Positions 1-64,000 of a stretch of 64,000 nucleotides of DNA are shown here, piece after piece. The DNA is taken from contig OMVJ01000001.1 of assembly GCA_900314495.1 (NCBI GenBank), forward strand, positions 124,001-188,000, in the 5' to 3' direction. Made by a program: the position numbers and the translations under genes. The notes beneath the pieces were generated by a model. The model was not told the origin of the DNA. It saw only the letters and a list, made by a program, of their open reading frames with translations, and ran no database searches. How positions within the stretch are numbered: the first letter of the stretch is position 1; each line of letters starts with the position of its first letter. The DNA is from an uncultured Olsenella sp. (lineage in GTDB: Bacteria; Actinomycetota; Coriobacteriia; Coriobacteriales; Atopobiaceae).

Positions 1-624
1 GTACATGATGCGCGCCTCCTTGGAGCGCCCGCCCTCCTTGAACGACGCGTTGAAGGCCTGCATGTTGATGATCATGACGTTGACGTCAGGGCTCTCAGAG
101 TAGGCGTCCAACTCACCCAGCCGCTTGCTGTCATAGATGAAGTAGCGCACGGTCTTGCCGTACTGCTCAAAGAAGTGCTGCTCCGTGTTCTTGAGGCTCT
201 TGTACACCCCCTCGCGGATGGCGATGGACGGCACCACCACAATGAACTTGCTCCAGCCGTACAGGCGGTTCAGCTCCAGCATGGTCTTGGTGTACACGTA
301 GGTCTTGCCGGTGCCGGTCTCCATCTCCACGTCCAGCTGCACGCGCCCGGTCTTGTGGACAAGCTCGCCAGACTCCGGCAGATGGTTGGCCCGCTGCACC
401 TTGCGCACGTTCTCCAGCAGTTGCTCGTCGGAGAGAACCACGTCCGCGTTGCCGTAGCCCTCCGTCGCCTGCAGCTGAGAGGCGCCAAAGAGCTGCCCCT
501 GCGGCGCCACGCCAACGTCGCGCAGGTAGTACAGGGGGTCGCCGTTGGGCTGCCCCTGGAACACGTCCGTCACGGCCTTTGCGGCGTCGGTCTGGTACTG
601 CTGGATCTTGAACTTGAACTGCAT
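1..624 (-). CDS. res: Type III restriction enzyme Res subunit, N-terminal part (runs off the window)
   Basis: The reading frame opens at an ATG (624-622) preceded by AGGTGGC and stays open for 208 codons to the window edge, so only the N-terminus is present. The visible protein begins MQFKFKIQQYQTDA, typical of Res helicase-nucleases. It carries a Walker A segment (EMETGTGKTYVYTK, about residues 101-114) and downstream helicase sequence (FIVVVPSIAIREG). Res proteins are the ATP-dependent translocase and endonuclease of type III restriction systems and work with Mod. Mod lies 9 bp upstream in the same direction, as expected for a mod-res operon. The nuclease domain lies outside the window. Because mod is disrupted, this Res may be unproductive. 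Confidence 0.85.
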   Translation of the reverse strand, partial: MQFKFKIQQYQTDAAKAVTDVFQGQPNGDPLYYLRDVGVAPQGQLFGASQLQATEGYGNADVVLSDEQLLENVRKVQRANHLPESGELVHKTGRVQLDVEMETGTGKTYVYTKTMLELNRLYGWSKFIVVVPSIAIREGVYKSLKNTEQHFFEQYGKTVRYFIYDSKRLGELDAYSESPDVNVMIINMQAFNASFKEGGRSKEARIMY

Positions 625-633
625 GGCTGCCAC

Positions 634-2943
634 CTAGATGACTCTGCGGATGGTATCTGGGCTGTAGGTCTTGAAGAGCTCCTCGAAGTTGGCCTCCGTC
701 GCGTCGTTCGCCATGGAGGCGTCGCGGAACACGGCGTAGAGCGGCCGCATCCTCGCGATTGCTTCGATAACGGCATTCCCGACCTCAACGTCAAGACACG
801 CCATGAGTTGACCGTCGTTGACGTCAAAGACCTTCTTGCCGCAGATGTTCCGCACCTGAGTCTTTGCACTGTACGGGATGCGGAACTTGGGCAGCACCTG
901 GAAGAGGAGGTCCTCGGCCGTGCGGTCCGGCTTCAGGTTGTCCGTGAAGAGCGAGAGCTGCTGCTGGCCCAGCTGGTCCGGCTGGCGCCGCACGTCCTGG
1001 AAGTTGGACGAGTCCACGCGGAAGACGCGGAAGCCGATGTCCGGCACCTGCTTTGGCTCCTCGCCAATCTTCGCCTGGCGGTTGACTTCCTCCACCTCGC
1101 CCTTAATCTTCTCCCCCGCGCGCCGGATGCGCTCCTCGCCCACTACAGAAAGAACGTGTTCTTCGCCTAACTCGTCGCACAATCCGATTGCGTTTCGTAA
1201 ACGGGCTTTCTTATCATTCGATGCCTTGGACAACTCATCATCTAAGTCATCGGGGTACTGGATGCAAATGAAACTCCTGCTCCCAAAATCACTAGCATTC
1301 CTCCTCATTACCGCTTCTGCAGTTGTTGCAGAACCAGAGAAGAAATCTACGACTATACAATCGGAGCTATTCGGTACCAAGCCTATAATATAATTGATAA
1401 GTTTAACTGGCTTCGTGGTGTCGAACACGTCTTCTGAAATGAGTTCCAGAAGTTCATATTTTGCCTGTCTATTATGTCCTGTTTTCTCCAAATCCGTCCA
1501 AAGTGACGAGGGTGGCAGCCCCTTCATGTCCGCAAGATATGTTCTCCTCTTAATCCCCGTACCATCTTTGTTGAAATAGATCTCACCCGACACCATCTTG
1601 GCCTTAAGAGTTTCCCTCGACCACCGCCATCCATTCTTCGGAGGATGTATCACACCTCCATTCGGCGATGGAATATCAAAACGTAGATTCTCGCGATAGT
1701 TTGGTGAATTCAAAGGATTCCCGTCGAACCAGGGCCCTCTTGGATCCCCATCTGGATTTGCGAAGTGCTTCCGCTTTGCCTCATCTTGTTCAAGCTCTGG
1801 ACGCCAGCCTGGCATCTTAGAATAGATTAATGTATAATTATGATTATTTGAGAACTGTTTAGCGTCATTGTTACTATTATCAGAAGAACGCCAAATTGCG
1901 TTGCACACGAAACATGACGCTCCAAAGATTTCATCGCAAATCTTTGTTACATTTGCCACTTCGTTGTCATCGATACTGATGAAAATTGCCCCATCTTCAG
2001 ACAACAAGTCGCGCGCCAGTAGCAGCCGCGGGTAGATCATCGAGCACCAATCGGAGTGGAAGCGACCGTTTGACTCTGGATTGGCCACCAGGCGGCCGCC
2101 CTCCTCATCCAGCTCGCCATTCTCGGTGTCGTAGTCTGCTCGTGTCTGCGCGAAGTCATCGTCGTACACGAAGTCATGGCCGGTATTGTAGGGCGGTACG
2201 GTCCATTGGATGAACTGTCCATAACTTGGATGTCCCGAGCGTCCCATTGACCTTCTGCCTCTCCTCCCAACCCATTGGATTGGTGGCTGCCCCTCGGGTG
2301 CGCCGGAGACTCCTACCTGCGGTTGGTTGGCTTCCCTTCCCGGCAACCCGTTCCCGACCCATGGCCCTCCGTGTGCGCGCCCGTCGCGTGCGACCGCCCC
2401 GCTCTTCCGGCCAGGGCCGGCGGAGCTGTCCAGGGGACCGCAGGGGCCGCCGGCGGGGACGCCACGCGTCGTCCCGCCTGAGCCGCAGGTCGCGGGCGCC
2501 GATCGTCACGCTGCGTGCGCCAGCCCGCTTAGACAGTTTTCACCATCGTCCATACGCAGCGGGTCGATGTAGATGAGCTTTACCTTACCCGCGTAGGTCT
2601 CACGCATGAGCTTCAGGGCCTGGAGGTTGTCGCCCTCGATGTAGACGTTCTGGGTGGTGTCCCAGTCCTTGGACTTCTCCGGGCAGGGACGAAGGGTCCC
2701 GTCGAAAGGAGCGCGGGCCTCAGCCTTAGCGGACCGTTTGCCGGGCCAGGTGAACTGGTAACGCTCGCGGGGACCATCGACGATGTCTCTGGAAAGGTCT
2801 TCACGCAGGGCGTCGAAGTCGATGGCGCGTCGAACTTGGCCATCCTCCCCTACCGCCTCGGTCACCACATCAGGGAGGAGAGCTGCGATCTTCTCGATGT
2901 TCTCTTGCGTGAGGTCTGGCGTGCTCGTTGCGATTCTTTCCAT
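634..2943 (-). pseudogene. mod: Type III DNA methyltransferase Mod, split by a 363-bp insertion in its catalytic motif
   Basis: Two in-frame pieces together make a beta-class N6-adenine methyltransferase. The N-terminal piece starts at ATG 2943 (GGAGGAA upstream), includes YIEGDNLQALKLM and ends at KLIYIDP. The C-terminal piece resumes at PPYNTGHDFVYDDDF and includes FISIDDNEV, the AdoMet-binding motif FFSGSATTAEAV and a long C-terminal domain ending at 634. The catalytic DPPYNTG motif is cut between its first P and its second P. The extra DNA is a multiple of 3, but an in-frame TGA at 2508-2506 stops the N-terminal piece after about 145 codons. Unless the element is bypassed, no functional Mod can be made. 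The original would have been about 640 residues, normal for type III Mod. Confidence 0.85.
2197..2559. mobile_element. Small insertion (MITE-like) inside mod
   Basis: This is the segment that separates the two halves of mod. CCG is present on both sides (2194-2196 and 2560-2562; CCGC is possible), giving a 3-4-bp target duplication. The two ends are imperfect inverted repeats about 23 bp long that both reach AACTGTC when read inward (about 15 of 23 positions match). No transposase-sized frame is recognisable inside. The interior is very GC-rich and contains ACCTGCGGTT, a short sequence that recurs in other intergenic regions of this window. I infer a non-autonomous element mobilised in trans. 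Confidence 0.65.
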
Positions 2944-3116
2944 CGACGCTTCCTCCACCTTGTGGGTCTATACGTGCAATTGCGCGGCACATCGGTCGAC
3001 GTGTCCGCTCGTGGTGTGGGCCAGTTTTGACTGAATGACAACTATACCCGCACGGCCCGCATGGAGCACAAGCCACGCCGTCAAGCGGTATACGGGTGAG
3101 AGCTGAACCATCCGGT

Positions 3117-4385
3117 CTAGTTCGCGCGCCCGATAAGACTTACCCGCAAGCCATAAACGCGCCAGTAAAAGCAGGGGTCGTCATCCCCGTTTGCTCCGTT
3201 AAGGTTGGTCTCCTCAACGCGACACAGGAGGCGAGTACCCTCGTGCACCTGGGATAACCATGCCACAATCAGGTCTTCGTCCTCAGCGTAGGCAATCTGC
3301 AGCCTGAGCTTCTGACCAGCCATGTTGTGAAACGCGAAGCCCCACTCGTCCTCCTCGCGAGGGCACGATTCAACAAACAGGGTATCCCCAACCCTTAGGC
3401 CAGCGTCCAAGACCTCAGCCTCAACATCCCGTGCAGGGCCCAGCAGCACATGCCACGTGAAGATGCCCCATAGCTCTGCCTGTCCCTCTTGCTTGACCTC
3501 ACCGAAGCCATGGTCGTTGCAAGAACCAATGTGGCTAAGAGAACGGGGGATTTCCTCAGGCACGTGGTCACGTTCCTCCAACTCGTATGCCAAGCGCGCA
3601 AGGGCAACCTTGCCACCCTTCACCACCGACCTATCATCCGGTTCTGGGTCAATTCCCAGCACCTCGAGCTCTTCAAGGAATGCAGCAGAGTGCAGAATCT
3701 GCATTATCGTCTGGTCATCGAGGGCCAGTCTGTTATCACAATACGTTGCTCCATCCCAGCACGCGTCTGCAGTCACGTCTACGTAACCTTCCGGAGGGCG
3801 CTCGTCAGTCATGTCCACCAGGTCGGTACACCAACGGCCGAACCACTCTGAACTGTCGTTGCTGGGGCTGTACAGGCTCGGAATCGGGTCGAGTCGCGCG
3901 AAGTCATAGCCATCCGCGAACTTGAGGACGTCCTCTATAGGAGCAAGTGCGCGGTCCACGTACTCGCACCGCGTGTGATTGATGGCGAAGCGATAGTGAA
4001 CGGGGCGCTGGTCGAAGGGGCCGTCGTACGGAACGTCCCGTATTACCTCATCGCCGGCATGCACGTAGTCCGCATGGGTCTTCCCGCGCGCCTGCTCGAA
4101 GATGCCCGTCACGTCGGTAAAGTTGTTAAGGACATCCTCGTACGGGAAGCCGTCGAAGTACCGTTCCAGCGGGTAGCCCTCCTTGGCGTAGGCGCCCGGC
4201 CAACCGTCGCCTATGTACATCACGGGGTCGCCGTGCCACCGGCCGGCGATGAGCGTGCACGCCGCGTCGGTCGTGTCGCAGGGTTGGATGCTGGCGATGC
4301 TCATCATGTAGCCGAAGTCGTCGAACGGGGCATCGTCTATCCATTCGCGCTTGGCGGGGTTGACCCACATGTAGTACGTGCCCAT
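3117..4385 (-). CDS. Hypothetical protein within the defence cassette
   Basis: A 422-residue soluble protein with a good start: ATG 4385 behind GGGAGGA. I do not recognise a family. It is acidic, rich in aromatic residues and Asp/Glu, and has no signal peptide, membrane segment or clear catalytic motif. It lies between mod and the DUF4391 gene, 27 bp downstream of the latter and on the same strand, so it is probably cotranscribed with the helicase and the methylase. The C-terminal third (from about residue 290) contains short beta-rich stretches with conserved-looking Trp residues. It may be an accessory protein of the cassette or a gene carried in by chance; the sequence does not decide. Confidence 0.75.
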   Translation of the reverse strand: MGTYYMWVNPAKREWIDDAPFDDFGYMMSIASIQPCDTTDAACTLIAGRWHGDPVMYIGDGWPGAYAKEGYPLERYFDGFPYEDVLNNFTDVTGIFEQARGKTHADYVHAGDEVIRDVPYDGPFDQRPVHYRFAINHTRCEYVDRALAPIEDVLKFADGYDFARLDPIPSLYSPSNDSSEWFGRWCTDLVDMTDERPPEGYVDVTADACWDGATYCDNRLALDDQTIMQILHSAAFLEELEVLGIDPEPDDRSVVKGGKVALARLAYELEERDHVPEEIPRSLSHIGSCNDHGFGEVKQEGQAELWGIFTWHVLLGPARDVEAEVLDAGLRVGDTLFVESCPREEDEWGFAFHNMAGQKLRLQIAYAEDEDLIVAWLSQVHEGTRLLCRVEETNLNGANGDDDPCFYWRVYGLRVSLIGRAN

Positions 4386-4412
4386 GCTTCCTCCCTAGCG
4401 GTCCGCCACGGC

Positions 4413-5024
4413 CTACTCCCACTGCCGCAGCTGGCCCCTAGCCTGCTCCAGCTCTCGCTGCTTGGCACGCACCTGCTCAAAGAGCGCGTTGCGCTTGGCA
4501 ATCTGGCGCTCCTTGCGGCACTTCCTGTCCAGTGCCGCAACCTCGCGCTGCAGCGTAGCCACCTTTCGCGCAAGCTCTATGCGTCGCTCCACCGCCGTTC
4601 CGTCCAGGCTCCCAAACAGCAGCTGTGCGCGGAAGCTGTCCCATACCTCGTCCATGGTCTCTCCGCGAATGGCAAGGTCACCGGGATGCGAGGCCTCCAC
4701 CAGCTCGTCATTGCTCCAAAGCCATACCTCCTCGGTCGGCGTCAGGGCAAAGACCAGCTCGTGAGCGTTGGCCTTGGCGATGGCTTCCATCGCACGCTTG
4801 GGTGCCTCGCTCCCCTTCAGCGCCACCTCCAGCACCAGAACCTCGTGCACCTTCTGGCCGTCGGCCACGTTGGCGGTGCCGGGCTTGGCGCTGTTGGCTA
4901 TGGTCAGCCGGTCTATGAGCTGCACAAACTCGTCTCGGGTCTTGGCGTCCAGCTTCAGCCGCTTGTAGAAGGCCTCCTTGGGAAGGCGCCTCCCCACCTC
5001 TGTCGTGCTCGGCAGTCCCAGCAT
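4413..5024 (-). CDS. DUF4391 domain protein
   Basis: A 203-residue protein that I place in the DUF4391 family from its pattern: an N-terminal region with LPKEAFYKRL, a beta-rich core containing VLVLEVALKG, then a C-terminal coiled-coil-like helix rich in Arg, Glu and Leu (about residues 155-203). Its ATG (5024-5022) overlaps the helicase stop codon by one base (TGATG), so the two are translationally coupled. GGTGAGG serves as ribosome-binding site. From memory, DUF4391 genes are often found beside SNF2/PLD helicases and type III-like Mod/Res genes in defence islands. The biochemical role is unknown. The helical tail suggests a protein-contact function. Confidence 0.75.
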   Translation of the reverse strand: MLGLPSTTEVGRRLPKEAFYKRLKLDAKTRDEFVQLIDRLTIANSAKPGTANVADGQKVHEVLVLEVALKGSEAPKRAMEAIAKANAHELVFALTPTEEVWLWSNDELVEASHPGDLAIRGETMDEVWDSFRAQLLFGSLDGTAVERRIELARKVATLQREVAALDRKCRKERQIAKRNALFEQVRAKQRELEQARGQLRQWE

Positions 5025-8000
5025 CAGGGCCTCACCACCAGGAAGCACACCAACTCAAAGTCGTCCAGCCCCTCCACGTCCCCCTCCAGGAAGCTGGTGG
5101 TGCCGTCGGCGAAGAAGCTGTCCAGGTCGGACTCCTGCTTCTCCTCCACGATGGAGCTAATCGCATCCTGCAGCAAGGCGGACTCCGCGCGCATGTCGCG
5201 GCCGTCGCGCGTGCGCTTGTTGTAGGCGCGACACAGGTCCAGGTCGGGCTCCGCCTTGCCGCGGCAGAGGGTGCGCATCTCGTCCAGCACGGCCTTGGGC
5301 TCCAAGTGGCCGTGCACCACCGTGTGGTCATCCCCCACGTACACCAGGTAGTAGGGGTGCAGCTGGTTGTGGCGCTTGATGTTCACGCCCTGGTTCACGT
5401 TGCGCAGCACGAAGATCACGCCCGAGGTCTCCCCGTGCACTACGGCGCCCAACCCGTGGGGGCGGCGCTCTATCTCCGGGTTTTGGCGGTAGTACTCCAC
5501 CAGGTCCATGCGGAAGTCGTTCAGCCCCAGGTCCGTGATGGAGACGCCGCCCTGCATGTCCTCCAGGTCCACGACCTCGTTCATCATGCGTTTGAGCTGC
5601 TCCTCGCGGTACTCCAGGTCGCCCGTCTCGTTGGCGTTGAGCAGGTCGTCGTCGCCCGTGGAGGTGAGCACCGTCACGCGCATGCGCTCCTCCACGCGGC
5701 TGCGCAGGCGAATGTACTCGTCCAGCTCCACGTCCGGCCAGAAGTTGACCAGCTGGATGACCTTGTTGTGGGAGCCAATGCGGTCGATGCGACCAAAGCG
5801 CTGAATCACGCGCACCGGGTTCCAATGGATGTCGTAGTTGCAGAGCCAGTCGCAGTCCTGCAGGTTCTGGCCCTCGGAAATGCAGTCCGTGGCGATGAGC
5901 ACGTCTATGCTGCGGTGCTCGTGCGGCATGACGATGTCCCGCTCCTTGGAGACGGGCGAGAACATGGTCAGGAGGTCGTTCATCTCCAAGCTCTTGACCT
6001 TGAGCGTGCACTTGGCGGGGAACTTGCCCGTAATGAGGCAGGTCTCTAGGCCCAGTTGGCTCTTCAGGCGGGGTGCCAGGTTTTCGTATAGGTAGGCGGC
6101 CGTGTCCGCGAAGGCCGTGAACACGATGACCTTGCGGTTACCCGGGTTGATGGGGTTCTTGACCTTGGCCTCTATGCGCTGGTACAGCTCGTTCAGCTTG
6201 GCGTCGTGCTCCGGCGTGATGTCCCCCACCATGCTGAGCAGCAGGTCCAGCTCGTCCTTGTCGCGCAGGAGGTCACGCTCCCAGCGCACGTAGTCAAGGT
6301 CGGCGATGTCAAACTGCCGCTTGCCGCCCACCGCGAAGGTGCCCTCGTCCTCGTCGTCCGCGTCCCAGTCTATGGTGGGGCTCTCGTCCTCCGTCACGGT
6401 GCCCACGTGCGTCTGCTTGTAGCGGTCGATCTTCCGGATGGTCGCCTCCACCAGCCCGCGCACCTTGCCCAGCGTGATGCGGAAGGAGTTAACAGAGCTC
6501 TCCAGCCGCTTGAGCAGGTTCACGTCCATGAGCTTGCGGATGCCATTCTCGCGCCCGGCGATGGTTAGGCCCTCAATGTCGTCCTCGTCCGTGTACTTGC
6601 GGATCTTGCTGGGCTGCAGATAGGCCGAGGGCATGTACACGCAGAGGGTCAGGTCCTCCAGCTCCTGGTAAATCTCGTGGTAGTTGATGGCGCCGGGCAG
6701 GTCCGTGAGCTTGGCGCGGATGGAGACGGGCGCGTTGCGGTGCGGGAAGGGGCCAAGGGCGCTCATGTCGTAGTGGCGTTGGATGTGCCGGCGCGAGCGC
6801 GCCACCGTCACCTGGTCCAGCACCTTGTAGAAGTCGTAGTCCAGCATCTGCGTGAGCTCGCGCGTGGTGCGCTGGTCTGGCGGGAGCTTGTCCCACTTGT
6901 TGAAGGCGGTCTGCGCGTTGCGGAAGGTGGCATCAAGGTCGTTCTGCAGGCCCAACTTGTCCTGCCAGTTGCCGTCGTCGCCCTCGTAGGCCAGGGCCAG
7001 CTGGTTGCGCAGGTCGCTGAAGCGGTTGTTCACCGGCGTGGCAGAGAGCATGAGCACCTTGGTCTTCACACCCGGCTTGATGATGCGGTTCATGAGCCGC
7101 AGGTAGCGGTTCTCCCCGCTCTCGCGCTTGACGGCCTCCGCCGCGCCGTTGCGGAAGTTGTGGGACTCGTCAATGACCACCAGATCGTAGTTGCCCCAGT
7201 TGATGCGGTCTATGGGCAAGCCGGTCACCGTGTCGCCCCTGGTGCGCGAGAGGTCCGTGTGGAAGAGCACGTCGTAGCGCAGGCGGTCCGCCGTGAGCGG
7301 GTTGTTGACCAGGTTGGAGCGGTAGGTGAGCCAGTTGTCCTTTAGCTTCTTGGGGCAGAGCACCAACACGTTGCGGTTGCGGCTCTCGTAGTACTTGATC
7401 ACGGCGAGGGCGGTGAAGGTCTTGCCCAGTCCGACGGAGTCCGCCAGGATGCAGCCGTTGTAGGTCTCCAGCTTGTTGATGATGGATACGGCAGCGTCGC
7501 GCTGGAAGTCGTACAGCTTGCCCCAGACGGCGGAGTTGCGCCAGCCCGTGCCCTCGTTGGGCAGCACGTCCTGGCTCACGTCGTCCAAGAACTCGCTGAA
7601 GATGTTGTAGAGGGCGAGGTAGTAGATGACCTCGGGGGCAATCTCGTCATAGACGCCCTCGATGGAGTCCAGCACCTGGGCGGTGACGTCCTCAATCTCA
7701 CCGTCATTCCAGGCGTCGTTGAACTGGTCCAGGAAGTCCAGCGCGGCGTCGCCCTCGCGCCGGCGGATGCGGCGGTGGCGCGGCGTACCCGGCTTGGTGC
7801 CCAGCCCCGTGGTGGTGAGGCCCTCGAACGGCGCGTAACTGGCGGCCGAGCCGTCCGCGTGCTGCACCACCATGAAGCTGTCCAGCGCGTCGTCCTCCCC
7901 AAAGCTGCGGAAGCGCGCCCTCTTGCGCACCCAGGCGGCGCACTCGCGGGCGATTGCCTTCTGCGTGAGCTCGTTGCGCAGGCGAATCTCGAACCGCGTG

Positions 8001-8260
8001 CCATACAGGCTCTGCTCGCGATCCAGTCGCGGGATGTAGAACTCGCGCTCCTCGCGCGTGGGCCGATCCTCCAAGAACGTGGGCGAGGTGTAAATGAACC
8101 GCAGGTCACCGGCCACTTCGAGCTCACGCCGCAGCTCCTGGAAGCCGTACAGCGAGAAGTACGCCGCAGCGATGGCGATGCGGTCCCCCTTGCGCAGGCG
8201 CTGCGTGAGGTCATCCTTGAGGATGCGGGATCTGTTGTCGAAGGTGTCTGCCTGGGTCAT
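5024..8260 (-). CDS. PLD-domain / SNF2-family helicase of a defence system
   Basis: A 1078-residue superfamily 2 ATPase. The N-terminal 60-70 residues (RIAIAAAYFSLYGFQELRRE) resemble the phospholipase D-like domain of defence helicases. Walker A is ADSVGLGKT (about 273-281), motif II is DESH (about 364-367), motif III is LSATPVNN, and motif VI is QRFGRIDRIG (about 820). I chose ATG 8260 because GGTGGAGG lies 7 bp upstream and the more distal in-frame Met codons lack a binding site. The enzyme probably translocates on DNA as the motor of a restriction-like system with DUF4391, Mod and Res downstream. Upstream, 8278-8300 holds a 7-bp inverted repeat (GGAGCAC/GTGCTCC) that could be an operator or a weak hairpin. 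Confidence 0.88.
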   Translation of the reverse strand: MTQADTFDNRSRILKDDLTQRLRKGDRIAIAAAYFSLYGFQELRRELEVAGDLRFIYTSPTFLEDRPTREEREFYIPRLDREQSLYGTRFEIRLRNELTQKAIARECAAWVRKRARFRSFGEDDALDSFMVVQHADGSAASYAPFEGLTTTGLGTKPGTPRHRRIRRREGDAALDFLDQFNDAWNDGEIEDVTAQVLDSIEGVYDEIAPEVIYYLALYNIFSEFLDDVSQDVLPNEGTGWRNSAVWGKLYDFQRDAAVSIINKLETYNGCILADSVGLGKTFTALAVIKYYESRNRNVLVLCPKKLKDNWLTYRSNLVNNPLTADRLRYDVLFHTDLSRTRGDTVTGLPIDRINWGNYDLVVIDESHNFRNGAAEAVKRESGENRYLRLMNRIIKPGVKTKVLMLSATPVNNRFSDLRNQLALAYEGDDGNWQDKLGLQNDLDATFRNAQTAFNKWDKLPPDQRTTRELTQMLDYDFYKVLDQVTVARSRRHIQRHYDMSALGPFPHRNAPVSIRAKLTDLPGAINYHEIYQELEDLTLCVYMPSAYLQPSKIRKYTDEDDIEGLTIAGRENGIRKLMDVNLLKRLESSVNSFRITLGKVRGLVEATIRKIDRYKQTHVGTVTEDESPTIDWDADDEDEGTFAVGGKRQFDIADLDYVRWERDLLRDKDELDLLLSMVGDITPEHDAKLNELYQRIEAKVKNPINPGNRKVIVFTAFADTAAYLYENLAPRLKSQLGLETCLITGKFPAKCTLKVKSLEMNDLLTMFSPVSKERDIVMPHEHRSIDVLIATDCISEGQNLQDCDWLCNYDIHWNPVRVIQRFGRIDRIGSHNKVIQLVNFWPDVELDEYIRLRSRVEERMRVTVLTSTGDDDLLNANETGDLEYREEQLKRMMNEVVDLEDMQGGVSITDLGLNDFRMDLVEYYRQNPEIERRPHGLGAVVHGETSGVIFVLRNVNQGVNIKRHNQLHPYYLVYVGDDHTVVHGHLEPKAVLDEMRTLCRGKAEPDLDLCRAYNKRTRDGRDMRAESALLQDAISSIVEEKQESDLDSFFADGTTSFLEGDVEGLDDFELVCFLVVRP

Positions 8261-8423
8261 CCGGCGCCTCCACCCTTGGAGCACTCCTGGAGCGTGCTCC
8301 GTGACATGTGCCGAGCGTTTTGGGTATAGGCACCACAGTAGCACGAGACTGGCAGCTAGCTGCACGAACGGCGGTCGCAAAAGCGGTCTTACCCCAGCTG
8401 CGACCGTCTCATGCAAATCTACG

Positions 8424-8452
8424 TTGAACAAGATAACCCACCCAGATACAAT
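8424..8452 (+). promoter_or_regulatory. Promoter of antitoxin-like RNA, copy 3
   Basis: TTGAAC (8424-8429), 17 bp, TACAAT (8447-8452). This is the best-spaced promoter of the three copies and predicts a start at G8459, giving an RNA that begins GAC like the other two. Confidence 0.7.
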
Positions 8453-8458
8453 ACAGCT

Positions 8459-8532
8459 GACGCAGCCTAGGCTCGGTCACCTAGGCAGCGCCGGACTTGT
8501 GATCAACCGCTAGTTGGCGCTAGCGGCCTTAT
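8459..8532 (+). ncRNA. Orphan antitoxin-like RNA, copy 3
   Basis: Homologous to the two antitoxin RNAs at 8721 and 10685. It has the hairpin GCCTA (8465-8469) / TAGGC (8482-8486) with a 12-nt loop (8470-8481), followed by the terminator CCGCTAG / CTAGCGG (8507-8526). The matching toxin frame is decayed. The loop reads GGTCACC and is complementary to AGGTGAC, the ribosome-binding site of toxin copy 1 located 400 bp away. The RNA may therefore still act in trans. Expression is inferred from the promoter only. Confidence 0.6.
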
Positions 8533-8627
8533 CCTCTACGCGCGTCGATAAGCTTCAGGATCTCGGTCACAAGGTTCGCGATGGCAGTCGCGAGGGTCAT
8601 TAGGCCCTCGCGGGGCCGTCACCTCAA
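8529..8627 (-). pseudogene. Decayed toxin gene, copy 3
   Basis: The 3' two thirds of a toxin frame can be aligned: it ends with codons for AIANLVTEILKLIDARR, as in the intact copies, then TAA. A one-base deletion near 8615 shifts the upstream part, and the start codon with its AAGGAGGTGA site is missing. A short internal frame from ATG 8600 would give 23 residues without a ribosome-binding site. It is read as a remnant. Confidence 0.6.
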
Positions 8628-8684
8628 TCCAACAGTTCGCAGTGCCTGCAAAGCATGTAGCGCAGGTCCCGCGAAATACTTCTG

Positions 8685-8714
8685 TTGAAACTAATCTCTT
8701 CAACTGGGTACAAT
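8685..8714 (+). promoter_or_regulatory. Promoter of antitoxin RNA 1
   Basis: TTGAAA (8685-8690), 18 bp, TACAAT (8709-8714); predicted start G8721. The spacing and the GGGTACAATACGACTGACG context are shared with copy 2. Confidence 0.7.
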
Positions 8715-8720
8715 ACGACT

Positions 8721-8798
8721 GACGGCAGCCTACGTATGGGAAGCTTAGGCAGCGCCGTTACTCAGGTCAGCCGCTAGCGTCAACTAGCGGCTTTTCCT
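8721..8798 (+). ncRNA. Candidate type I antitoxin RNA 1
   Basis: A predicted RNA of about 78 nt, convergent with the toxin gene. Its 5' half folds as ACGGC (8722-8726), bulged A, GCCTA (8728-8732), a 13-nt loop (8733-8745), TAGGC (8746-8750), AGC, GCCGT (8754-8758). The loop contains ATGGGAAG, which pairs with the toxin mRNA at CTGCCCAT, just at the toxin start codon, with one mismatch. The 3' half is a perfect 9-bp terminator (8769-8777 with 8784-8792) followed by TTTTCCTTT. This hairpin contains the toxin stop codon, so the two transcripts overlap tail to tail. The layout resembles the Fst/par systems of Firmicutes. No expression data are available. Confidence 0.7.
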
Positions 8799-8942
8799 TT
8801 GTTCACGTCGCGTTCTACGCGCGTCGACAAGCTTTAGGATCTCGCTCACCAGGTTCGCGATGGTGTTCGCTAGGGTCACGAGGGCCCTCGCGAAGCCGAC
8901 CACCTCCAACGCAAGTTTCACGATATCGGTCAGTTCATCCAT
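8784..8942 (-). CDS. Candidate type I toxin peptide 1 (52 residues)
   Basis: ATG 8942 follows a near-perfect ribosome-binding site (AAGGAGGTGA) at ideal spacing. The 52-residue product starts MDELTDIVKLALEVV, has a continuous hydrophobic/amphipathic helix (about residues 7-40) and ends in a basic tail RRTRREQRKSR. That profile fits membrane-acting type I toxins. The frame is preserved with mostly conservative changes in the second copy at 10751-10909. The binding site lies in a self-complementary leader (CCTTCGGAAGG, and GGCAG...CTGCC around it), so the mRNA may be translated poorly until processed. Its 3' end overlaps antitoxin RNA 1. It matches no toxin family that I can name. Confidence 0.7.
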   Translation of the reverse strand: MDELTDIVKLALEVVGFARALVTLANTIANLVSEILKLVDARRTRREQRKSR

Positions 8943-8998
8943 GGGCAGTCACCTCCTTCCGAAGGCGCTGCCTGTGCACGCGGTATTGCCGCCAGCCG

Positions 8999-9011
8999 TG
9001 GGGAGATTCTA
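8999..9011 (-). promoter_or_regulatory. Toxin 1 promoter, -10 region
   Basis: On the minus strand GGGTAGAAT (TAGAAT at 9011-9006) is conserved in both copies together with the following CTCCCCACGG. No good -35 is visible at 16-18 bp, so it looks like an extended -10 promoter. The predicted start near 8999 gives a leader of about 57 nt. Confidence 0.5.
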
Positions 9012-9312
9012 CCCAGGCTTCGCGGATCCTAATCCAAGTGATTTGACATCATACCCATGTTTACCTGCTGTTTATTGCACGCAAGTTGCATGTGACTGGC
9101 GCGCCCGAGGCGTTACCGGGGTCACACGCCACAAACGCATCCCGTCCGCGGCAGACTTTTTTCCGCGGAAAATCTTTGACGCTCCAACCCCGCCAGCCCG
9201 CACACGGACGGCACGCGCACTCCACCGAGCTTCTCTCCGTCCGCCCGTCTGGGCGTGGCATACTCTCCCCCATCACCAACGAGCAGGGTAAGCAAGAGAG
9301 GCGGCATCGCTC

Positions 9313-10554
9313 ATGGCAGACACACAGCTTTCGCCAGTTCCCGAGGAGCCTTCCAACAAGATGGCCCGTACCCTCATGGGTTCCGACCTTGCCAACACCA
9401 CTTTCACGGACGACGAGCTGGGCGCCTCCAGGCCCGGCTCCGTGCAGCTGCCCGTTGGCGCCATCGCCGCAGGCGGGTCCGCGCTTATAGCTGCGCTTGC
9501 TGGCGGCAACACGGCCGTCACCAGCGGATTCACGCTGATGGAGGGCCTTTATCGGCCGTACTTGGCCAACGGAGTGGCCGGCACTCTTACGGCAGCGCAC
9601 GATTTTGGCTACCTTGGCATGGTGCGCGACAGCAGCAGAATTGTGGCCCAGGCGCGCTGGGTGGAGGCCGCGGACGTACCCTTCGCCTCCGTCACGCACA
9701 TCCCGGTCAGCCCGCTGGACGTGGCGGCGCTGGTCATGCTCGCCGAAATCACGGCCAAGCTGGACGACATCAAGCGCGGCCAGCAAGAGATTCTGAACTA
9801 CATGCGCATCAAGGACGACGCGGCCGTGCTGGCAGACCTCAAGGCCCTCTCGGAGCTGCAGCAGAGCTATGCCTTCAACTGGAACAACGAGTCGTACCGC
9901 CTGAGCGCGCAGACCAACGCCCAGCGCATCCGCAACCAGGCCGACGCGGCAATCGAGCGCCAGCGCGGGCTCGTTCGCTCCCAGCTTGCCGGCCCGGCGC
10001 TGCCCATCCCCCGCATTGGGGAGGCGCCCAAGGACCAGCAGGTCGCGGAGGAGTTTGGCCGCTACCGGCTGGCGCTGTACGAATACGCCTACGCGGCGCT
10101 GGTGGAGACCGCCTACGTGGGCAACATGGGCCACGGCTACCTTGAGCACACGATCGGCGCCATCGAGCAGCGCTCCAACGACTACCGCACGTTGTACACC
10201 AAGACGTACGACGCCCTGGAGGCGGAGGCGCGCATGAACCCCGGCACCGCAGCCATGGGTGCCGTGGGTGGGTTCGCGAAGACCCTCGGCGGCCTCGTGC
10301 AGAAGACCCCGGTCGGCGAGGCCACGCTCATAGACGAGGTGCTGGCTGGCGCGGGCAACCACCTGGAAGACGCGAGCAACAAGCAGGTCAACGATGCGCT
10401 GCGCAGGCTGCGCACCATCAGCGACCCAGGCGTCGCGTCGTTTGCCGCGGCGCTGCACGGTGCGGACCGACTGATGAACGGGAGCACAGACCTGCTGGTT
10501 GGGCACGATGGCGTTTACCTGGTGCCGCGGGAGGATGAAAGCGACGCGAACTAA
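9313..10554 (+). CDS. Hypothetical protein between the two toxin-antitoxin copies
   Basis: A 413-residue protein from ATG 9313, with GAGAGGCGG upstream. I do not recognise the family. Residues about 45-72 form a Gly/Ala-rich hydrophobic stretch (LPVGAIAAGGSALIAALAGG) that could insert in a membrane. A helix-rich part follows (about 135-200) with DIKRGQQEILNYMRIKDD, suggesting coiled-coil character, and the C-terminal half has an Ala-rich segment, then mixed helices ending PREDESDAN. There is no catalytic signature. Its position between two same-direction copies of a toxin-antitoxin unit suggests it was carried or preserved with them. It may be an envelope-stress or defence factor; that is a guess. 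Confidence 0.75.
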   Translation: MADTQLSPVPEEPSNKMARTLMGSDLANTTFTDDELGASRPGSVQLPVGAIAAGGSALIAALAGGNTAVTSGFTLMEGLYRPYLANGVAGTLTAAHDFGYLGMVRDSSRIVAQARWVEAADVPFASVTHIPVSPLDVAALVMLAEITAKLDDIKRGQQEILNYMRIKDDAAVLADLKALSELQQSYAFNWNNESYRLSAQTNAQRIRNQADAAIERQRGLVRSQLAGPALPIPRIGEAPKDQQVAEEFGRYRLALYEYAYAALVETAYVGNMGHGYLEHTIGAIEQRSNDYRTLYTKTYDALEAEARMNPGTAAMGAVGGFAKTLGGLVQKTPVGEATLIDEVLAGAGNHLEDASNKQVNDALRRLRTISDPGVASFAAALHGADRLMNGSTDLLVGHDGVYLVPREDESDAN

Positions 10555-10647
10555 CTCAGCGCTCCCCAGCTCGCTGCGGCGCAGAACCGTCCGCTTCCGC
10601 TGGTTGCGATCCCAGCCCCGTTCTCGCGATGCGGCAAGTTCCCTCTA

Positions 10648-10678
10648 TTGGAAACAAACACTCGGATGTGGGTACAAT
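10648..10678 (+). promoter_or_regulatory. Promoter of antitoxin RNA 2
   Basis: TTGGAA (10648-10653), 19 bp, TACAAT (10673-10678); predicted start G10685, the same first bases (GACGGC) as RNA 1. The spacing is one base longer than in copy 1. Confidence 0.6.
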
Positions 10679-10684
10679 ACGACT

Positions 10685-10765
10685 GACGGCAGCCTACGCT
10701 TGGGCAGTCTAGGCAGCGCCGTTTACTACTTGATTAGCCGCTAGTTCCAGCTAGCGGCTTCTCTT
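10685..10765 (+). ncRNA. Candidate type I antitoxin RNA 2
   Basis: The same fold as RNA 1: ACGGC (10686-10690) with GCCGT (10718-10722), GCCTA (10692-10696) with TAGGC (10710-10714), and a 13-nt loop (10697-10709). The loop plus closing T contains TGGGCAGTCT, a perfect 10-nt complement of AGACTGCCCA, which covers the bases directly before and including the first base of toxin 2's start codon. The terminator is AGCCGCTAG / CTAGCGGCT (10736-10744 and 10751-10759) followed by TCTCTTTT. Loop and target differ from copy 1 in a matched way, which supports function. Confidence 0.72.
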
Positions 10766-10909
10766 TTGTTCGCGTCGCGTTCTACGCGCGTCGATTTGCT
10801 TTAGGATTTCGATTACCAGGTTCGCGATGGTGGTCACGAGGGTAACGAGCACCCTCGCGGTGCCGACCACCTCTAGCGCAAGTTTCACGATATCGGTCAG
10901 TTCATCCAT
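10751..10909 (-). CDS. Candidate type I toxin peptide 2 (52 residues)
   Basis: The second intact copy of the peptide, ATG 10909. It is identical to copy 1 over the first 16 residues (MDELTDIVKLALEVVG), diverges within the helix (VTLVTTIANLVIEILKQ), and keeps the basic tail RRTRREQKRSR. The DNA changes are mostly at the protein level conservative, so the frame is under selection or recently duplicated. The leader before the start reads GAAGGGAGACTGCCC; its binding site is weaker than in copy 1 and is the exact target of the loop of antitoxin RNA 2. The toxin -10 box (TAGAAT, 10979-10974) is conserved. Confidence 0.7.
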   Translation of the reverse strand: MDELTDIVKLALEVVGTARVLVTLVTTIANLVIEILKQIDARRTRREQKRSR

Positions 10910-11150
10910 GGGCAGTCTCCCTTCTCTCGAAGGCGCTGCCTGTGCACGCGGTATTGCCGCCAGCCGTGGGGAGATTCTACCCGGGTCTCTAGGGTCCTAT
11001 ACCATGAGATTCAGCATCATACCTATGTCTACCTGCGGTTTATTGCACGAAACTTGCAAGTAACTGCCATATAGAGATTCTCTTCCGGAGTCACATGCTG
11101 CGGTCGAGTCTCATCTCCAGCAGGCAACCGGGACGTAGTCGGCCGTACCC

Positions 11151-11750
11151 CTACCGCGCGTGCGCCGCGCGCCACTCGTCCAGTTCGTCCGCGATGGTGG
11201 TGTAGTCGCGCTCAAAGAGCTCGTCGCAGATCTGCCGGTCGAGCGTCGCGGGGTCCACGGTCTCCAGGATCTTCTTGGCCACAAAGTCCTTGCTCTTGGC
11301 GGCGTAACGGTGCATGCCGTTCGCCGCCAAGATGTTGTTCAGCTCCGGCCGCCACAGCAGGCTGAGCTTGCGCCGGCGGCTCACCTTCCGGTTGGGCTGC
11401 CACGGGCGCGCCACGGCGAAGGCCATGCCGCCGTGCCCGTCCAGCTCCGCCATCACGATGCCCCACCACGCGGGCACGTGGTCCGCCACGCGTGAGTGTG
11501 AGCTACCGACCACCACCATGTTCGCGTCGAAGTAGCGATCGTAGTTCTTGGTCTGGCTGGCCAGGCGCTCGTAGGTGTCCGCGTCGCTCTTGATCTCGAT
11601 CCCCACGAGCCCCTCGGGCGTGACCATGAAGGCGTCGGCGCGCGACCGGCCGATGGTCTTCTCCTCAATGATGCGCACCTTGCCACAGGTGGCCTCGAGC
11701 CACTCGAACAGCGGCTCGCGCATGTCTATGTCATGGATGCGGTAGGTCAA
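11151..11750 (-). CDS. sce7726 family protein (PD-(D/E)XK-like)
   Basis: About 199 residues. The segment KVRIIEEKTIGRSRADAF, then GLVGIEIKSDADTYERL and QTKNYDRYFDANMVVVG, is the sce7726 pattern: E, then D/ExK (EIKSD) with a following Q and Y, as in restriction-endonuclease-like folds. I place the start at TTG 11750 (TTGGAG 5 bp upstream) because the family extends N-terminal of the first ATG (11723), which lacks a binding site. The protein is probably a DNA-binding or nuclease-fold factor; the family is common on mobile and defence loci. The C-terminal half (about 100-199) with RRRKLSLLWRPEL is typical of the longer members. It lies downstream of two palindromic repeats. Confidence 0.7.
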   Translation of the reverse strand: MTYRIHDIDMREPLFEWLEATCGKVRIIEEKTIGRSRADAFMVTPEGLVGIEIKSDADTYERLASQTKNYDRYFDANMVVVGSSHSRVADHVPAWWGIVMAELDGHGGMAFAVARPWQPNRKVSRRRKLSLLWRPELNNILAANGMHRYAAKSKDFVAKKILETVDPATLDRQICDELFERDYTTIADELDEWRAAHAR

Positions 11751-11820
11751 GGTCGCTCCAAGTGCGATGGGGGCGCAACGGCGCACAGCGCACGACTCGG
11801 CACGCGGCGGAGAAACGCTG

Positions 11821-11883
11821 TCCCACGGAATCTGAGACAAGAATTGTATCCTCAGGGGTGGCAACTGTCCAAGAATCCGTGGA
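11821..11883. repeat. Palindromic repeat family P1, copy A
   Basis: Inverted-repeat element with arms CCCACGGAATCTGAGACA and TGTCCAAGAATCCGTGGA separated by about 28 bp. Two more copies are at 11911-11980 and 59782-59847. Confidence 0.75.
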
Positions 11884-11910
11884 CCACGACTTTGCCAGCG
11901 TACACCGCGT

Positions 11911-11980
11911 GTGACCCATGGAATCTGAGACAAGAACGAGGCCCGAAGGCACCTCTCTTGTCCAAGAATCCATGGGTCAC
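11911..11980. repeat. Palindromic repeat family P1, copy B
   Basis: Arms of 25 nt (11911-11935 and 11956-11980) that are complementary except at 3 positions. They begin GTGACCCATGGA and end TCCATGGGTCAC. The arm sequence (ATGG) differs from copy A (ACGG) on both sides at once, that is, compensatory changes. The copy lies 27 bp from copy A, at the end of the aldo/keto reductase gene. Confidence 0.75.
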
Positions 11981-12013
11981 GAACGAGTCCTGCGTGTAAC
12001 CAGCGCCTCTCCC

Positions 12014-12952
12014 CTACGGCAGAATGTTGCCCGCGGCCAGGTAGACGTCGTACCAGTCCTCGCGGGACATCTCCCACGTGGTCGCAGCAGCAGACTCGCG
12101 CACGCGCTCCGGCTTGGTGGTGCCCACGATGGCCTGCATCTTGCCCGGGTAGCGCAGCACCCAGTTCACGGCCACGGCGGTCTTGGTCACGCCGTGCTCG
12201 TCAGCGATTCGCTGCAACGTGGAGTTGAGCTCCGCGTACTCCAGGTCATCGATGAACGTGCCGCCGAAGTAGCCGTGCTGCATGACGCTCCAGGCCTGAA
12301 CCACCTGGCCGTTGCTATAGGCGTACTCGAAGACGCCGCCGTCGCGGTCGGCCGCGGCCGGGCCCTCCATGTTCACGTTGAAGGTGGAGTTAAAGGCGGG
12401 GCTGAAGGCGCAGCTCAGCTGCACCTGATTGCACGTGATGGGGAACGGCAGGTAGCGCTGCAGGCGCGCCATGGTGGCCACGTTCTGGTTGCTGACGCCA
12501 AAGCTCAGGACCTTGCCAGCGTCGTGCAAGGTCTGGAAGACGCCGGCCACCTCCTCCGGCACCATGAGGACGTCCGGCCGGTGCAGCAGGAGGGAGTCCA
12601 CATGGTCCGTCTGCAGGGCGGCCAGGCTCTCGTCTACCGACTGCAGGATGTGCTCGCGCGAGAAGTCAAAGTAGTTGCCCTTGCGCGTAGGGTGCGGGCG
12701 GATGCCGACCTTGGTCTGCAGGATAACCTGCTCGCGCAGGCCAGGAACGGAGGCCAGCGCCGCGCCCAACGTGCACTCGCAGCCGTGCCAGCCGCCGTAG
12801 ATGGGCGCCGTATCCAGCACGTTCACGCCGCAGTCCATGCCCGTCTGCACCAGCTCCGCCACCTGCGCGGGAGTCATCTCCCGAATGCGCATGAGGCCCA
12901 GCACCAGCTCTGACGCCTTGGCCTTTTGCGACCCAAACTCAACGTAACGCAT
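12014..12952 (-). CDS. Aldo/keto reductase
   Basis: A 312-residue NADPH-dependent oxidoreductase of the aldo/keto reductase superfamily (YdhF-like branch). The catalytic tetrad is visible: Asp and Tyr in DTAPIYGGW (near residues 47-52), Lys in LQTKVG (about 81) and His in LLLHRPD. The cofactor end carries IVGTTKPERV. ATG 12952 follows GAGGAG. These enzymes reduce small carbonyl compounds in the cytoplasm; the substrate cannot be told from sequence. It stands alone, with repeats on both flanks. Confidence 0.85.
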   Translation of the reverse strand: MRYVEFGSQKAKASELVLGLMRIREMTPAQVAELVQTGMDCGVNVLDTAPIYGGWHGCECTLGAALASVPGLREQVILQTKVGIRPHPTRKGNYFDFSREHILQSVDESLAALQTDHVDSLLLHRPDVLMVPEEVAGVFQTLHDAGKVLSFGVSNQNVATMARLQRYLPFPITCNQVQLSCAFSPAFNSTFNVNMEGPAAADRDGGVFEYAYSNGQVVQAWSVMQHGYFGGTFIDDLEYAELNSTLQRIADEHGVTKTAVAVNWVLRYPGKMQAIVGTTKPERVRESAAATTWEMSREDWYDVYLAAGNILP

Positions 12953-13078
12953 GCGGACTCCTCTCCCCCAGCCCTCCAGTCATCTGACGCACAAGTATGG
13001 CACGAGGGGCACGTTCGCGCCGGAGTAAGTTCGGTCGCGAGCTTCCGCTACGCCTCCTCTAGCGGATTGGCACCCCGT

Positions 13079-13169
13079 AAACCGTCGCACCTTGACCGTT
13101 TGCGCTTCAATTCTTGATATTATCAACTGGTCTTTTGTGTTCTCCGACGCCAAAGGTGCGACGGTTTTT
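13079..13169. repeat. Palindromic element family P2, stem type A, copy 1
   Basis: Outer arms AAACCGTCGCACCTT and AAGGTGCGACGGTTT. On the minus strand the interior contains CAAAAGACCAGTT (13137-13124), the central motif shared by all five P2 elements. The right arm ends CGGTTTTT and could act as a terminator. The same stem type is at 62562-62653. Confidence 0.7.
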
Positions 13170-13597
13170 CTTGGCAGGCATTCTATGGGGCTTCGCGAAA
13201 CCGCAGGTCGCAGGGGTCGTTTTCAGGTGCGGTCTCCGCCCACGTACGGTATCGGCACCCAAGAATGCGCAGGTCAGAGGGGGTACGATTGGGGTGCCAC
13301 TGGCCCACCGGAAGAATGGACACCTCCAATTGCAAGTCTCGCCCGCTCAATCTGAGGTCATATTGCCCGCAGCCTGCTGCGGGCAACCGCAAAACGGTTC
13401 TCAGAAGCTCGCCCGTATTGACGTACGACGAATCGCTTCAACGTTAGCGACGACTTGGACTTCACTCGAGAAACGCCGCATCTTAGTCCCGATTGCATCG
13501 TTTTCCAACGTTTGGCCAGTTGTTCCGCACCAAACGAAACAAACGACGCTGGATTGTGTCATTGCAAACGACACGATCCGGCGTCATCTGAAGCAAG
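13170..13597. other. Intergenic region with degenerate repeat sequence
   Basis: No gene is supported here. The part at about 13270-13330 (CAGGTCAGAGGGGGTA ... GCCCACCG ... CACCTCC) resembles 62755-62815, which also follows a P2 stem-A element, so the repeat unit seems to be composite and about 250 bp long. A short hairpin (TTGCCCGCAGCCTGCTGCGGGCAA) lies at 13367-13390. The rest shows nothing I recognise. Confidence 0.5.
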
Positions 13598-13627
13598 TGA
13601 GGCAAAAGGGAAACGTCCCCTGTCTCA
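13598..13627. repeat. Palindromic repeat family P3, half copy at the ilvA 3' end
   Basis: AAAAGGGAAACGTCCCC followed by TGTCTCA. One arm of the P3 family (full copy at 14889-14950). It overlaps the ilvA stop codon. Confidence 0.6.
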
Positions 13628-14821
13628 TTCGACGAGGCTGAAGCCGGCGGCGGCCAGGCGGGCGCGGATGTCGTCGATCTGCGCCTGGTCGCGCGTCTCC
13701 ATGCCCATGCGCAGCACGCAGCTGCTGATGGGAAGGTTGGGGTCAGAGAGGTCGTAGTCCACGCTCACCACGTTGGCGCCGGCCGCGGCAATGAGGCCGC
13801 TCACCTGCTCCAGCTGGCCGGGCTTGTCGGTCAGGCGGATGCTCATGGTGGTCTTGCGGCCGCTCATGGCCAGGCCGCGGGTGATCACGCGCGAAAGGAT
13901 GTTCACGTCGATGTTGCCGCCGCTGACCACGCACACCGTGCGCCTGCCCTCCAGCGGGATCTTGCCGAACATGCAGGCAGCCACGGGTGCCGCGCCCGCC
14001 CCCTCGGCCACCAGCTTCTGGCGCTCCATCAGGGCCAGGATTGCCGCGGCGATCTCGTCGTCCGAGACGGTCACCACATCGTCCACGTAGCGCTCCACCA
14101 TCTTGAAGGTCTCCTCGCCGGGCGTCTTGACGGCGATGCCGTCGGCGAAGGTGCTCACGCGGTCCAGCGCCTCCCACTGGCCGTCGTGGAATGCGCGCGC
14201 CATGCTGCCCGCGCCCTCGGCCTGCACGCCGTACACCTTGCACGAGGGTTTCAGGCTCTTGACGGCCAGCGCCACGCCGGAGATGAGCCCGCCGCCGCCG
14301 ACCGGCACAACCACGGAGTCCACGTTGTCCAGTTGGTCCAGGATCTCAAGCCCGATGGTTCCCTGGCCGGCCATCACGTCCTCGTCGTCGTAGGGGTGGA
14401 TGAGGGTGGCACCCGACTCCTCTTGGTAGGCCACGCAGGCGTCGTGCGCGTCGTCGTAGCTGCCCTTCACCAGGCACACCTCCGCGCCCAGCCGGCGGGT
14501 GTTCTCCACCTTCATGATAGGCGCGCCGTCCGGCATGAAGATCTTGCTCTTGGCGCCTGCGCGGGTGGCGGCCAGGGCCACGCCCTGCGCGTGGTTGCCC
14601 GCGCTGCAGGCAATGATGCCGCGGTCCAGCTCCTCCTGCGCGAGCCGGCTGATCTTGTAGTAGGCGCCACGCAGCTTGAACGAGCCCGTGACCTGCAGGT
14701 TCTCCGTCTTGAGGTGAATGTCCGCGCCAGGCACCAGCTGCGGGGCGGCAATGAGGTCCGTGCGACGGGCCACCCCCTTCAGCACGTAGGCAGCGTGGTA
14801 TACCCTGTCCAAGCTAAGCAT
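13625..14821 (-). CDS. ilvA: Threonine ammonia-lyase with ACT domain
   Basis: A 398-residue PLP enzyme that converts threonine to 2-oxobutanoate, the first step towards isoleucine. The PLP lysine is in TGSFKLRGAYYK (Lys49), the phosphate-binding glycine loop is VPVGGGGLISG, and residues about 325-398 form an ACT domain (SIRLTDKPGQLEQVSGLI) for feedback control. I chose ATG 14821, preceded by GGGAGAGG; a longer in-frame extension runs into a palindromic repeat and is not coding. The length matches the short ACT-containing form. It lies near, but not in one operon with, ilvDCNB. Confidence 0.9.
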   Translation of the reverse strand: MLSLDRVYHAAYVLKGVARRTDLIAAPQLVPGADIHLKTENLQVTGSFKLRGAYYKISRLAQEELDRGIIACSAGNHAQGVALAATRAGAKSKIFMPDGAPIMKVENTRRLGAEVCLVKGSYDDAHDACVAYQEESGATLIHPYDDEDVMAGQGTIGLEILDQLDNVDSVVVPVGGGGLISGVALAVKSLKPSCKVYGVQAEGAGSMARAFHDGQWEALDRVSTFADGIAVKTPGEETFKMVERYVDDVVTVSDDEIAAAILALMERQKLVAEGAGAAPVAACMFGKIPLEGRRTVCVVSGGNIDVNILSRVITRGLAMSGRKTTMSIRLTDKPGQLEQVSGLIAAAGANVVSVDYDLSDPNLPISSCVLRMGMETRDQAQIDDIRARLAAAGFSLVE

Positions 14822-14888
14822 GTTGACAATCCTCTCCCTAGGCGGCCGCGTGCGCGACCGTCGGCGTTTCCTGTGGTTGTTGTTGATG

Positions 14889-14950
14889 AGACGGGGGGAC
14901 GTACCTTTTGTCTCATTTGAATGAGACAAAAGGTACGTCCCCCCGTCTCC
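14889..14950. repeat. Palindromic repeat family P3, full copy
   Basis: A perfect 30-bp inverted repeat (14889-14918 and 14921-14950) with a 2-bp centre. It begins GAGACGGGGGGACGTACC and reaches TTTTGTCTCATT. It separates the DUF815 gene from ilvA and could stop transcription in both directions. Degenerate or partial relatives are at 13598, 27005, 27425, 28183 and 35138. Confidence 0.85.
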
Positions 14951-14954
14951 TGTT

Positions 14955-16349
14955 TCACTCCCCGGCCAGGTAGTCGATGAACTGGCGAGCCGTGCGGCCG
15001 CTCATGCCGCCGTGGCGAATCTCCCACCGGTCAGCCAGCTTGAGCAGCTCCGCCTCGTCTGGGAACCTGCCCGGCAGCTCGCGCGCGGCCAGCTCCAGCA
15101 CGATCTGGTGGTAGAGCTTGGGCGCCGGCGTGCTGAAGTTGATGGAGACGCCGAAGCGCTCGGCCAGGCTGAGCTTCTCCTCCACCGTGTCGCTGCGGTG
15201 CACGTCGCCGTCGTGCTCAATGTCGTTTCGGTCGTTCCAAGTCTCACGGATGAGGTGACGGCGGTTGCTGGTGGCGTAAATGAGCACGTTCTCTGGCCGC
15301 TGCTCCACGCCGCCTTCGATTACGGCCTTCAGGAACTTGTACTCCACCTCGTTCTCCTCGAAGGAGAGGTCGTCTATGAAGACGATGAAGCGGTAGTTGC
15401 GGTGCTTCACGGCCTCGATCACGCGGCTGAGGTCGCGGAACTGGTACTTGTATATCTCTATGATGCGCAGGCCGGCGTCCGCGTACTCCGTGAGCAGGGC
15501 CTTCACGCAGGTGGACTTGCCGGTGCCCGCGTCACCGTAGAGCAGCACGTTGTTGGCCGGACGGCCCGCGAGGAAGGCCTGGGTGTTGGCCACCAGGCGC
15601 TCCTTCTGCAGGTCATAGCCCACGATGTCTTGCAGGCGTACAGGGCGCGCGTTGTTGACGGGCACGAACTGCAGCGTGCCCACAGAGTAGGCCTCCGGCG
15701 TGTAGGCGTCGCGCAGGAGGGCGTCCTCCGTGCGGCGGATGCGGAAGGCGGCATTGAGGCCGAAGAGCCCCACGCCCAGGCGACGGTATGCGTCGCTGAC
15801 CAGGGCAAATGCGTGCGCGGGCGCATCCGGGCCACCGTCTGCCGCGCATGCAGCCAGGGCGTCCGAGAGCGAACGGACCTCCCGGCTCACGCCCTCAAAG
15901 TAGTTTGCACGCTGCTTGGGGATGGACTTCCAGTTGCACAGGGACTCAAATGCCGGCGCGCCCAGGTCCGTGGAGAGGTCCGAGAAGTCCCAGCGCAGCA
16001 GCTCCAGGAACACGGACAAGTCCGCCCGTGCCAGCGCGTTGACGCTGCCGCCATCCACGGCACCGCGCCGCTCCGCCGTGAGCGAGAAGGAATTCTCGTC
16101 CGTGAGCAGGCAGAAGGCCAGGTAGTCGGCCCAGAGGTCGCGGTCGAAGCCGTACGTGGTGGCAAGGTCCAGGAGGCGCTTGGCCGCGGCGTTGGCACGC
16201 GCAGCCAGGTCGCAACGAACGTCGCGCGGCAGGTCACCGGCGGGGTCCCGCCGCGCGGCAAGGTCGCGGTAAACGCCAGCCACGTCCGCCAGCACCGAGT
16301 CATCCGCTAGATTGCGATACAGAACCAGGCTGGAGAGCAAGCTGTACAT
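14955..16349 (-). CDS. DUF815 family AAA ATPase
   Basis: A 464-residue protein with the DUF815 C-terminal ATPase module. Walker A is YGDAGTGKST (about 270-279), Walker B is FIVFIDDLSF (about 319-328), and a sensor segment IYATSNRRHLI follows. The N-terminal half is helical and family-specific. DUF815 proteins are soluble P-loop ATPases of unknown role, found in many Firmicutes and actinobacteria. ATG 16349 opens the frame, though the region just upstream has no strong binding site. It ends 5 bp before a perfect palindrome. The position between ilv genes may be accidental. Confidence 0.85.
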   Translation of the reverse strand: MYSLLSSLVLYRNLADDSVLADVAGVYRDLAARRDPAGDLPRDVRCDLAARANAAAKRLLDLATTYGFDRDLWADYLAFCLLTDENSFSLTAERRGAVDGGSVNALARADLSVFLELLRWDFSDLSTDLGAPAFESLCNWKSIPKQRANYFEGVSREVRSLSDALAACAADGGPDAPAHAFALVSDAYRRLGVGLFGLNAAFRIRRTEDALLRDAYTPEAYSVGTLQFVPVNNARPVRLQDIVGYDLQKERLVANTQAFLAGRPANNVLLYGDAGTGKSTCVKALLTEYADAGLRIIEIYKYQFRDLSRVIEAVKHRNYRFIVFIDDLSFEENEVEYKFLKAVIEGGVEQRPENVLIYATSNRRHLIRETWNDRNDIEHDGDVHRSDTVEEKLSLAERFGVSINFSTPAPKLYHQIVLELAARELPGRFPDEAELLKLADRWEIRHGGMSGRTARQFIDYLAGE

Positions 16350-16425
16350 GTGTGCGACTGCCTTTCGTTCCCACTTGAGACTACCTGCTCGAAGCTACTT
16401 GAGCCTACTCGAACTTTCTGGACCC

Positions 16426-16475
16426 GCGCAAGGCTCAGGCTCAGGTAACGTTCGACTTGAACCTGAGCCTTGCGC
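16426..16475 (-). terminator. Hairpin after ilvD
   Basis: Perfect 14-bp arms GCGCAAGGCTCAGG (16426-16439) and CCTGAGCCTTGCGC (16462-16475). It lies 21 bp beyond the ilvD stop codon and ahead of the DUF815 gene. There is no long T-run, so termination strength is uncertain. Confidence 0.55.
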
Positions 16476-16496
16476 CAACCACGTCGACTCCGCGCC

Positions 16497-18161
16497 TTAA
16501 GCCTGAAGGATGGCGCCCTTGTCCGCGGAGGACACCAGCTTGGCGTAGCGGGCCAGGTAGCCCGTGGTCACCTTGGGCGCGGGCCCAACCCAGGCGGCGC
16601 GGCGGCGCTCAAGCTCCTCGTCGCTCACCAGCAGCTGGATGCTGCACTCCGGAATGTTGATGCGGATTCGGTCGCCCTCCTCCACCAGTGCGATGGTGCC
16701 ACCGGCCGCGGCCTCGGGGCTCACATGTCCCACGGAGGCGCCGCGCGTGGCGCCAGAGAAGCGGCCGTCCGTGATCAGCGCCACGGAGTCTCCCAGGCCC
16801 ATGCCCACGATGGCGGACGTGGGGTTGAGCATCTCGCGCATACCGGGGCCGCCCTTGGGGCCCTCGTAGCGGATGACCACCACGTCGCCCTCCACGATGC
16901 GCCGGTTGTAAATGGCGTCGATGGCGTCCTCCTCGGAGTCAAAGACGCGTGCGGGCCCCTCGTGTACCATCATGGCCTCGCTCACCGCGGCGCGCTTGAC
17001 CACGCAGCCGTCGGGCGCCAGGTTGCCCTTGAGCACCGCGATGCCTCCCTTGGGCGAGAACGGGGCATCCAGCGGGCGAATGACCTCCGGGTTGCGGTTG
17101 ACGTGGCCCACCAGGTTCTGAGCCATGGTCTGGCCCGTCACGGTCATGACGGAGGTGTCCAGCAGGCCCGCCTGGTCCAGCTCGTTCATGACGGCGTAGA
17201 CGCCGCCGGCCTGGTCAAGGTCCTCGATGAAGGCGTTGCCAGCGGGTGCCAGGTGGCAGAGGTTGGGCGTGTGGTCAGAAATCTCGTTGGCGAAGTCAAG
17301 CGAGAGCGTGACGCCGGCCTCGTGCGCGATGGCGGGCAGGTGGAGCATGGTGTTGGTGGAACCGCCCAGGGCCATGTCCACGGTCTCCGCGTTGTGGAAG
17401 GCGGCCGCCGTCAGGATGCTGGAGGGGCGAATGTCCTGCTCAACCAGCTTCATTACCTGCATGCCAGCCTTCTTGGCCAGGCGCAGGCGCGCGGAATAGG
17501 GCGCGGGAATGGTGCCGTTGCCGGCAAGGGCCATACCCAGGGCCTCCGTCAGGCAGTTCATGGTGTTGGCGGTATACATGCCAGAGCAGGAACCGCAGGA
17601 GGGGCAGGCGTTCTCCTCGTAGTCGCGCACGCCCTCCTCGTCCAGCTTGCCGGCCTGGTAGGCGCCCACGGCCTCGAACATGTGGGAAAGGCAGCTGCGG
17701 CGACCGTCGCGCAAATGACCCGCCAGCATGGGGCCGCCGGACACGAAGATGGTCGGCACGTCAATGCGGGCGGCAGCCATGAGGAGGCCGGGCACGTTCT
17801 TGTCGCAGTTGGGAATCATGACCAGGCCGTCGAACTGGTGGGCGATAGCCATGCACTCCGTGGAGTCCGCGATGAGGTCGCGCGTGACCAGGGAGTACTT
17901 CATGCCCACGTGGCCCATGGCAATGCCGTCGCACACGGCGATGGCCGGGAACTTCAGCGGCACGCCGCCGGCCAGGCGCACGCCGGCCTTCACGGCCTCT
18001 GCCACCTTGTCGATGTTCATGTGGCCGGGAACGACCTCGTTGTAGGAGCTCACCACGCCGATGATCGGGCGGTCCATCTCCTCCTCCGTCAGGCCCAGCG
18101 CGTACAGGAGGCTGCGGTTGGGAGCGCGGCCCACGCCCTTCTTAATCTGGTCAGAGCGCAT
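16497..18161 (-). CDS. ilvD: Dihydroxy-acid dehydratase
   Basis: A 554-residue iron-sulfur enzyme that dehydrates 2,3-dihydroxy-isovalerate and its methyl analogue in valine, leucine and isoleucine synthesis. Cluster cysteines are in PNCDKN (Cys119) and CPSCGSCSG (Cys186, 189, 192). The position that holds a third cysteine in oxygen-stable [2Fe-2S] enzymes reads SYNEVVPGH here, as in the [4Fe-4S] type, which fits an anaerobe (inference). C-terminal substrate and Mg residues are in RIEGD-like and GRFSGATRG segments. ATG 18161 follows AAAGGGGGAGC. It is the last gene of the ilvB-N-C-D series, 73 bp after ilvC. Confidence 0.93.
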
Positions 18162-18234
18162 GGCGCTCCCCCTTTCCCTGTGGCGGCGCCGGAACTGTTG
18201 CCCCGGCGCCGCCGACGTTACCTACTGCAACCGG

Positions 18235-19254
18235 CTAGTTGGACGCGGTGTCCAGGTCGGTGTCGTTCTTCCAGAGCATGGACTCGCGGAGCTGCTTGCC
18301 CACGACCTCGGCGGGGTGCTGGGCCAGCTGCTCGTGCTTGGAGTTGAAGAAGGTGCGGCCGTTCTTGTTCTCCGCAATCCAGCGGCCGGCGAAGGAGCCG
18401 TCCTGGATGTCGGAGAGAACCGCGCGCATGCGGGCCTTGGTCTCCTCGTGGGGCAGGACGCGCGGGCCAGACACGTACTCACCGTACTCGGCGGTGTCGG
18501 AGCAGGAGTAGTTCATGGCCGCGATGCCGCCCTTGTTGATGAGGTCCACGATGAGCTTCATCTCGTGGATGCACTCGAAGTAGGCGTTCTCGGGCTCGTA
18601 GCCGGCCTCGGTCAGCACCTCGAAGCCGCACTTCATGAGCTCCACCAGGCCACCCATGAGCACGCACTGCTCGCCGAAGAGGTCGGTCTCGGTCTCGTCG
18701 TGCATGGTGGTCTCCATGATGCCCGCGCGGGCGCCGCCGATGCCGGCGATGTAAGCCAGGGCCACGTCCTTGCACTGGCCGGTGGCGTCCTGCTCCACGG
18801 CCACCAGGCAGGGCACGCCGCGGCCGTTCACGAACTGGGAGCGCACGGTGTGACCCGGGCCCTTGGGGGCGGCCATGAAGACGTCGCAGTCCTCGGGCAC
18901 GACGACCTGCTTGTAGCGGATGTTGAAGCCGTGGGCGAAGGCGACGGCGTTGCCGGCCTCCAGGTGCGGGGCGATGTGCTCCTTGTACACCTGGGCGGCC
19001 ACCTCGTCGTTGACCAGGATCATGATGATGTCTGCCCACTCGGCGGCCTCATCGATGGTCTTGACGGTCAGGCCATGGCCCTCGGCCTCGGCGGCGTGCT
19101 TGGAGCCCGCGCGCAGGCCCACGCACACGTCGCAGCCAGAGTCCTTCAGGTTCAGCGCGTGGGCGTGGCCCTGGGAGCCGTAGCCGATGATGGCAATCTT
19201 CTTGCCGTCCAGCTTCGAGAGGTCACAATCCTGCTCATAGTACATTTTTGCCAT
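18235..19254 (-). CDS. ilvC: Ketol-acid reductoisomerase
   Basis: A 339-residue class I enzyme that rearranges and reduces acetolactate with NAD(P)H. The dinucleotide loop is [10 protein letters not shown] (residues 24-33). The catalytic region includes [14 protein letters not shown] and the C-terminal metal-binding helices with [10 protein letters not shown] and [15 protein letters not shown] 19254 lies behind GAGGAGAG. The start overlaps the end of ilvN by 20 bp, so translation is probably coupled. The high local GC codon use matches its neighbours. Confidence 0.93.
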
Positions 19255-19789
19255 AGTCGAACTCTCCTCTTTCCTTTGTCTGCTCGTATATAGTCCTGGT
19301 ACCACGCTCAATCGCCACCATGCCGGTGCGGACCAGCTCCAGGATGCCGAACTCGCTCACAAGGTCAACGATGGCATCCGTCTTGCTCTCCTCGCCGATG
19401 AGGGTCAGCGTGATTGTGGTAGAGGATACGTCTATGACCGACGCGCGGAATATGTTCGCGATCTGGATCACGCGGTTGCAGATCTCGCTGGTCTCGGTCT
19501 TCACCTTGATGAGAACCAGCTCGCGCCGGATGGAGTGGTCTGGGTCCAGCAGCTTCACGGAGTGAACCGCAAGCAGCTTGCGCAGCTGGTTGCCCAGGAG
19601 GTTGATCTGGTCGTCGTCCGCCATGACCTCGATGGTGATGCGGCTGACCGCCGGGTCGTCGGTGGTGCCCACGGCAAGGGACTCGATGTTGTAGCCCTTG
19701 CGCGAGAACATGCGCGAGACCTGGCTCAGCACGCCCGCCTCGTTGTCTACCAGCACGGAGAGCGTGCGGCGTCCGTATGTTGCGTCCAT
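19235..19789 (-). CDS. ilvN: Acetolactate synthase, small regulatory subunit
   Basis: A 184-residue regulatory subunit. The N-terminal ACT domain is [31 protein letters not shown], followed by the second regulatory domain with [11 protein letters not shown]. It binds valine and tunes the catalytic subunit IlvB. I prefer ATG 19789, which has GGGGG 7 bp upstream; an in-frame ATG at 19795 is too close to that site. It begins 13 bp after the ilvB stop and overlaps ilvC. Confidence 0.9.
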
Positions 19790-19801
19790 CTGCATGCCCC
19801 C

Positions 19802-21508
19802 TTACACTGCCAGGAAGTCGGTGATGTGGTTGCCGCCAGAGACCATGGGGCGAACCATCTCGTCCTTGTCGATCACGCAGTCAATGACGTAGCCGTGGCC
19901 GCAGGCCAGGGCCTCCGTCAGGGCGGCCTCCAGCTCCTCCACGGTGCTGACGCGGCTGCCGCCCAGGCCGTAGGCCTCCGCCAGCTTCACCCAGTCTGGC
20001 GGACGGTCCAGCGTGGTGGCCGAGTAGCGCTGGCCGTAGATGAGCGTCTGCCACTGGCGCACCATGCCCAAGGTCTGGTTGTCGTACACGAAGGTGATGA
20101 TGGGCAGGCCGTAGTGCTCCTCCGTGGCGAGCTCATTGCAGTTCATGCGGAAGGAGCCGTCACCCGTCACGTGGATGACGCGCTTGCCGGGGTTGCCCAC
20201 CTGCGCGCCAATGGCCGCGCCCAGGCCAAAGCCCATGGTGCCGAAGCCGCCGGACGTGACCAGCTGGCCCGGGTAGTCGTAGTGGAAGTGCTGGGCCACC
20301 CACATCTGGTGCTGGCCCACGTCCGTGGTGACGATGGTGTTGGAGGGGCACAGGCGGGCGATGACCTCGCTGATCTGCTTGGGGGTAAGGTGGTCGCCGC
20401 CCTCGTCGTACTCAGTCTCCGTCGGGAACGAGAAGACGTACTTCTTCCACTCCTCGTGGTGCAGAGGCTGCACGCGCTCGTTCAAGAGCTGCAGCACTCG
20501 GCGGGCGTCGCCGATGATGTGGTGGGTGGTCTTGACGTTCTTGTTGATCTCCGACCGGTCCACGTCCACCTGCACGATGGCCGCCTGCTTGGCAAAGGTG
20601 GAGGGCTTGAGGGCCACGCGGTCGCTGAAGCGGCAGCCGAAGGCGACCAGCAGGTCGCAGTTGTCCACCGCCATATTGGACGCCTGGGAGCCGTGCATGC
20701 CGATCATGCCCGTCGTCAGCGGGTCTCGGCCGCGGAAGCCGCCGGCACCCATGAGGGTGATGGCCACGGGCGCGTCCACCAGGTTGGCGAAGTAGTTGAA
20801 CTCCTCGTGCGCGCGGCTGCGCACCACGCCGCCGCCGCACACCAAGAGGGGCCGCTCCGCCGCCTGCAGCATCTCCACCAGAATGTCCACGTCAGACTCG
20901 TCGACCTCTGGCACGCGCAGGCCGCCCTCGCGGCCCTCTTCCAGCGCAGACAGCCTGCCGTGGCGGCGATGCTCGGAAACGGGCAGGTAGGAATAGCTGT
21001 ACTTCTGCCTGGCCACGTTCTTGGCAATGTCGATGAGCACGGGGCCGGGCCTACCGGTGCGCGCAACGAGGAAGGCCTCGCGCACAACGTCCGCCAGCTC
21101 CGACACGTTGCGCACCATGTAGTTCCACTTGGTGATGGGCATGGTGATGCCCGTGATGTCCACCTCCTGGAACGAGTCCTTGCCCAGCAGGTTCTCGCTC
21201 ACGTTGCAGGTTATGGCCACCACTGGCGAGCTGTCCATGTACGCCGTGGCAATGCCCGTAACCAGATTCGTGCAGCCCGGGCCAGACGTGGCAAAGCACA
21301 CGCCCACCTTGCCGGTGGAGCGCGCGTAGCCGTCGGCCGCGTGCGCGGCGCCCTGCTCGTGACTCACCAGGTAGTGGTTGATCTCCGGCGTTTGGCCCAG
21401 CGTGTCGTACACATCCAGAATGGTGCCGCCCGGGTAGCCGAAGATGGTGTCCACCCCCTGCTCCTTCAGGCATTCCATGAGGATTTGTGCGCCTGTGAGC
21501 TCCACGTG
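19802..21508 (-). CDS. ilvB: Acetolactate synthase, large catalytic subunit
   Basis: A 568-residue ThDP- and FAD-dependent enzyme that condenses pyruvate (or pyruvate with 2-oxobutanoate). The catalytic Glu is in SHEQGAAHAADGYAR (Glu50), the ThDP-Mg motif is GDGSFRMNCNELAT (about 447-460), and the substrate region GPGCTNLVTG is conserved. The start is GTG 21508, with AAAGGAGG at 7-bp spacing; upstream Met codons overlap the leader region. It is the first structural gene of ilvBNCD and is preceded by a leader peptide and terminator, so amino-acid-controlled attenuation is likely. Confidence 0.92.
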   Translation of the reverse strand, partial: HVELTGAQILMECLKEQGVDTIFGYPGGTILDVYDTLGQTPEINHYLVSHEQGAAHAADGYARSTGKVGVCFATSGPGCTNLVTGIATAYMDSSPVVAITCNVSENLLGKDSFQEVDITGITMPITKWNYMVRNVSELADVVREAFLVARTGRPGPVLIDIAKNVARQKYSYSYLPVSEHRRHGRLSALEEGREGGLRVPEVDESDVDILVEMLQAAERPLLVCGGGVVRSRAHEEFNYFANLVDAPVAITLMGAGGFRGRDPLTTGMIGMHGSQASNMAVDNCDLLVAFGCRFSDRVALKPSTFAKQAAIVQVDVDRSEINKNVKTTHHIIGDARRVLQLLNERVQPLHHEEWKKYVFSFPTETEYDEGGDHLTPKQISEVIARLCPSNTIVTTDVGQHQMWVAQHFHYDYPGQLVTSGGFGTMGFGLGAAIGAQVGNPGKRVIHVTGDGSFRMNCNELATEEHYGLPIITFVYDNQTLGMVRQWQTLIYGQRYSATTLDRPPDWVKLAEAYGLGGSRVSTVEELEAALTEALACGHGYVIDCVIDKDEMVRPMVSGGNHITDFLAV

Positions 21509-21583
21509 CTGCCTCCTTTCGGTCTTGATGTTGTACATCCCTGTTCGCTTGGTTCCGAAGCCGGTCACCCGGCGATTTTCGGC

Positions 21584-21620
21584 AAAAAAAATACGAGCCC
21601 CACCTAGCGTGGAAACTCGT
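21584..21620 (-). terminator. Attenuator terminator before ilvB
   Basis: On the minus strand the arms ACGAGTTTCCAC and GTGGGGCTCGT (21620-21593) pair with two G-U pairs, followed by A then eight T (21591-21584). It lies between the leader peptide and the ilvB start and is a textbook intrinsic terminator. Confidence 0.8.
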
Positions 21621-21659
21621 GAAGCTGCAACCCCCCGTTGTGAAGAACGAGCGGCGCAG

Positions 21660-21728
21660 CTAGCTAATAATTAGGACGACGAGGGAGGCACGGATATCAG
21701 CCGAAACGGTGCAGATGCCCTGTGCCAT
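21660..21728 (-). CDS. Leader peptide of the ilvB operon (22 residues)
   Basis: ATG 21728 with GGGGGAGGC upstream; the stop TAG is at 21660. The 22-residue peptide starts MAQGICTVS and ends SLVVLIIS, so nine residues are Ile, Val or Leu, six of them in an unbroken row just before the final Ser. Ribosome stalling on these codons when branched-chain tRNAs are uncharged would free the ilvB genes from the terminator 40 nt downstream. A TACACT (21776-21771) about 45 nt upstream could be the -10 box; the -35 is unclear. No annotation pipeline would call this gene on length. Confidence 0.8.
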   Translation of the reverse strand: MAQGICTVSADIRASLVVLIIS

Positions 21729-21950
21729 GATTGCCTCCCCCTTGGTCGTCACTCGTGTTTGTTGTGGTGCAGTGTAGCAGCGCCACCGTTAGCAACCGCA
21801 CACTTGTGCCCGTACGTAACATTACTGACACACAACGGCAATATTGCCGGCCCGACGGGCCCAAAAGGACGATCTGCACCCAGATAGACGATTCCTTTGG
21901 GCTCGTCTGCGGCGCATCGAGGATCTATTGCGAGCTTGGTACTTTGCGGT

Positions 21951-22040
21951 CGCGGAAAAATTGACAACTTTGAGGCATGCGATTTTCAAAAGCCCAGCTC
22001 ACAAAAACAGGGATACCTCGGATTTGTCAATTTTTTCGCG
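21951..22040. repeat. Palindromic element family P2, stem type C
   Basis: Arms CGCGGAAAAATTGACAA (21951-21967) and TTGTCAATTTTTTCGCG (22024-22040). The interior has AACTTT and then CAAAAGCCCAGCT (21987-21999), the central P2 motif. The right arm ends in a T-run. It lies between the ilvB promoter region and the chbG-like gene; the rest of 21780-22159 shows nothing else. Confidence 0.7.
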
Positions 22041-22159
22041 ATGGTCGAGTACCACAGCATCTCGCAAGCCTTGGAGGCACGCTTGCAGAACTCGAAACAC
22101 CGTCGGATGCGACGCCCGGGCCGCCGCCATAGCGCGGCCGCCCGGGCGAGAAGGACCCG

Positions 22160-22936
22160 CTACAAATCGCGGTAGTCGCAGAGTTGGAGCCCATCCACGC
22201 CTTCCAGCCAGGTGCGCAACTCGGGGTCAATGAGCGCGTCGACCTCCTTGGTGCGATTGGCCGTAAGCGAGGAGTGCGTGAGGATGAACTCGTCCAAGTA
22301 GCCAGGATGGAAGACCATGACCACGTTCTCGCCCTCGGCCATGCCCGCGACGGTGCGGCGAATGAAGTCGCGCGGGTCATACTCCTGCGGCGGAAGCATG
22401 TCCTCCAGCACCATGCGAACGGGCGTGGTGCCAAAGGTCACGGTAACCGTGGGATCGAAGGATACCTTCTGCTCGCGCAGCCCATGGCGCGCAGCGACCT
22501 CGGATATGGCCGCCATCAGGTTGGCAGACATCACGGCGTGCGCCTCGAAGTAGTCCGGCTCGCGCCCGACCAGCTGCAGGAAGCGGTCGTGCTGGGCCTC
22601 AATCTCAAGGCAGGCCTCGTCAAAGTCCACGAAGTCCACGCCCTCCTTGAAGCTGGCACGAAACTCTCGGCTGCTCTTGAACTGGCCGTCCGGGCCCACC
22701 AGGCTGGGGATCGCCGCGGGGTCTGCGCAGGGCGTGCCCAGGCACACGTTGGTGTGCTGGCCAATGGCCACGTCCACGCCCGTCTGGCGCAACCAGTCCA
22801 GGCCCCGCGCAGCCTCCGGCATGTTGGGCATGAGGCCCACAGACCGCACCAGACCCTCGCGCACTGCGCGAACAATGCCAAGGTTGACGGCGTACGAGTA
22901 GCCGAGGTCATCGGCACGAATCACAAGCTTCTTCAC
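22160..22936 (-). CDS. ChbG/YdjC family carbohydrate deacetylase
   Basis: A 258-residue protein of the YdjC family, which remove acetyl groups from N-acetylated sugars such as chitooligosaccharides. Metal-binding signatures are RADDLGYSYAVNLGI (Asp residues near 9-10), IGQHTNVCLGTP and YFEAHAVM; the C-terminal part has MVFHPGYLDEF. The start is GTG 22936 behind GGAGG. It is transcribed towards the P2 element at its 3' side. The exact sugar cannot be told. The next gene upstream (DUF362) is 72 bp away and may be cotranscribed. Confidence 0.85.
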   Translation of the reverse strand: MKKLVIRADDLGYSYAVNLGIVRAVREGLVRSVGLMPNMPEAARGLDWLRQTGVDVAIGQHTNVCLGTPCADPAAIPSLVGPDGQFKSSREFRASFKEGVDFVDFDEACLEIEAQHDRFLQLVGREPDYFEAHAVMSANLMAAISEVAARHGLREQKVSFDPTVTVTFGTTPVRMVLEDMLPPQEYDPRDFIRRTVAGMAEGENVVMVFHPGYLDEFILTHSSLTANRTKEVDALIDPELRTWLEGVDGLQLCDYRDL

Positions 22937-23008
22937 CAGAAGTCCTCCATCAAAATGCCGCCACCCACACGGCGGCGAGCGGCGGCACGGTTACAGGCCC
23001 TAGCCCCC

Positions 23009-24019
23009 CTACCCCTGGAACGGCACCACGTCGCGCACGGCGTCCGCGGCCGTGATGCGCACGCCACCGTTGTCTAGGTCGATGAGCACATAGCGGTCGT
23101 TGCCCATGCCCAACTCCTTCATGTAGGTAAGCTGGCGCAGGCCGTGGCGGGTTTCCATGCGCTCCACCAAGTCGTGGTGCTGGTCGGGCTTCATGGCGTA
23201 CACCATGTCAACGCAGGCCTGGTCAATGGCCAGAATGTCCGTGGAGGAAAGGATGCCCACGTTGGGCGTGACCACGGGTTGGGCGTGGATACCCTCGCAG
23301 TCGCAGCTCACAGACATGTTGCGCATAACGTTCACGTAGGTTACGGCGCGCCCGTCTGAGCCAAAGTAGTCAATGGTCGCCTTGGTGGACTCGGTCATGC
23401 GCTCCATGAACTCCTCCTTGCCAATGGACCACTGGTCCTGGCCGGGGTAGGTGTGGATGTCGCGCTTGCCGATGCGCCCGTCCGCGCAGCCGATGCCGAT
23501 GTTCTTGTTGGAGCCGCCGAAGCCGCCCTGGGTGTGGCCCTTGAAGTGCGTGAGCGCCACCAGCGTGTCATACCCCGGCATGTGCGAGCCCACGGTCATG
23601 TGGTCGAACCACTTGCCGCCGCGCACGGGCAGCTCGGAGGTGCCGTCCTCGTCCATGATGTCTACGGGGCAGAAGGTCCAGCCGTTCACGCGCAGGGTCT
23701 CGCGGTGCTGCTCCGTGGTATAGCGGTCGCCGTCGTAGTACGTGTTGGTCTCCACGATGACGGAGTCCGCCAGCTCCGGCTCAGCCTGTCGCAGCTCCTG
23801 CACCCATGGGCGCGGAATGATGTTGGGGCCGTGCTGCTCACCCGTGTGCAACTTCAGGGCCACCTTGCCGTGCACACCCCCGTTGACCTGCTCATACGCG
23901 CGTTGCAGGCCAGCAGCGGAGAGGTCGCGCGTGAAGTAGACAATGGACTCGTTGCCCGTACGCTGGTCATACGGAACGTACTTGTCGCCGTTGGTGCCTG
24001 CCTGCGGAGTGCCTGCCAT
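23009..24019 (-). CDS. DUF362 family protein
   Basis: A 336-residue protein of the DUF362 family. Typical pieces are KVALKLHTGE, YYDGDRYTTEQHRETL, VALTHFKGHTQGGFGGSNKNIGIGCA and DACVDMVY-like ILAIDQACVDM. Many DUF362 proteins end with two ferredoxin-type clusters; this one has no CxxC pairs and ends at PFQG, so it is the form without a ferredoxin domain. A link to iron-sulfur or redox metabolism is suspected for the family but not proven. ATG 24019 has GGTGGATC upstream. Confidence 0.8.
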   Translation of the reverse strand: MAGTPQAGTNGDKYVPYDQRTGNESIVYFTRDLSAAGLQRAYEQVNGGVHGKVALKLHTGEQHGPNIIPRPWVQELRQAEPELADSVIVETNTYYDGDRYTTEQHRETLRVNGWTFCPVDIMDEDGTSELPVRGGKWFDHMTVGSHMPGYDTLVALTHFKGHTQGGFGGSNKNIGIGCADGRIGKRDIHTYPGQDQWSIGKEEFMERMTESTKATIDYFGSDGRAVTYVNVMRNMSVSCDCEGIHAQPVVTPNVGILSSTDILAIDQACVDMVYAMKPDQHHDLVERMETRHGLRQLTYMKELGMGNDRYVLIDLDNGGVRITAADAVRDVVPFQG

Positions 24020-24205
24020 GTTGATCCACCCTTCTGTAGCCTGCCAGCCGCCCTAGCTAATCCTGCCGATCCTTTTCCACTCATTATCTCATGCGACGTG
24101 ACCTATGAAGGATATGTTCCCCGAAGTAGCCGCCCAGGGGTTACAATGCGCCGCAGATAAAGGCATGGGTAGTTCATGCAGCGATGGTCATCAGGAGACA
24201 CACCC

Positions 24206-25159
24206 TTGGATACGTGGCAGAGACTCGGCAAGCTCATCTCCAACAACATGGTCTTCATCGTTCCGGCATGCCTCGCCCTGGGCATCCTCGTCCCCCAGGT
24301 CTTCGTGCCAATGAAGCCCGCCGTCTCCGCCATGTTCGCCTTCATCTCGTTCCAAGGCGCCCTGGGCAACAACCTCAAGAACATACGGCACACCTTCGCG
24401 CACCCCCTGCCCATGTTCGCGAGCATCACCATCTCCCAGCTGCTCATTCCCGTGCTGGCCTTCCTGTTCGGCTCGCTCTTCTTTGGCGGCAGCAAGGACA
24501 TCCTCACGGGCATCGTGCTGGAGTACAGCGTTCCCATTGCCGTCACGTCCACCATGTGGGTGGGCATCTACGAGGGCAACATGGCCCAGTGCATGGGCAC
24601 GCTGCTCATCTCGTCGCTGATCTCGCCGTTCACCATCCCGGCAACGCTTTCCGTCCTCATGGGCGCCGTGGTGCACGTGGACGCGCTGAGCATGGTGATG
24701 GACATGCTCTTCATGGTGGCAATACCTGCCGTCCTGGGCACCTTGCTCAACGACCGCACCCACGGCCGCGCAAAGACGCAGGTCTCCCCCGTGCTCGCTC
24801 CGGCGGCGCGTATCCTCACCATACTGGTGATCACCATCAACTCCACCAGCCTCTCCGGCTTCATGCGCAACCTCACGCCGGAGCTCTTTGGGGTGATTGG
24901 CTTCATCGCCGTCTTTGCCTCGTCCGGCTACCTGTGGGGTTATCTGGCGGCCATGCTCATGCGCCTCGGGCGCGACGACGCGGTGACCGTCACCTTCTGC
25001 ACCGCCCTCAGGAACATTGCGGCGGGCGCCATCATCGCGCAGGCGTACTTTGCGCCGGCGGCGGTCTTCCCGGTCATGACGGGCACTCTGTTCAACCAGT
25101 TCCTGGCGGCGATCTTCGGAAGGCTGCTGTTTCAGCGGCAAGAGGGAGCGGACGCCTAG
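24206..25159 (+). CDS. BASS family (bile acid:sodium symporter-like) membrane transporter
   Basis: About 317 residues with eight to ten hydrophobic segments, for example NNMVFIVPACLALGILVP, ITISQLLIPVLAFLFGSLFF and VIGFIAVFASSGYLWGYLAAML. The closing TFCTALRNIAAGAIIAQAYF matches the crossover region of sodium-coupled BASS carriers. The substrate is likely an organic anion and is not identifiable here. I place the start at TTG 24206 because AGGAGA lies 8 bp upstream; an ATG at 24176 in the same frame has no binding site. It ends 4 bp inside the convergent DUF7000 gene. Confidence 0.8.
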   Translation: MDTWQRLGKLISNNMVFIVPACLALGILVPQVFVPMKPAVSAMFAFISFQGALGNNLKNIRHTFAHPLPMFASITISQLLIPVLAFLFGSLFFGGSKDILTGIVLEYSVPIAVTSTMWVGIYEGNMAQCMGTLLISSLISPFTIPATLSVLMGAVVHVDALSMVMDMLFMVAIPAVLGTLLNDRTHGRAKTQVSPVLAPAARILTILVITINSTSLSGFMRNLTPELFGVIGFIAVFASSGYLWGYLAAMLMRLGRDDAVTVTFCTALRNIAAGAIIAQAYFAPAAVFPVMTGTLFNQFLAAIFGRLLFQRQEGADA

Positions 25160-25665
25160 CCCTCTTGCTGCTCCAGTTGCGCCAGGTAATCCTGGACCTC
25201 GCTCGCGTACTTGACGGCCAGCCTCCGCACCACTATGCGCATCTGCGCCTCCACCGTGAAGTCGACGCCCTCCCACAGCGGAATTGCCAGCACATGGTAC
25301 TTGGGCATGACGGCAACCCCCTCGTTCCAGGGGCTGTTGCGAAGGACCTCCCAGTACTCCCGCTGCACGTTGGCGTTCTGCGCCATGAGCCACAGCTCCA
25401 GGTTCAGCGTGGAGTGGTTCAGCACGACGCCAAAGCGCAGCCTGCGCTCCCGCAGAGAGGCGTTCCAGAAGGGGAAGTAGGTGTAGTCCAGGTAGCCGGG
25501 CGAGATGCTACCCGTCTTGTACTCAGCGGGAAACTCCGCCTTGAGCTGACCCATCAGTCGCAGGAGCACATAGTAAGCCGTGGCAATCTCGCCGTGGGCA
25601 AGCTGCTCCCTGTAAACCGCAAGGCAGCGCTGCAGCTCTTCCGCGTCCGTGTTCTCGGCCACCAT
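25156..25665 (-). CDS. DUF7000 family protein
   Basis: A 169-residue soluble protein. The pattern YREQLAHGEIATAYYVLLRLMGQLKAEF, then TGSISPGYLDYTYFPFW and VVLNHSTLNLELWL, is what I know as DUF7000. The function is unknown. ATG 25665 has GAGGGA upstream; a longer frame would run into the ADP-ribosylglycohydrolase gene. It starts 11 bp after that gene's stop, so the two are probably one transcription unit. Its last 4 bp overlap the convergent BASS transporter. Confidence 0.7.
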   Translation of the reverse strand: MVAENTDAEELQRCLAVYREQLAHGEIATAYYVLLRLMGQLKAEFPAEYKTGSISPGYLDYTYFPFWNASLRERRLRFGVVLNHSTLNLELWLMAQNANVQREYWEVLRNSPWNEGVAVMPKYHVLAIPLWEGVDFTVEAQMRIVVRRLAVKYASEVQDYLAQLEQQEG

Positions 25666-25675
25666 GCTGGGTCCC

Positions 25676-26479
25676 TCAGAACAGGCAGGCGTCAATGAGG
25701 TCCTTGCGGCGAAGCGTTGCCAGCCAGTCCGCGGGAATGGCCTCGTAGCCGTACAGGACGCCGGCAAGCGCACCCGCAACCGCGGCCGTGGTGTCCGTGT
25801 CGCCACCAAGGTTGACAGCGCGAACGACGCAGTCGGCGTAGGTGTCCGTCGTGGCGGCGCACCACTTGGCGGCATAGAAGGTATCCACCACGTAGCCGCC
25901 GGAACGGACCTCTGAGGCAGTTACCTCCAGCAGACGCTCGCGCAGGGCGGCAAGCGTGGCCTCCGCGTCCGCAGCGGCGTCGCGCAGCAGGTGCACGAAC
26001 TCCACGCAGCACTCCGTTGAGGTGGGGTGCGCGTGCGTGATGGAGCTCACGGCGCGCACGTCGTCGTCCGTGGCGTCGCAGAAGGCGAGCGGGGCAATGC
26101 GCATGAGCGACCCGTTGCCGTTGTCGCGCTCCCCCTTCATGCCGTGGCCCGCCTCGATGGCATTTTCCGTGGTGAAACCGCAGTCGAAGACGTACCTGTC
26201 TGGCGTGTAGGCGGCGTCGTTGAGCCAGTGCTCGAAGCGGTGGCGCATGTCCGTCACGTCAACGCGCCCCTGCTCGCGGATGCTGTCGCACGTGGCCAGC
26301 GTGAGGCTGGTGTCGTCGCTCCAGGTGCCGGCAGGCTGGTTGTGGGACCCATGCCCAACCATGCCCGTGCACTGGAAGGTGCCGCGCATCTGGAACTCGA
26401 AGGGCACGCCCAGCGCGTCGCCCGTGGCCAAGCCGTACACCGCATCACGCAGGACAGAATTCACCGTAGCCTCAGACAT
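25676..26479 (-). CDS. ADP-ribosylglycohydrolase family protein
   Basis: A 267-residue hydrolase of the DraG/ARH family, which cleaves ADP-ribose from modified proteins or nucleic acids using two Mg ions. Metal ligands are visible in TWSDDTSLTLA (N-terminal) and LGGDTDTTAAVAGAL (C-terminal), with NGSLMRIAPLAF in between. ATG 26479 follows GGGGAGT. The order ADP-ribosylglycohydrolase then DUF7000 suggests a shared function, but there is no ADP-ribosyltransferase nearby. Confidence 0.88.
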   Translation of the reverse strand: MSEATVNSVLRDAVYGLATGDALGVPFEFQMRGTFQCTGMVGHGSHNQPAGTWSDDTSLTLATCDSIREQGRVDVTDMRHRFEHWLNDAAYTPDRYVFDCGFTTENAIEAGHGMKGERDNGNGSLMRIAPLAFCDATDDDVRAVSSITHAHPTSTECCVEFVHLLRDAAADAEATLAALRERLLEVTASEVRSGGYVVDTFYAAKWCAATTDTYADCVVRAVNLGGDTDTTAAVAGALAGVLYGYEAIPADWLATLRRKDLIDACLF

Positions 26480-26603
26480 GCTTACTCCCCTCGCCGGCGG
26501 CACAGCCTCCGTTTTCTTGGTCGATTCGGGATAGTGATTATCGTAAACCAAAGAGCAGAGTCTGGGGAGGAGCAACCGCCAGCGCCACTGGCGGACGCTC
26601 GGC

Positions 26604-26939
26604 CTAGGCGGAAGAGCGGACCGTGAAGCGTTCCTCGTCAGGAACGACGGGGAGCTCCTTCTTCTCGTCTATGACGTAGTGGATGGGGTAGCGGGCGTAC
26701 TGGTTGGCGAACTTGCCAAAGAAGCGGGCAATCTGGTCGTCGGTGCCCTGCAGCTCCATTTGGACGCTGCCGTCGTACATGTTGCGCACCCAGCCGGTAA
26801 GGTTGAGCGTGGTGGCCACGTGCAGGGCCGTCCAGCGGAAGCCCACGCCCTGCACCTGGCCAACGAAGCGCAGGTACACGCGTCGCAGATCCGTCGCGTT
26901 TGAATCGGAGGTCTGTGGCCCGTTGTCGTTCACGCTCAT
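26604..26939 (-). CDS. acyP: Acylphosphatase
   Basis: A 111-residue enzyme that hydrolyses acyl phosphates. The signature VYLRFVGQVQGVGFRWTA holds the catalytic Arg, and GWVRNMYDGSVQMELQG holds the catalytic Asn. The first 20 residues are an Asp/Asn-rich extension, longer than the usual 90-residue protein, and the C-terminus is also slightly extended. ATG 26939 follows AAAGGGA. It is a single gene. Confidence 0.88.
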   Translation of the reverse strand: MSVNDNGPQTSDSNATDLRRVYLRFVGQVQGVGFRWTALHVATTLNLTGWVRNMYDGSVQMELQGTDDQIARFFGKFANQYARYPIHYVIDEKKELPVVPDEERFTVRSSA

Positions 26940-27004
26940 GATTCGTCCCTTTCGCAGGCCGCCGGGCAGGTGGCGACGGCCGGTGGTGATTCCTCGCTAT
27001 CCTC

Positions 27005-27033
27005 GGGTGAGACGCGAGAACCGCCCCCTGTCT
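27005..27033. repeat. Degenerate P3-like palindrome
   Basis: TGAGACGCGAGAACC and GCCCCCTGTCTCAT: short inverted GAGAC/GTCTC ends with a changed centre. It is related to the P3 family by position and ends only. Confidence 0.4.
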
Positions 27034-27037
27034 CATC

Positions 27038-27337
27038 CTACCGCTGGTACTTCTTCTTCATCGAGCCGTACACGCGGTCCACGATGATCACGGCGGGCGT
27101 CAGGCACACGCCGCCGATGAGGCCGCCGATAAGCGATTCCTGCACGCTCAGCCCCTGCAGCAGGCAAAAGATGACGATGCAGGCCGTGGCACCCCCGAAA
27201 AGCGCGGCCACGCTGGAGCCCCTGAACATGCCGACGTAACGCGTGCTCCGCTCCGCGCCCGAGGAGGTCTGCTCTGCAGCCGACGCCTTCGATGCCGACT
27301 TACGCGACGACTTCTTGTTCTTCTTGCCCTTTGACAT
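27038..27337 (-). CDS. Small membrane protein
   Basis: A 99-residue protein from ATG 27337 (AGAGGGGA upstream). The first 35 residues are very basic and Ser-rich (MSKGKKNKKSSRKSASKAS). Two transmembrane helices follow (about 50-70, FGGATACIVIFCLLQGLSV, and about 75-92, LIGGLIGGVCLTPAVIIV), with a basic C-terminus MKKKYQR. No family is recognised. The basic tail could contact RNA, DNA or the membrane surface. Confidence 0.65.
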   Translation of the reverse strand: MSKGKKNKKSSRKSASKASAAEQTSSGAERSTRYVGMFRGSSVAALFGGATACIVIFCLLQGLSVQESLIGGLIGGVCLTPAVIIVDRVYGSMKKKYQR

Positions 27338-27424
27338 GCGGTCCCCTCTGGGTACGAAAGTGGCTATGGGACGGTTCGGCAACCGTGCACCTGCAAGTCT
27401 ATACCGCCAGACCCAGGTAGCGGG

Positions 27425-27471
27425 CCTTTTGTCTTATTCACATGAGACAAAAGGTGCGTCCCCCTGTCTCA
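27425..27471. repeat. Palindromic repeat family P3, partial copy
   Basis: CCTTTTGTCTTATTCACATG and then AGACAAAAGGTGCGTCCCCC: one full arm plus the inner part of the other. It covers the stop codon of the DUF1287 gene and can serve as its terminator. Confidence 0.7.
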
Positions 27472-28140
27472 GACGCGGAAGTGGGCCACGATGTCCGTGC
27501 GCTTCTGCAGGATGTCCTCCTCGTACGCGCGCTGCCAGGGACCGATGTGGTGGATCACGTACGGCACGCCGTCGGCGTTGCGTCGGTCGGACACGATGCC
27601 GATGTGCTCGTTGAAGACCACGATGTCGCCACCCTGCCACTGATCCACCTGCGAGACGTCCGTGGTGAGCGCGGTCGCCGTGTGGTGGAAGTAGACAAGC
27701 AGGTTGCGAACGCGGCGGAAATCTATGTTGTGGTCCGGCGCGCTGACGTCGTAGTCGGTGGGGTGCGCCGCAATGTCGTCGCTCACGAGTTGCCGCAGGT
27801 CGTAGCCGGCGTCCCGCAGCGCGAAGGCCACCACGTCCGTGCAGACTCCGTAGCCGTCATCCGGGTAGCCGCCCGCGTAGTAGCGGCTCTCGTACTTTGG
27901 ATAGGTGCCCACATACGCCAGCGCACCCTGCAGGATGTCCGTCTGGTCGTCAGTGCCGTCGCCGTCTGCGTCCGCGGCGCTGCAGAGCTGCTCGATGGCA
28001 CCCGCATAGCGGTCTGGCGGGCGTTGCGTGGAGGGCTGCTGGTAGCGTGGCAGGAAGAGCAGGGCCAGCACGAGCACGGCCGCTATGCACGCCAGCAACA
28101 CGAACACTCGCCGCACATGGCGCTTCCGCTGCACTTGCAT
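27469..28140 (-). CDS. DUF1287 domain protein, membrane-anchored
   Basis: A 223-residue protein with a basic N-terminus and a single transmembrane segment (about residues 12-32, VFVLLACIAAVLVLALLFLP), then an extracytoplasmic DUF1287 domain. Visible motifs are ILQGALAYVGTYPKYESRYYAGGYPDDGYGVCTDVV, where the Cys of GVCTD is the likely nucleophile of an NlpC/P60-like fold, and VVFNEHIGIVSDRR with a conserved His. Such proteins may act on cell-wall peptides. ATG 28140 follows AAGGGGG; an upstream ATG at 28167 has no binding site. Confidence 0.8.
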   Translation of the reverse strand: MQVQRKRHVRRVFVLLACIAAVLVLALLFLPRYQQPSTQRPPDRYAGAIEQLCSAADADGDGTDDQTDILQGALAYVGTYPKYESRYYAGGYPDDGYGVCTDVVAFALRDAGYDLRQLVSDDIAAHPTDYDVSAPDHNIDFRRVRNLLVYFHHTATALTTDVSQVDQWQGGDIVVFNEHIGIVSDRRNADGVPYVIHHIGPWQRAYEEDILQKRTDIVAHFRV

Positions 28141-28182
28141 CGCATCCCCCTTCCCCGTCGCATCCATTGTAGAGAGACAGCC

Positions 28183-28213
28183 GTGACAAAGGGGAAACGT
28201 CCCCGTTTGTCAC
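28183..28213. repeat. Palindromic repeat family P3 variant
   Basis: GTGACAAA and TTTGTCAC flank GGGGAAACGTCCCC, itself nearly self-complementary. The end bases are GTGAC instead of GAGAC, the same variant as at 35138-35212. Confidence 0.65.
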
Positions 28214-28340
28214 GTCGTAACAAACGACATAGGAGCTCATATCTTGTGACATTCACGAAACATTCGGCCCCCGTATCTTGTGTAGCCAGAGAAGAAACAG
28301 CAGGCACGGCACAAGAGCTGGAAGGCAAGGGGAGGTTCTG

Positions 28341-29361
28341 ATGGCATTCATCCACCCGGGCGAGCCTTGGCGGGACACGGACGGCAACCTGATCCAAGCG
28401 CACGCAGGCAGCATCATTTGCGCAGGTGGCACCTACTATTTGTACGGCGAGAACAAGGAGAACGTGGTTCCGGGAACCGGCATTTGGCATAACGGCGTAA
28501 GGTGCTACTCCTCCTCAGACCTCGTGACCTGGAAGAGCGAGGGCATCATCCTGCAGGCCAACGACGACCCAGCGAGCCCCCTCTGCACCACGCGCATCAT
28601 GGACCGGCCCCACATGCTCTATTGCAAGCGCACCAAGGAATATGTCATGTGGGTCAAGTTCGCCGGCTCCACGGAGGCCCCGCACGACTGGAGCCGCCAG
28701 TACTTTGGCATCGCAGTCTCCCCTTCGGTCACCGGCCCCTTCCATCTTGTGGGCACCGTCGTGGACAAGGACGGACTGGCGGGCGACTTCACCCTCTTCC
28801 AGGCCGGGGACCGCGCCTACATCGCCTTCGACAACTGCCACACACATCACCATCATCGACCTCACGGACGACTACCGCGGCATCGACCCAGATTCCGCCA
28901 CGGACCACCTGCACTTCTTCGGACCGCCCCTGGGCAGGGAGGCACCCGCGATCTTCGAACGCGACGGCCGCTTCTTCATGATCACCTCTGGCACTACCAG
29001 CTACTGCTCCAACCAGTCCATGCTCGCGGTGGCAACCGACGTTCACGGCCCCTGGTACGTTGCCGGCGACCCCTGCGTGGGCGACACCGACCACACCACC
29101 TTCGACTCCCAGGTGAGCAGCGTCTTCCTTGACCCGCGCACGGGACGGCACATAGCCCTGGCCGACCGCTGGATCGTGGACCCCGCCCTCAAGCACAACC
29201 AGCACTCTGGGCTTATCGACACCAGCGTCGCGCGCTACGTCTGGCTTCCCATCCAGTTCCAAGACGGCATGCCGCGCATTAGCTGGCACGAGGAATGGGA
29301 CCCCTCCGCACAGGACCCCACCGATGCGCATCCGGTTGGGGGTGGGCGCCCACACCACTAG
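28341..29361 (+). pseudogene. Glycoside hydrolase family 43-like enzyme, frameshifted
   Basis: ATG 28341 has an excellent binding site (AGGGGAGG). The first 169 codons encode a five-bladed propeller start (AHAGSIICAGGTYYLYGENKENV, then VRCYSSSDLVTWKSEGIIL), typical of GH43 relatives acting on arabinose- or galactose-containing glycans. At about 28842-28850, in CCACACACATCACC, the frame shifts by one base. The second frame continues with ITIIDLTDDYRGIDPDSA and AIFERDGRFFMITSG to 29361. Both halves are clearly homologous to one enzyme, so this is a recent frameshift, a sequencing error in a short CA repeat, or recoding. It is the first gene of the beta-glycoside locus. No signal peptide is present. 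Confidence 0.8.
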
Positions 29362-29416
29362 CGCAGCAATTCAGCAAAGAGCTTTCAGATAACAGCGAAG
29401 AGAGGAAACAAGAACA

Positions 29417-30817
29417 ATGGCAAAGCAAGACTTCTCACAGATGGCGAGCCAGATTATCCAGCTCGTCGGCGGCGTGGACAACATCAACACCGCCCAGCAC
29501 TGCATCACGCGGCTGCGCTTCACGCTCAAGGACGAGTCCAAGGCGGACGACGAGAAGGTCAAGGAAGTTCCCGGCGTCATGGGCCTCATGAAGAGCGGCG
29601 GCCAGTACCAGGTGATCGTCGGCGGCACCGTGAACAAGGTGTTCGACGAGGTGGCCAAGCAGCTGCCGGAGTCCAAGGTCAACCCGGACCTGGTTGAGGC
29701 CGACGACCTTGAGTCCAAGATGGAGGCCGCAAAGAACAAGAACCGCGAGAAGCTCATCAACAAGGTCTCCCGCTACCTCATGAAGATGATGTTCCCGCTC
29801 ATCCCCAGCATGGCCGCGGTCGCCATCCTCAAGGGCCTCATGATGCTGCTGGTGCTGGCGGGCCTCGTTGACCCCGAGGGCGGCACCTACATGATCATGA
29901 CGGGCATCTCCGACGCCTTCTTCTACTACATCCCCATCCTGGTGGGCGTCTCCACCGCCAAGGCCTTTGGCTCCAACCCCTACATCGGCGCGACCATCGG
30001 CGCGTCCCTGCTGCTGCCCGCCACCATGCAGGCCCACGCCGACGGCACGGCACTGACCCTCTTCGGCATCCCCGTCATCCTGACCGCCTACAACAACTCC
30101 ATCTTCCCCACCATGATCGCCACCATCATCGGCGCCAAGCTGGAGAAGTGGCTGAGCAAGAAGGTGCCCTCCTACATTGACTTCCTCACCATCCTCATCG
30201 TGCTCGGCCTCATGGTTCCCGCCACCTACCTTGTGATCGGCCCCGTGTTCACGGTTGTCTCCGAGGTGCTTGCCAGCGGCATGATGGGCATCTTCAACTT
30301 CAGCCCCATCCTCACCTCCATCCTCTTCGGCGGCCTGTGGCAGGTCATGGTCATGTTCGGCATGCACTACGCCTTCATCCCCATCCTCACCGACATCACC
30401 GTTCGCCTGGGTGCCAACAGCTTCAGCCCCATCCTCGGCCTTGGCGTCTGGGCCCTGTGCGGCACCGCCCTGGGCTTCGCCCTCAAGTGCAAGAAGGAGG
30501 GCAGCCGCGCCAAGGGCTTCTCTGCCTTCGCCTCCGGCCTCTTTGGCGTGACCGAGCCCATCATCTTCGGCATCGCCCTTCCCTACCGCAAGCCCTTCAT
30601 CTGCGCCATGATCGCCGGCGCCCTCGCGGGCCCCGTGGACATCATGTTCAACGTCACGCAGTATGCCAACGCGTCCGTGGGCGGCGTCCTGACCTTCCCC
30701 ACCTACATGAACCCCAACGGCGACCCCACGTCACTCATCGGCTGGTTCGCCTCCTTCGCCGTTTCGTTCGGCCTGGCAGCAATCCTGACCTACATCACCA
30801 CCGACTCGCAGGCGTAG
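29417..30817 (+). CDS. PTS beta-glucoside-type transporter, EIIBC
   Basis: A 466-residue sugar permease of the glucose/glucoside PTS superfamily. The EIIB domain comes first, with the phosphorylated Cys in AQHCITRLRFTLKD (Cys29). A linker of charged residues (about 88-120) leads to the EIIC domain with about ten membrane segments and the GVTEPIIFGIALP signature. There is no EIIA domain, so phosphate must come from a separate protein. It lies between a GH43-like gene and a GH3 gene, which points to uptake of a short plant- or host-derived glycoside. ATG 29417 follows AGAGGAAA. Confidence 0.9.
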   Translation: MAKQDFSQMASQIIQLVGGVDNINTAQHCITRLRFTLKDESKADDEKVKEVPGVMGLMKSGGQYQVIVGGTVNKVFDEVAKQLPESKVNPDLVEADDLESKMEAAKNKNREKLINKVSRYLMKMMFPLIPSMAAVAILKGLMMLLVLAGLVDPEGGTYMIMTGISDAFFYYIPILVGVSTAKAFGSNPYIGATIGASLLLPATMQAHADGTALTLFGIPVILTAYNNSIFPTMIATIIGAKLEKWLSKKVPSYIDFLTILIVLGLMVPATYLVIGPVFTVVSEVLASGMMGIFNFSPILTSILFGGLWQVMVMFGMHYAFIPILTDITVRLGANSFSPILGLGVWALCGTALGFALKCKKEGSRAKGFSAFASGLFGVTEPIIFGIALPYRKPFICAMIAGALAGPVDIMFNVTQYANASVGGVLTFPTYMNPNGDPTSLIGWFASFAVSFGLAAILTYITTDSQA

Positions 30818-30837
30818 CACCGTACCGTACCCCATTC

Positions 30838-30864
30838 GCGCGGATCGCCCCATGCGGTCCGCGC
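30838..30864 (+). terminator. Hairpin between the PTS and GH3 genes
   Basis: Arms GCGCGGATCGC and GCGGTCCGCGC with a 5-nt loop. There is no T-run, so it may act as an RNA-stability element or a partial terminator that sets different levels for the two genes. Confidence 0.5.
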
Positions 30865-30886
30865 TTGCGTTAGAACGGAGAACACC

Positions 30887-33343
30887 ATGTCAGACGAACC
30901 CTTCCGCAACCCCGCGCTCACGCCGGAGCAGCGCGCGGACGACCTGCTTTCCCGCATGACCGTGGAGGAGAAGGTCGCCCAGCTCCAGACCACCAACCCC
31001 AAGGACCGCCACGCCCCCAACCTGGACGACTCCTTCCCGTGTGGCGTCGGCTCCATCTCGCTCTTGGCCGGCGCCTGGGACGAGACCGCTGCGGACGTAG
31101 CTGCGCGCGCCGAGGGCCTGCAGCGCCACGCCATGCAGAAGAGCCGCTTCGGCATTCCCGCCTTCCTTCACATGGAGACCCTGACGGGGCCGCTCATGCC
31201 GGGCACCACCAGCTTCCCCGTGGGCCTGGGCCGCGGCGCCACCTGGGACTCCCAGCTGGAGCGCCGCGTTGGCCAGGTGGCGTCCTCCGAGTTCAGGGCG
31301 GCAGGCATGACCCATGCCCTGGGCCCGGTTCTGGACATCAACCGCGACGCCCGCATGGGCCGCGTGGACGAGAGCTACGGCGAGGACGCCACCCTGGTGA
31401 GCGCCATGGGAACGGCCTACACCGCCGGCATCCAGGAGCCCTCCGACCTTGGGGACTGCCCGCACGAGGCCATTGCCACGGCAAAGCACTTCATTGCCTA
31501 CCACACCGTGGAGGGAGGCATCCACGGGTCCTGCAGCCACGTGGCTGGACGAGAGCTGGAAGGCACCTTCTGCCGTCCCTTCCAGGCCGCCATCGACCAG
31601 GCCAACCTCCGCTCCGTCATGAACCAGTACGGGTCCGTCAACGGCGAGCCCGTCGTCGCCTCCAAGCACCTCATGCGCGACCTCCTGCGCGACCGCATGG
31701 GCTTCGACGGAGTCTTCATCTCCGACTACGCCTCCGTGCAGGAGACCGTCACCCGCCAGCGCGTTGCCGCAGACCAGGACGAGGCTGCCCGGCGCTCGCT
31801 TGAGTGCGGGGTCGACATAGAGGCGCCCACGCCCTTCGCCTACGGCCAGAACCTGGTTGACCTGGTGCGTTCCGGGGATGTTCCCGAGTCCCTGCTGGAC
31901 CAGAGCGTGCGCCGCGTGCTGGTGGAGAAGTTCCGCATCGGCCTCTTCGAGCACCCCTTCCCGCTGGGCAAGGGCGAGCTCTCCGCGCACGTCCGCACCG
32001 AGACGGGCCACCAGGCGAGCCTTGCCGCCGCGCGCGAGTCCCTGGTGCTGCTGAAGAACGACGGCGTCCTGCCCCTCGACCCCACCGGCATGAGGATTGC
32101 CGTCATAGGCCATGCCGGCGCGTCAATACGGTCCCTGTTCGGCGGATACACCCACATGAGCGTGCTGGAACTTGCCATGGGCGCCCGCAACAGCATGGCA
32201 GGCATCGAGATCCGGCCGGAGTCCGAGGGCGCCTGGCGCGACTCACCCCGGCCCCTGTACCCGGGAAGCTCTGTGGAGGTGGAGGTTCCCAACCTGCAGA
32301 AGGTGGCCTCCCGCTTCTACCCCCAGACTCGCACGATCCTGGACGAGCTTCGCGCCCAGTGCCCCACCGCGCAAGTTGAGTACGCCTATGGCTTCCCCTA
32401 TGCGGGCACGGACACGTCCCACTTTGCGGAGGCCCTCGAGCTTGCAACCAACTCCGACGTGGCCATTGTCTGCGTGGGCGGCAAGTGCGGCTGGGGCACC
32501 TCGTGCACCACGGGCGAGGGCATAGACTCCTCCTCCATCAACCTGCCGCCCTGCCAGGAGCAGTTCCTGGAACAGCTGGGCAGCATGGGCGTGCGCTTCG
32601 TGGTGGTGCACCTGGACGGCAGGCCCATCAGCAGCGATGCGGCAGACCACTATGCCGCGGCCATCATAGAGGCCTGGAACCCCGCGGAGTGCGGCTCGCA
32701 GGCCATTGTGGAGACGCTCCTGGGCAAGAACAACCCCTCGGGTAAGCTTCCCGTGACCATTGCCCGCAGCAGCGCGCAGCTTCCCCTCTACTACTGCCAC
32801 GAGCGCGGGTCCAGCTACCACGTGGGTACAGACTCCCCCTTCCGGTCCTACGTTGACTGCCCGCACGAGCCTCGCTACCCCTTCGGATTCGGGCTCTCGT
32901 TCACCGAATTCGAGCTGGGCGACCTGCGCCTTGATCAGGCGACCGTCGGGCCAGACCAGGACGTCGTGGCACACCTGACCGTCCGCAACACCGGGCGTGT
33001 TCGTGGAACGACCGTCGTGCAGGCGTACGTGCGGGATCGCGTGTCCTCTATCGTGAGGCCGGAGCGCGAGCTTGTGGGGTTCTGCCGCGTTACCCTTGAT
33101 CCCGGCCAGAGCGCCCAGGTGACCTTTGCCATCAACCCCACGCAGTTCGCCTTCCTGGACAGGGACAACGATTGGAAGGTGGAAGCTGGTGACTTTGACC
33201 TCATGTTCGGCACCTCCAGCGAGGATCTGCCCCTGCAAACCGCCTTCCGTGTGCAGGCAGACGGCCGGCCGGGCTACCATGGCAGGACCTTCTTTGCCCG
33301 CACGAACGTTGCGTACGATATCCCGAGCCAAGAGGAGCGTTAA
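30887..33343 (+). CDS. Glycoside hydrolase family 3 (beta-glucosidase-like)
   Basis: An 818-residue GH3 enzyme. The N-terminal barrel has FLHMETLTGPLMPGTTSFPV, LGPVLDINRDARMGRVDESYGED and the nucleophile Asp in GFDGVFISDYASV (near residue 280). The alpha/beta sandwich includes SLVLLKNDGVLPL and the cofactor-like NPSGKLPVTI. The C-terminal part (about 680-790) is the fibronectin-like domain (VRNTGRVRGTTVVQAYVRD). There is no signal peptide, so it acts in the cytoplasm on a sugar imported by the adjacent PTS, or on a non-phosphorylated product. The mid-sandwich insertion around 450-530 is long. ATG 30887 has GGAG upstream. Confidence 0.92.
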   Translation: MSDEPFRNPALTPEQRADDLLSRMTVEEKVAQLQTTNPKDRHAPNLDDSFPCGVGSISLLAGAWDETAADVAARAEGLQRHAMQKSRFGIPAFLHMETLTGPLMPGTTSFPVGLGRGATWDSQLERRVGQVASSEFRAAGMTHALGPVLDINRDARMGRVDESYGEDATLVSAMGTAYTAGIQEPSDLGDCPHEAIATAKHFIAYHTVEGGIHGSCSHVAGRELEGTFCRPFQAAIDQANLRSVMNQYGSVNGEPVVASKHLMRDLLRDRMGFDGVFISDYASVQETVTRQRVAADQDEAARRSLECGVDIEAPTPFAYGQNLVDLVRSGDVPESLLDQSVRRVLVEKFRIGLFEHPFPLGKGELSAHVRTETGHQASLAAARESLVLLKNDGVLPLDPTGMRIAVIGHAGASIRSLFGGYTHMSVLELAMGARNSMAGIEIRPESEGAWRDSPRPLYPGSSVEVEVPNLQKVASRFYPQTRTILDELRAQCPTAQVEYAYGFPYAGTDTSHFAEALELATNSDVAIVCVGGKCGWGTSCTTGEGIDSSSINLPPCQEQFLEQLGSMGVRFVVVHLDGRPISSDAADHYAAAIIEAWNPAECGSQAIVETLLGKNNPSGKLPVTIARSSAQLPLYYCHERGSSYHVGTDSPFRSYVDCPHEPRYPFGFGLSFTEFELGDLRLDQATVGPDQDVVAHLTVRNTGRVRGTTVVQAYVRDRVSSIVRPERELVGFCRVTLDPGQSAQVTFAINPTQFAFLDRDNDWKVEAGDFDLMFGTSSEDLPLQTAFRVQADGRPGYHGRTFFARTNVAYDIPSQEER

Positions 33344-33346
33344 TCC

Positions 33347-33988
33347 ATGCAGAACGAGGATACAGCAGGGAAGCTGGTCGCCTGCGTCGGAGACTCCATC
33401 ACCTATGGCTACGGGGTGCCCGGTGCGCGCGACACGGAGTCCTACCCTGCGTTCCTAGAGCAGCTTTGCCATGCGGCGGGCACGCCCATCCGCACACAGA
33501 ACTACGGTCACAACGGCGCGTGCGTGCTGCGCAACGGCAAGGACCCCTATGACCAGACGGAGGAGTTCCGCGCCTCCCTGGCAACCAGGGCTCAGGTCGT
33601 CCTCATGATGCTGGGGACCAACGATGCCGCGGCGTACGAGGACGCCGAATCCGCCCAGGGCTGGCAGCCGCAGCGCTTCAAGGCGGACCTTGCCGCCCTG
33701 GTGGACCGATACGACAACCTGCCCCAGGCGCCGCTGGTGGTGCTTGTTGCCCCGCCGTGCATGAAGGCCTGCAAGTGGGGCGGGCACGTCCCGCGGGAGG
33801 TGACGCAGAGCGTCAATGCGTGCGTGCGCTCCCTGGCAGGCGAGCTCGGCCTCCCCTTTGCCGACGCCAGCGAGCCCACCAGGGACCGACCGGAACTCCT
33901 GATGGACTGCTACCACCCCAACGCGGTCGGCAACGCCATTCTGGCGGAGCATCTCTTCCGCGCGTTGCGTGCGCAGGGGGTACTCTAG
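33347..33988 (+). CDS. SGNH/GDSL hydrolase
   Basis: A 213-residue cytoplasmic esterase. Block I is CVGDSITYGYG (catalytic Ser), block III is LGTNDAA, and block V is DCYHPNAVGN with the catalytic Asp and His. It probably removes acetyl or other ester groups from the imported glycoside, given its place 4 bp after the GH3 gene. AGAGGAG, inside the end of the GH3 gene, precedes ATG 33347, so the two are coupled. Confidence 0.88.
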   Translation: MQNEDTAGKLVACVGDSITYGYGVPGARDTESYPAFLEQLCHAAGTPIRTQNYGHNGACVLRNGKDPYDQTEEFRASLATRAQVVLMMLGTNDAAAYEDAESAQGWQPQRFKADLAALVDRYDNLPQAPLVVLVAPPCMKACKWGGHVPREVTQSVNACVRSLAGELGLPFADASEPTRDRPELLMDCYHPNAVGNAILAEHLFRALRAQGVL

Positions 33989-34004
33989 GAAGCTTGGGCG
34001 TTTC

Positions 34005-34036
34005 GCGCCGCCGGGCCCGCAAGGGTTCGGCGGCGC
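34005..34036. terminator. Bidirectional hairpin between esterase and AraC genes
   Basis: GCGCCGCC and GGCGGCGC arms (34005-34012 and 34029-34036). It lies between two convergent genes. Confidence 0.6.
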
Positions 34037-34076
34037 TTCATGTTGGCATCGCCGGCGCCGCGAGTGCGCACGCCAC

Positions 34077-35036
34077 CTATTCGCGCTGCGAGGGAACGGT
34101 ACCGTACTTCTCGCGGTACTTCTTGTAGAAGAAGGTCATGTTGCTGAAGCCCGACATCTGCGCCACGTCCATGATCGTCAGGTCCGTGTGAACCAGCAGC
34201 GAGTGCGCCTTGCTCAGGCGCTTTGACATCACGATGCCAGAGAAGGTCTGCCCCGTCTTGGACCGAATAAGAGAGCTGAGGTAGTTGGGCGAGTAGCCGA
34301 AGCGCTCCGCCAGCTGCGAGAGCGTGAGGCCGTCGAAGTTCGTGTCTATGTAACGCATTATCTCGGCCATCTGGTTGTCCGCCCCAGACCTGCTGGAAAG
34401 CTCGCACCGGTAGTCACGCAGCACCGTGATGGAGATGAGCGAGAGCAGGTGCCGCACCACGAAGTCGCTGCCCTGCAGGGGGAAGAAGGTCTCGCGCACC
34501 AACGCCACCATGGAGCCGTGCATGCCGCCCTGGCGCTCCCGCCTGCACACCATGTACTGCCAGTGGTTGGCCGAGGACGACAGGCTGGTCGAGACGAACT
34601 CAGAGAAGGCGCCGGTGCCGGCCTCGTCGCTGACCACCAGGTTCTCCACGTAGTCCTTCCTCATGAGGATGTTGACCAGTATGTCGTTCGCACCCGTCTC
34701 CGCAATCTGGTGCGGCACGCCCGTATCGATGATGCAGATGTCGCCCTGGCGCAGGTGAACGCTGTCGTTCCCCAGCTGCTCGTGCACCTCGCCGCTGTAG
34801 ACGTAGCTCATCTCCACGTAGTCGTGCACGTGAGGTGGGACGGGGGCAAAACGCTCGTGCCGGCGCACGGCAAAGCTCTCTCCGGCGGGGATGTTGTCTT
34901 CGAAGACGTACACCTCCCTGCCGTCGACCTCCCGCTTGGTCAGGGTGTCATACCATTTTGAGAGACTGTGAGTCCTCAGGTAGCGAGCCTCCCCGGCGGT
35001 AAGCCTGCGCAGAGCCTCGTCCACCTCCTTGTCCAC
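34077..35036 (-). CDS. AraC family transcriptional regulator
   Basis: A 319-residue regulator. Residues about 60-130 form a cupin sensor domain (VPPHVHDYVEMSYVYSGEV, GDICIIDTGVPHQI), which usually binds a sugar. The C-terminal 95 residues have two helix-turn-helix motifs (LTLSQLAERFGYSPNYLSSLIRSKTG and TIMDVAQMSGFSNMTFFYKKYREKYGTVP). It is convergent with the GH43-PTS-GH3-esterase genes and is the obvious candidate regulator of them. ATG 35036 follows GATGGGAGG. Confidence 0.88.
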   Translation of the reverse strand: MDKEVDEALRRLTAGEARYLRTHSLSKWYDTLTKREVDGREVYVFEDNIPAGESFAVRRHERFAPVPPHVHDYVEMSYVYSGEVHEQLGNDSVHLRQGDICIIDTGVPHQIAETGANDILVNILMRKDYVENLVVSDEAGTGAFSEFVSTSLSSSANHWQYMVCRRERQGGMHGSMVALVRETFFPLQGSDFVVRHLLSLISITVLRDYRCELSSRSGADNQMAEIMRYIDTNFDGLTLSQLAERFGYSPNYLSSLIRSKTGQTFSGIVMSKRLSKAHSLLVHTDLTIMDVAQMSGFSNMTFFYKKYREKYGTVPSQRE

Positions 35037-35137
35037 GGCAACCTCCCATCTTCACAGATCGGATGATTTGTCAAAGTCTAGTTTATATCCACCCAGTTCA
35101 TTTGCACGAATTTCTTGCGACATCGTAATTCTTGTCA

Positions 35138-35212
35138 TGACAAACGGGGACGTTTCCCTCCTGACACGACTGGGGCACGTGACAAAAGGGAAACGTCCCC
35201 TTTTGTCACGTG
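35138..35212. repeat. Palindromic repeat family P3 variant, tandem copy
   Basis: Two related units. The first is TGACAAACGGGGACGTTTCC; the second (35176-35212) is a palindrome with CACGTGACAAAAGGGAAACG and the matching arm ending TTTTGTCACGTG. It sits between the AraC regulator and trkA. Confidence 0.7.
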
Positions 35213-35303
35213 ACACGTAGCTTGCACAGGCAACCGTTCCAAAGAGTAGAATCTATTAGCTGTCACGCATAAGACAACAGCCGTGCAACTGAGGAAAGTT
35301 GAT

Positions 35304-36671
35304 ATGAAGATTATCGTGGCCGGAGACGGCAAGGTCGGGTCCATGGTGGCAGGTCAACTCTCGGGCGAGGGGCACGAGCTCACCCTCATAGACAAGGACC
35401 CCGCGGCCCTGCAGCCCACCATCGAGCACTACGATGTCATGTCGCTTGCAGGAAACTGCGCTTCCATGGAGGTCCTCCGCAATGCCGGCGTGGAGGAGGC
35501 GGACCTGCTCATCGCTGCAACGGGCGTGGACGAGGTCAACCTCCTGTGCTGCCTGACGGCGCACGGCATGAACCCCAACCTGCACACCATCGCCCGAATC
35601 CGCAGGCCGGAGTACTCAGAGACCCTCTATGCCCTGCGCAAGCAGTTCGCCCTCTCCCTCGTCGTCAACCCGGAGCGTCAGACCGCCAAGGAGATAAACC
35701 GCCTGCTGCGCTACCCCGCCTTCCTCAAGCGCGAGGAGTTCGCCAACGGCACCGTGGAGCTCATCGAGCTGCGCATTGACGAGGAGTCACCCATCTGCAA
35801 CCAACCGCTGAGCAAGCTGAGCAAGATCCTCCGGTGCCGCATGCTGGTCTGCTGCGTGGTCCGCGACGGCCAGTCCTTCACACCCTCTGGCAGCTTCGTG
35901 CTGCGCAGCGGCGACCGCATCTACGCCACCGCAACGGCCGCGACCATTACCCAGCTGCTCAAGTCCCTGCACATCCAGACGCCTAGGATGCGCTCCGTCA
36001 CCATCTGCGGCGGCGGGAGCATCTGCGACTACCTGGCGGACCTCCTCATTAAGGAGGGCGTCTACGTCAAGATCATCGAGAAGGACCGCGAGCGCTGCGA
36101 GGCGCTGGCGGACAGGCACCCCGAGGCCTTCGTCGTGTGCGGCGACCTCTCCAGTCAGGACGTCCTGGAACGCGAGCGCGTGGTGGACTGCGACGCCTTC
36201 GTCACCGCCACCGGCAACGACGAGCTGGACGTTCTTCTCTCCATCTACGCCAACAGCTGCAAGGTACCACAGGTGATCACCAAGTTGGGCCGCGCCGAGA
36301 ACCTGTCACTCATCAGCCAGCTGCCCGTGGGCAGAATCGTGAGCCCCAAGGAGCTGTGCAGCAGGACCATCGCCCGCTACGTGCGCGCCATGTCCAACGG
36401 CGTGGACGTAGCCTCCGCCGTGACCATACACTTCATTGCGGGCGGCCAGGCGGAGGCCATCGAGTTCGTGGTTGACACCGCCACTCGCTACTGCGGCGTG
36501 CCGCTGAAGGACATTCCCCTGAAGAAGAACGTGCTCATAGCATCAATCTCGCACGACCGGACAAGCGAAATCCCCGCCGGCAACTCCATGTACCACGTGG
36601 GGGACCACCTGGTCATCGTGACGGCATCCGACAAGGTCGTGCAGCAGCTGAACGATATCTTCGAGAGGTAG
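35304..36671 (+). CDS. trkA: Trk potassium uptake regulatory protein TrkA
   Basis: A 455-residue NAD-binding peripheral subunit that gates the TrkH channel. Two RCK modules are seen: the first begins MKIIVAGDGKVGSMVA with the dinucleotide Gly motif and ends with a TrkA-C region (VELIELRIDEESPICNQPL); the second begins SVTICGGGSICDYLADLL and ends with ASISHDRTSEIPAGNSMY. ATG 35304 follows GAGGAAAG. trkH follows 67 bp later. Confidence 0.92.
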   Translation: MKIIVAGDGKVGSMVAGQLSGEGHELTLIDKDPAALQPTIEHYDVMSLAGNCASMEVLRNAGVEEADLLIAATGVDEVNLLCCLTAHGMNPNLHTIARIRRPEYSETLYALRKQFALSLVVNPERQTAKEINRLLRYPAFLKREEFANGTVELIELRIDEESPICNQPLSKLSKILRCRMLVCCVVRDGQSFTPSGSFVLRSGDRIYATATAATITQLLKSLHIQTPRMRSVTICGGGSICDYLADLLIKEGVYVKIIEKDRERCEALADRHPEAFVVCGDLSSQDVLERERVVDCDAFVTATGNDELDVLLSIYANSCKVPQVITKLGRAENLSLISQLPVGRIVSPKELCSRTIARYVRAMSNGVDVASAVTIHFIAGGQAEAIEFVVDTATRYCGVPLKDIPLKKNVLIASISHDRTSEIPAGNSMYHVGDHLVIVTASDKVVQQLNDIFER

Positions 36672-36738
36672 TGCCAGGCGAATGCGAGCGGGGCCGGCAG
36701 CGCCGCGCCCCCGGAGCGAGGATGCTCGAGGAGCGATC

Positions 36739-38205
36739 ATGAATTACAAGATGGTGTTCAGGGTGCAGTCTTGGATCCTGCTCATTGAGGCCCTCCTGAT
36801 GGTGCCGGCGCTGGTCATCTCGCTGGTGACCAAGGACAAGCCTGCCGTCAACGGGTTCGTGGAGACCATGGGCCTGCTGGTGGTGCTGGGCGCGCTGGGC
36901 ATCCTGGGAACCAAGAGCGCCGACCGCAGGTTCTATGCGCCGGAAGGCATGCTCTCCACCGGCCTGGCGTGGATATCCATGTCGCTCCTGGGCGGCCTGC
37001 CCTTCTGCATCTCGGGCCGCATCCCCAGCTTCGTGGACTCCTTCTTCGAGATAGTCTCCGGCTTCACCACCACGGGTGCCTCCATATGCCCAGACGTTGA
37101 GGCGCTGGGCTACGGCCTCCTGTTCTGGAGGTCCTTCAGCCACTGGGTGGGCGGCATGGGCATTCTGGTGTTCTTCCTGGCCATCGTCCCCGTGACAGGC
37201 AGCAACTCCGGCTTCACCCTGCACATCCTGCGGGCGGAGAGCCCGGGGCCAGAGGTCAACAAGATGGTGCCCCGCATGCGCGACTCCGCGGCCATACTCT
37301 ATGCCATATATTGCGCCCTTACCGTGCTGAACGTAATTCTGCTGCTTGTTGGCCAGATGCCCGTCTTCGACGCCTTCTGTATCGCCTTCGGCACGGCGGG
37401 CACGGGCGGATTCTCCGTCCTCAACTCCGGCTGCGCCACGTACACGCCCTTCGCCCAGTGGGTGACCACCATCTTCATGTTCCTCTTCGGCGTCAACTTC
37501 TCGCTGTACTACCTGCTTGCCGTGCGGCGCTTCAAGATGGTCTTCCGCGACGAGGAGCTTCGCCTGTACACGGGCTTCGTGGTGCTATCCACGGTGCTGA
37601 TCACCATAAACGTCATGGCCAACATGCCCGCCGGCCGCGAACTGGGCGCCACCATTCGCGAGGCGGCGTTCACCGTGTCGTCCATCATCACGACCACGGG
37701 CTACAGCATGTCGGACTTCAACCTGTGGCCCAGCTTGTCCAAGACGATCCTTGTCTTCCTCATGTTCGTGGGCGCCAGCGCGGGCTCCACCGGCGGTGGC
37801 CTGAAGGACATCCGGTTCCTGATCCTGTTCAAGTCCGTACGGCGCAACGTGCGGCACATCTTCCACCCCAACGAGGTGCAGGTGGTGCGCATTAACAAGC
37901 AGCGCGTCAAGGAGGACACCGTCACCAACGTGAACGAGTACCTAGCCTGCTACGTGCTGATTCTGGTGCTCTCCGTCTTCCTCATCTCCGCCGACCCGGC
38001 CAACTACGGCTTCGAGACGAACTTCACCGCGGTCATGGCGACACTCAACAACATTGGCCCCGGCCTGGCCGACGTGGGCCCCATGGGCAACTTCGCGGGC
38101 TACAGCGACTTCTCCAAGCTGGTGCTTTCCTTCGACATGCTGGTCGGCAGGCTGGAGATCTTCCCGATTCTGGCGCTGTTCTCGCGGTCGGCGTACAGGA
38201 AGTAG
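36739..38205 (+). CDS. trkH: Potassium uptake protein TrkH
   Basis: A 488-residue channel-like membrane subunit with four membrane-pore-membrane repeats. Selectivity filter segments are FTTTGASI (about 110), GTAGTGGFS (about 218), ITTTGYSM (about 318) and LNNIGPGLADVGP (about 437). ATG 36739 follows GAGGAG. Together with TrkA it forms a complete Trk/Ktr-like potassium uptake system. Confidence 0.92.
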   Translation: MNYKMVFRVQSWILLIEALLMVPALVISLVTKDKPAVNGFVETMGLLVVLGALGILGTKSADRRFYAPEGMLSTGLAWISMSLLGGLPFCISGRIPSFVDSFFEIVSGFTTTGASICPDVEALGYGLLFWRSFSHWVGGMGILVFFLAIVPVTGSNSGFTLHILRAESPGPEVNKMVPRMRDSAAILYAIYCALTVLNVILLLVGQMPVFDAFCIAFGTAGTGGFSVLNSGCATYTPFAQWVTTIFMFLFGVNFSLYYLLAVRRFKMVFRDEELRLYTGFVVLSTVLITINVMANMPAGRELGATIREAAFTVSSIITTTGYSMSDFNLWPSLSKTILVFLMFVGASAGSTGGGLKDIRFLILFKSVRRNVRHIFHPNEVQVVRINKQRVKEDTVTNVNEYLACYVLILVLSVFLISADPANYGFETNFTAVMATLNNIGPGLADVGPMGNFAGYSDFSKLVLSFDMLVGRLEIFPILALFSRSAYRK

Positions 38206-38237
38206 GTGGCGCGGGCGGCTGGATGGCCGACCCAAAC

Positions 38238-38394
38238 AGTGCGCATTCTGTGGTTTGCGCGTTATTGCGCAGCGATAATGCGGCGATAGTGCGCACACGG
38301 AGTGGGCGTGAGTTCTCCAACTGGGGTGATAGCAGGTACATTCCATGGTTTGCGCACTGTTGGCCCTGAGGAGTGCGCATTCTGTGGTTTGCGC
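38238..38394. repeat. Direct repeats with TGCGCA palindromic ends
   Basis: A 23-bp sequence, AGTGCGCATTCTGTGGTTTG plus CGC, occurs at 38238-38260 and 38372-38394, and a partial third (ATTCCATGGTTTGCGCACTG) lies between them at about 38340. Each starts and ends with TGCGC/GCGCA-type bases. No gene is present in 38206-38677. Confidence 0.65.
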
Positions 38395-38553
38395 ACTGGC
38401 GTCCGAGAAACCCAGGGCAGTGTCCGGTCGCCAGGCTCCGCTTATGCTCCCGCATGCTGGCCCCAATTGCCCACCGTGGGCGGAAACCGCACCAAAATTC
38501 ATGGGTCTTTACCTGCGGTTCTCTGGGCCTCACTAGGGCGCATACGCAGCGGC

Positions 38554-38661
38554 GGCACCTCAAAATCCGTCCCAATAACTTTATATGGACTTGCAAAAGC
38601 CCAGATAAGCTTCGCTTCAAGACCTCGAAAACGGACTTATAGGGACGGATTTGCTGGTGCC
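38554..38661. repeat. Palindromic element family P2, stem type B, copy 1
   Basis: Starts GGCACCTCAAAATCCGTCCC and ends with the matching arm GGACGGATTTGCTGGTGCC. The interior has AACTTT and CAAAAGCCCAG (38594-38604). Copy 2 is at 46228-46334. Confidence 0.75.
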
Positions 38662-38677
38662 GTGCACGCGTAAACGG

Positions 38678-38935
38678 CTAGTCCTGGAATACGGCGTTCG
38701 AATACGCGATGGTCGTGCTGATGCCCGGGATGGCACCAATCTTGCCAGCCATGGCGTCGACGACCTCCTGCGGGGCATCAACGGCAACGCTGAGAACAGA
38801 GATGCCGCGCTTGTGGTACGGAATGCCCATTCGGCCAATGACGTACGGCGCGTACTCGTGAAGAATCTCGTTCAGCTGTGCGGTGTCCTCAAGGCTCTCC
38901 ACAATTACCCCGATAACCGCAACTTTGCTCTGCAT
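38678..38935 (-). CDS. TM1266-type small regulatory protein
   Basis: An 85-residue ACT-like protein. The sequence VAVIGVIVESLEDTAQLNEILHEY, then VIGRMGIPYHKRGISVLSVAVDAPQEVVDAMAGKIG, is the family described as a putative regulator of the iron-only hydrogenase system. ATG 38935 has GGGGG at 7-bp spacing. No hydrogenase or maturation gene (hydE, F, G) is in the window, so here it stands alone. Confidence 0.8.
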   Translation of the reverse strand: MQSKVAVIGVIVESLEDTAQLNEILHEYAPYVIGRMGIPYHKRGISVLSVAVDAPQEVVDAMAGKIGAIPGISTTIAYSNAVFQD

Positions 38936-39035
38936 GATAAACCCCCAAACGTGACAATTCTTTATGCGGAAGACCCGCCGGCGCGCGAGCCGTCGCCTAG
39001 GCTCAGCATAGCGCTCCTCGGCGGCAACGGGCCCG

Positions 39036-40667
39036 CTAGCGCCCCCAGGCGAGCACCCCGCCCACGCAGGTGGCAAGGCAGCGCGTGCCCTGAATGGCCT
39101 CCGGGTTGGCAGTGAGCAGGTTGCGGTCCAGGACCGCCATGTCCGCCAACATGCCGGGCAGCAGCGTGCCCAGGTCTGCGGCACGTCCGGCCACGAGCGC
39201 GCTCCCCCGCGTGTACGCGTGGATGGCGTCCGCCATGCCGATGCGCTCGTGCGGGTTCCAGCCGCCGACTGGCCGGCAGGTCTCTGGCGCCTCTCGCGTG
39301 ACGGCACAGCTCAGCACCTGCATGGGCAGGGCTGGCACGCAAGGCGCGTCCGTGCCGAAGGCCATGGGCACACCCGCGCCCAGGTAGTCCGCGAAGGGCC
39401 ACATGTCGCGCGCACGCCCCGGCCCAAGGTCGCGGTCCGGCTGAGTCACGTCTATGATCACGTGCTGCGGCTGCACCGAAGCGACCAGATGGGCGCCACG
39501 CAGGGCCTCCACGTCCCCGGGCAGGAGGTTCTCGATATGCTCCAGGGAGTTGACGCCCTGCCTCGGGGCCCCGTAGCGCGCGTAGGCCTCCCGGAAGATG
39601 GAGATTCCCTCGTGCACCGCGCGGTCGCCGATGGTATGGATGCGCACGGCAATGCCCTCCGCCGCCGCGGCCAGCACCAGGGCGCGCATACGGTCCGCGG
39701 GGATGGTGGGCCGGCCGCAGTCTCCGGGGAAGCGCGGGTTAGCGTAGGGCTCCGCCAGCCACGCCGTGTGCGCGCTGGAGACCCCGTCGAAGAACTGTTT
39801 GAGCCCCGGCGCACGCAGCACGTTGCCCGTCAGGCGCGCCTTCAGCGCCCTGATGCGCGAAAGATCGTCTGTGAGCTGCGGAAACATGCTCACGCGCAGG
39901 GGCAGCAGGCCGTCCGCCAGAAGGCTCTCGTACACGTCCTCTCGCACGTTGTCCGCACCGGGCACCGCGCAGAGAGCCATGTCGCACACGGCCGTCACGC
40001 CGCGGGAGAGCATGGTGCGGAAGTAGTCCTGGTAGATGGCGCGCAGCTGTTCCATGGGCAGGCTCTGGAACACGCGCGCCGTGTACACCATGCCCGCGGC
40101 CTCGCGCAGCACGCCGGTGAGGCGGCCGTTGGCGTCGCGGTCGAAGATGCCGCCGGCGGGCGGTTGGGTGTCCTCCGAGACGCCAAGCGCGGCCAGACCG
40201 GCGGAGTTGAGCCAGATGGAGTGCAGGTCACCGCAGCAGCAGGCCACGGGTCGCGCGCCGAAGGCAGCATCCAGGGAGTCGCGCGTGGGCCAGATGGGCG
40301 GATCCCACAGGTCCGCGCGCCATCCCTGGCTCAGCAACCAGCCGTCGCCGGGGTGCGTGGCGGCAAATCCGCGCAGGTGATGCACGTAGTCCCGCTCGCT
40401 AGTGCCCACGTAGCGGTCCGCCAGCCGGGACGGGAAGAGCGCCGTGTGCAGCACGTGTTGGTGGGCGTCGTGGAAGCCGGGGCACACGAAGGCGTCGCCG
40501 TAGTCGCACACGTCCGCGCCCTCCACTGCCAGCTCGCGGGCCTGGCCCCGCGGAAGAAGCTCGCGCACGCGGCCGTCCTCTATGGCCACCGCCAGCGGCC
40601 GGTCGGGGTGCGCCACATCCGTGTAGACGTGGTTGGACGTGATGACGATGGTTCTGCTGGCTGCCAT
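39036..40667 (-). CDS. Amidohydrolase (YtcJ-like)
   Basis: A 543-residue metal-dependent hydrolase of the YtcJ/amidohydrolase-3 group. Metal ligands: CPGFHDAHQH near the N-terminus, His in VRIHTIGDRAVHEGI, and Asp in MAFGTDAPCVP. The small beta-sandwich of the N- and C-termini (ending ATCVGGVLAWG) is complete. The substrate is unknown. ATG 40667 lies behind GAGGAGCGCCC. Confidence 0.88.
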   Translation of the reverse strand: MAASRTIVITSNHVYTDVAHPDRPLAVAIEDGRVRELLPRGQARELAVEGADVCDYGDAFVCPGFHDAHQHVLHTALFPSRLADRYVGTSERDYVHHLRGFAATHPGDGWLLSQGWRADLWDPPIWPTRDSLDAAFGARPVACCCGDLHSIWLNSAGLAALGVSEDTQPPAGGIFDRDANGRLTGVLREAAGMVYTARVFQSLPMEQLRAIYQDYFRTMLSRGVTAVCDMALCAVPGADNVREDVYESLLADGLLPLRVSMFPQLTDDLSRIRALKARLTGNVLRAPGLKQFFDGVSSAHTAWLAEPYANPRFPGDCGRPTIPADRMRALVLAAAAEGIAVRIHTIGDRAVHEGISIFREAYARYGAPRQGVNSLEHIENLLPGDVEALRGAHLVASVQPQHVIIDVTQPDRDLGPGRARDMWPFADYLGAGVPMAFGTDAPCVPALPMQVLSCAVTREAPETCRPVGGWNPHERIGMADAIHAYTRGSALVAGRAADLGTLLPGMLADMAVLDRNLLTANPEAIQGTRCLATCVGGVLAWGR

Positions 40668-40771
40668 GGGCGCTCCTCACTCGCGGGACGAACTACAGTC
40701 TAGCGCCCCTCACACCGCACGATGCGCGCGCCTATACTGTGGGCCGTCAATCAATCCGGCAAGGAGGCATC

Positions 40772-41623
40772 ATGGACGAAAACTCCAACGCGCGCACCAT
40801 CGCGCTCCGTTCTCGCACGCACATGCCGCGCATCGGCTTCGGAACCTTCAACATCCCGCGCGAGGACACGCAGCGCTGCGTGGAGGAGGCCCTGGCCATG
40901 GGTTACCGCCTCATCGACACGGCGACCGCCTACGGCAACGAGGCGCAGGTCGGAGCAGCAATCGCGGCCTCCGGCATGCGCGGGCAGGCCTTTGTGACGG
41001 GCAAGCTGCGCAACGCGGACCAAGGTCGTGAGGCAACGCTGCGCGCCTTCGAGCGCACGCGCAAGGCGCTGCGGGTGGACGTCCTCGACCTCTACCTCAT
41101 CCATTGGCCGTGCCCCGCGCGCGACCTCTACGTGGAGACCTGGCGGACCATGCTGGAGCTGCGCGACCAGGGGGCCGTGCGTGAGGTGGGAGTCTCCAAC
41201 TTCCTGCCAGAGCACCTGGAGCGGCTTGCGGCACAGACGGGCGAGCTGCCTGCCGTCAACCAAATCGAATCCCACCCGCGGTGGTGGCAGCCCGAACTGG
41301 ATGCCTACTGCAAGCAGAATGGTATTGCCGTCGAGGCCTACGCTCCGCTCGGCCGCGCAGGAGACCTGCAGGAAGACGTGGTCGTGCGCGCGGCGGCGGC
41401 ACACGGCGTGACGCCAGCGCAGGTCATCCTGCGCTGGCACGTGCAGATGGGTCACGCCTTCGTGCCCAAGTCCGCGCACGCGGAACGCATGCGCTCCAAC
41501 CTGGACGTATACGGCTTTAGCCTCACGAGCATGGAGATGCAAGCCATCTGCAGCGTATGCAGCGCAGACCCCCACCGCGTGTGCGGAGACCCCGCAACCT
41601 ACGAGGATCCGCAGCTGGGGTAG
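40772..41623 (+). CDS. Aldo/keto reductase (DkgA-like)
   Basis: A 283-residue oxidoreductase of the 2,5-diketo-gluconate reductase group. Catalytic residues lie in LIDTATAYGNEAQVG (Asp, Tyr), FVTGKLRNAD (Lys) and YLIHWPCP (His), and the NADPH-binding end is FVPKSAHAERMRSNLDVY. ATG 40772 follows AAGGAGG. It is unrelated in subfamily to the reductase at 12014. Confidence 0.9.
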   Translation: MDENSNARTIALRSRTHMPRIGFGTFNIPREDTQRCVEEALAMGYRLIDTATAYGNEAQVGAAIAASGMRGQAFVTGKLRNADQGREATLRAFERTRKALRVDVLDLYLIHWPCPARDLYVETWRTMLELRDQGAVREVGVSNFLPEHLERLAAQTGELPAVNQIESHPRWWQPELDAYCKQNGIAVEAYAPLGRAGDLQEDVVVRAAAAHGVTPAQVILRWHVQMGHAFVPKSAHAERMRSNLDVYGFSLTSMEMQAICSVCSADPHRVCGDPATYEDPQLG

Positions 41624-41644
41624 CGGCCAGCGCACCACTTGGCG

Positions 41645-41650
41645 TATACT
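41645..41650 (+). promoter_or_regulatory. -10 box of the queF leader
   Basis: TATACT at 41645-41650; no clear -35. The predicted start near 41657 leaves a 200-nt leader before queF. Confidence 0.4.
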
Positions 41651-41683
41651 CTCCCGCGTGCCCGCCCGCACCTCTCGGGCGGC

Positions 41684-41720
41684 GACAGTTCGCTTGCACC
41701 ATCCTGTCGTTAAACAAAAC
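41684..41720 (+). promoter_or_regulatory. Possible preQ1-I-type riboswitch
   Basis: GACAG (41684-41688) pairs with CTGTC (41704-41708). The loop begins TTCGC, then TTG, then CACCATC. After the stem comes GTTAAA and CAA, and CAA can pair with the loop TTG. This order (stem, short loop, pseudoknot strand, loop, stem, A-rich linker, pseudoknot strand) is that of the class I preQ1 riboswitch. It precedes a terminator and the queF and precursor transporter genes. The A-rich linker is shorter than usual and the match is by eye only. Confidence 0.42.
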
Positions 41721-41746
41721 CAGGGCTACCGAGGGATTGTGACGTC

Positions 41747-41777
41747 GGGGCCTTGCGCACGTGCGCGGGGCCCTTTT
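41747..41777 (+). terminator. Attenuator terminator before queF
   Basis: A strong hairpin, GGGCCTTGCGC and GCGCGGGGCCC with loop ACGT (41748-41773), followed by TTTT. It is inside the leader, 82 bp before queF, so it can only be a regulated terminator. Confidence 0.75.
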
Positions 41778-41859
41778 GCATGTTGCGGGTGAGCACCCAC
41801 GCTGACCTGCGCGTTTCCTTCGCGGCCCTGCAGAATCGAGCCGACGAAGGGAAGACAGC

Positions 41860-42363
41860 ATGACCACGAGCCCCGAAGACCGCCGCACGCGCGAGGACCT
41901 GACCCTCTTGGGCGCCAACGGCACCAAGTACCCCTCCAGCTATGACCCGTCTGTGCTGGAGCGCTTCTCCAACAAGCACCCCGGCAACGACTATTGGGTC
42001 AAGTTCAACTGCCCGGAGTTCACCAGCCTCTGCCCCATCACGGGCCAGCCGGACTTCGCCACCATCTACATCAGCTACGTGCCCGACGAGTACCTGGTGG
42101 AGAGCAAGTCCCTCAAGCTGTACCTGTTCAGCTTCCGCAACTACGGCGAGTTCCACGAGGACTGCGTGAACCGCGTGATGAAGGACCTGGTGGCCCTCAT
42201 GGACCCCAAGTACATTGAGGTTTGGGGCAAGTTCCTGCCGCGCGGAGGCCTCTCCATCGACCCCTACGCCAACTACGGCAAGCCCGGCACCCGCTGGGAG
42301 GACGTGGCCTGGACCCGCCTGGCCAACCACGACCTGTACCCGGAGCGCGTGGACAACCGCTAG
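41860..42363 (+). CDS. queF: NADPH-dependent 7-cyano-7-deazaguanine reductase
   Basis: A 167-residue single-domain QueF that reduces preQ0 to preQ1 in queuosine synthesis. The catalytic Cys is in [11 protein letters not shown] (Cys58) and the Asp follows seven residues on. NADPH- and substrate-binding segments are [23 protein letters not shown]. The length matches the short Bacillus-type enzyme. GGGAAG precedes ATG 41860. No other queuosine synthesis gene (queC, D, E) is in the window. Confidence 0.92.
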
Positions 42364-42419
42364 GCCCGCGCAGCGCCCAGCCGCACCCCAACCCGCAACC
42401 GTACCAAAGGAGCATCCCC

Positions 42420-43130
42420 ATGTCCCAAGCACCCGCGCGCCACGCCAAGAAGGACGTGCCCGCCGACCTTACCTTCTCCGCCCCCTTCGTCGTGATCTGC
42501 GTGCTGTACGTGACCTTCCTTTTGCTTTCCAACCTCATCGCCGGCAAGATGTGGGCGCCCTTCGGCAGCGTGACCCTGCCCGCCGCGGTCATGCTCTTCC
42601 CCGTCACCTACATCTTTGGCGACATCTTCACCGAGGTGTACGGCTACCGCCGCGCGCGCCTGGTCATCTGGCTGGGCTTCGCCATGTGCTTCATTGCCGT
42701 GGTGGTGTATATGGTCACCATCGCCCTGCCCTACCCCGCCTTCTGGCAGAACCAGGAGGCCTTCGCCGCCGTGCTGGGCACCACCCCGCGCGTGCTGGGT
42801 GCCTCGCTGGTGGGCTACCTCTTCGGCGAGTTCTCCAACTCCATGATCCTGTCCAAGCTCAAGGTGGCCACGGGCGGCAAGCACCTGTGGGTGCGCACCA
42901 TCCTCTCCACCGTGGTGGGCGAGGCCTTTGACTCCGCGATCTTCATCACGGGTTCGTTCGCGGGCACCATGGACACGGCGATCCTGCTGCAGATGATCCT
43001 CAACCAGTACCTGTTCAAGGTGTGCTTTGAGGCCGTGTTCACGCCGGTCACGTACGCCGTGGTGCGCAAGCTGAAGCAGGTGGAGGGCGTGGACCACTTT
43101 GACGAGGGCGTGAGCTACCGGGTGATCTAG
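42420..43130 (+). CDS. Queuosine precursor transporter (VUT/YhhQ family)
   Basis: A 236-residue membrane protein with about six helices, of the QueT/YhhQ family that imports preQ0 or preQ1. Key parts: LLLSNLIAGKMW, FPVTYIFGDIFTEVYGYRRARLVIWLGF and LVGYLFGEFSNSMILSKLK. AAAGGAGC precedes ATG 42420. It lies 57 bp after queF, and the pair supports import of precursor followed by reduction. Confidence 0.88.
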   Translation: MSQAPARHAKKDVPADLTFSAPFVVICVLYVTFLLLSNLIAGKMWAPFGSVTLPAAVMLFPVTYIFGDIFTEVYGYRRARLVIWLGFAMCFIAVVVYMVTIALPYPAFWQNQEAFAAVLGTTPRVLGASLVGYLFGEFSNSMILSKLKVATGGKHLWVRTILSTVVGEAFDSAIFITGSFAGTMDTAILLQMILNQYLFKVCFEAVFTPVTYAVVRKLKQVEGVDHFDEGVSYRVI

Positions 43131-43161
43131 GGCCGGCACCGCCGCCATGCGAGAAACGCAA

Positions 43162-43191
43162 GGGGCGCCGCGGCACAAACCGCGACGCCCC
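43162..43191. terminator. Terminator between convergent transporter and permease genes
   Basis: GGGGCGCCGCGG and CCGCGACGCCCC arms around CACAAA, followed on the plus strand by CCTTCTT. It serves both convergent genes. Confidence 0.7.
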
Positions 43192-43214
43192 CTTCTTGTG
43201 CTCGCGCGTCAGAC

Positions 43215-44483
43215 CTACTTGTCGTGCGACTCGTCCTTCTCGCCCTGCGGCAGAATCAGGTTGAGCAGGATGCCGACCAGGGTGGAGGTCGCCATGCCGG
43301 GCAGGGTGTAGCTGCCGATGGGGATCGCGATGCCGGAGGTCTCCATGCCGACGCCCAGGATGATGACCACGGAGGCAATCATGAGGTTGCGATTGTCGTC
43401 GAAGTCCACCTTGTTGGTGACCAGCATGCGCAGGCCGTTGGAAGCGATCAGGCCAAAGAGCAAGAGGCTCACGCCGCCCATGACGGGCACGGGAATGGAG
43501 CTGATGAGGGCAGCCAGCTTGGGGCAGAAGCCGCCAACGAGCAGGGCGAACCCGGCCGCGTACCAGAAGACCTGCGTGGCATAGACGCGCGTGACGCTCA
43601 TGACGCCGATGTTCTCCGCGTAGGTGGTGGTGGGAGGGCCGCCCAGGAAGCCGGAGATGACGGTGGCGATGCCGTCGCCCGCGAGCGACTGGGGCAGCAT
43701 CTGGCGGTAGTCGCGGTTTACGATCTCTCCCACGGCGAGCAGGTGGCCGATGTGCTCGATGACGACCACGATGGCCACGGGCGCGATGAGGATGACAGCG
43801 CCGGGGTCGAAGGTGGGGTGCGTGAAGGGCGGCAGACCGATCCACGCCGCCTGCAGCACGGGCGTGAAGTCCACGAGGCCGACCAGGCACGAGAAGACGT
43901 AGCCCACGATGATGGCCAGAAGCACCGGCATGGTACCGAAGAGACCGCCCATGCTGGAGAAGATGACCGCCGCGACCAGCGTGATGGCGGCGGCGAGGGC
44001 CCCGATTGGCACGAACGCGTCCGTGGACGAGAAGAGCGCCATCTTGGCCGCCGTGGCGGAGAGCCCGACGCCGATGACTATCATGACCGATGCCACGAGC
44101 ACCGGCGGGAGCAGGCGGTCCAGCCAGCCGGTACCAACCAGCTTGATGATGCCGGCGGTCAGCAGGAAGACCAGGCCCGCCGTGACGACGCCGCTCATGA
44201 CGGCGGAATAGCTACCCGTCGTGGCGTACACGGCGATGATCGGGCTGATGAATGCGAAGGAGCTGCCCAGGTAGCTGGGGATCTTGTTGCGCGTGACGAG
44301 CAGGTAGCAGATGGTGCCGATGCCCGAGCACATGATGGCAACCGAAGGCGAGAGACCCGTGAGGGTCGGCACCAGGACCGTCGAGCCGAACATGCTCATC
44401 ATGTGTTGGATTCCAAGGGGTATGGCACGACCGACGGACACCCGGTCGTCAACCCCAATGACCTCTCGCCTGCTCTTTGCCAT
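43215..44483 (-). CDS. uraA: Uracil/xanthine permease
   Basis: A 422-residue nucleobase:cation symporter (NCS2 family) with about 14 membrane segments. Typical pieces are LGIQHMMSMFGSTVLVPTLTGL near the N-terminus and VVIEHIGHLLAVGEIVNRDY, where the Glu is the proton- or substrate-binding residue, followed by PTTTYAENIGVMSVTRV. ATG 44483 has GGGAG 8 bp upstream; an ATG two codons earlier is too close to it. It is convergent with the transporter gene. Confidence 0.9.
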   Translation of the reverse strand: MAKSRREVIGVDDRVSVGRAIPLGIQHMMSMFGSTVLVPTLTGLSPSVAIMCSGIGTICYLLVTRNKIPSYLGSSFAFISPIIAVYATTGSYSAVMSGVVTAGLVFLLTAGIIKLVGTGWLDRLLPPVLVASVMIVIGVGLSATAAKMALFSSTDAFVPIGALAAAITLVAAVIFSSMGGLFGTMPVLLAIIVGYVFSCLVGLVDFTPVLQAAWIGLPPFTHPTFDPGAVILIAPVAIVVVIEHIGHLLAVGEIVNRDYRQMLPQSLAGDGIATVISGFLGGPPTTTYAENIGVMSVTRVYATQVFWYAAGFALLVGGFCPKLAALISSIPVPVMGGVSLLLFGLIASNGLRMLVTNKVDFDDNRNLMIASVVIILGVGMETSGIAIPIGSYTLPGMATSTLVGILLNLILPQGEKDESHDK

Positions 44484-44621
44484 GCGCATTCTCCCATCAA
44501 TTCTTATTCGAAGGCCGGAGCTCCGTTCGGCGAACGAGCTCGCACTCTTGCAAAGCCGTTCAACTATAAGACTGCCTGCCCAGCGGCGCCAGAGGGCCGC
44601 GCGACGGGTCGCCCGCACACG

Positions 44622-44652
44622 AAAAAGCCCCGCGGCGCTAGGCCGCGGGGCT
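44622..44652 (-). terminator. Terminator of left tRNA-Asn
   Basis: Arms AGCCCCGCGGC and GCCGCGGGGCT, then TTTTT on the minus strand. Confidence 0.8.
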
Positions 44653-44661
44653 CGGAAGTTC

Positions 44662-44736
44662 TGGCTCCCCGGGCAGGGTTCGAACCTGCGACAGGCTGAT
44701 TAACAGTCAGCTGCGCTACCACTGCGCCACCGGGGA
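44662..44736 (-). tRNA. tRNA-Asn (GTT), left copy
   Basis: 75 nt including an encoded CCA. The acceptor TCCCCGG pairs with CCGGGGA, the anticodon loop is CTGTTAA (anticodon GTT), and the T loop is TTCGAAC. It is identical to the copy at 45784-45858 but on the other strand. Confidence 0.95.
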
Positions 44737-44772
44737 ATGGGTGATGCAACCGTCTTCGTTGCACAAGAATTT

Positions 44773-44800
44773 ATTATATGTACGATGCGGATTGACGCAA
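44773..44800 (-). promoter_or_regulatory. Promoter of left tRNA-Asn
   Basis: TTGCGT (44800-44795), 16 bp, TATAAT (44778-44773) on the minus strand. The -35 overlaps a hairpin (GGATTGAC / GTCAATCC, 44789-44810) that is followed by TTTTTTT on the plus strand. Confidence 0.7.
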
Positions 44801-44866
44801 GGGTCAATCCAAGTTTTTTTCGGTTGATGTTGCCCAGACGCATGTGCGCCCGGCGCAAGCACCCCA

Positions 44867-45313
44867 TTACTGACCGAGCATGTCCTCCAAGATGCCAATA
44901 GCGTCCCGCACGACACCCGGGCAAACACGCACCACCGCGCCGTCCGCAGCGGCGCGCTCAAACTCTCCAGGCACAGACACGTCATATCCCAAAAGGTCCT
45001 TACAAGTGGAGCAGGGGTGCAGCTGGGCAAAGCGGCGCTGAAACTCCACACGCTTGGCTGCCATCAGCCCCTTCTGTGCCTCATCGCCCGCGACGGTGTG
45101 ACCGTAGGCAAGGCCCAAGACCACCATGGCGCCGACCACTGCCCCACAGGTGCTCCCCTCTCCAAAGCCACCGCCGAACGCGGCCGAGACGCGCAGCGCC
45201 TCTTCCCTGCTCAGGCCCACCCGCTCGGCAAAGTGCGCGACCACCACCTGCCCGCAGTCGAAGCCCTTGCCGAACTCCTGAAGTACGTCCTCGCTCGTAG
45301 GCACCATTGCCAC
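44867..45313 (-). CDS. C-GCAxxG-C-C family redox protein
   Basis: A 148-residue protein with the family's cysteines: FDCGQVVVAHFAE (N-terminal), GEGSTCGAVVGAMVVLG (the GCAxxG-like part), HPCSTCKDLLG and VRVCPGVV. The family is thought to have a redox-active disulfide or bind a metal; the exact role is unknown. The start is ATG 45313, with only a weak binding site; ATG 45307 is an alternative. It lies between the two inverted tRNA-Asn genes. Confidence 0.8.
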   Translation of the reverse strand: MAMVPTSEDVLQEFGKGFDCGQVVVAHFAERVGLSREEALRVSAAFGGGFGEGSTCGAVVGAMVVLGLAYGHTVAGDEAQKGLMAAKRVEFQRRFAQLHPCSTCKDLLGYDVSVPGEFERAAADGAVVRVCPGVVRDAIGILEDMLGQ

Positions 45314-45420
45314 TCACCCACCCGTCCGCGCCGCGCATGTGTAAGGCGGCCAGTCACCAGTCCGCGCCATAGCGTAGCCCACGCCGCTGAATAATCACGG
45401 TCGCTTTAAGAAGGATTTGG

Positions 45421-45672
45421 GTGCACGGCCGACACGAGGCAGGCATCCCCCCGCCGAAAGCCCGTCTTGGCGCGTTGCCTGGGTACTATGGCGGCCCGCG
45501 CAGTGCAGGCATTGCTTACACGGGCTCCGAGATTGCCATCTTTATAGTGGAAGCCAATCTCTTTGCGTGGTGGACCGGAAGGCATGACCCGCAGAAGCGC
45601 CCACGCAGTCGGGCTGTCCTCTGCGCTGTTGTCGCCAACGCGGCGTCGCTGCTGGCGGGCCTGATCATCTGA
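45421..45672 (+). CDS. Short membrane-protein frame, possibly a remnant
   Basis: GTG 45421 has AAGAAGGA upstream. The 83-residue product is unremarkable for 35 residues, then has two hydrophobic segments (GSEIAIFIVEANLFAWW and LCAVVANAASLLAGLII) with a basic loop between. The end looks like the last two helices of a larger membrane protein. It may be a decayed copy. Confidence 0.4.
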   Translation: MHGRHEAGIPPPKARLGALPGYYGGPRSAGIAYTGSEIAIFIVEANLFAWWTGRHDPQKRPRSRAVLCAVVANAASLLAGLII

Positions 45673-45719
45673 CCATCATCTGCATGGCTCCAAAACGGGG
45701 GCACTTGGAAAAATTTGGC

Positions 45720-45747
45720 TTGCACACGTCTGCACGATTCGTATAAT
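45720..45747 (+). promoter_or_regulatory. Promoter of right tRNA-Asn
   Basis: TTGCAC (45720-45725), 16 bp, TATAAT (45742-45747). Confidence 0.8.
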
Positions 45748-45783
45748 GGATAACCGCGCGACGGAAACGTCGTAAGCAACTAT

Positions 45784-45858
45784 TCCCCGGTGGCGCAGTG
45801 GTAGCGCAGCTGACTGTTAATCAGCCTGTCGCAGGTTCGAACCCTGCCCGGGGAGCCA
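45784..45858 (+). tRNA. tRNA-Asn (GTT), right copy
   Basis: Identical 75-nt copy of the left gene, on the plus strand; anticodon GTT, CCA encoded. Confidence 0.95.
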
Positions 45859-45867
45859 GGAACTCCG

Positions 45868-45902
45868 AGCCTCGCGGCAAGCGCCGCGGGGCTTCCTTTT
45901 TA
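45868..45902 (+). terminator. Terminator of right tRNA-Asn
   Basis: Arms AGCCTCGCGGC and GCCGCGGGGCT, then TCCTTTTT. It is nearly the same as the left terminator. Confidence 0.8.
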
Positions 45903-46227
45903 TGCGGGGCACCCCGCTGCGCCGCCCCGGAGAAGGGCGGCCCCTCCAGGGGGCACGTGACGGCCGCTGCGAGGAGCGGTAGAGCCCAGGCCCACCGGAC
46001 TGGATGCGGGTCCCAGAACGCCTCTGGTGCGTTTGCCCAGCTAGGGGGCTTGTCGCATGCCGCCGCACAGGTGCCGTGTTGCCACGGTGGCGCAGGGGCA
46101 CCCGCAAAGCCCCAGCTAGATGGCCATGAATTTCTGCGCCGTTTTGCCACCGCACGGGAGGGCGCCCTAAATCCATAGGCCTCTAGCTGCGGGTTTGCGG
46201 GGCTCGAAACCGCCCATACGTACCTGC

Positions 46228-46334
46228 GGCACCCCAAAATCCGTCCCTATAACTTTGATGTCCCCCATAAAAGCCCAGTTGGCGCCTGCGCGACGGGCGC
46301 GAATTTGGACTTATAGGGACGGATTTTGGGGTGC
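46228..46334. repeat. Palindromic element family P2, stem type B, copy 2
   Basis: Starts GGCACCCCAAAATCCGTCCC and ends GGGACGGATTTTGGGGTGC. The interior has AACTTT and TAAAAGCCCAGTT (46268-46280). The interior spacer differs from copy 1 while the arms are nearly the same. The remaining 45903-46512 shows no gene. Confidence 0.8.
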
Positions 46335-46512
46335 GATACGCGCGCACTGGGAGGGAAAGCCGTCCCCCGGAGCCCAGAAACCCGCAGCTATTTGGCCCGT
46401 GGGCCGGGCGCTCGTTCCACATGTCGGAAGGCGCCGCCTGATTCGCGCCATTTCCCGTCCCGCATGCCGCGTACCATGCGAACAAAGGTACGGTACACGG
46501 AACGGAGGGGCC

Positions 46513-46797
46513 ATGGGGCGCATGCACGTTTCGCAGCAGCGCGAGAACCGCGGAAAGCGCTACGTCACTGTCGTCGCCATCACGGACACGCGCGGGGACG
46601 TCACGCCCACGCAGATCATCTGGAGCGACGGCACGCGGTTCGACATACAGCGCGTGCTGGACTCCCGCCCCGCGCGCTCCATGACCACCGGCCAAGAGGG
46701 GACGCGCTACAAGATCCGCGTGCGCGGGCAGGACACCTACCTGTGGTTCGAGGGTCCGCGCTGGTTCGTGGAGGCAAAGATGGGCAGCCCAGGCTAG
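46513..46797 (+). CDS. Small conserved hypothetical protein
   Basis: A 94-residue basic protein. ATG 46513 has GGAGGGG upstream. A beta-rich core VTPTQIIWSDGTRFDIQRVLDSRPA is followed by GTRYKIRVRGQDTYLWFEGPRWFVEAK, a pattern I have seen in short proteins of Firmicutes and Coriobacteria without known role. A longer frame extends upstream through the P2 repeat and is not used. Confidence 0.65.
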   Translation: MGRMHVSQQRENRGKRYVTVVAITDTRGDVTPTQIIWSDGTRFDIQRVLDSRPARSMTTGQEGTRYKIRVRGQDTYLWFEGPRWFVEAKMGSPG

Positions 46798-46830
46798 GTG
46801 TGGCCAGGTCGTGGCCCGGCGCCGCAACGC

Positions 46831-47868
46831 TCAGGATTGCACGAGCTCGAAGTCACTCCCCGCCGTGGTCAGCACCTGGCCGTCGTCCAGCACCAAGAGC
46901 CCCTGCACGTCTCCCCTGCCCTCCAGCCAGGCGATGGCGTCCGCAGGCGCCATCATGAAGAGCGGCTTGGTGTAGCCGTCGCCGTCGATGGATGCGGCGG
47001 AGTACACCGTGGCGCCGCGTACGCTGGTCTCCACCGGGTAGCCCGTCCGCGGGTCAAGGATGTGCCAGTAGGTGCGGCCGTCCTTGGTGAAGCAACGCTC
47101 GTACAGGCCGCTGGTGACCACGGACCCATCGCGCGCCTGCAGCTTGGCAACCAGGGACTCCCCCGCGTCTGCCGCCGGGTCCTGCACGCCAACGGACCAG
47201 CTGCTCCCGTCCGGCTTGCCGCCCATGACCTTCACGTTGCCGCCCAGGTTGACGAAGGCACTGGTCACTCCCCGCTCCGCAAAGAGGTCGCACAGGCGAT
47301 CCGCAATGTAGCCCTTGGCAATGCCGCCCAGGTCGATGCGGGCGTCTGGGTCCGCAAGCGTCACCTGGTTGCCGCTCACCAGCAGGTTGTGGTAGCCCAC
47401 GTGCGGCAGGGCGCGCGCCACGTCCTCCGGCGCGGGCACGACCTCGTTCTTGAAGTCCCACAGCGACGAGACCGCGCCAATGGTCACGTCGAAGAGGCCA
47501 CCGGATGCTTCGCTGTATTCCAGCGACTGTGCCACCAGGTCCGCCGTCTCGTCCGCCACCGTCACGGGCGCCCCGCCCGCCGAGTTTATCCGCCAGACGT
47601 CGCTGCCTTCGATGGTGCGCGAGAAGAGGTCCTCGAACCGCTGGCAGAGCGAGACGGCCTCGTCCAGGGTGGCTTGGGACATGACACCGCGCAGCGTGCA
47701 GACGGTGTCGAAGCAGAAGACCGTGGTCTGCAGCTCCTGGCTGGCGCCCGCGCCGCAGCCCGCAAGTGGGGCCACACCGGCGCAGGCCAGGCAGCACGCG
47801 GCGGCCCCAGCCCCGCGCAAGAAGGCGCGGCGCGTGGTGCCACCCTTGTGCAAGCCATAACCCAGCAT
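46831..47868 (-). CDS. apbE: FAD:protein FMN transferase, lipoprotein
   Basis: A 345-residue flavinyltransferase that attaches FMN to a Thr in RnfG and RnfD. It has a twin-arginine-like leader (TTRRAFLRGAGAAA) and a lipobox LAGC (Cys38), so it is exported and lipid-anchored. Core motifs: DLGGIAKGYIADRL, NLGGNVKVMGGKPDG and TYWHILDPRTGYPVETSV. I chose ATG 47868, with GAGGGG 6 bp upstream; GTG 47880 in the same frame overlaps the previous stop. It is divergent from the rnf operon, and RnfG and RnfD there carry the target motifs. Confidence 0.9.
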   Translation of the reverse strand: MLGYGLHKGGTTRRAFLRGAGAAACCLACAGVAPLAGCGAGASQELQTTVFCFDTVCTLRGVMSQATLDEAVSLCQRFEDLFSRTIEGSDVWRINSAGGAPVTVADETADLVAQSLEYSEASGGLFDVTIGAVSSLWDFKNEVVPAPEDVARALPHVGYHNLLVSGNQVTLADPDARIDLGGIAKGYIADRLCDLFAERGVTSAFVNLGGNVKVMGGKPDGSSWSVGVQDPAADAGESLVAKLQARDGSVVTSGLYERCFTKDGRTYWHILDPRTGYPVETSVRGATVYSAASIDGDGYTKPLFMMAPADAIAWLEGRGDVQGLLVLDDGQVLTTAGSDFELVQS

Positions 47869-47876
47869 CGTGCCCC

Positions 47877-49103
47877 TCACCTGTCACCTTCCACGTGCTG
47901 CCGCCCGTACCCACCGTACAGCTCCGCCACGGCCGCCGGAACCTCATCTTGCCAGAACGTGCGGGAAAGGACCCGTGCGCCCTGGGCGGAGAAGCAAGCG
48001 GCCAGCCGGTCGGACAGGGCGGGCACGCACGCAAGCGCGACGGAGAAGGCCAGCGCGGGGCCGGAAAGGTCAATGCCGTGCCGGCACAACGCCAGCGCCC
48101 CCGCCTGTGCCGCAGTCTGCAGGCTGCGGCCAGACACAAAGCCCATGAAGGCCACGTTGGCCAGCACAACGGCGACCAAGCGCAGCGCAACCTGCGCGGA
48201 TTCCTCCAACGCGCCAGCGGTTATCACGAGCGAGCCGGCTGCCGCCACCACCCTGCCAGAGCGGACCGAAGCCAGCTGAGCCGCCACCGCAAAGAGCGCG
48301 AAGACGGTCAGGGGCGCCAGGGTGCGTCGGATGCTTCTGGCACGAATCTTGCCGCGCGCCAGCAGTCCCAGGCAGAGAAGGCCCATGCCCGCGGCGCATG
48401 CACCCAGGAACGGCAGGGAACCCACCCGCAGGACCAGCACCGCAAAGGCGACGAGCGCCAGCAAGGCAAGCGCAACGGCTTGCCAGGAAGCTGAGCCCCC
48501 TGGGCCCGCGGGGCCGTCCGGTCCCACGCCAGGCGGCACGTCCACAGCGCGCCCGTCCGCGCCAGGCCGGGCCCCGCGCGCCAGCGCGTCGCACACCCAG
48601 GACGCCAGGACCCCGCACAGGGCTCCGGAGGCGAACCCGCACGCAAGCAGAACGGGCAGCAGGTACCACACGGTCGGCGTGCCCAAGAGCAGCCAGGCAA
48701 CCGCAAGCTGGCCGACCCCGTGCAGTTGGCCTCCAACGGCGGAGGCCATCCACAGCCGCATGGTCCTCATGCGCGAAAGCGGGAGCATGGCAGCGAAGGA
48801 CAAGACGGACCCCGCAGCGGAGTAGGCGATCATGAGGGGATTGCCGAAGAGCAGGCCCGCCGCGAGCACCTTAACCGCCATGACCGCGAAGGCCGCGCGC
48901 CCGTCCAGCTGCACGATGGCCACCAGAATGGCCACGTTTGCCAGGCCCAACTTTACGCCGGGCACGGGCATGGGCACGAAGCTCTCCACGTAGCTCAGCA
49001 CCAGGGCCAGCGCCGCCAGCACGCCCACGTGCGTCCAGCGCTCCGCAGCCTCGCTTCCGCTCATGCCGGCCCCGGCCACCCGGGATGCTCCGTCGCGCGC
49101 CAT
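47877..49103 (-). CDS. Gx-transporter / heptaprenyl diphosphate synthase component I-like protein with extra membrane domain
   Basis: A 408-residue membrane protein. Residues about 20-175 match the Gx transporter (HepS-like) family: LALVLSYVESFVPMPVPGVKLGLANVAIL, a typical ECF-substrate-like fold. After a Pro/Gly-rich linker (about 185-212, with GVGPDGPAGPGG), residues about 213-390 form a second hydrophobic region that resembles CbiQ/EcfT-type proteins (ALEESAQVALRLVAVVL, then PALAFSVALACVPALSDRL). In Clostridia the Gx and EcfT-like parts are often separate genes next to rnf/apbE. The start ATG 49103 is 1 bp from the previous stop; GTG/ATG alternatives exist. Confidence 0.68.
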   Translation of the reverse strand: MARDGASRVAGAGMSGSEAAERWTHVGVLAALALVLSYVESFVPMPVPGVKLGLANVAILVAIVQLDGRAAFAVMAVKVLAAGLLFGNPLMIAYSAAGSVLSFAAMLPLSRMRTMRLWMASAVGGQLHGVGQLAVAWLLLGTPTVWYLLPVLLACGFASGALCGVLASWVCDALARGARPGADGRAVDVPPGVGPDGPAGPGGSASWQAVALALLALVAFAVLVLRVGSLPFLGACAAGMGLLCLGLLARGKIRARSIRRTLAPLTVFALFAVAAQLASVRSGRVVAAAGSLVITAGALEESAQVALRLVAVVLANVAFMGFVSGRSLQTAAQAGALALCRHGIDLSGPALAFSVALACVPALSDRLAACFSAQGARVLSRTFWQDEVPAAVAELYGGYGRQHVEGDR

Positions 49104-49104
49104 G

Positions 49105-49581
49105 CTAGCTCGCCACCACGTCTACGCCGGACGAGCCCGCGCCCGAGCCAGGGTCTCCGTCGGCCCAGCGCACGCGAGAGGCGTCCGCGGAGGCTCCTTC
49201 GCCGGCGGCCGCGTCGTCGGCGCCCACTACCTCAACCCACAGCTTGTGCGGCAAGCAGATTATCTGCTGGCTGGGCTGGCTGACCGGCGCCTGGGCAAGG
49301 CAGCTCTGCTTGGGGCAGTCGGCCTCCGCCATGCGCACCTGGCCACCAGAGACGCGAATCACGTTGTGGCCCAGGCTGGAGTCCACCACCAGCGTGGCGT
49401 CCTCGTCCAGCGGGAGGTACCACTCGCGTCCGTCCGCGTCGTGCACGCGCGCGTAGAGCCTGGTGCCCGGCTGCGCGCCGCCCGCAATCACAAAGGCAAC
49501 TGAAGCCACCAACGCGACCAAGCTCAGCAGGCCAGCGACCACCGTGGCCGCGTTCCTTCGCAAGAACCGCAACGCACCCAT
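49105..49581 (-). CDS. NusG domain II protein
   Basis: A 158-residue membrane-anchored protein. A single transmembrane helix (about 10-33, TVVAGLLSLVALVASVAFVIAGG) is followed by an extracytoplasmic NusG-II-like beta domain: SLGHNVIRVSGGQVRMAEADCPKQSCLAQAPVSQPSQQIICLPHKLWVEV, with the characteristic C-x4-C and a third Cys. These genes commonly lie next to apbE and rnf in Firmicutes and may help Rnf assembly (inference). The tail after residue 125 is low-complexity. ATG 49581 follows GGGAGG. Confidence 0.78.
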   Translation of the reverse strand: MGALRFLRRNAATVVAGLLSLVALVASVAFVIAGGAQPGTRLYARVHDADGREWYLPLDEDATLVVDSSLGHNVIRVSGGQVRMAEADCPKQSCLAQAPVSQPSQQIICLPHKLWVEVVGADDAAAGEGASADASRVRWADGDPGSGAGSSGVDVVAS

Positions 49582-49919
49582 TGGCCACCTCCCGCCCATG
49601 TCCGCCCAAACGACGCCGCACGTATAAAAACATTACCGCTCACTGATTATCGCCGCACGCTCGCAAGAATGCTCACCGCACAACTCTATTTTCTAACACA
49701 TGATTACTTATCGCGTTTATTTTACCGTTGGGACCGTTTACAGACAAATAGTTTGCTCTAAAAACAATTTGTCATACCTTGGATGCAAGCGCAACCCAAG
49801 GCAAGAGCCTGACGCGAACCCGCCGCCAGCGCACGCGCTGCTCGGCAACCGGTACAAAGCGCCGGGGCTACGCCAGGCCGCACGGCACAGGCCCCGATAC
49901 CACGCACGAGGGAGGTACC
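49582..49919. other. Divergent promoter region between NusG-II and rnfC genes
   Basis: An AT-rich stretch at 49625-49790, very different from the surrounding sequence, as expected for divergent promoters. A possible rnf promoter is TTTACA (49736-49741) with TAAAAA 16 bp later. I see no clear Fnr- or Rex-type palindrome. Confidence 0.5.
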
Positions 49920-51284
49920 ATGGCACCATTCGCAAGGACGGCACAGCGGTTCGGCGCGCACGCGCGCCTGGTTGACCCGCGCGGAGGCCGCGGCACCAAG
50001 ATCAAGAGCAACAAGGTCACGGCGGAGATTCCCACCACCACAATGCCGCTTCCAACGCACGTCGTCCTCCCCATGCAGCAGCACATTGGCGCGCAGTGCA
50101 AGCCAACGGTCAAGCGGCGCGACCACGTGGACGTGGGCACGCTGGTTGGCCACGCGGACGCCCGCACCACGGCGGACATCTTCTCGCCCGTGTCTGGCAC
50201 CGTTAAGGAGCTGCACAAGTTCTACTACACCAACGGCCGCAACGACGTGGCCGTGGTCATTGAGCCGGACGGCGAGCAGACCGTGGACCCCGGCATCAAG
50301 CCGCCGCGCGTCCACACCTACGAGGACCTGCTCAACGCCCTCAAGCGCAGCGGCATCGTGGGCCTGGGAGGCGCGGGCTTCCCCACGGACCTCAAGATGG
50401 ACGTGGACCTCTCCGCCATTGACACCTGGCTCGTGAACGGCGCGGAGTGCGAGCCCTACCTGACCAGCGACTACCGGGAGATGGTGGAGCACCCCGACAC
50501 CATTTGCTACGCGCTCAAGACCTGCCTGGACCTCTCTGGCATAAAGAAGGCGCTCATCTGCATAGAGGGCAACAAGCCGCGCGCCATAGAGCTCCTGCGC
50601 CTGAAGGTGCAGGATGACCCCCGCATTGACGTGTGCGAGCTGCCGCAGCGCTACCCCCAGGGCGCCGCCCGCGTCATCGTGCGCAGCGCCACGGGCCGCA
50701 TAATGGCGGCGGGCATGCACACCACGGACATCGGCTGCCTGCTCTTCAACGTGACCACCATGTCGGCCATCGGCAGGTTCCTGCAGACGGGCCTGCCCCT
50801 GGTGCGCCGGCGCATCACCGTTTCCGGAGACGCGGTGGAGCACCCCCAGAACCTGGACCTGGCCATTGGCACGCCCATACGGGAGGTGCTGGACTTCTGC
50901 GGCCTGCGCACCCAGCCCCGCAAGATCGTGACCGGCGGCCCCATGATGGGCACCTGCCAGGTGGACCTGGACTACCCCATCGTGCGGCAGAACAGCGGCC
51001 TTCTGGCCTTCAGCGAGGTGGCCTGCGCGCCCACGCACACCACGGCCTGCATCCGCTGCGGCAGCTGCATAAACTCATGCCCGCTCAACCTCATGCCGAT
51101 TGAGATCCAGAAGGCCTACCGCCGCGGCGACACGCCCACCCTCAACAAGCTGCACGCGGACCTCTGCATGGGCTGCGGGACGTGCTCCTACGTGTGCCCG
51201 GCCCGCCAGCCCCTGACGGAGAGCACGCACCTTGCGGCAGCCTACCTCAAGTCCGAGAAGCGCAAGGGAAAGAAGTTCGACTGA
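49920..51284 (+). CDS. rnfC: Rnf complex subunit C
   Basis: A 454-residue electron-entry subunit. The NADH/FMN part contains GIVGLGGAGFPTDLKM and the C-terminal part has two [4Fe-4S] motifs, CIRCGSCINSCPLNLMP (about 378) and CMGCGTCSYVCPARQPL (about 417). The complex couples ferredoxin oxidation and NAD reduction to ion transport. ATG 49920 lies behind CGAGGGAGG. It is the first gene of rnfCDGEAB. Confidence 0.94.
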   Translation: MAPFARTAQRFGAHARLVDPRGGRGTKIKSNKVTAEIPTTTMPLPTHVVLPMQQHIGAQCKPTVKRRDHVDVGTLVGHADARTTADIFSPVSGTVKELHKFYYTNGRNDVAVVIEPDGEQTVDPGIKPPRVHTYEDLLNALKRSGIVGLGGAGFPTDLKMDVDLSAIDTWLVNGAECEPYLTSDYREMVEHPDTICYALKTCLDLSGIKKALICIEGNKPRAIELLRLKVQDDPRIDVCELPQRYPQGAARVIVRSATGRIMAAGMHTTDIGCLLFNVTTMSAIGRFLQTGLPLVRRRITVSGDAVEHPQNLDLAIGTPIREVLDFCGLRTQPRKIVTGGPMMGTCQVDLDYPIVRQNSGLLAFSEVACAPTHTTACIRCGSCINSCPLNLMPIEIQKAYRRGDTPTLNKLHADLCMGCGTCSYVCPARQPLTESTHLAAAYLKSEKRKGKKFD

Positions 51285-52294
51285 TGGCAGAGCAGACCAA
51301 GGGCCAAGAGCAGGCCCAGGGCGCCAAGCGCCTGTACATACTCTCCACGGCGCCGCAGATCGTGAGCCCGGTGGACACCCGGGCCATCATGCGCAACGTG
51401 CTGATTGCCATGGCGCCAGCCTTCGCGGTTGCCGTGGCCCTGTTCGGCCTGCGCGCGCTGGCCGTGACCGCCTGCGCCGTGGCCTCCAGCGTGCTCTTCG
51501 AGCACCTGTGGTGCCTGGCCCGCCACACGCCCACCACCGTCGGCGACCTCTCCGCCGCCGTGACGGGCGTGCTCATTGCCTTCAACGTGCCGGCCGGCGT
51601 CCCCTTGTGGATGGTGGTGGTTGGCTCCTTCGTGGCCATAGTCCTGACCAAGGAGCTCTTCGGGGGCATTGGCTACAACTTCGCCAACCCAGCCATAGTG
51701 GCGCGCATAGTGCTGTCCGTCTCGTTCCCGGCGGCCATGACCACCTGGGTGGTGCCGCGGCTCACGCTTTCCCCCGTGGACGCGGTGAGCTCCGCCACCA
51801 TGCTCAGCGCCAGCGCCATCAAGCTCCCCTACCTGGACATGTTCCTGGGAACGGAGATGGGAATGCTGGGCGAGACCAGCGCCGCCGCCATCCTGCTGGG
51901 CTTCGCCATCCTTCTGGCAACGCGCACCATAACCTGGCACGTGACCATACCCTACCTGGCAACCGTCTTCCTGCTGAGCCTGCCCACCGGCCACGACCCG
52001 CTGGCGCAGGTGCTGAGCGGCGGCCTCATGCTGGGCGCCGTCTTCATGGCCACGGACTACTCGTCCTCCCCCATGACGGCCAAGGGAAAGGTAATCTACG
52101 GCATTGGCTGCGGGCTCATCTGCTGCGTCATCCGCTTCTGGGGCAACATGAACGAGGGCTGCGCCTACTCCATCCTGCTCATGGACCTGCTGGTGCCCTA
52201 CATAGACCGCGCCTGCGCCCTCACGCCCTTCGGCGACGAGAAGCCCGGCCTGCTTGCGCGCCTGCGCGCCCGGAAGGGGGGCGAGCGGCAATGA
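51284..52294 (+). CDS. rnfD: Rnf complex subunit D
   Basis: A 336-residue membrane subunit with about nine helices. The covalent-FMN region is DAVSSATMLS (Thr at about residue 176). GYNFANPAIVARIVL is typical. ATG 51284 overlaps the rnfC stop by one base (TGATG). Confidence 0.94.
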   Translation: MAEQTKGQEQAQGAKRLYILSTAPQIVSPVDTRAIMRNVLIAMAPAFAVAVALFGLRALAVTACAVASSVLFEHLWCLARHTPTTVGDLSAAVTGVLIAFNVPAGVPLWMVVVGSFVAIVLTKELFGGIGYNFANPAIVARIVLSVSFPAAMTTWVVPRLTLSPVDAVSSATMLSASAIKLPYLDMFLGTEMGMLGETSAAAILLGFAILLATRTITWHVTIPYLATVFLLSLPTGHDPLAQVLSGGLMLGAVFMATDYSSSPMTAKGKVIYGIGCGLICCVIRFWGNMNEGCAYSILLMDLLVPYIDRACALTPFGDEKPGLLARLRARKGGERQ

Positions 52295-52842
52295 GTAAGC
52301 AGCAAGCAACGCAGCTGGACTCCGCCCGCCCGGTCATAGTACTGGTGACCATCTGCCTGGTATCGGGCCTCCTACTGGGCGTGGCGCACGCGCTCACGCA
52401 GCCCGTGGCAGAAGCCGTGGCCGCGCAGCGCACGCACGACACCTACGCAGCCCTGGTGCCGGAGGCCCAGGACTTCCAGGCCCTCACCAGCACGGTGGAG
52501 GGCTGCACCGCGGCCATAGCCGCCAAGGACGCCTCTGGCCAGACCGTGGCCTACGTGCTGGTTGCCCAGGCCAAGGGCTACGGCGGGGACGTGCCGCTGG
52601 CGGTGGCCTTCTCGCCCGACGGCAGCGTGCAGAGGGTGGTTGCCCTCAGCAATAGCGAGACCCCCGGCGTGGGCAAGCGCATTGCGGAGGACGACTTCAT
52701 TGGCCAGTTCGCGGGCCTGCCCGCGCAGGAGGTCACCACGGACCAGATTGACACCATCAGCGGCGCGACCATCTCGTCCAAGGCGGCCATAGCCGCGTTC
52801 GACACCGCCGTGCAGGCGTTCGGGGAGGTGCAGAACCAGTGA
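52291..52842 (+). CDS. rnfG: Rnf complex subunit G
   Basis: A 183-residue protein with one N-terminal helix (about 14-36) and an extracytoplasmic FMN-binding domain. The flavinylation site is DTISGATISSKA (Thr in SGAT), the target of ApbE. ATG 52291 overlaps rnfD by 4 bp (ATGA). Confidence 0.94.
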   Translation: MSKQQATQLDSARPVIVLVTICLVSGLLLGVAHALTQPVAEAVAAQRTHDTYAALVPEAQDFQALTSTVEGCTAAIAAKDASGQTVAYVLVAQAKGYGGDVPLAVAFSPDGSVQRVVALSNSETPGVGKRIAEDDFIGQFAGLPAQEVTTDQIDTISGATISSKAAIAAFDTAVQAFGEVQNQ

Positions 52843-53666
52843 GCAACGTGAGCGAGAACTGCCCCAAGGAGGCCGTCGAGCGGCCGCGCAGCGCCAACGC
52901 CCTGGCCTTCACAAGGGGCCTCTTGGACGAGAACCCCGTCCTGCGCCAGGCGCTGGGCATGTGCTCCACCCTGGCCATCACCACGGCCGTGGCCAACGGC
53001 ATTGGCATGGGGCTGGCAACCACCTTCGTGCTGGTGTGCTCGGGTGTGGCGGTCTCCGCCCTGCGCAAGGTCATCCCTGACTCCGTGCGCATCCCGGCCT
53101 TCATCACCATCATCGCCAGCTTCGTGACCATTGTCATGATGATCATCCAGGCCTACCTGCCCGCGCTGGACGAGGCCCTGGGCATTTACCTGCCGCTCAT
53201 CGTGGTCAACTGCATAGTGCTGGGCCGCGCGGAGGCCTTCGCCTCCAAGCACGGCGTGGTTGAGTCCGCCCTGGATGGCCTGGGCATGGGCGTGGGTTAC
53301 ACCATTGCGCTGGTGGTCATGTGTGCCATTCGCGAGCTGCTGGGCGCCGGCACCCTGCTTGGCTTCCAGGTCATGCCGGCCGCCTTCCAGCCCATCCTGA
53401 TCATGGTCACCCCCGCGGGCGGCTTTGCCACGCTGGGCGGAATCATCGGCACCACGGTGTGGATCCAGAACCGCCGCGGCCACGCCGTGGACACCTCCGC
53501 CGGCTGCGGCACCTGCGGCGAGCCCTGCGAGTTCAGCACCGCCCAGAAGCTGGAGGAGATTGAGCAGGCAGTCATTGACGCCCGCATTGCCGCGGACGAG
53601 CAGACGGACGGCACCGCGCAGACGGACGCCAGCCGGCAGGGCGACCAGAAGGGACGTGAGGCATGA
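52839..53666 (+). CDS. rnfE: Rnf complex subunit E
   Basis: A 275-residue membrane subunit with six helices. Family segments are NPVLRQALGMCSTLAITTAV and LPLIVVNCIVLGRAEAFASK, where the Cys binds the intramembrane [2Fe-2S] cluster with RnfA. The tail is extended, with GCGTCGEPCEF (four Cys in a row of ten residues) and an acidic end; that Cys cluster is typical of longer RnfE proteins. The start is GTG 52839, overlapping rnfG by 4 bp. Confidence 0.93.
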   Translation: MSNVSENCPKEAVERPRSANALAFTRGLLDENPVLRQALGMCSTLAITTAVANGIGMGLATTFVLVCSGVAVSALRKVIPDSVRIPAFITIIASFVTIVMMIIQAYLPALDEALGIYLPLIVVNCIVLGRAEAFASKHGVVESALDGLGMGVGYTIALVVMCAIRELLGAGTLLGFQVMPAAFQPILIMVTPAGGFATLGGIIGTTVWIQNRRGHAVDTSAGCGTCGEPCEFSTAQKLEEIEQAVIDARIAADEQTDGTAQTDASRQGDQKGREA

Positions 53667-54256
53667 TGGCACAGTACGCATCCATCCTCTTTGGCATGAT
53701 CATCGCCAACAACTTCGTGCTGGTGAAGTTCCTGGGCATCTGCCCCTTCCTGGGCGTCTCCAAGCGGCTGGACTCCTCCGTGGGCATGGGCCTGGCCGTC
53801 ACCCTGGTCATGGTGCTGGCCACCGCCGCCACCTGGCCGCTGCAGCGCCTGCTGGAGCTGTGCGGCATAGGCTACCTGCAGACCATCGTGTTCATTCTGG
53901 TCATCGCCATCCTGGTGCAGCTGCTGGAGATGGTCATCAAGCGCTTCATGCCGCCCCTGTACGAGAGCCTGGGCGTGTACCTGCCGCTCATCACCACCAA
54001 CTGCGCCGTGCTGGGCGTCTGCATCCTAGTCATCCAGAACGGCTACACCTACCTGCAGTCCCTTGTGGCGGCGTTGGGCGGCGGCCTGGGCTTCCTGCTG
54101 GCAATGGTGCTCTTCTCGGGCGTGCGCCAGCGCGTGGAGGAGGCCAACCCGCCCGCCTGCTTCCGCGGCCTGCCCATCACGCTGGTCTCAGCGGCAATAG
54201 TGTCCCTGAGCTTCATGGGCTTCTCGGGCGTAATCGAGCACCTCTTTGGCGCGTAG
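53663..54256 (+). CDS. rnfA: Rnf complex subunit A
   Basis: A 197-residue membrane subunit with six helices. NNFVLVKFLGICPFLGVSK and LPLITTNCAVLGV carry the conserved Cys residues for the shared iron-sulfur cluster. ATG 53663 overlaps rnfE by 4 bp. Confidence 0.94.
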   Translation: MMAQYASILFGMIIANNFVLVKFLGICPFLGVSKRLDSSVGMGLAVTLVMVLATAATWPLQRLLELCGIGYLQTIVFILVIAILVQLLEMVIKRFMPPLYESLGVYLPLITTNCAVLGVCILVIQNGYTYLQSLVAALGGGLGFLLAMVLFSGVRQRVEEANPPACFRGLPITLVSAAIVSLSFMGFSGVIEHLFGA

Positions 54257-54295
54257 CGGGCACCGGAACGCAAGAAACCTGACAGGAGGCAAGCC

Positions 54296-55114
54296 ATGCA
54301 ATCCATTCTGCTGACCGTGCTGCTGGTGGCCGTCATAGGCCTTGTTGGCGCCATCATCCTAACCTTTGCCTCGCGCGCGCTGGCCGTTGAGGAGGACACC
54401 CGAGTGGCCGACCTGGTGGACATTCTGCCCGGCCTGAACTGCGGCTCCTGCGGCAACCCCGGCTGCGAGGGCTACGCCAAGAAGCTGCTGCAGGGCGCTC
54501 CCACCAACATGTGCCAGCCGGGCGGAGACGCCGTGGCGCGCCAGGTGGCGGACTACCTGGGCGTGGAGGTGCAGGCCGTGACGGAGCGCCGCGCCTGCGT
54601 GGCCTGCCATGGCGCGCCGGACCGCATCCGCCCGACGGAGGCCTACGACGGTCCCAAGACCTGCCGATCCTTTGCCACCATGGGCCACGCCACCAAGTCC
54701 TGCACGTACGGGTGCATAGGCTTTGGCGATTGCGCCGCCGCCTGCCCCTTCGACGCCATACAGATTGGCCGCTACGGCGTGGCTGGCGTCAACCACGAGC
54801 GCTGCACGGGCTGCGGCACCTGCGTGGACGCCTGCCCCCGAGGGCTCATCAGCCTGCAGGAGCGCGGCCGCACCAACACCCCCTTCTTCGTGTACTGCAA
54901 GAACGAGGGCGTGGGCAAGGCCGCCAAGGAGGGCTGCGCCAACGTGTGCCTGGGCTGCGGCCAGTGCGCCAAGGCCTGCTCTCAGGGGTGCATCACCATT
55001 GAGGGGCACCTGGCGCACATTGACACCACTCGCTGCATTGGCTGTCAGCGCTGCGTGGACGTGTGCCCCTCCGGCGCGATCCTGGCACTGGCCTTCAGCG
55101 ACTCGCGGGCGTAG
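54296..55114 (+). CDS. rnfB: Rnf complex subunit B
   Basis: A 272-residue ferredoxin-like subunit. There is an N-terminal helix (about 3-24), then the CxxC-x4-C cluster CGSCGNPGCEGYAKKLL with MCQPGG, then ferredoxin modules CIGFGDCAAACPF, CTGCGTCVDACP, CLGCGQCAKACSQGC and CIGCQRCVDVCP. ATG 54296 has AGGAGGC. It lies 39 bp after rnfA and ends the operon. Confidence 0.93.
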   Translation: MQSILLTVLLVAVIGLVGAIILTFASRALAVEEDTRVADLVDILPGLNCGSCGNPGCEGYAKKLLQGAPTNMCQPGGDAVARQVADYLGVEVQAVTERRACVACHGAPDRIRPTEAYDGPKTCRSFATMGHATKSCTYGCIGFGDCAAACPFDAIQIGRYGVAGVNHERCTGCGTCVDACPRGLISLQERGRTNTPFFVYCKNEGVGKAAKEGCANVCLGCGQCAKACSQGCITIEGHLAHIDTTRCIGCQRCVDVCPSGAILALAFSDSRA

Positions 55115-55242
55115 GGAGCGGCCGGCGGGAGCGCCGCGGGCGTGGGCCTGGCGCCCCCGCTGGCAGTCCGCTCGCGCTTATCTGGCACGAGGCTGGCGGT
55201 CTCCGCTACAATGCAGACATTGGCGATTTGCGAGGGGGATTG

Positions 55243-55494
55243 ATGTCACGCAGGAAGACAAACGAGGAGTTCCTTGCGGAGCTTGCCGGCGTCAACCCCA
55301 ACATCCAGCCCCTCGAGCCCTACGTGTCCGCAGTGACCAAGATGGACTGCCGCTGCAAGGTGTGCGGCAACGTGTGGAAGGCCAAGCCCCACAACCTGCT
55401 GGGCGGCCACGGGTGCCCCAAGTGCGCGCTGGTCAGCAAGTCGCTGAAGATGCGCGCGCACATGAACGCGGAGAAGGACGGCCACAGCGCCTAG
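55243..55494 (+). CDS. Zinc-ribbon small protein
   Basis: An 83-residue basic protein with two CxxC pairs, CRCKVCGNVWKAKP and GCPKCALVSK, 18 residues apart: a treble-clef/zinc-ribbon of the kind found near homing and phage nucleases. ATG 55243 has GAGGGG upstream. Translation into the upstream sequence is possible but has no start signal. The function is unknown. The 208 bp to the next gene hold nothing recognisable. Confidence 0.65.
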   Translation: MSRRKTNEEFLAELAGVNPNIQPLEPYVSAVTKMDCRCKVCGNVWKAKPHNLLGGHGCPKCALVSKSLKMRAHMNAEKDGHSA

Positions 55495-55702
55495 CGCACT
55501 GGCGAGATTTGCAACAAGTCCCAGTGGTGCCGCGTGAGCCAGCAGTAAACCTTGGCGCAACTTACCTTCAAGAACGTGCCTTTAACGACTGGTCCCATTT
55601 GCTTGGGCACGGAGCTGAGACATGCTTGAAGCTATGCCGGTTACCTCAACGAAGCCCCATGCGCACAAAGAGGGCGGGAGCCTAGTGCCCCCGCCCCAAT
55701 TG

Positions 55703-58700
55703 TCATGCCATGGCTACATAGATCTTTGCCCACGTGGGTCTAGCCTCGTTCGGGAGGCTGACGTCAAAAACACCAGTGGGATTGGGCACACGCGACACGT
55801 TCCAGCTTTCGAGCGCCGTAGCGTCAGCTAGACCCGTGCAGCCGGAGAACATCCCCTTCATGTTCGAGACTTGAGATGTATCCCAGCTGGACAGGGGCGA
55901 TAGGCTGGTGAGGCCGGCGCAGCCTTCGAACATCCCTCCCATCCAGATGGCGTGAGAGGTGTCCCAGCCGGACAGGGGCGAGAGGTCGGTGAGGCCCGCG
56001 CAGCCGGAGAACATGTCGTCCATGTACGCCACTGCCGAGGTAACCCAATCCCTAATGCCTGATATGTCGACGAGGGACGAGCAGCCGCGGAACACCCCGC
56101 TCATGTTGGTCACGTGAGAGGTGTCCCAGCCGGACAGGGGCGAGAGGTCAGTCAGGGACGAGCAGCCGGAGAACATGTCGTCCATGTCCGACACTTGAGA
56201 GGTGTCCCAGCCGGACAGGGGCGACAGGCTGGTAAGGCCGGCGCAGCCGGAGAACATGTTGTCCATGCTCGTCACGTTTGAGGTGTCCCAGCCGGACAGG
56301 GGCGAGAGGTCGGTGAGGCCCGCGCAGCCAGAGAACATCAAGCACATGCCTGTCACGTTAGAGGTGTCCCAGCCGGACAGCGGCGACAGGCTGTTGAGGC
56401 CCGCGCAGCCGGAGAACATGTCGTCCATGCTCGTCACTTGAGAGGTATTCCAGCCGCCAAGACCCGAGAGGTCCGCAAGGCTCGCACAGTCGGAGAACAT
56501 CTTGTACATGTTCCTCACCGCTGAGGTGTCCCAGCCGGACAGGGGCGACAGGCTGGCGAGGCCAGCGCAGCCCGAGAACATCCTGTACATGTTCGTCACC
56601 GCTGACGTTTCCCAGCCGGACAGAGGCGAGAGGTCGGTGAGGCCCGCGCAACCTTCGAACATCTCGCTCATGCCCGTCACGCTTGACGTGTCCCAGCCGG
56701 ACAGGGGCGAGAGGCTTGTGAGGCCCGCGCAACTGGAGAACATCCCGCCCATGTACGTCACCGCCGAGGTGTCCCAGCCGGACAGGGGCGAGAGGTCAGT
56801 CAGGGACGAGCACCTATAGAACATGCAATTCAGGCCCAATCCGTCCCAGGTTCCCGAGGATGCGTAGAATATGTGACTCGCGCGACTCTCGGTCAAGGTC
56901 TCTGAGTCCCCACCCTCCTCGGACGAGACATCAGATATGCGGAATCGGTCACCGGAGGTGGATGCCACAACAGACTGCTTCTCCCCCGATGAAATAAGCG
57001 ACCACCCAGCAAGGTCCGAAATGTCCCTAAGCTTGCAGAAGCCCGTGAAGAGGGCGCCGCTTGCAGCCGAGTCCACATGAATCGTACCTGAGCTCTTGAC
57101 CTTAGTCACGCTCTCCACCTCGGCGCTGGAAGCCCAAGGGACCTCCTCGCGACGTCTCTGGGTAGCATCGTACCGGCTGAGCGTTCCCTCGCCATATGGA
57201 GAGTCTGCAGGCCTGATGTAGAGCGTGTCGTTTGCAATGCGCCACTTAACGCTGTTCCATACGTTCCATTCTCCAGCGTCATCGGCGAAGTCGCTTTCGG
57301 AGCCATCTGCTTTCTTGTTCCAGGTGCATTCCGAGACCTCCACAGCGTCTCCGCTGGCACCCGTCCGCTCGCTGTGCTTCTTGTACAGGTACCAAGGATT
57401 CCCCTTGGCCCAACGCGACGCACCGGAATCCCACCGATAGGCAATGCTCTCATCGGCAAGGACCACATTCTTGTCAATATCAAGCGCGTCCACCTTCACC
57501 GCCGCGCGCACGTCAACCCACGCCTTGCGATCATAGCAAGTCATACTCGCATTCGCATCCGAATGAACCGTCTCGGTATACTTGGCAACGACGCCGGCGT
57601 CCGCGTTGGCACCAGCCTCACTGCCGTGCCAGTACGCCGACGCCTTCGCGCGCAGGGCCATGCCCGCGCTTAGCTCCTTCGTGCCCGTCCATGTGGGTTG
57701 CGCGCTCAAGCCGCCCGAAAGCCCAGCGTCAGAGGACCACTTGGCCTCCGCCTTGCCAGACAGACCAAGCACGGCCTCGACCTTTCCCGCAAAACTGGGA
57801 ACCAGGTATAGCCCAGCCTCGACGCCCGTCTTCTTGCCTGCCACTTTGATGTACTTGCCGAGGTAGATGGGAGTCTTTATCTCCGCATTGACGCTTCCCT
57901 CCACCTTTGCGTCAATCGAGGCATCTGGTTCGAACCCCATATCCAGCCAAGACTGCCCATTAGGGTTTATGTCCCCGTGAAGCTGTACCTTGGGATGTAT
58001 CTTGAACTTGACGTAGCCTTTCAGCGATGCATCGACGGAGCCGCCCTGATCCTTGACGGACTTGGCCAGATCCGCCGAGGTGATGGTGAACTCTTTGCTG
58101 CCGAGGTCGACTTCCCCGCCCGACGTGTCGTAGACCCTCGCGGCAGGCGCTTCGTCGCTCGACATCTCCACGTATTCGGAGGGCACAAAGACCGAGTTAC
58201 CCGTGTCCAAGGTCTCGTCGATTACGAGGCGCTCCAAGACCTCGCTGGCTTTGGGCTTCGTTCCGGTGATCACGACGCCCTCCGCGGTCTCGGTGACGGA
58301 GGTCACGCGGAAATCGGCTCCATCGGGGTCGTCCGGGTTCACCGTGACAAGGTCGCCCACGGCCACCTTGGTACCAGCCGGCAGCGTGGCGGACTTACGG
58401 TCCTCGGACACTGTGCCGGTCACGGGTTTGACGCCCTCGGCGTAGGTGACGGTGATGCCGCCGTCCTCGGTGGTGTAGGTGCGCTTGGCGGGCCCTGTCG
58501 GGTTGGTGGGCTCGTCGGGCTTGGAGGGCTCGGTCGGCTGGGAGGGCTTGGAGGGCTCGGTCGGGTTGGTCGGGCTGTTCGGCTTCTTGGCGGTGTCCAC
58601 GCCGTACCAGCCTATGCCCTCGGCGCGCCACCCCACGGACACCAGGTGGTCGTTCTCGGCCTTGCTGGTGGTGTAGTTGTGGCTGCCGGAGTTGTTTCTC

Positions 58701-59122
58701 GGCGCCGACGGCTGCACGTTGGGGTTGAACTGGCGGTAGAGCGGCACTCCCTTGGCGTCATCCGAGTACCAGCCGATGCCCTCGTACTTCCAGCCCACGG
58801 AGACCAGCCAGTCCTTCTCGGCGGCGGACATGGTGTAGTGATGGTCCGTGCCAGAGTAGAGCCGGTACACCGGCGTGTTGGACTTGGCGGGCGCGGTCCA
58901 ACCGATGCCCTCGTAGTTCCAGCCGGCGCGCACCACGTTGTCCCGCTCGGACGAGTTTGCCGTGTAGAAGTGCTCGCCGCTGTTGGGGTTGTACAGGCGG
59001 TACATGGTGCTCGTCCCCGCCGCCAACGCCGGTGCCGGCGCGGCCAGAACAATAAACGCAGCGAGGACCACCGCGACAAACGCCAGCGCTCCCCAAATCC
59101 GACGACGCCCGTGTCTTGCCAT
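55703..59122 (-). CDS. BspA-like leucine-rich-repeat surface protein
   Basis: 1139 residues from ATG 59122 (GGGAGGC upstream). Residues 1-35 are a Sec signal peptide ending PALAAG. Residues about 38-170 are three DUF5648-like repeats (YRLYNPNSGEHFYTANSSE ... GWNYEGIGW). A Pro/Thr/Glu linker follows (about 176-203), then a beta-rich region with VGDLVTVNPDDPDGADF and a central repeat-free part. Residues about 767-1107 are 13 repeats of 27 residues (MFSGCAGLTDLSPLSGWDTS, then VTxM), the DUF285/BspA fold. The C-terminus has no LPxTG, membrane anchor or wall-binding domain. It is probably a secreted or loosely bound adhesin. Confidence 0.87.
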   Translation of the reverse strand: MARHGRRRIWGALAFVAVVLAAFIVLAAPAPALAAGTSTMYRLYNPNSGEHFYTANSSERDNVVRAGWNYEGIGWTAPAKSNTPVYRLYSGTDHHYTMSAAEKDWLVSVGWKYEGIGWYSDDAKGVPLYRQFNPNVQPSAPRNNSGSHNYTTSKAENDHLVSVGWRAEGIGWYGVDTAKKPNSPTNPTEPSKPSQPTEPSKPDEPTNPTGPAKRTYTTEDGGITVTYAEGVKPVTGTVSEDRKSATLPAGTKVAVGDLVTVNPDDPDGADFRVTSVTETAEGVVITGTKPKASEVLERLVIDETLDTGNSVFVPSEYVEMSSDEAPAARVYDTSGGEVDLGSKEFTITSADLAKSVKDQGGSVDASLKGYVKFKIHPKVQLHGDINPNGQSWLDMGFEPDASIDAKVEGSVNAEIKTPIYLGKYIKVAGKKTGVEAGLYLVPSFAGKVEAVLGLSGKAEAKWSSDAGLSGGLSAQPTWTGTKELSAGMALRAKASAYWHGSEAGANADAGVVAKYTETVHSDANASMTCYDRKAWVDVRAAVKVDALDIDKNVVLADESIAYRWDSGASRWAKGNPWYLYKKHSERTGASGDAVEVSECTWNKKADGSESDFADDAGEWNVWNSVKWRIANDTLYIRPADSPYGEGTLSRYDATQRRREEVPWASSAEVESVTKVKSSGTIHVDSAASGALFTGFCKLRDISDLAGWSLISSGEKQSVVASTSGDRFRISDVSSEEGGDSETLTESRASHIFYASSGTWDGLGLNCMFYRCSSLTDLSPLSGWDTSAVTYMGGMFSSCAGLTSLSPLSGWDTSSVTGMSEMFEGCAGLTDLSPLSGWETSAVTNMYRMFSGCAGLASLSPLSGWDTSAVRNMYKMFSDCASLADLSGLGGWNTSQVTSMDDMFSGCAGLNSLSPLSGWDTSNVTGMCLMFSGCAGLTDLSPLSGWDTSNVTSMDNMFSGCAGLTSLSPLSGWDTSQVSDMDDMFSGCSSLTDLSPLSGWDTSHVTNMSGVFRGCSSLVDISGIRDWVTSAVAYMDDMFSGCAGLTDLSPLSGWDTSHAIWMGGMFEGCAGLTSLSPLSSWDTSQVSNMKGMFSGCTGLADATALESWNVSRVPNPTGVFDVSLPNEARPTWAKIYVAMA
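55790..56830 (-). repeat. Array of 13 coding repeats, 81-bp period
   Basis: The DNA of the DUF285 region repeats with an 81-bp period; CAGCCGGACAGGGGCGA recurs at the same spacing in most copies. The variable positions are the SNVT/SAVT/SQVT bases and the D/S in TDLSP/TSLSP. High identity makes copy-number change by recombination likely. Confidence 0.9.
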
Positions 59123-59246
59123 CGTTGCCTCCCAACGTCGGATGGCCATGCCTTGGGAGACAGCGTCCCCTGCCCGCGTTTCGGGGAGGTTACAGGCACG
59201 CACCGTTTCGACGCACGGCACGTGGTACAGGCGGAGCGCCAGAGGC

Positions 59247-59570
59247 CTACGCCTCGCCCGACACCAGCTTGAGGCCGATGACGCACCCCACCAGACCGCA
59301 GATGAGGGCAATCCTGACGACTGATACGGGCTCCGAGCCTGTCACCATGCCGTACGCGACAGTCAACGCGGCGCCGATGCCCGTCCACACGGCGTAGGCC
59401 GTGCCCATGGGGATGGTCTTAGTCGCGTGCGCCAGGCCCAGCATGCTGAGGATTATGCCCACGACGAACACCAGGGTGGGCAGCGCATGCTGGAAGCCGT
59501 TGGACTTCCCCAGCGCGACGGCCCAGACCGCCTCCATGACACCAGACAGAACGAGTGTTACCCAAGCCAT
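59247..59570 (-). CDS. sugE: SugE/Gdx-type guanidinium exporter (SMR family)
   Basis: A 107-residue membrane protein with four helices. The Gdx signature is present: Glu13 in GVMEAVWAVALGKSNGF and TIPMGTAYAVWTGIGAALTVAYG. Gdx proteins export guanidinium ions in exchange for protons as antiparallel dimers. ATG 59570 has GGGAGGC upstream. The gene is preceded by a guanidine-III riboswitch. Confidence 0.9.
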   Translation of the reverse strand: MAWVTLVLSGVMEAVWAVALGKSNGFQHALPTLVFVVGIILSMLGLAHATKTIPMGTAYAVWTGIGAALTVAYGMVTGSEPVSVVRIALICGLVGCVIGLKLVSGEA

Positions 59571-59633
59571 TGCGTGCCTCCCAAGCATCGTGCGCAGCCC
59601 GGCGCCCATGCGCCGCCACGCGGTTGCGGTGAT

Positions 59634-59673
59634 GCGCCGTCTTTTCCTGCCTGGTACGGCTGCCCTCGTCAGG
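59634..59673 (-). promoter_or_regulatory. Guanidine-III riboswitch
   Basis: On the minus strand the 40-nt segment reads CCTGACGAGGGCAGCCGTACC, broken here, then AGGCAGGAAAAGACGGCGC. It matches, base for base at most conserved positions, the known guanidine-III (ykkC-III) aptamer: GACGAGG, GCCGUACC, CAGGAnAAGACGGCGC, with GCCGU pairing with ACGGC in the pseudoknot. It lies 64 bp upstream of the sugE start, near the translation region, consistent with translational control. Confidence 0.85.
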
Positions 59674-59743
59674 GTCCTGCGACGCGGAAATGATAGCAGA
59701 GCCCATAGCAAAGTCCACGTCCCTACCCTGCAAGTTGGGGTAG

Positions 59744-59959
59744 TCAACGCGCAAATGTGAGGTATGACACGGGGGGTAACCGTGGACCACGGATTCTTGG
59801 ACAGAAGAGGCGACTTAGGGGACGGAAAATGTCTGGGATTCCGTGGAGCAACATCCAGGCTCGAATTAGTAGTTCCGGCCACCTCATCCAGGCAGTCATT
59901 CTCACGTCCAGGGCGGCGCACGTGTCGGCCGCGGTGATGGTGTTGTCCTTGACAGCCAT
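59744..59959 (-). pseudogene. Phage capsid-like N-terminal fragment, cut by a repeat
   Basis: ATG 59959 has GGAGGCAGCC. The first 20 codons (MAVKDNTITAADTCAALDV) resemble the N-terminus of a phage major capsid or coat protein, and it follows a scaffold-like gene as expected. After codon ~36 the frame enters the P1 palindrome (59782-59847) and ends. It is a truncated gene; the exact identity is weakly supported. Confidence 0.45.
59782..59847. repeat. Palindromic repeat family P1, copy C
   Basis: Arms GTGGACCACGGATTCTTGG and GTCTGGGATTCCGTGG; on the minus strand it has the same order as copies A and B. It marks the left edge of the phage remnant. Confidence 0.75.
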
Positions 59960-59968
59960 GGCTGCCTC

Positions 59969-60511
59969 CTACTTCTTGTCGTGGATTGCCCTGGCGCGGG
60001 CGCGGACGCGCTCGGCAGGGTTCTTGATCTTGGAAATCTGGTCCTCGGTCAGCGACGCCCCGGACCCCGTTCCGGTGTCCCGGTCGTCCACCTGCGGGTA
60101 CCGCCTGCCGGACCCCATGGCGGCCTTGACCGCGTTGGCCTGCTCGGTCAGCGCGTCCTCGTCGGCTCCGTTGAGCGCGCCCACGATGGAGGCGTCAAGC
60201 CCCGTGGCCCTGGCCACGGACTCCACCAGCGCGGCACGGTCGCGCGCGGCCCTGAGGCCCGCGTTCTCCCGCTCCAGCGCGGCGAGGCGCTCCTCCACGG
60301 TCTTGGCCTTCTCCTGGGACTCGTCGAACGCCTTGGCCTTGTCGGCGTTGGCCTTGCTGCGGTCCTCCCACTTGCGGGAGTTTGCCTTGGCCTTCTCAAG
60401 GTCGCTCTGCGCCTTTTCGTAGAGCGCCTTGTAGTCGGGCTCGCTGCCGCCTTCGCCCGCGCCCGTTCCGGCCGCGGTCTCCTCGGCCTGCTGCGACTGG
60501 TCCTCTGCCAT
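59969..60511 (-). CDS. Phage capsid scaffold-like protein
   Basis: A 180-residue, strongly acidic and helical protein. Residues about 25-105 form a coiled coil (ALYEKAQSDLEKAKANSRKW, then KAKTVEERLAALERENAGLRAARDRAALVE), and the C-terminus is a conserved-looking basic helix (NPAERVRARARAIHDKK). This is the layout of tailed-phage scaffold proteins (DUF4355-like). It lies 9 bp before the capsid-like fragment, the normal order. Confidence 0.7.
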   Translation of the reverse strand: MAEDQSQQAEETAAGTGAGEGGSEPDYKALYEKAQSDLEKAKANSRKWEDRSKANADKAKAFDESQEKAKTVEERLAALERENAGLRAARDRAALVESVARATGLDASIVGALNGADEDALTEQANAVKAAMGSGRRYPQVDDRDTGTGSGASLTEDQISKIKNPAERVRARARAIHDKK

Positions 60512-60527
60512 GTTCCGGCTCCAATCC

Positions 60528-60621
60528 GCCCCGTGCGGGGCTTCCCTCGGCCCGTGCGGGCCATGACTGTCCGCGGGGCCGTGCGGCCCCTGTGTTATGA
60601 CGAGGGCCCCGTGCGGGGCCC
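60528..60621. repeat. Four tandem hairpins with GTGC loops
   Basis: Perfect hairpins at 60528-60541, 60549-60562, 60575-60590 and 60604-60621, with stems of 5, 5, 6 and 7 bp, all with the loop GTGC. The stems differ but each is perfectly paired. They occupy the gap between the scaffold-like gene and the 68-residue gene. Confidence 0.75.
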
Positions 60622-60651
60622 GGTGTCGGTGAAATGAGTTGTGCTTTCCTG

Positions 60652-60858
60652 CTAGTCCAGGACGACGATCACGGTCGCGGGACCGTCGAACGTGACCTTC
60701 CCGCGGCCTTCGGGGCCGGTCTCGAAGGAAACCACCCCGGGGCGGCGCGCCAGCTCGCCCACCATGTCGGCGGTCGGGATGTCACCGAGCGCGGAGTCCT
60801 GCTTTTCTACGACCGTCCCGTCCGGCCTCATGAGCATGCCGTTGCCGATGCTGATCAT
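60652..60858 (-). CDS. Small phage-associated protein
   Basis: A 68-residue protein. ATG 60858 begins MISIGNGMLMRPDGTVVEKQ; the rest is mainly beta (GKVTFDGPATVIVVLD). A small head- or decoration-type protein is possible from position. No family is recognised. Confidence 0.5.
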   Translation of the reverse strand: MISIGNGMLMRPDGTVVEKQDSALGDIPTADMVGELARRPGVVSFETGPEGRGKVTFDGPATVIVVLD

Positions 60859-60945
60859 GGCCGCCTCCGCATGAAAGGGGCCACCCTCGCGGATGGCCAG
60901 TCAGGCTTGCTGAATCAGTACTACGCCGTCTGGCGCCAATGGGTT

Positions 60946-61143
60946 CTAGAGGTGCACAATCACACCATCATATGGAGTCGCACCAACCAATTGCAGCGCC
61001 TGATCGACACCGCTCTTGTACAACGCATAGCTCTCCCTCGCCTCCTCGGGAGCGCTATCGGTCAACTCATACCGATACGAGTTGCTCACCTTTCGGTACC
61101 AGCTCTTATCCTTCTTCCAGTAAATCATCTCTGGACGAATCAC
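60946..61143 (-). CDS. Small protein following the zincin-fused head protein
   Basis: A 65-residue protein. GTG 61143 overlaps the stop codon of the head gene and has GGAGGGGA upstream, so the two are translationally coupled. The sequence RPEMIYWKKDKSWYRKVSNSY, then acidic helix and VDQALQLVGATPYDGVIVHL, has no known family. Its tight coupling to a gene with a toxin-like C-terminal domain makes an immunity role conceivable; this is inference only. Confidence 0.55.
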   Translation of the reverse strand: MIRPEMIYWKKDKSWYRKVSNSYRYELTDSAPEEARESYALYKSGVDQALQLVGATPYDGVIVHL

Positions 61144-62510
61144 TGCACTCCCCTCCTTCCGAGGAACGTCTCCATGGCACGGCCATATATGTTCGGTTTC
61201 CCACATGCCATATTAGCGAAACACTCGGCAAAGAAGTCATGTGGGTTGTCATTTGCATACCTGGAAAGCGTGTCTCCGTGTGCGCCACCTTCACTGGTCA
61301 CAATTTGTAGTATCTCCGCCTTGCATCTGTCTGCGAAAACGTCGTAGTCATCCTCTGTATATGCTGCATTTTCTTTGCGCAGCAGTTCTATCTGGACAAT
61401 GTGACCATACTCATGCGCGGCGGGGTAATTCTTCGCGCCAGTCTTTGAGGCCGGCATGTAGAATCCCGACCGTATGTCCGCCACCACCTTGTTCTTGAAG
61501 CTTGCCTTGTCGGCGAATGATTGCGAGTCGAGAGTAATGGCATACTTACCGTTGCCATTACCTACTGTGTTCGCCACTCCAGCTATGGGTGCGGACCTTA
61601 TAACCACCTTGCCGGTCATGTCCCCCGTGATGGGGGCCATCCTCTCACAGAGCGTGTCGAGCATCTTCGTCTGCGCGTTGACCAGGCTTGGTGACAGACC
61701 GGTGAACGTCTTAGCGTCGACTGCTTCGGGACCAAGCGCGCGCGAGCTGCGCAGGTACTCAACGGACGGGCTGCCCCCGTACCCCTCGTACTCCTGGGGC
61801 ACGTACCAGCCCACGCGCTCGCCGTCGTGGCCGCCCTCGCGGCCGGGCGCGGCGTCGATGCCGGCCGTGGCGTTGGGGTGCGAGTCCACGATGGCGCGCT
61901 TCTGGGCCCGCCACTCCTCGTCGGAGAGCTCGCCGGCGTCGTGCCTGGCGTCGGCCGTGGCCATCTCCTTCCAGGTGTCGTACTGCTCGGCAAGGTCCAC
62001 GCCCTCGACGGTGGTGGACCCGTGCACGCCCGCCACTATGAGGCAGTTGCAGCCCCTGTGGTCGGCGTGGCCCGCGGACTGCTCGGAGCGGTACGCGAAG
62101 CCGCGCGAGGCGAGCATCATGCAGTACGTGCAGGTCTCGGCCCCCGTGGGCACGCGCGCGTACGCGATGTCGCCCGCGTGGAGGGACGACCTCCTGCCGC
62201 GCCGCGGGTTCCGGGTGCCGCCCCGCGAGCTCCCGTAGAAGGCGGTGGCCTGCGCGAGGGGCCCGTACCTGCGGTTGGCCTGCGCGGTGCCCAGGCCGCC
62301 CGGCGTGTAGTAGCGGCTATCCCGCTCGCAGTTGTGGATCGTGGTGCGGTTGGCCTGCCGGCGCGCGTAGTACTCCGCGGCGTCGTCCATGGCGTCGAGG
62401 AAGGCGGCCTCGTCGCCGTCCAGCCACTTGCGCAGCTGGTAGCGCACGGCCCGCTCCACGTCGGCGCGGGTGGACTCGGTCACCGGCTCGGCGTTGGGCA
62501 GGTCCAGCCC
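61140..62510 (-). pseudogene. Phage minor head protein with C-terminal HEYGH metallopeptidase-like domain, 5'-truncated
   Basis: The frame is open from the edge of a repeat (about 62510) to 61140; GTG 62483 is the first plausible start and gives 447 residues. The N-terminal two thirds are a phage minor capsid/head-morphogenesis protein: FLDAMDDAAEYYARRQANRTTIHN, the CxxC part TGAETCTYCMMLASRGFAYRSE and DHRGCNCLIV. After about residue 260 a new domain begins, with AAHEYGHIVQIELL (HExxH zinc motif, about residue 356) and a downstream DFFAECFANM (a likely third ligand Glu). A zincin fused to a head protein would be injected or displayed with the phage particle. The coding sequence seems to continue upstream (ALDLP-like residues), so the true start is lost. 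Confidence 0.65.
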
Positions 62511-62561
62511 CTCCGCACAAGTTGGACCAGACTGTGGCCCGAGTGACGCTCGAGCACCCAG

Positions 62562-62653
62562 AAAACCGCCACACCTTTGCCACTATTAGTACCGAATTTG
62601 ATTTTCCCAACTGGCCTTTTGCTATGCTGCAGCTCGAAGGTGTGGCGGTTTTT
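62562..62653. repeat. Palindromic element family P2, stem type A, copy 2
   Basis: Arms AAAACCGCCACACCTT and AAGGTGTGGCGGTTTT; on the minus strand the interior reads GCAAAAGGCCAGTTG (62622-62608). It marks the right edge of the phage remnant. The arm changes relative to 13079-13169 (CGCCACA for CGTCGCA) are matched on both sides. Confidence 0.75.
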
Positions 62654-63171
62654 CCGGCCTCGCGCTCCACGGAGTCCGGAGAAACAGCAGGTCAGAGGCA
62701 CCGAAATCCAGTGGTGTATTCGTCGCATGCAGCAGAGGCACCGGAAGAGCCGCAGCTCAGAGGGGGGTATTTTCTGGGCTCGATTGCCCACCGTGGCAGA
62801 AGGGCACCTCTTCCCTCACGTTTCTCCAAGGGCAATTGGGGCGACGGCGGTATTTGGAAGGCGCAGGAGGCCCCTGAGCGGGCACCGTTTCACGAGGTGT
62901 GCAGGAGCATCGTTGACCTTGGCATCGCCGACGCACCACTCCAATCAATCCGCCGTTCTGATCATTACGTTCGAGCAAACTTTGATATCGCCGATTTGCC
63001 CGCTGCGGAGAGTGTAAATGGCCGTTTAGCGCGTGAATCGACGTCATCAATTCTTGAATGAACGTAACGAAGTTGGCAGATTGACGGATTGATGGCAAAC
63101 CAGCGGACTGATGGCCAGCCGGCGGACTCATCCTGTACCGCGAAGCGCAACAGCGGCACCCCAAACAGCGA
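62654..63171. other. Intergenic region beside rpoD
   Basis: No gene is supported. The part at 62755-62815 resembles 13270-13330. At 63081-63130 a degenerate tandem repeat reads GGATTGATGGC, GGACTGATGGC and GGCGGACTCAT. Nothing else recognisable. Confidence 0.5.
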
Positions 63172-63205
63172 AGCGGGGCCGCCCAACCTGGGGCAGCCCC
63201 GCTGT
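63172..63205 (-). terminator. Terminator of rpoD
   Basis: AGCGGGGCTGCCCC and GGGCGGCCCCGCT arms on the minus strand, followed by TCGCTGTTTGG. It lies just beyond the rpoD stop codon. Confidence 0.6.
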
Positions 63206-63228
63206 ACACTGCTATGAACCGGCAGACC

Positions 63229-64000
<772 letters not shown>

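Follow-up and report, generated by a model that had tools for sequence, protein, structure and literature searches.

A 64,000-nucleotide stretch of DNA from an uncultured Olsenella sp. (Atopobiaceae), hereinafter the window, encodes an operon for branched-chain amino acid biosynthesis that is preceded by a short open reading frame (ORF) and a predicted terminator. This locus raises the question of whether the leader region senses the supply of Ile, Leu and Val and, if so, how it acts on the terminator. The preliminary description of the region, made from the sequence alone, answered both parts of the question with leader-peptide attenuation of ilvBNCD in a classic layout. The relevant features are as follows.

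21734..21739, minus strand: Shine-Dalgarno sequence GGGAGG of the leader ORF, read from the sequence (a Shine-Dalgarno match is present in 9/9 homologous leaders)
21660..21728, minus strand: leader ORF MAQGICTVSADIRASLVVLIIS, read from the sequence (homologous leaders in eight relatives)
21666..21683, minus strand: predicted regulatory codon run CTC GTC GTC CTA ATT ATT, from the sequence and codon counts
21623..21661, minus strand: hairpin 1, AGCUGC...GCAGCU, with the stem starting from the A/G of the TAG stop, from folding (conserved in 9/9)
21584..21620, minus strand: intrinsic terminator, from folding, with the stem at 21620-21593 followed by A and T8 (21591-21584)
19802..21505, minus strand: ilvB, acetolactate synthase large subunit, the first structural gene, with a probable GTG start (alignment, NCBIfam)
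19235..19795, minus strand: ilvN, acetolactate synthase small subunit (NCBIfam)
18235..19311 (ORF as listed), minus strand: ilvC, ketol-acid reductoisomerase (NCBIfam)
16497..18161, minus strand: ilvD, dihydroxy-acid dehydratase (NCBIfam)
14955-16349, between ilvD and ilvA: AAA-type ATPase-like gene, recognized by eye
13625..14929, minus strand: ilvA, threonine ammonia-lyase (NCBIfam; same order in L185 and L186)

The operon of the window thus runs ilvB-ilvN-ilvC-ilvD, followed by the AAA ATPase gene and ilvA. NCBIfam profiles confirm the large (TIGR00118) and small subunits of acetolactate synthase, ilvC, ilvD and ilvA (TIGR01127), and give no match for the AAA-like gene. The ilvB gene begins at about 21505, behind AAAGGAGG, and alignment with the ATG codons of the relatives indicates that its start is most likely the GTG at 21505; the true start of ilvC is probably located downstream of 19311. 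ilvA and the AAA-like gene probably belong to one transcription unit with ilvBNCD. The order ilvB-ilvN-ilvC-ilvD-AAA-ilvA recurs in two relatives (L185 and L186). In six others, the leader element precedes ilvB-ilvA (L187) or ilvB-ilvA-ilvD (L188-L192, where ilvC is located upstream), so that ilvBNCD, the target originally named, is the right designation for the window, L185 and L186 and not for these six.

The leader itself is as first described, down to the coordinates of the frame (ATG at 21728, stop TAG at 21662-21660): 22 codons plus TAG that begin with ATG GCA CAG and end with ATT ATT AGC TAG, a row of six Val/Leu/Ile codons near the end (codons 16-21, L V V L I I), a ribosome-binding site of its own and an intrinsic terminator before ilvB. 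The run includes CTA, a rare Leu codon that accounts for 21 of the 1399 Leu codons (1.5%) counted over 37 picked window genes. With both strands considered, the 64-kb window contains one short ORF that combines a Shine-Dalgarno site with a run of at least six I/L/V codons ending no more than three codons from the stop, and 30 shuffled versions of the window (first-order Markov) contain none; such a run is not expected by chance. The idea that TAG was specially selected as the leader stop is weak because TAG is already the commonest stop codon in the picked genes of the window (23/43) and of the relatives (28/39).

The IlvB protein of the window was used to search 150 related genomes, of which 115 yielded a match, and the region upstream of ilvB was examined wherever identity reached 70% or more, which gave 24 loci (L001-L024, including the window's own copy). 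The element is present at nine of these loci, namely L001 (the window), L002, L003, L004, L005, L019, L020, L021 and L023. The homologous leaders span about 21-30 codons, start in all nine cases with an ATG behind a Shine-Dalgarno match, and end with the tails LVVLIIS, GVIVLIK, LVVVLIIS, LSIITII, LGILAII, EILIII, EILAII, EILAII and VEILIES, each followed by TAG. Within the aligned leader tails, length differences are multiples of three, and all nine ends are rich in Ile, Leu and Val; CTA lies inside the codon run in seven of the nine leaders, as judged by eye. A terminator with a U-tail (T run) is located between the leader and ilvB at all nine loci. Loss of the frame or of the codon run in close relatives had been named in advance as the observation that would speak against attenuation; both are kept, with eight relatives retaining the in-frame leader, the Shine-Dalgarno sequence, the Ile/Leu/Val-rich tail, the TAG and the terminator directly before ilvB. 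Among the other loci, ilvC lies immediately upstream of ilvB at eight (L008, L009, L011, L012, L013, L015, L016 and L017), and neither ilvC nor a recognized leader does so at L006, L007, L010, L014, L018, L022 and L024; at L022, ilvB is preceded by leuA.

Folding revealed a second hairpin, at 21661-21623, that was absent from the preliminary description and that starts inside the stop codon of the leader. In all nine sequences this hairpin 1 starts at the G of the TAG codon, and in the window the A of TAG is paired as well; its 3' end is separated by 2-7 nt from the terminator stem, so that the two hairpins do not overlap. Folding energies are -14.4 kcal/mol (z -2.7) for the terminator region (21591-21630) and -36.9 kcal/mol (z -5.6) for the region with both hairpins (21591-21662), values that none of 200 shuffles equals in either case. 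Two hairpins, each with 11 pairs, emerge when the alignment of the nine elements is folded; of the 198 cells in these two stems (hairpin 1 and terminator), 95.5% are paired, compared with 45.5-58.7% in slid-partner controls. Only two pairs are changed on both sides across the nine-sequence alignment; covariation is thin and by itself weak, and the case accordingly rests on register and conservation. An ATG downstream of the G run in the 3' arm of hairpin 1, seen by eye in five of the nine sequences and missing from the window, was dropped as a candidate feature.

Upstream of the window leader, a sigma-70 promoter scan gave no passing candidate. A TGTTACG-like string, possibly an operator or part of a promoter, recurs upstream of the leader in L001, L002, L019-L021 and L023 and reads TTTGTTACGA in L019-L021 and L023. 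A palindromic element with 42-nt arms that are 76% complementary is located at 21937-22054, upstream of the ilv leader; because similar copies are found at four other sites of the same genome (contigs C57, C35 and, twice, C29), it is probably a small dispersed MITE-like repeat.

Covariance model searches gave E <= 2.4e-13 for 7 of 140 family genomes and strong scores for 8 members of a 396-genome sample of the class; the strongly scoring genomes are nine different ones and belong to family f1 (genera g1, g6 and g31) and family f3 (genus g45). Because the model was built from the same nine sequences, these searches indicate that no further close copy was detected, and not that the model generalizes. 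The element is single-copy in its own genome, where the next best match has an E-value of 1.1. All nine strong matches adjoin ilvB, and none of the ten weaker matches examined (L118-L123, L136, L137, L143 and L144, a set that excludes L124-L135 with E above 0.06 and L138-L140 with E above 1) is near a branched-chain gene. When mapped on an IlvB tree with 38 proteins, the distribution of the element requires two state changes, compared with a mean of 8.2 for shuffled labels. The nine element-bearing IlvB proteins and eight without the element form one well-supported larger clade, and the element-less clade of eight comprises exactly those encoded with ilvC directly upstream of ilvB. A leuA-led operon is directly observed in seven of these eight (leuA-ilvC-ilvB in L153; leuA-ilvB'-ilvN-ilvC-ilvB in L145, L146, L149, L150, L152 and L154), and the eighth, L148, ends at a contig edge. 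This pattern is consistent with a single gain and a single loss of the element, with the loss placed where ilvB follows ilvC in leuA-led operons.

This conservation bears on one alternative, namely that the terminator is constitutive and partial and the small ORF is accidental or non-regulatory. Such an arrangement appears very unlikely: the codon run exceeds chance expectation in the Markov shuffles, and the frame, the run, the rare Leu codon and the register of the hairpin with the stop codon are all kept across two divergent IlvB clades. Known RNA sensors do not account for the locus either: the T-box model (RF00230) has no match in the window at the gathering score and none at 21480-22000 with E-values up to 10, no other Rfam element is found at the ilvB leader locus, and the 33 operon stretches of relatives contain no T-boxes. 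Elsewhere in the window, a Guanidine-III riboswitch is detected on the minus strand at 59631-59693, just above the gathering score, and two tRNA-Asn(gtt) genes, at 44662-44736 (minus) and 45784-45858 (plus), lie in opposite directions about 1 kb apart. Among other loci, L034, a Ruminiclostridium relative of the window IlvB, has a leader of its own, MNVYFAELNNVAVSIIGVLLSVDVVVVP, upstream of ilvB, and L042, from an uncultured Flavonifractor, has a T-box in the place of a leader, which indicates that the same IlvB gene lineage carries different sensors.

Control could also be exerted on translation, with the leader tail pairing with the Shine-Dalgarno region of ilvB in the manner of the LEU element that precedes leuA. 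In L019, L020 and L023 this duplex is indeed matched in strength by only 4, 7 and 3 of 300 shuffles, respectively, but 73 of 300 shuffles match it in the window and 76 to 291 of 300 in the five other sequences, and a terminator sits between the leader and ilvB at all nine loci. We regard translational control as highly improbable and did not adopt this pairing, which is inconsistent across the nine loci. In the LEU element as presented in excerpts of PMC1262725, the Leu codon run pairs with the Shine-Dalgarno sequence of the structural gene, whereas the window duplex is no better than shuffles. Leaders with Leu-rich tails and a TAG stop do occur upstream of leuA itself, in L149, L152, L153, L154, L199 and L198 (the last in the genome of the window, G000:C21, with leuA at 35355); they share the stop-region motif CTAG..TAGGCG followed by GGCC.AAGGG, in a variant form in the window's own genome. 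Pairing between their Leu codons CTCCTCCTA and the Shine-Dalgarno sequence of leuA would be possible, in line with the LEU element in those excerpts (PMC1262725), and the leaders of L149 and L152-L154 have no Rfam match.

Taken together, the anatomy, the conservation, the siting exclusively at ilvB and the fit to the tree all agree, making ribosome-mediated attenuation the best reading: the region is very probably a ribosome-mediated transcription attenuator of the branched-chain amino acid operon. The sensing part of the leader and the terminator are well supported, and the coupling between them we infer. Counted from the first base of the A-site codon, the leading edge of a ribosome lies about 12 nt downstream. 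With this geometry, hairpin 1 stays mostly or entirely free while a ribosome waits in the conserved codons, and a ribosome at the stop codon covers the 5' arm of the hairpin; when the covered parts are removed, the nine sequences fold into hairpin 1 and the terminator for the stalled ribosome, and into the terminator without the full hairpin 1 for the ribosome at the stop. With ample charged Ile, Leu and Val tRNAs, the ribosome would reach the stop codon with its leading edge over the 5' arm of hairpin 1, and transcription would end at the terminator before ilvB. Under shortage of these amino acids, the ribosome would wait in the codon run, a few codons short of the stop, leaving hairpin 1 free to form, and more polymerases would read through, either via hairpin 1 or via a transient structure that uses its strands. 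In this scheme, hairpin 1 would have to weaken a terminator with which it does not overlap.

It is at this step that the term "classic" finds no support. The minimum free energy (MFE) folds contain the terminator in all nine sequences at every modelled ribosome position, and the ribosome-free leader has an alternative MFE fold only in the window and L023. Folding had been suggested as a way to find an antiterminator, and RNAalifold applied to the nine transcripts without the 3' arm of the terminator gives hairpin 1 only, with nothing substantial emerging when the 5' arm of hairpin 1 is masked as well. Constrained folds, shuffles and the consensus fold lead us to reject, on current evidence, a classical 2:3 antiterminator that excludes the terminator. 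Attenuation as such is well supported by anatomy and by conservation of the element at all nine loci, the window included.

A mutually exclusive antiterminator of the classical kind might nevertheless have been missed by thermodynamic folding, a possibility to which we give appreciable but minority credence and which would be a finer version of the attenuation reading rather than its opposite. One candidate is a transient helix between the G-rich 3' strand of hairpin 1 and the pyrimidine-rich arm of the terminator; pairing of that strand with the 5' arm of the terminator averages 0.41, below the 0.48 of shuffles (234 of 300 are as high), and the consensus fold shows neither this helix nor the second candidate, in which the base of hairpin 1 is extended into the first bases of the terminator, comparable to the overlap of a few bases in Corynebacterium glutamicum in excerpts of PMC11857589. 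Such an extension into the terminator arm can be drawn in L004, L005 and L023, but the codons it uses would themselves lie under a stalled ribosome. Between the leader tail and the 5' arm of the terminator, pairing is slightly above shuffles (0.57 compared with 0.46, with 17 of 300 as high), a marginal statistic that spans nine related and hence non-independent sequences, but when the last 12 nt of each sequence are shuffled, 17 to 194 of 200 shuffles are as high, which is not significant, and this pairing was not adopted. Alternatively, the attenuator may have no antiterminator at all: a hairpin nucleated at the leader stop would open as the ribosome terminates there and close while it waits in the control codons, and would alter the efficiency of the terminator kinetically or through polymerase pausing rather than by exclusive pairing. 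We consider this rather unlikely as a specific proposal.

In the trp, leu and ilv attenuators of Escherichia coli, the control codons are located near the end of the leader, a terminator precedes the first gene, and strands 1:2, 2:3 and 3:4 compete; the leu leader carries rare CUA Leu codons. The element described here is similar in the late control codons, the rare CUA and the terminator, and differs in that 2:3 pairing was not found. Closer parallels come from Actinobacteria, here compared through excerpts of the cited papers. The ilvBNC leader of C. glutamicum and the ilvB-II element combine, ahead of ilvB, an Ile/Leu/Val leader peptide with an upstream hairpin and a terminator that has a U-tail (PMC11857589, PMC10272879), all of which, along with the branched-chain operon, are shared with the Olsenella element. 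In those systems, P1/H1 extends over most of the upstream ORF (uORF), and some bases belong to both antiterminator and terminator (PMC10272879, PMC11857589), whereas here the first hairpin has its start at the stop codon and leaves 2-7 nt between its end and the terminator. A P1 stem spanning most of the uORF as in ilvB-II is absent, the sole conserved upstream stem being the one that starts at the stop codon, and the window element has no Rfam family match. The ilvB1 leader of Mycobacterium tuberculosis has a uORF with LVVI codons, a terminator, and a ribosome at the stop codon that is proposed to mask the antiterminator (PMC13236596); the I/L/V uORF, the terminator and the role of the stop-codon ribosome are shared, whereas a mutually exclusive antiterminator is predicted there and none was found here.

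Seliverstov et al. (2005, PMC1262725) predicted leaders with Ile, Leu and Val codons and terminators upstream of the ilvB genes of Corynebacterium, Mycobacterium and Streptomyces, and remarked that changing codons in S. coelicolor was without effect. In those leaders, unlike the present one, the codon runs overlap the terminator hairpins. We recognized no member of Coriobacteriia in the species list as excerpted from PMC1262725, and the excerpts of PMC2965389 and PMC9413887 name no such ilv element for this class; no description of a branched-chain leader attenuator in the lineage was found in the literature covered, which lies mostly outside subscription journals. The element belongs with the ilvB leader attenuators already known from Corynebacterium, Mycobacterium and Streptomyces; its peculiarity is the anchoring of a hairpin at the stop codon.

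The nine divergent natural sequences provide material for testing the missing step of the switch. Should hairpin 1 indeed act with no antiterminator, the textbook need for two mutually exclusive structures would have to be widened. For the lineage, in which no such system was found described, this analysis adds a conserved, unannotated branched-chain leader attenuator, which would explain the probable matching of ilvBNCD to the amino-acid supply.
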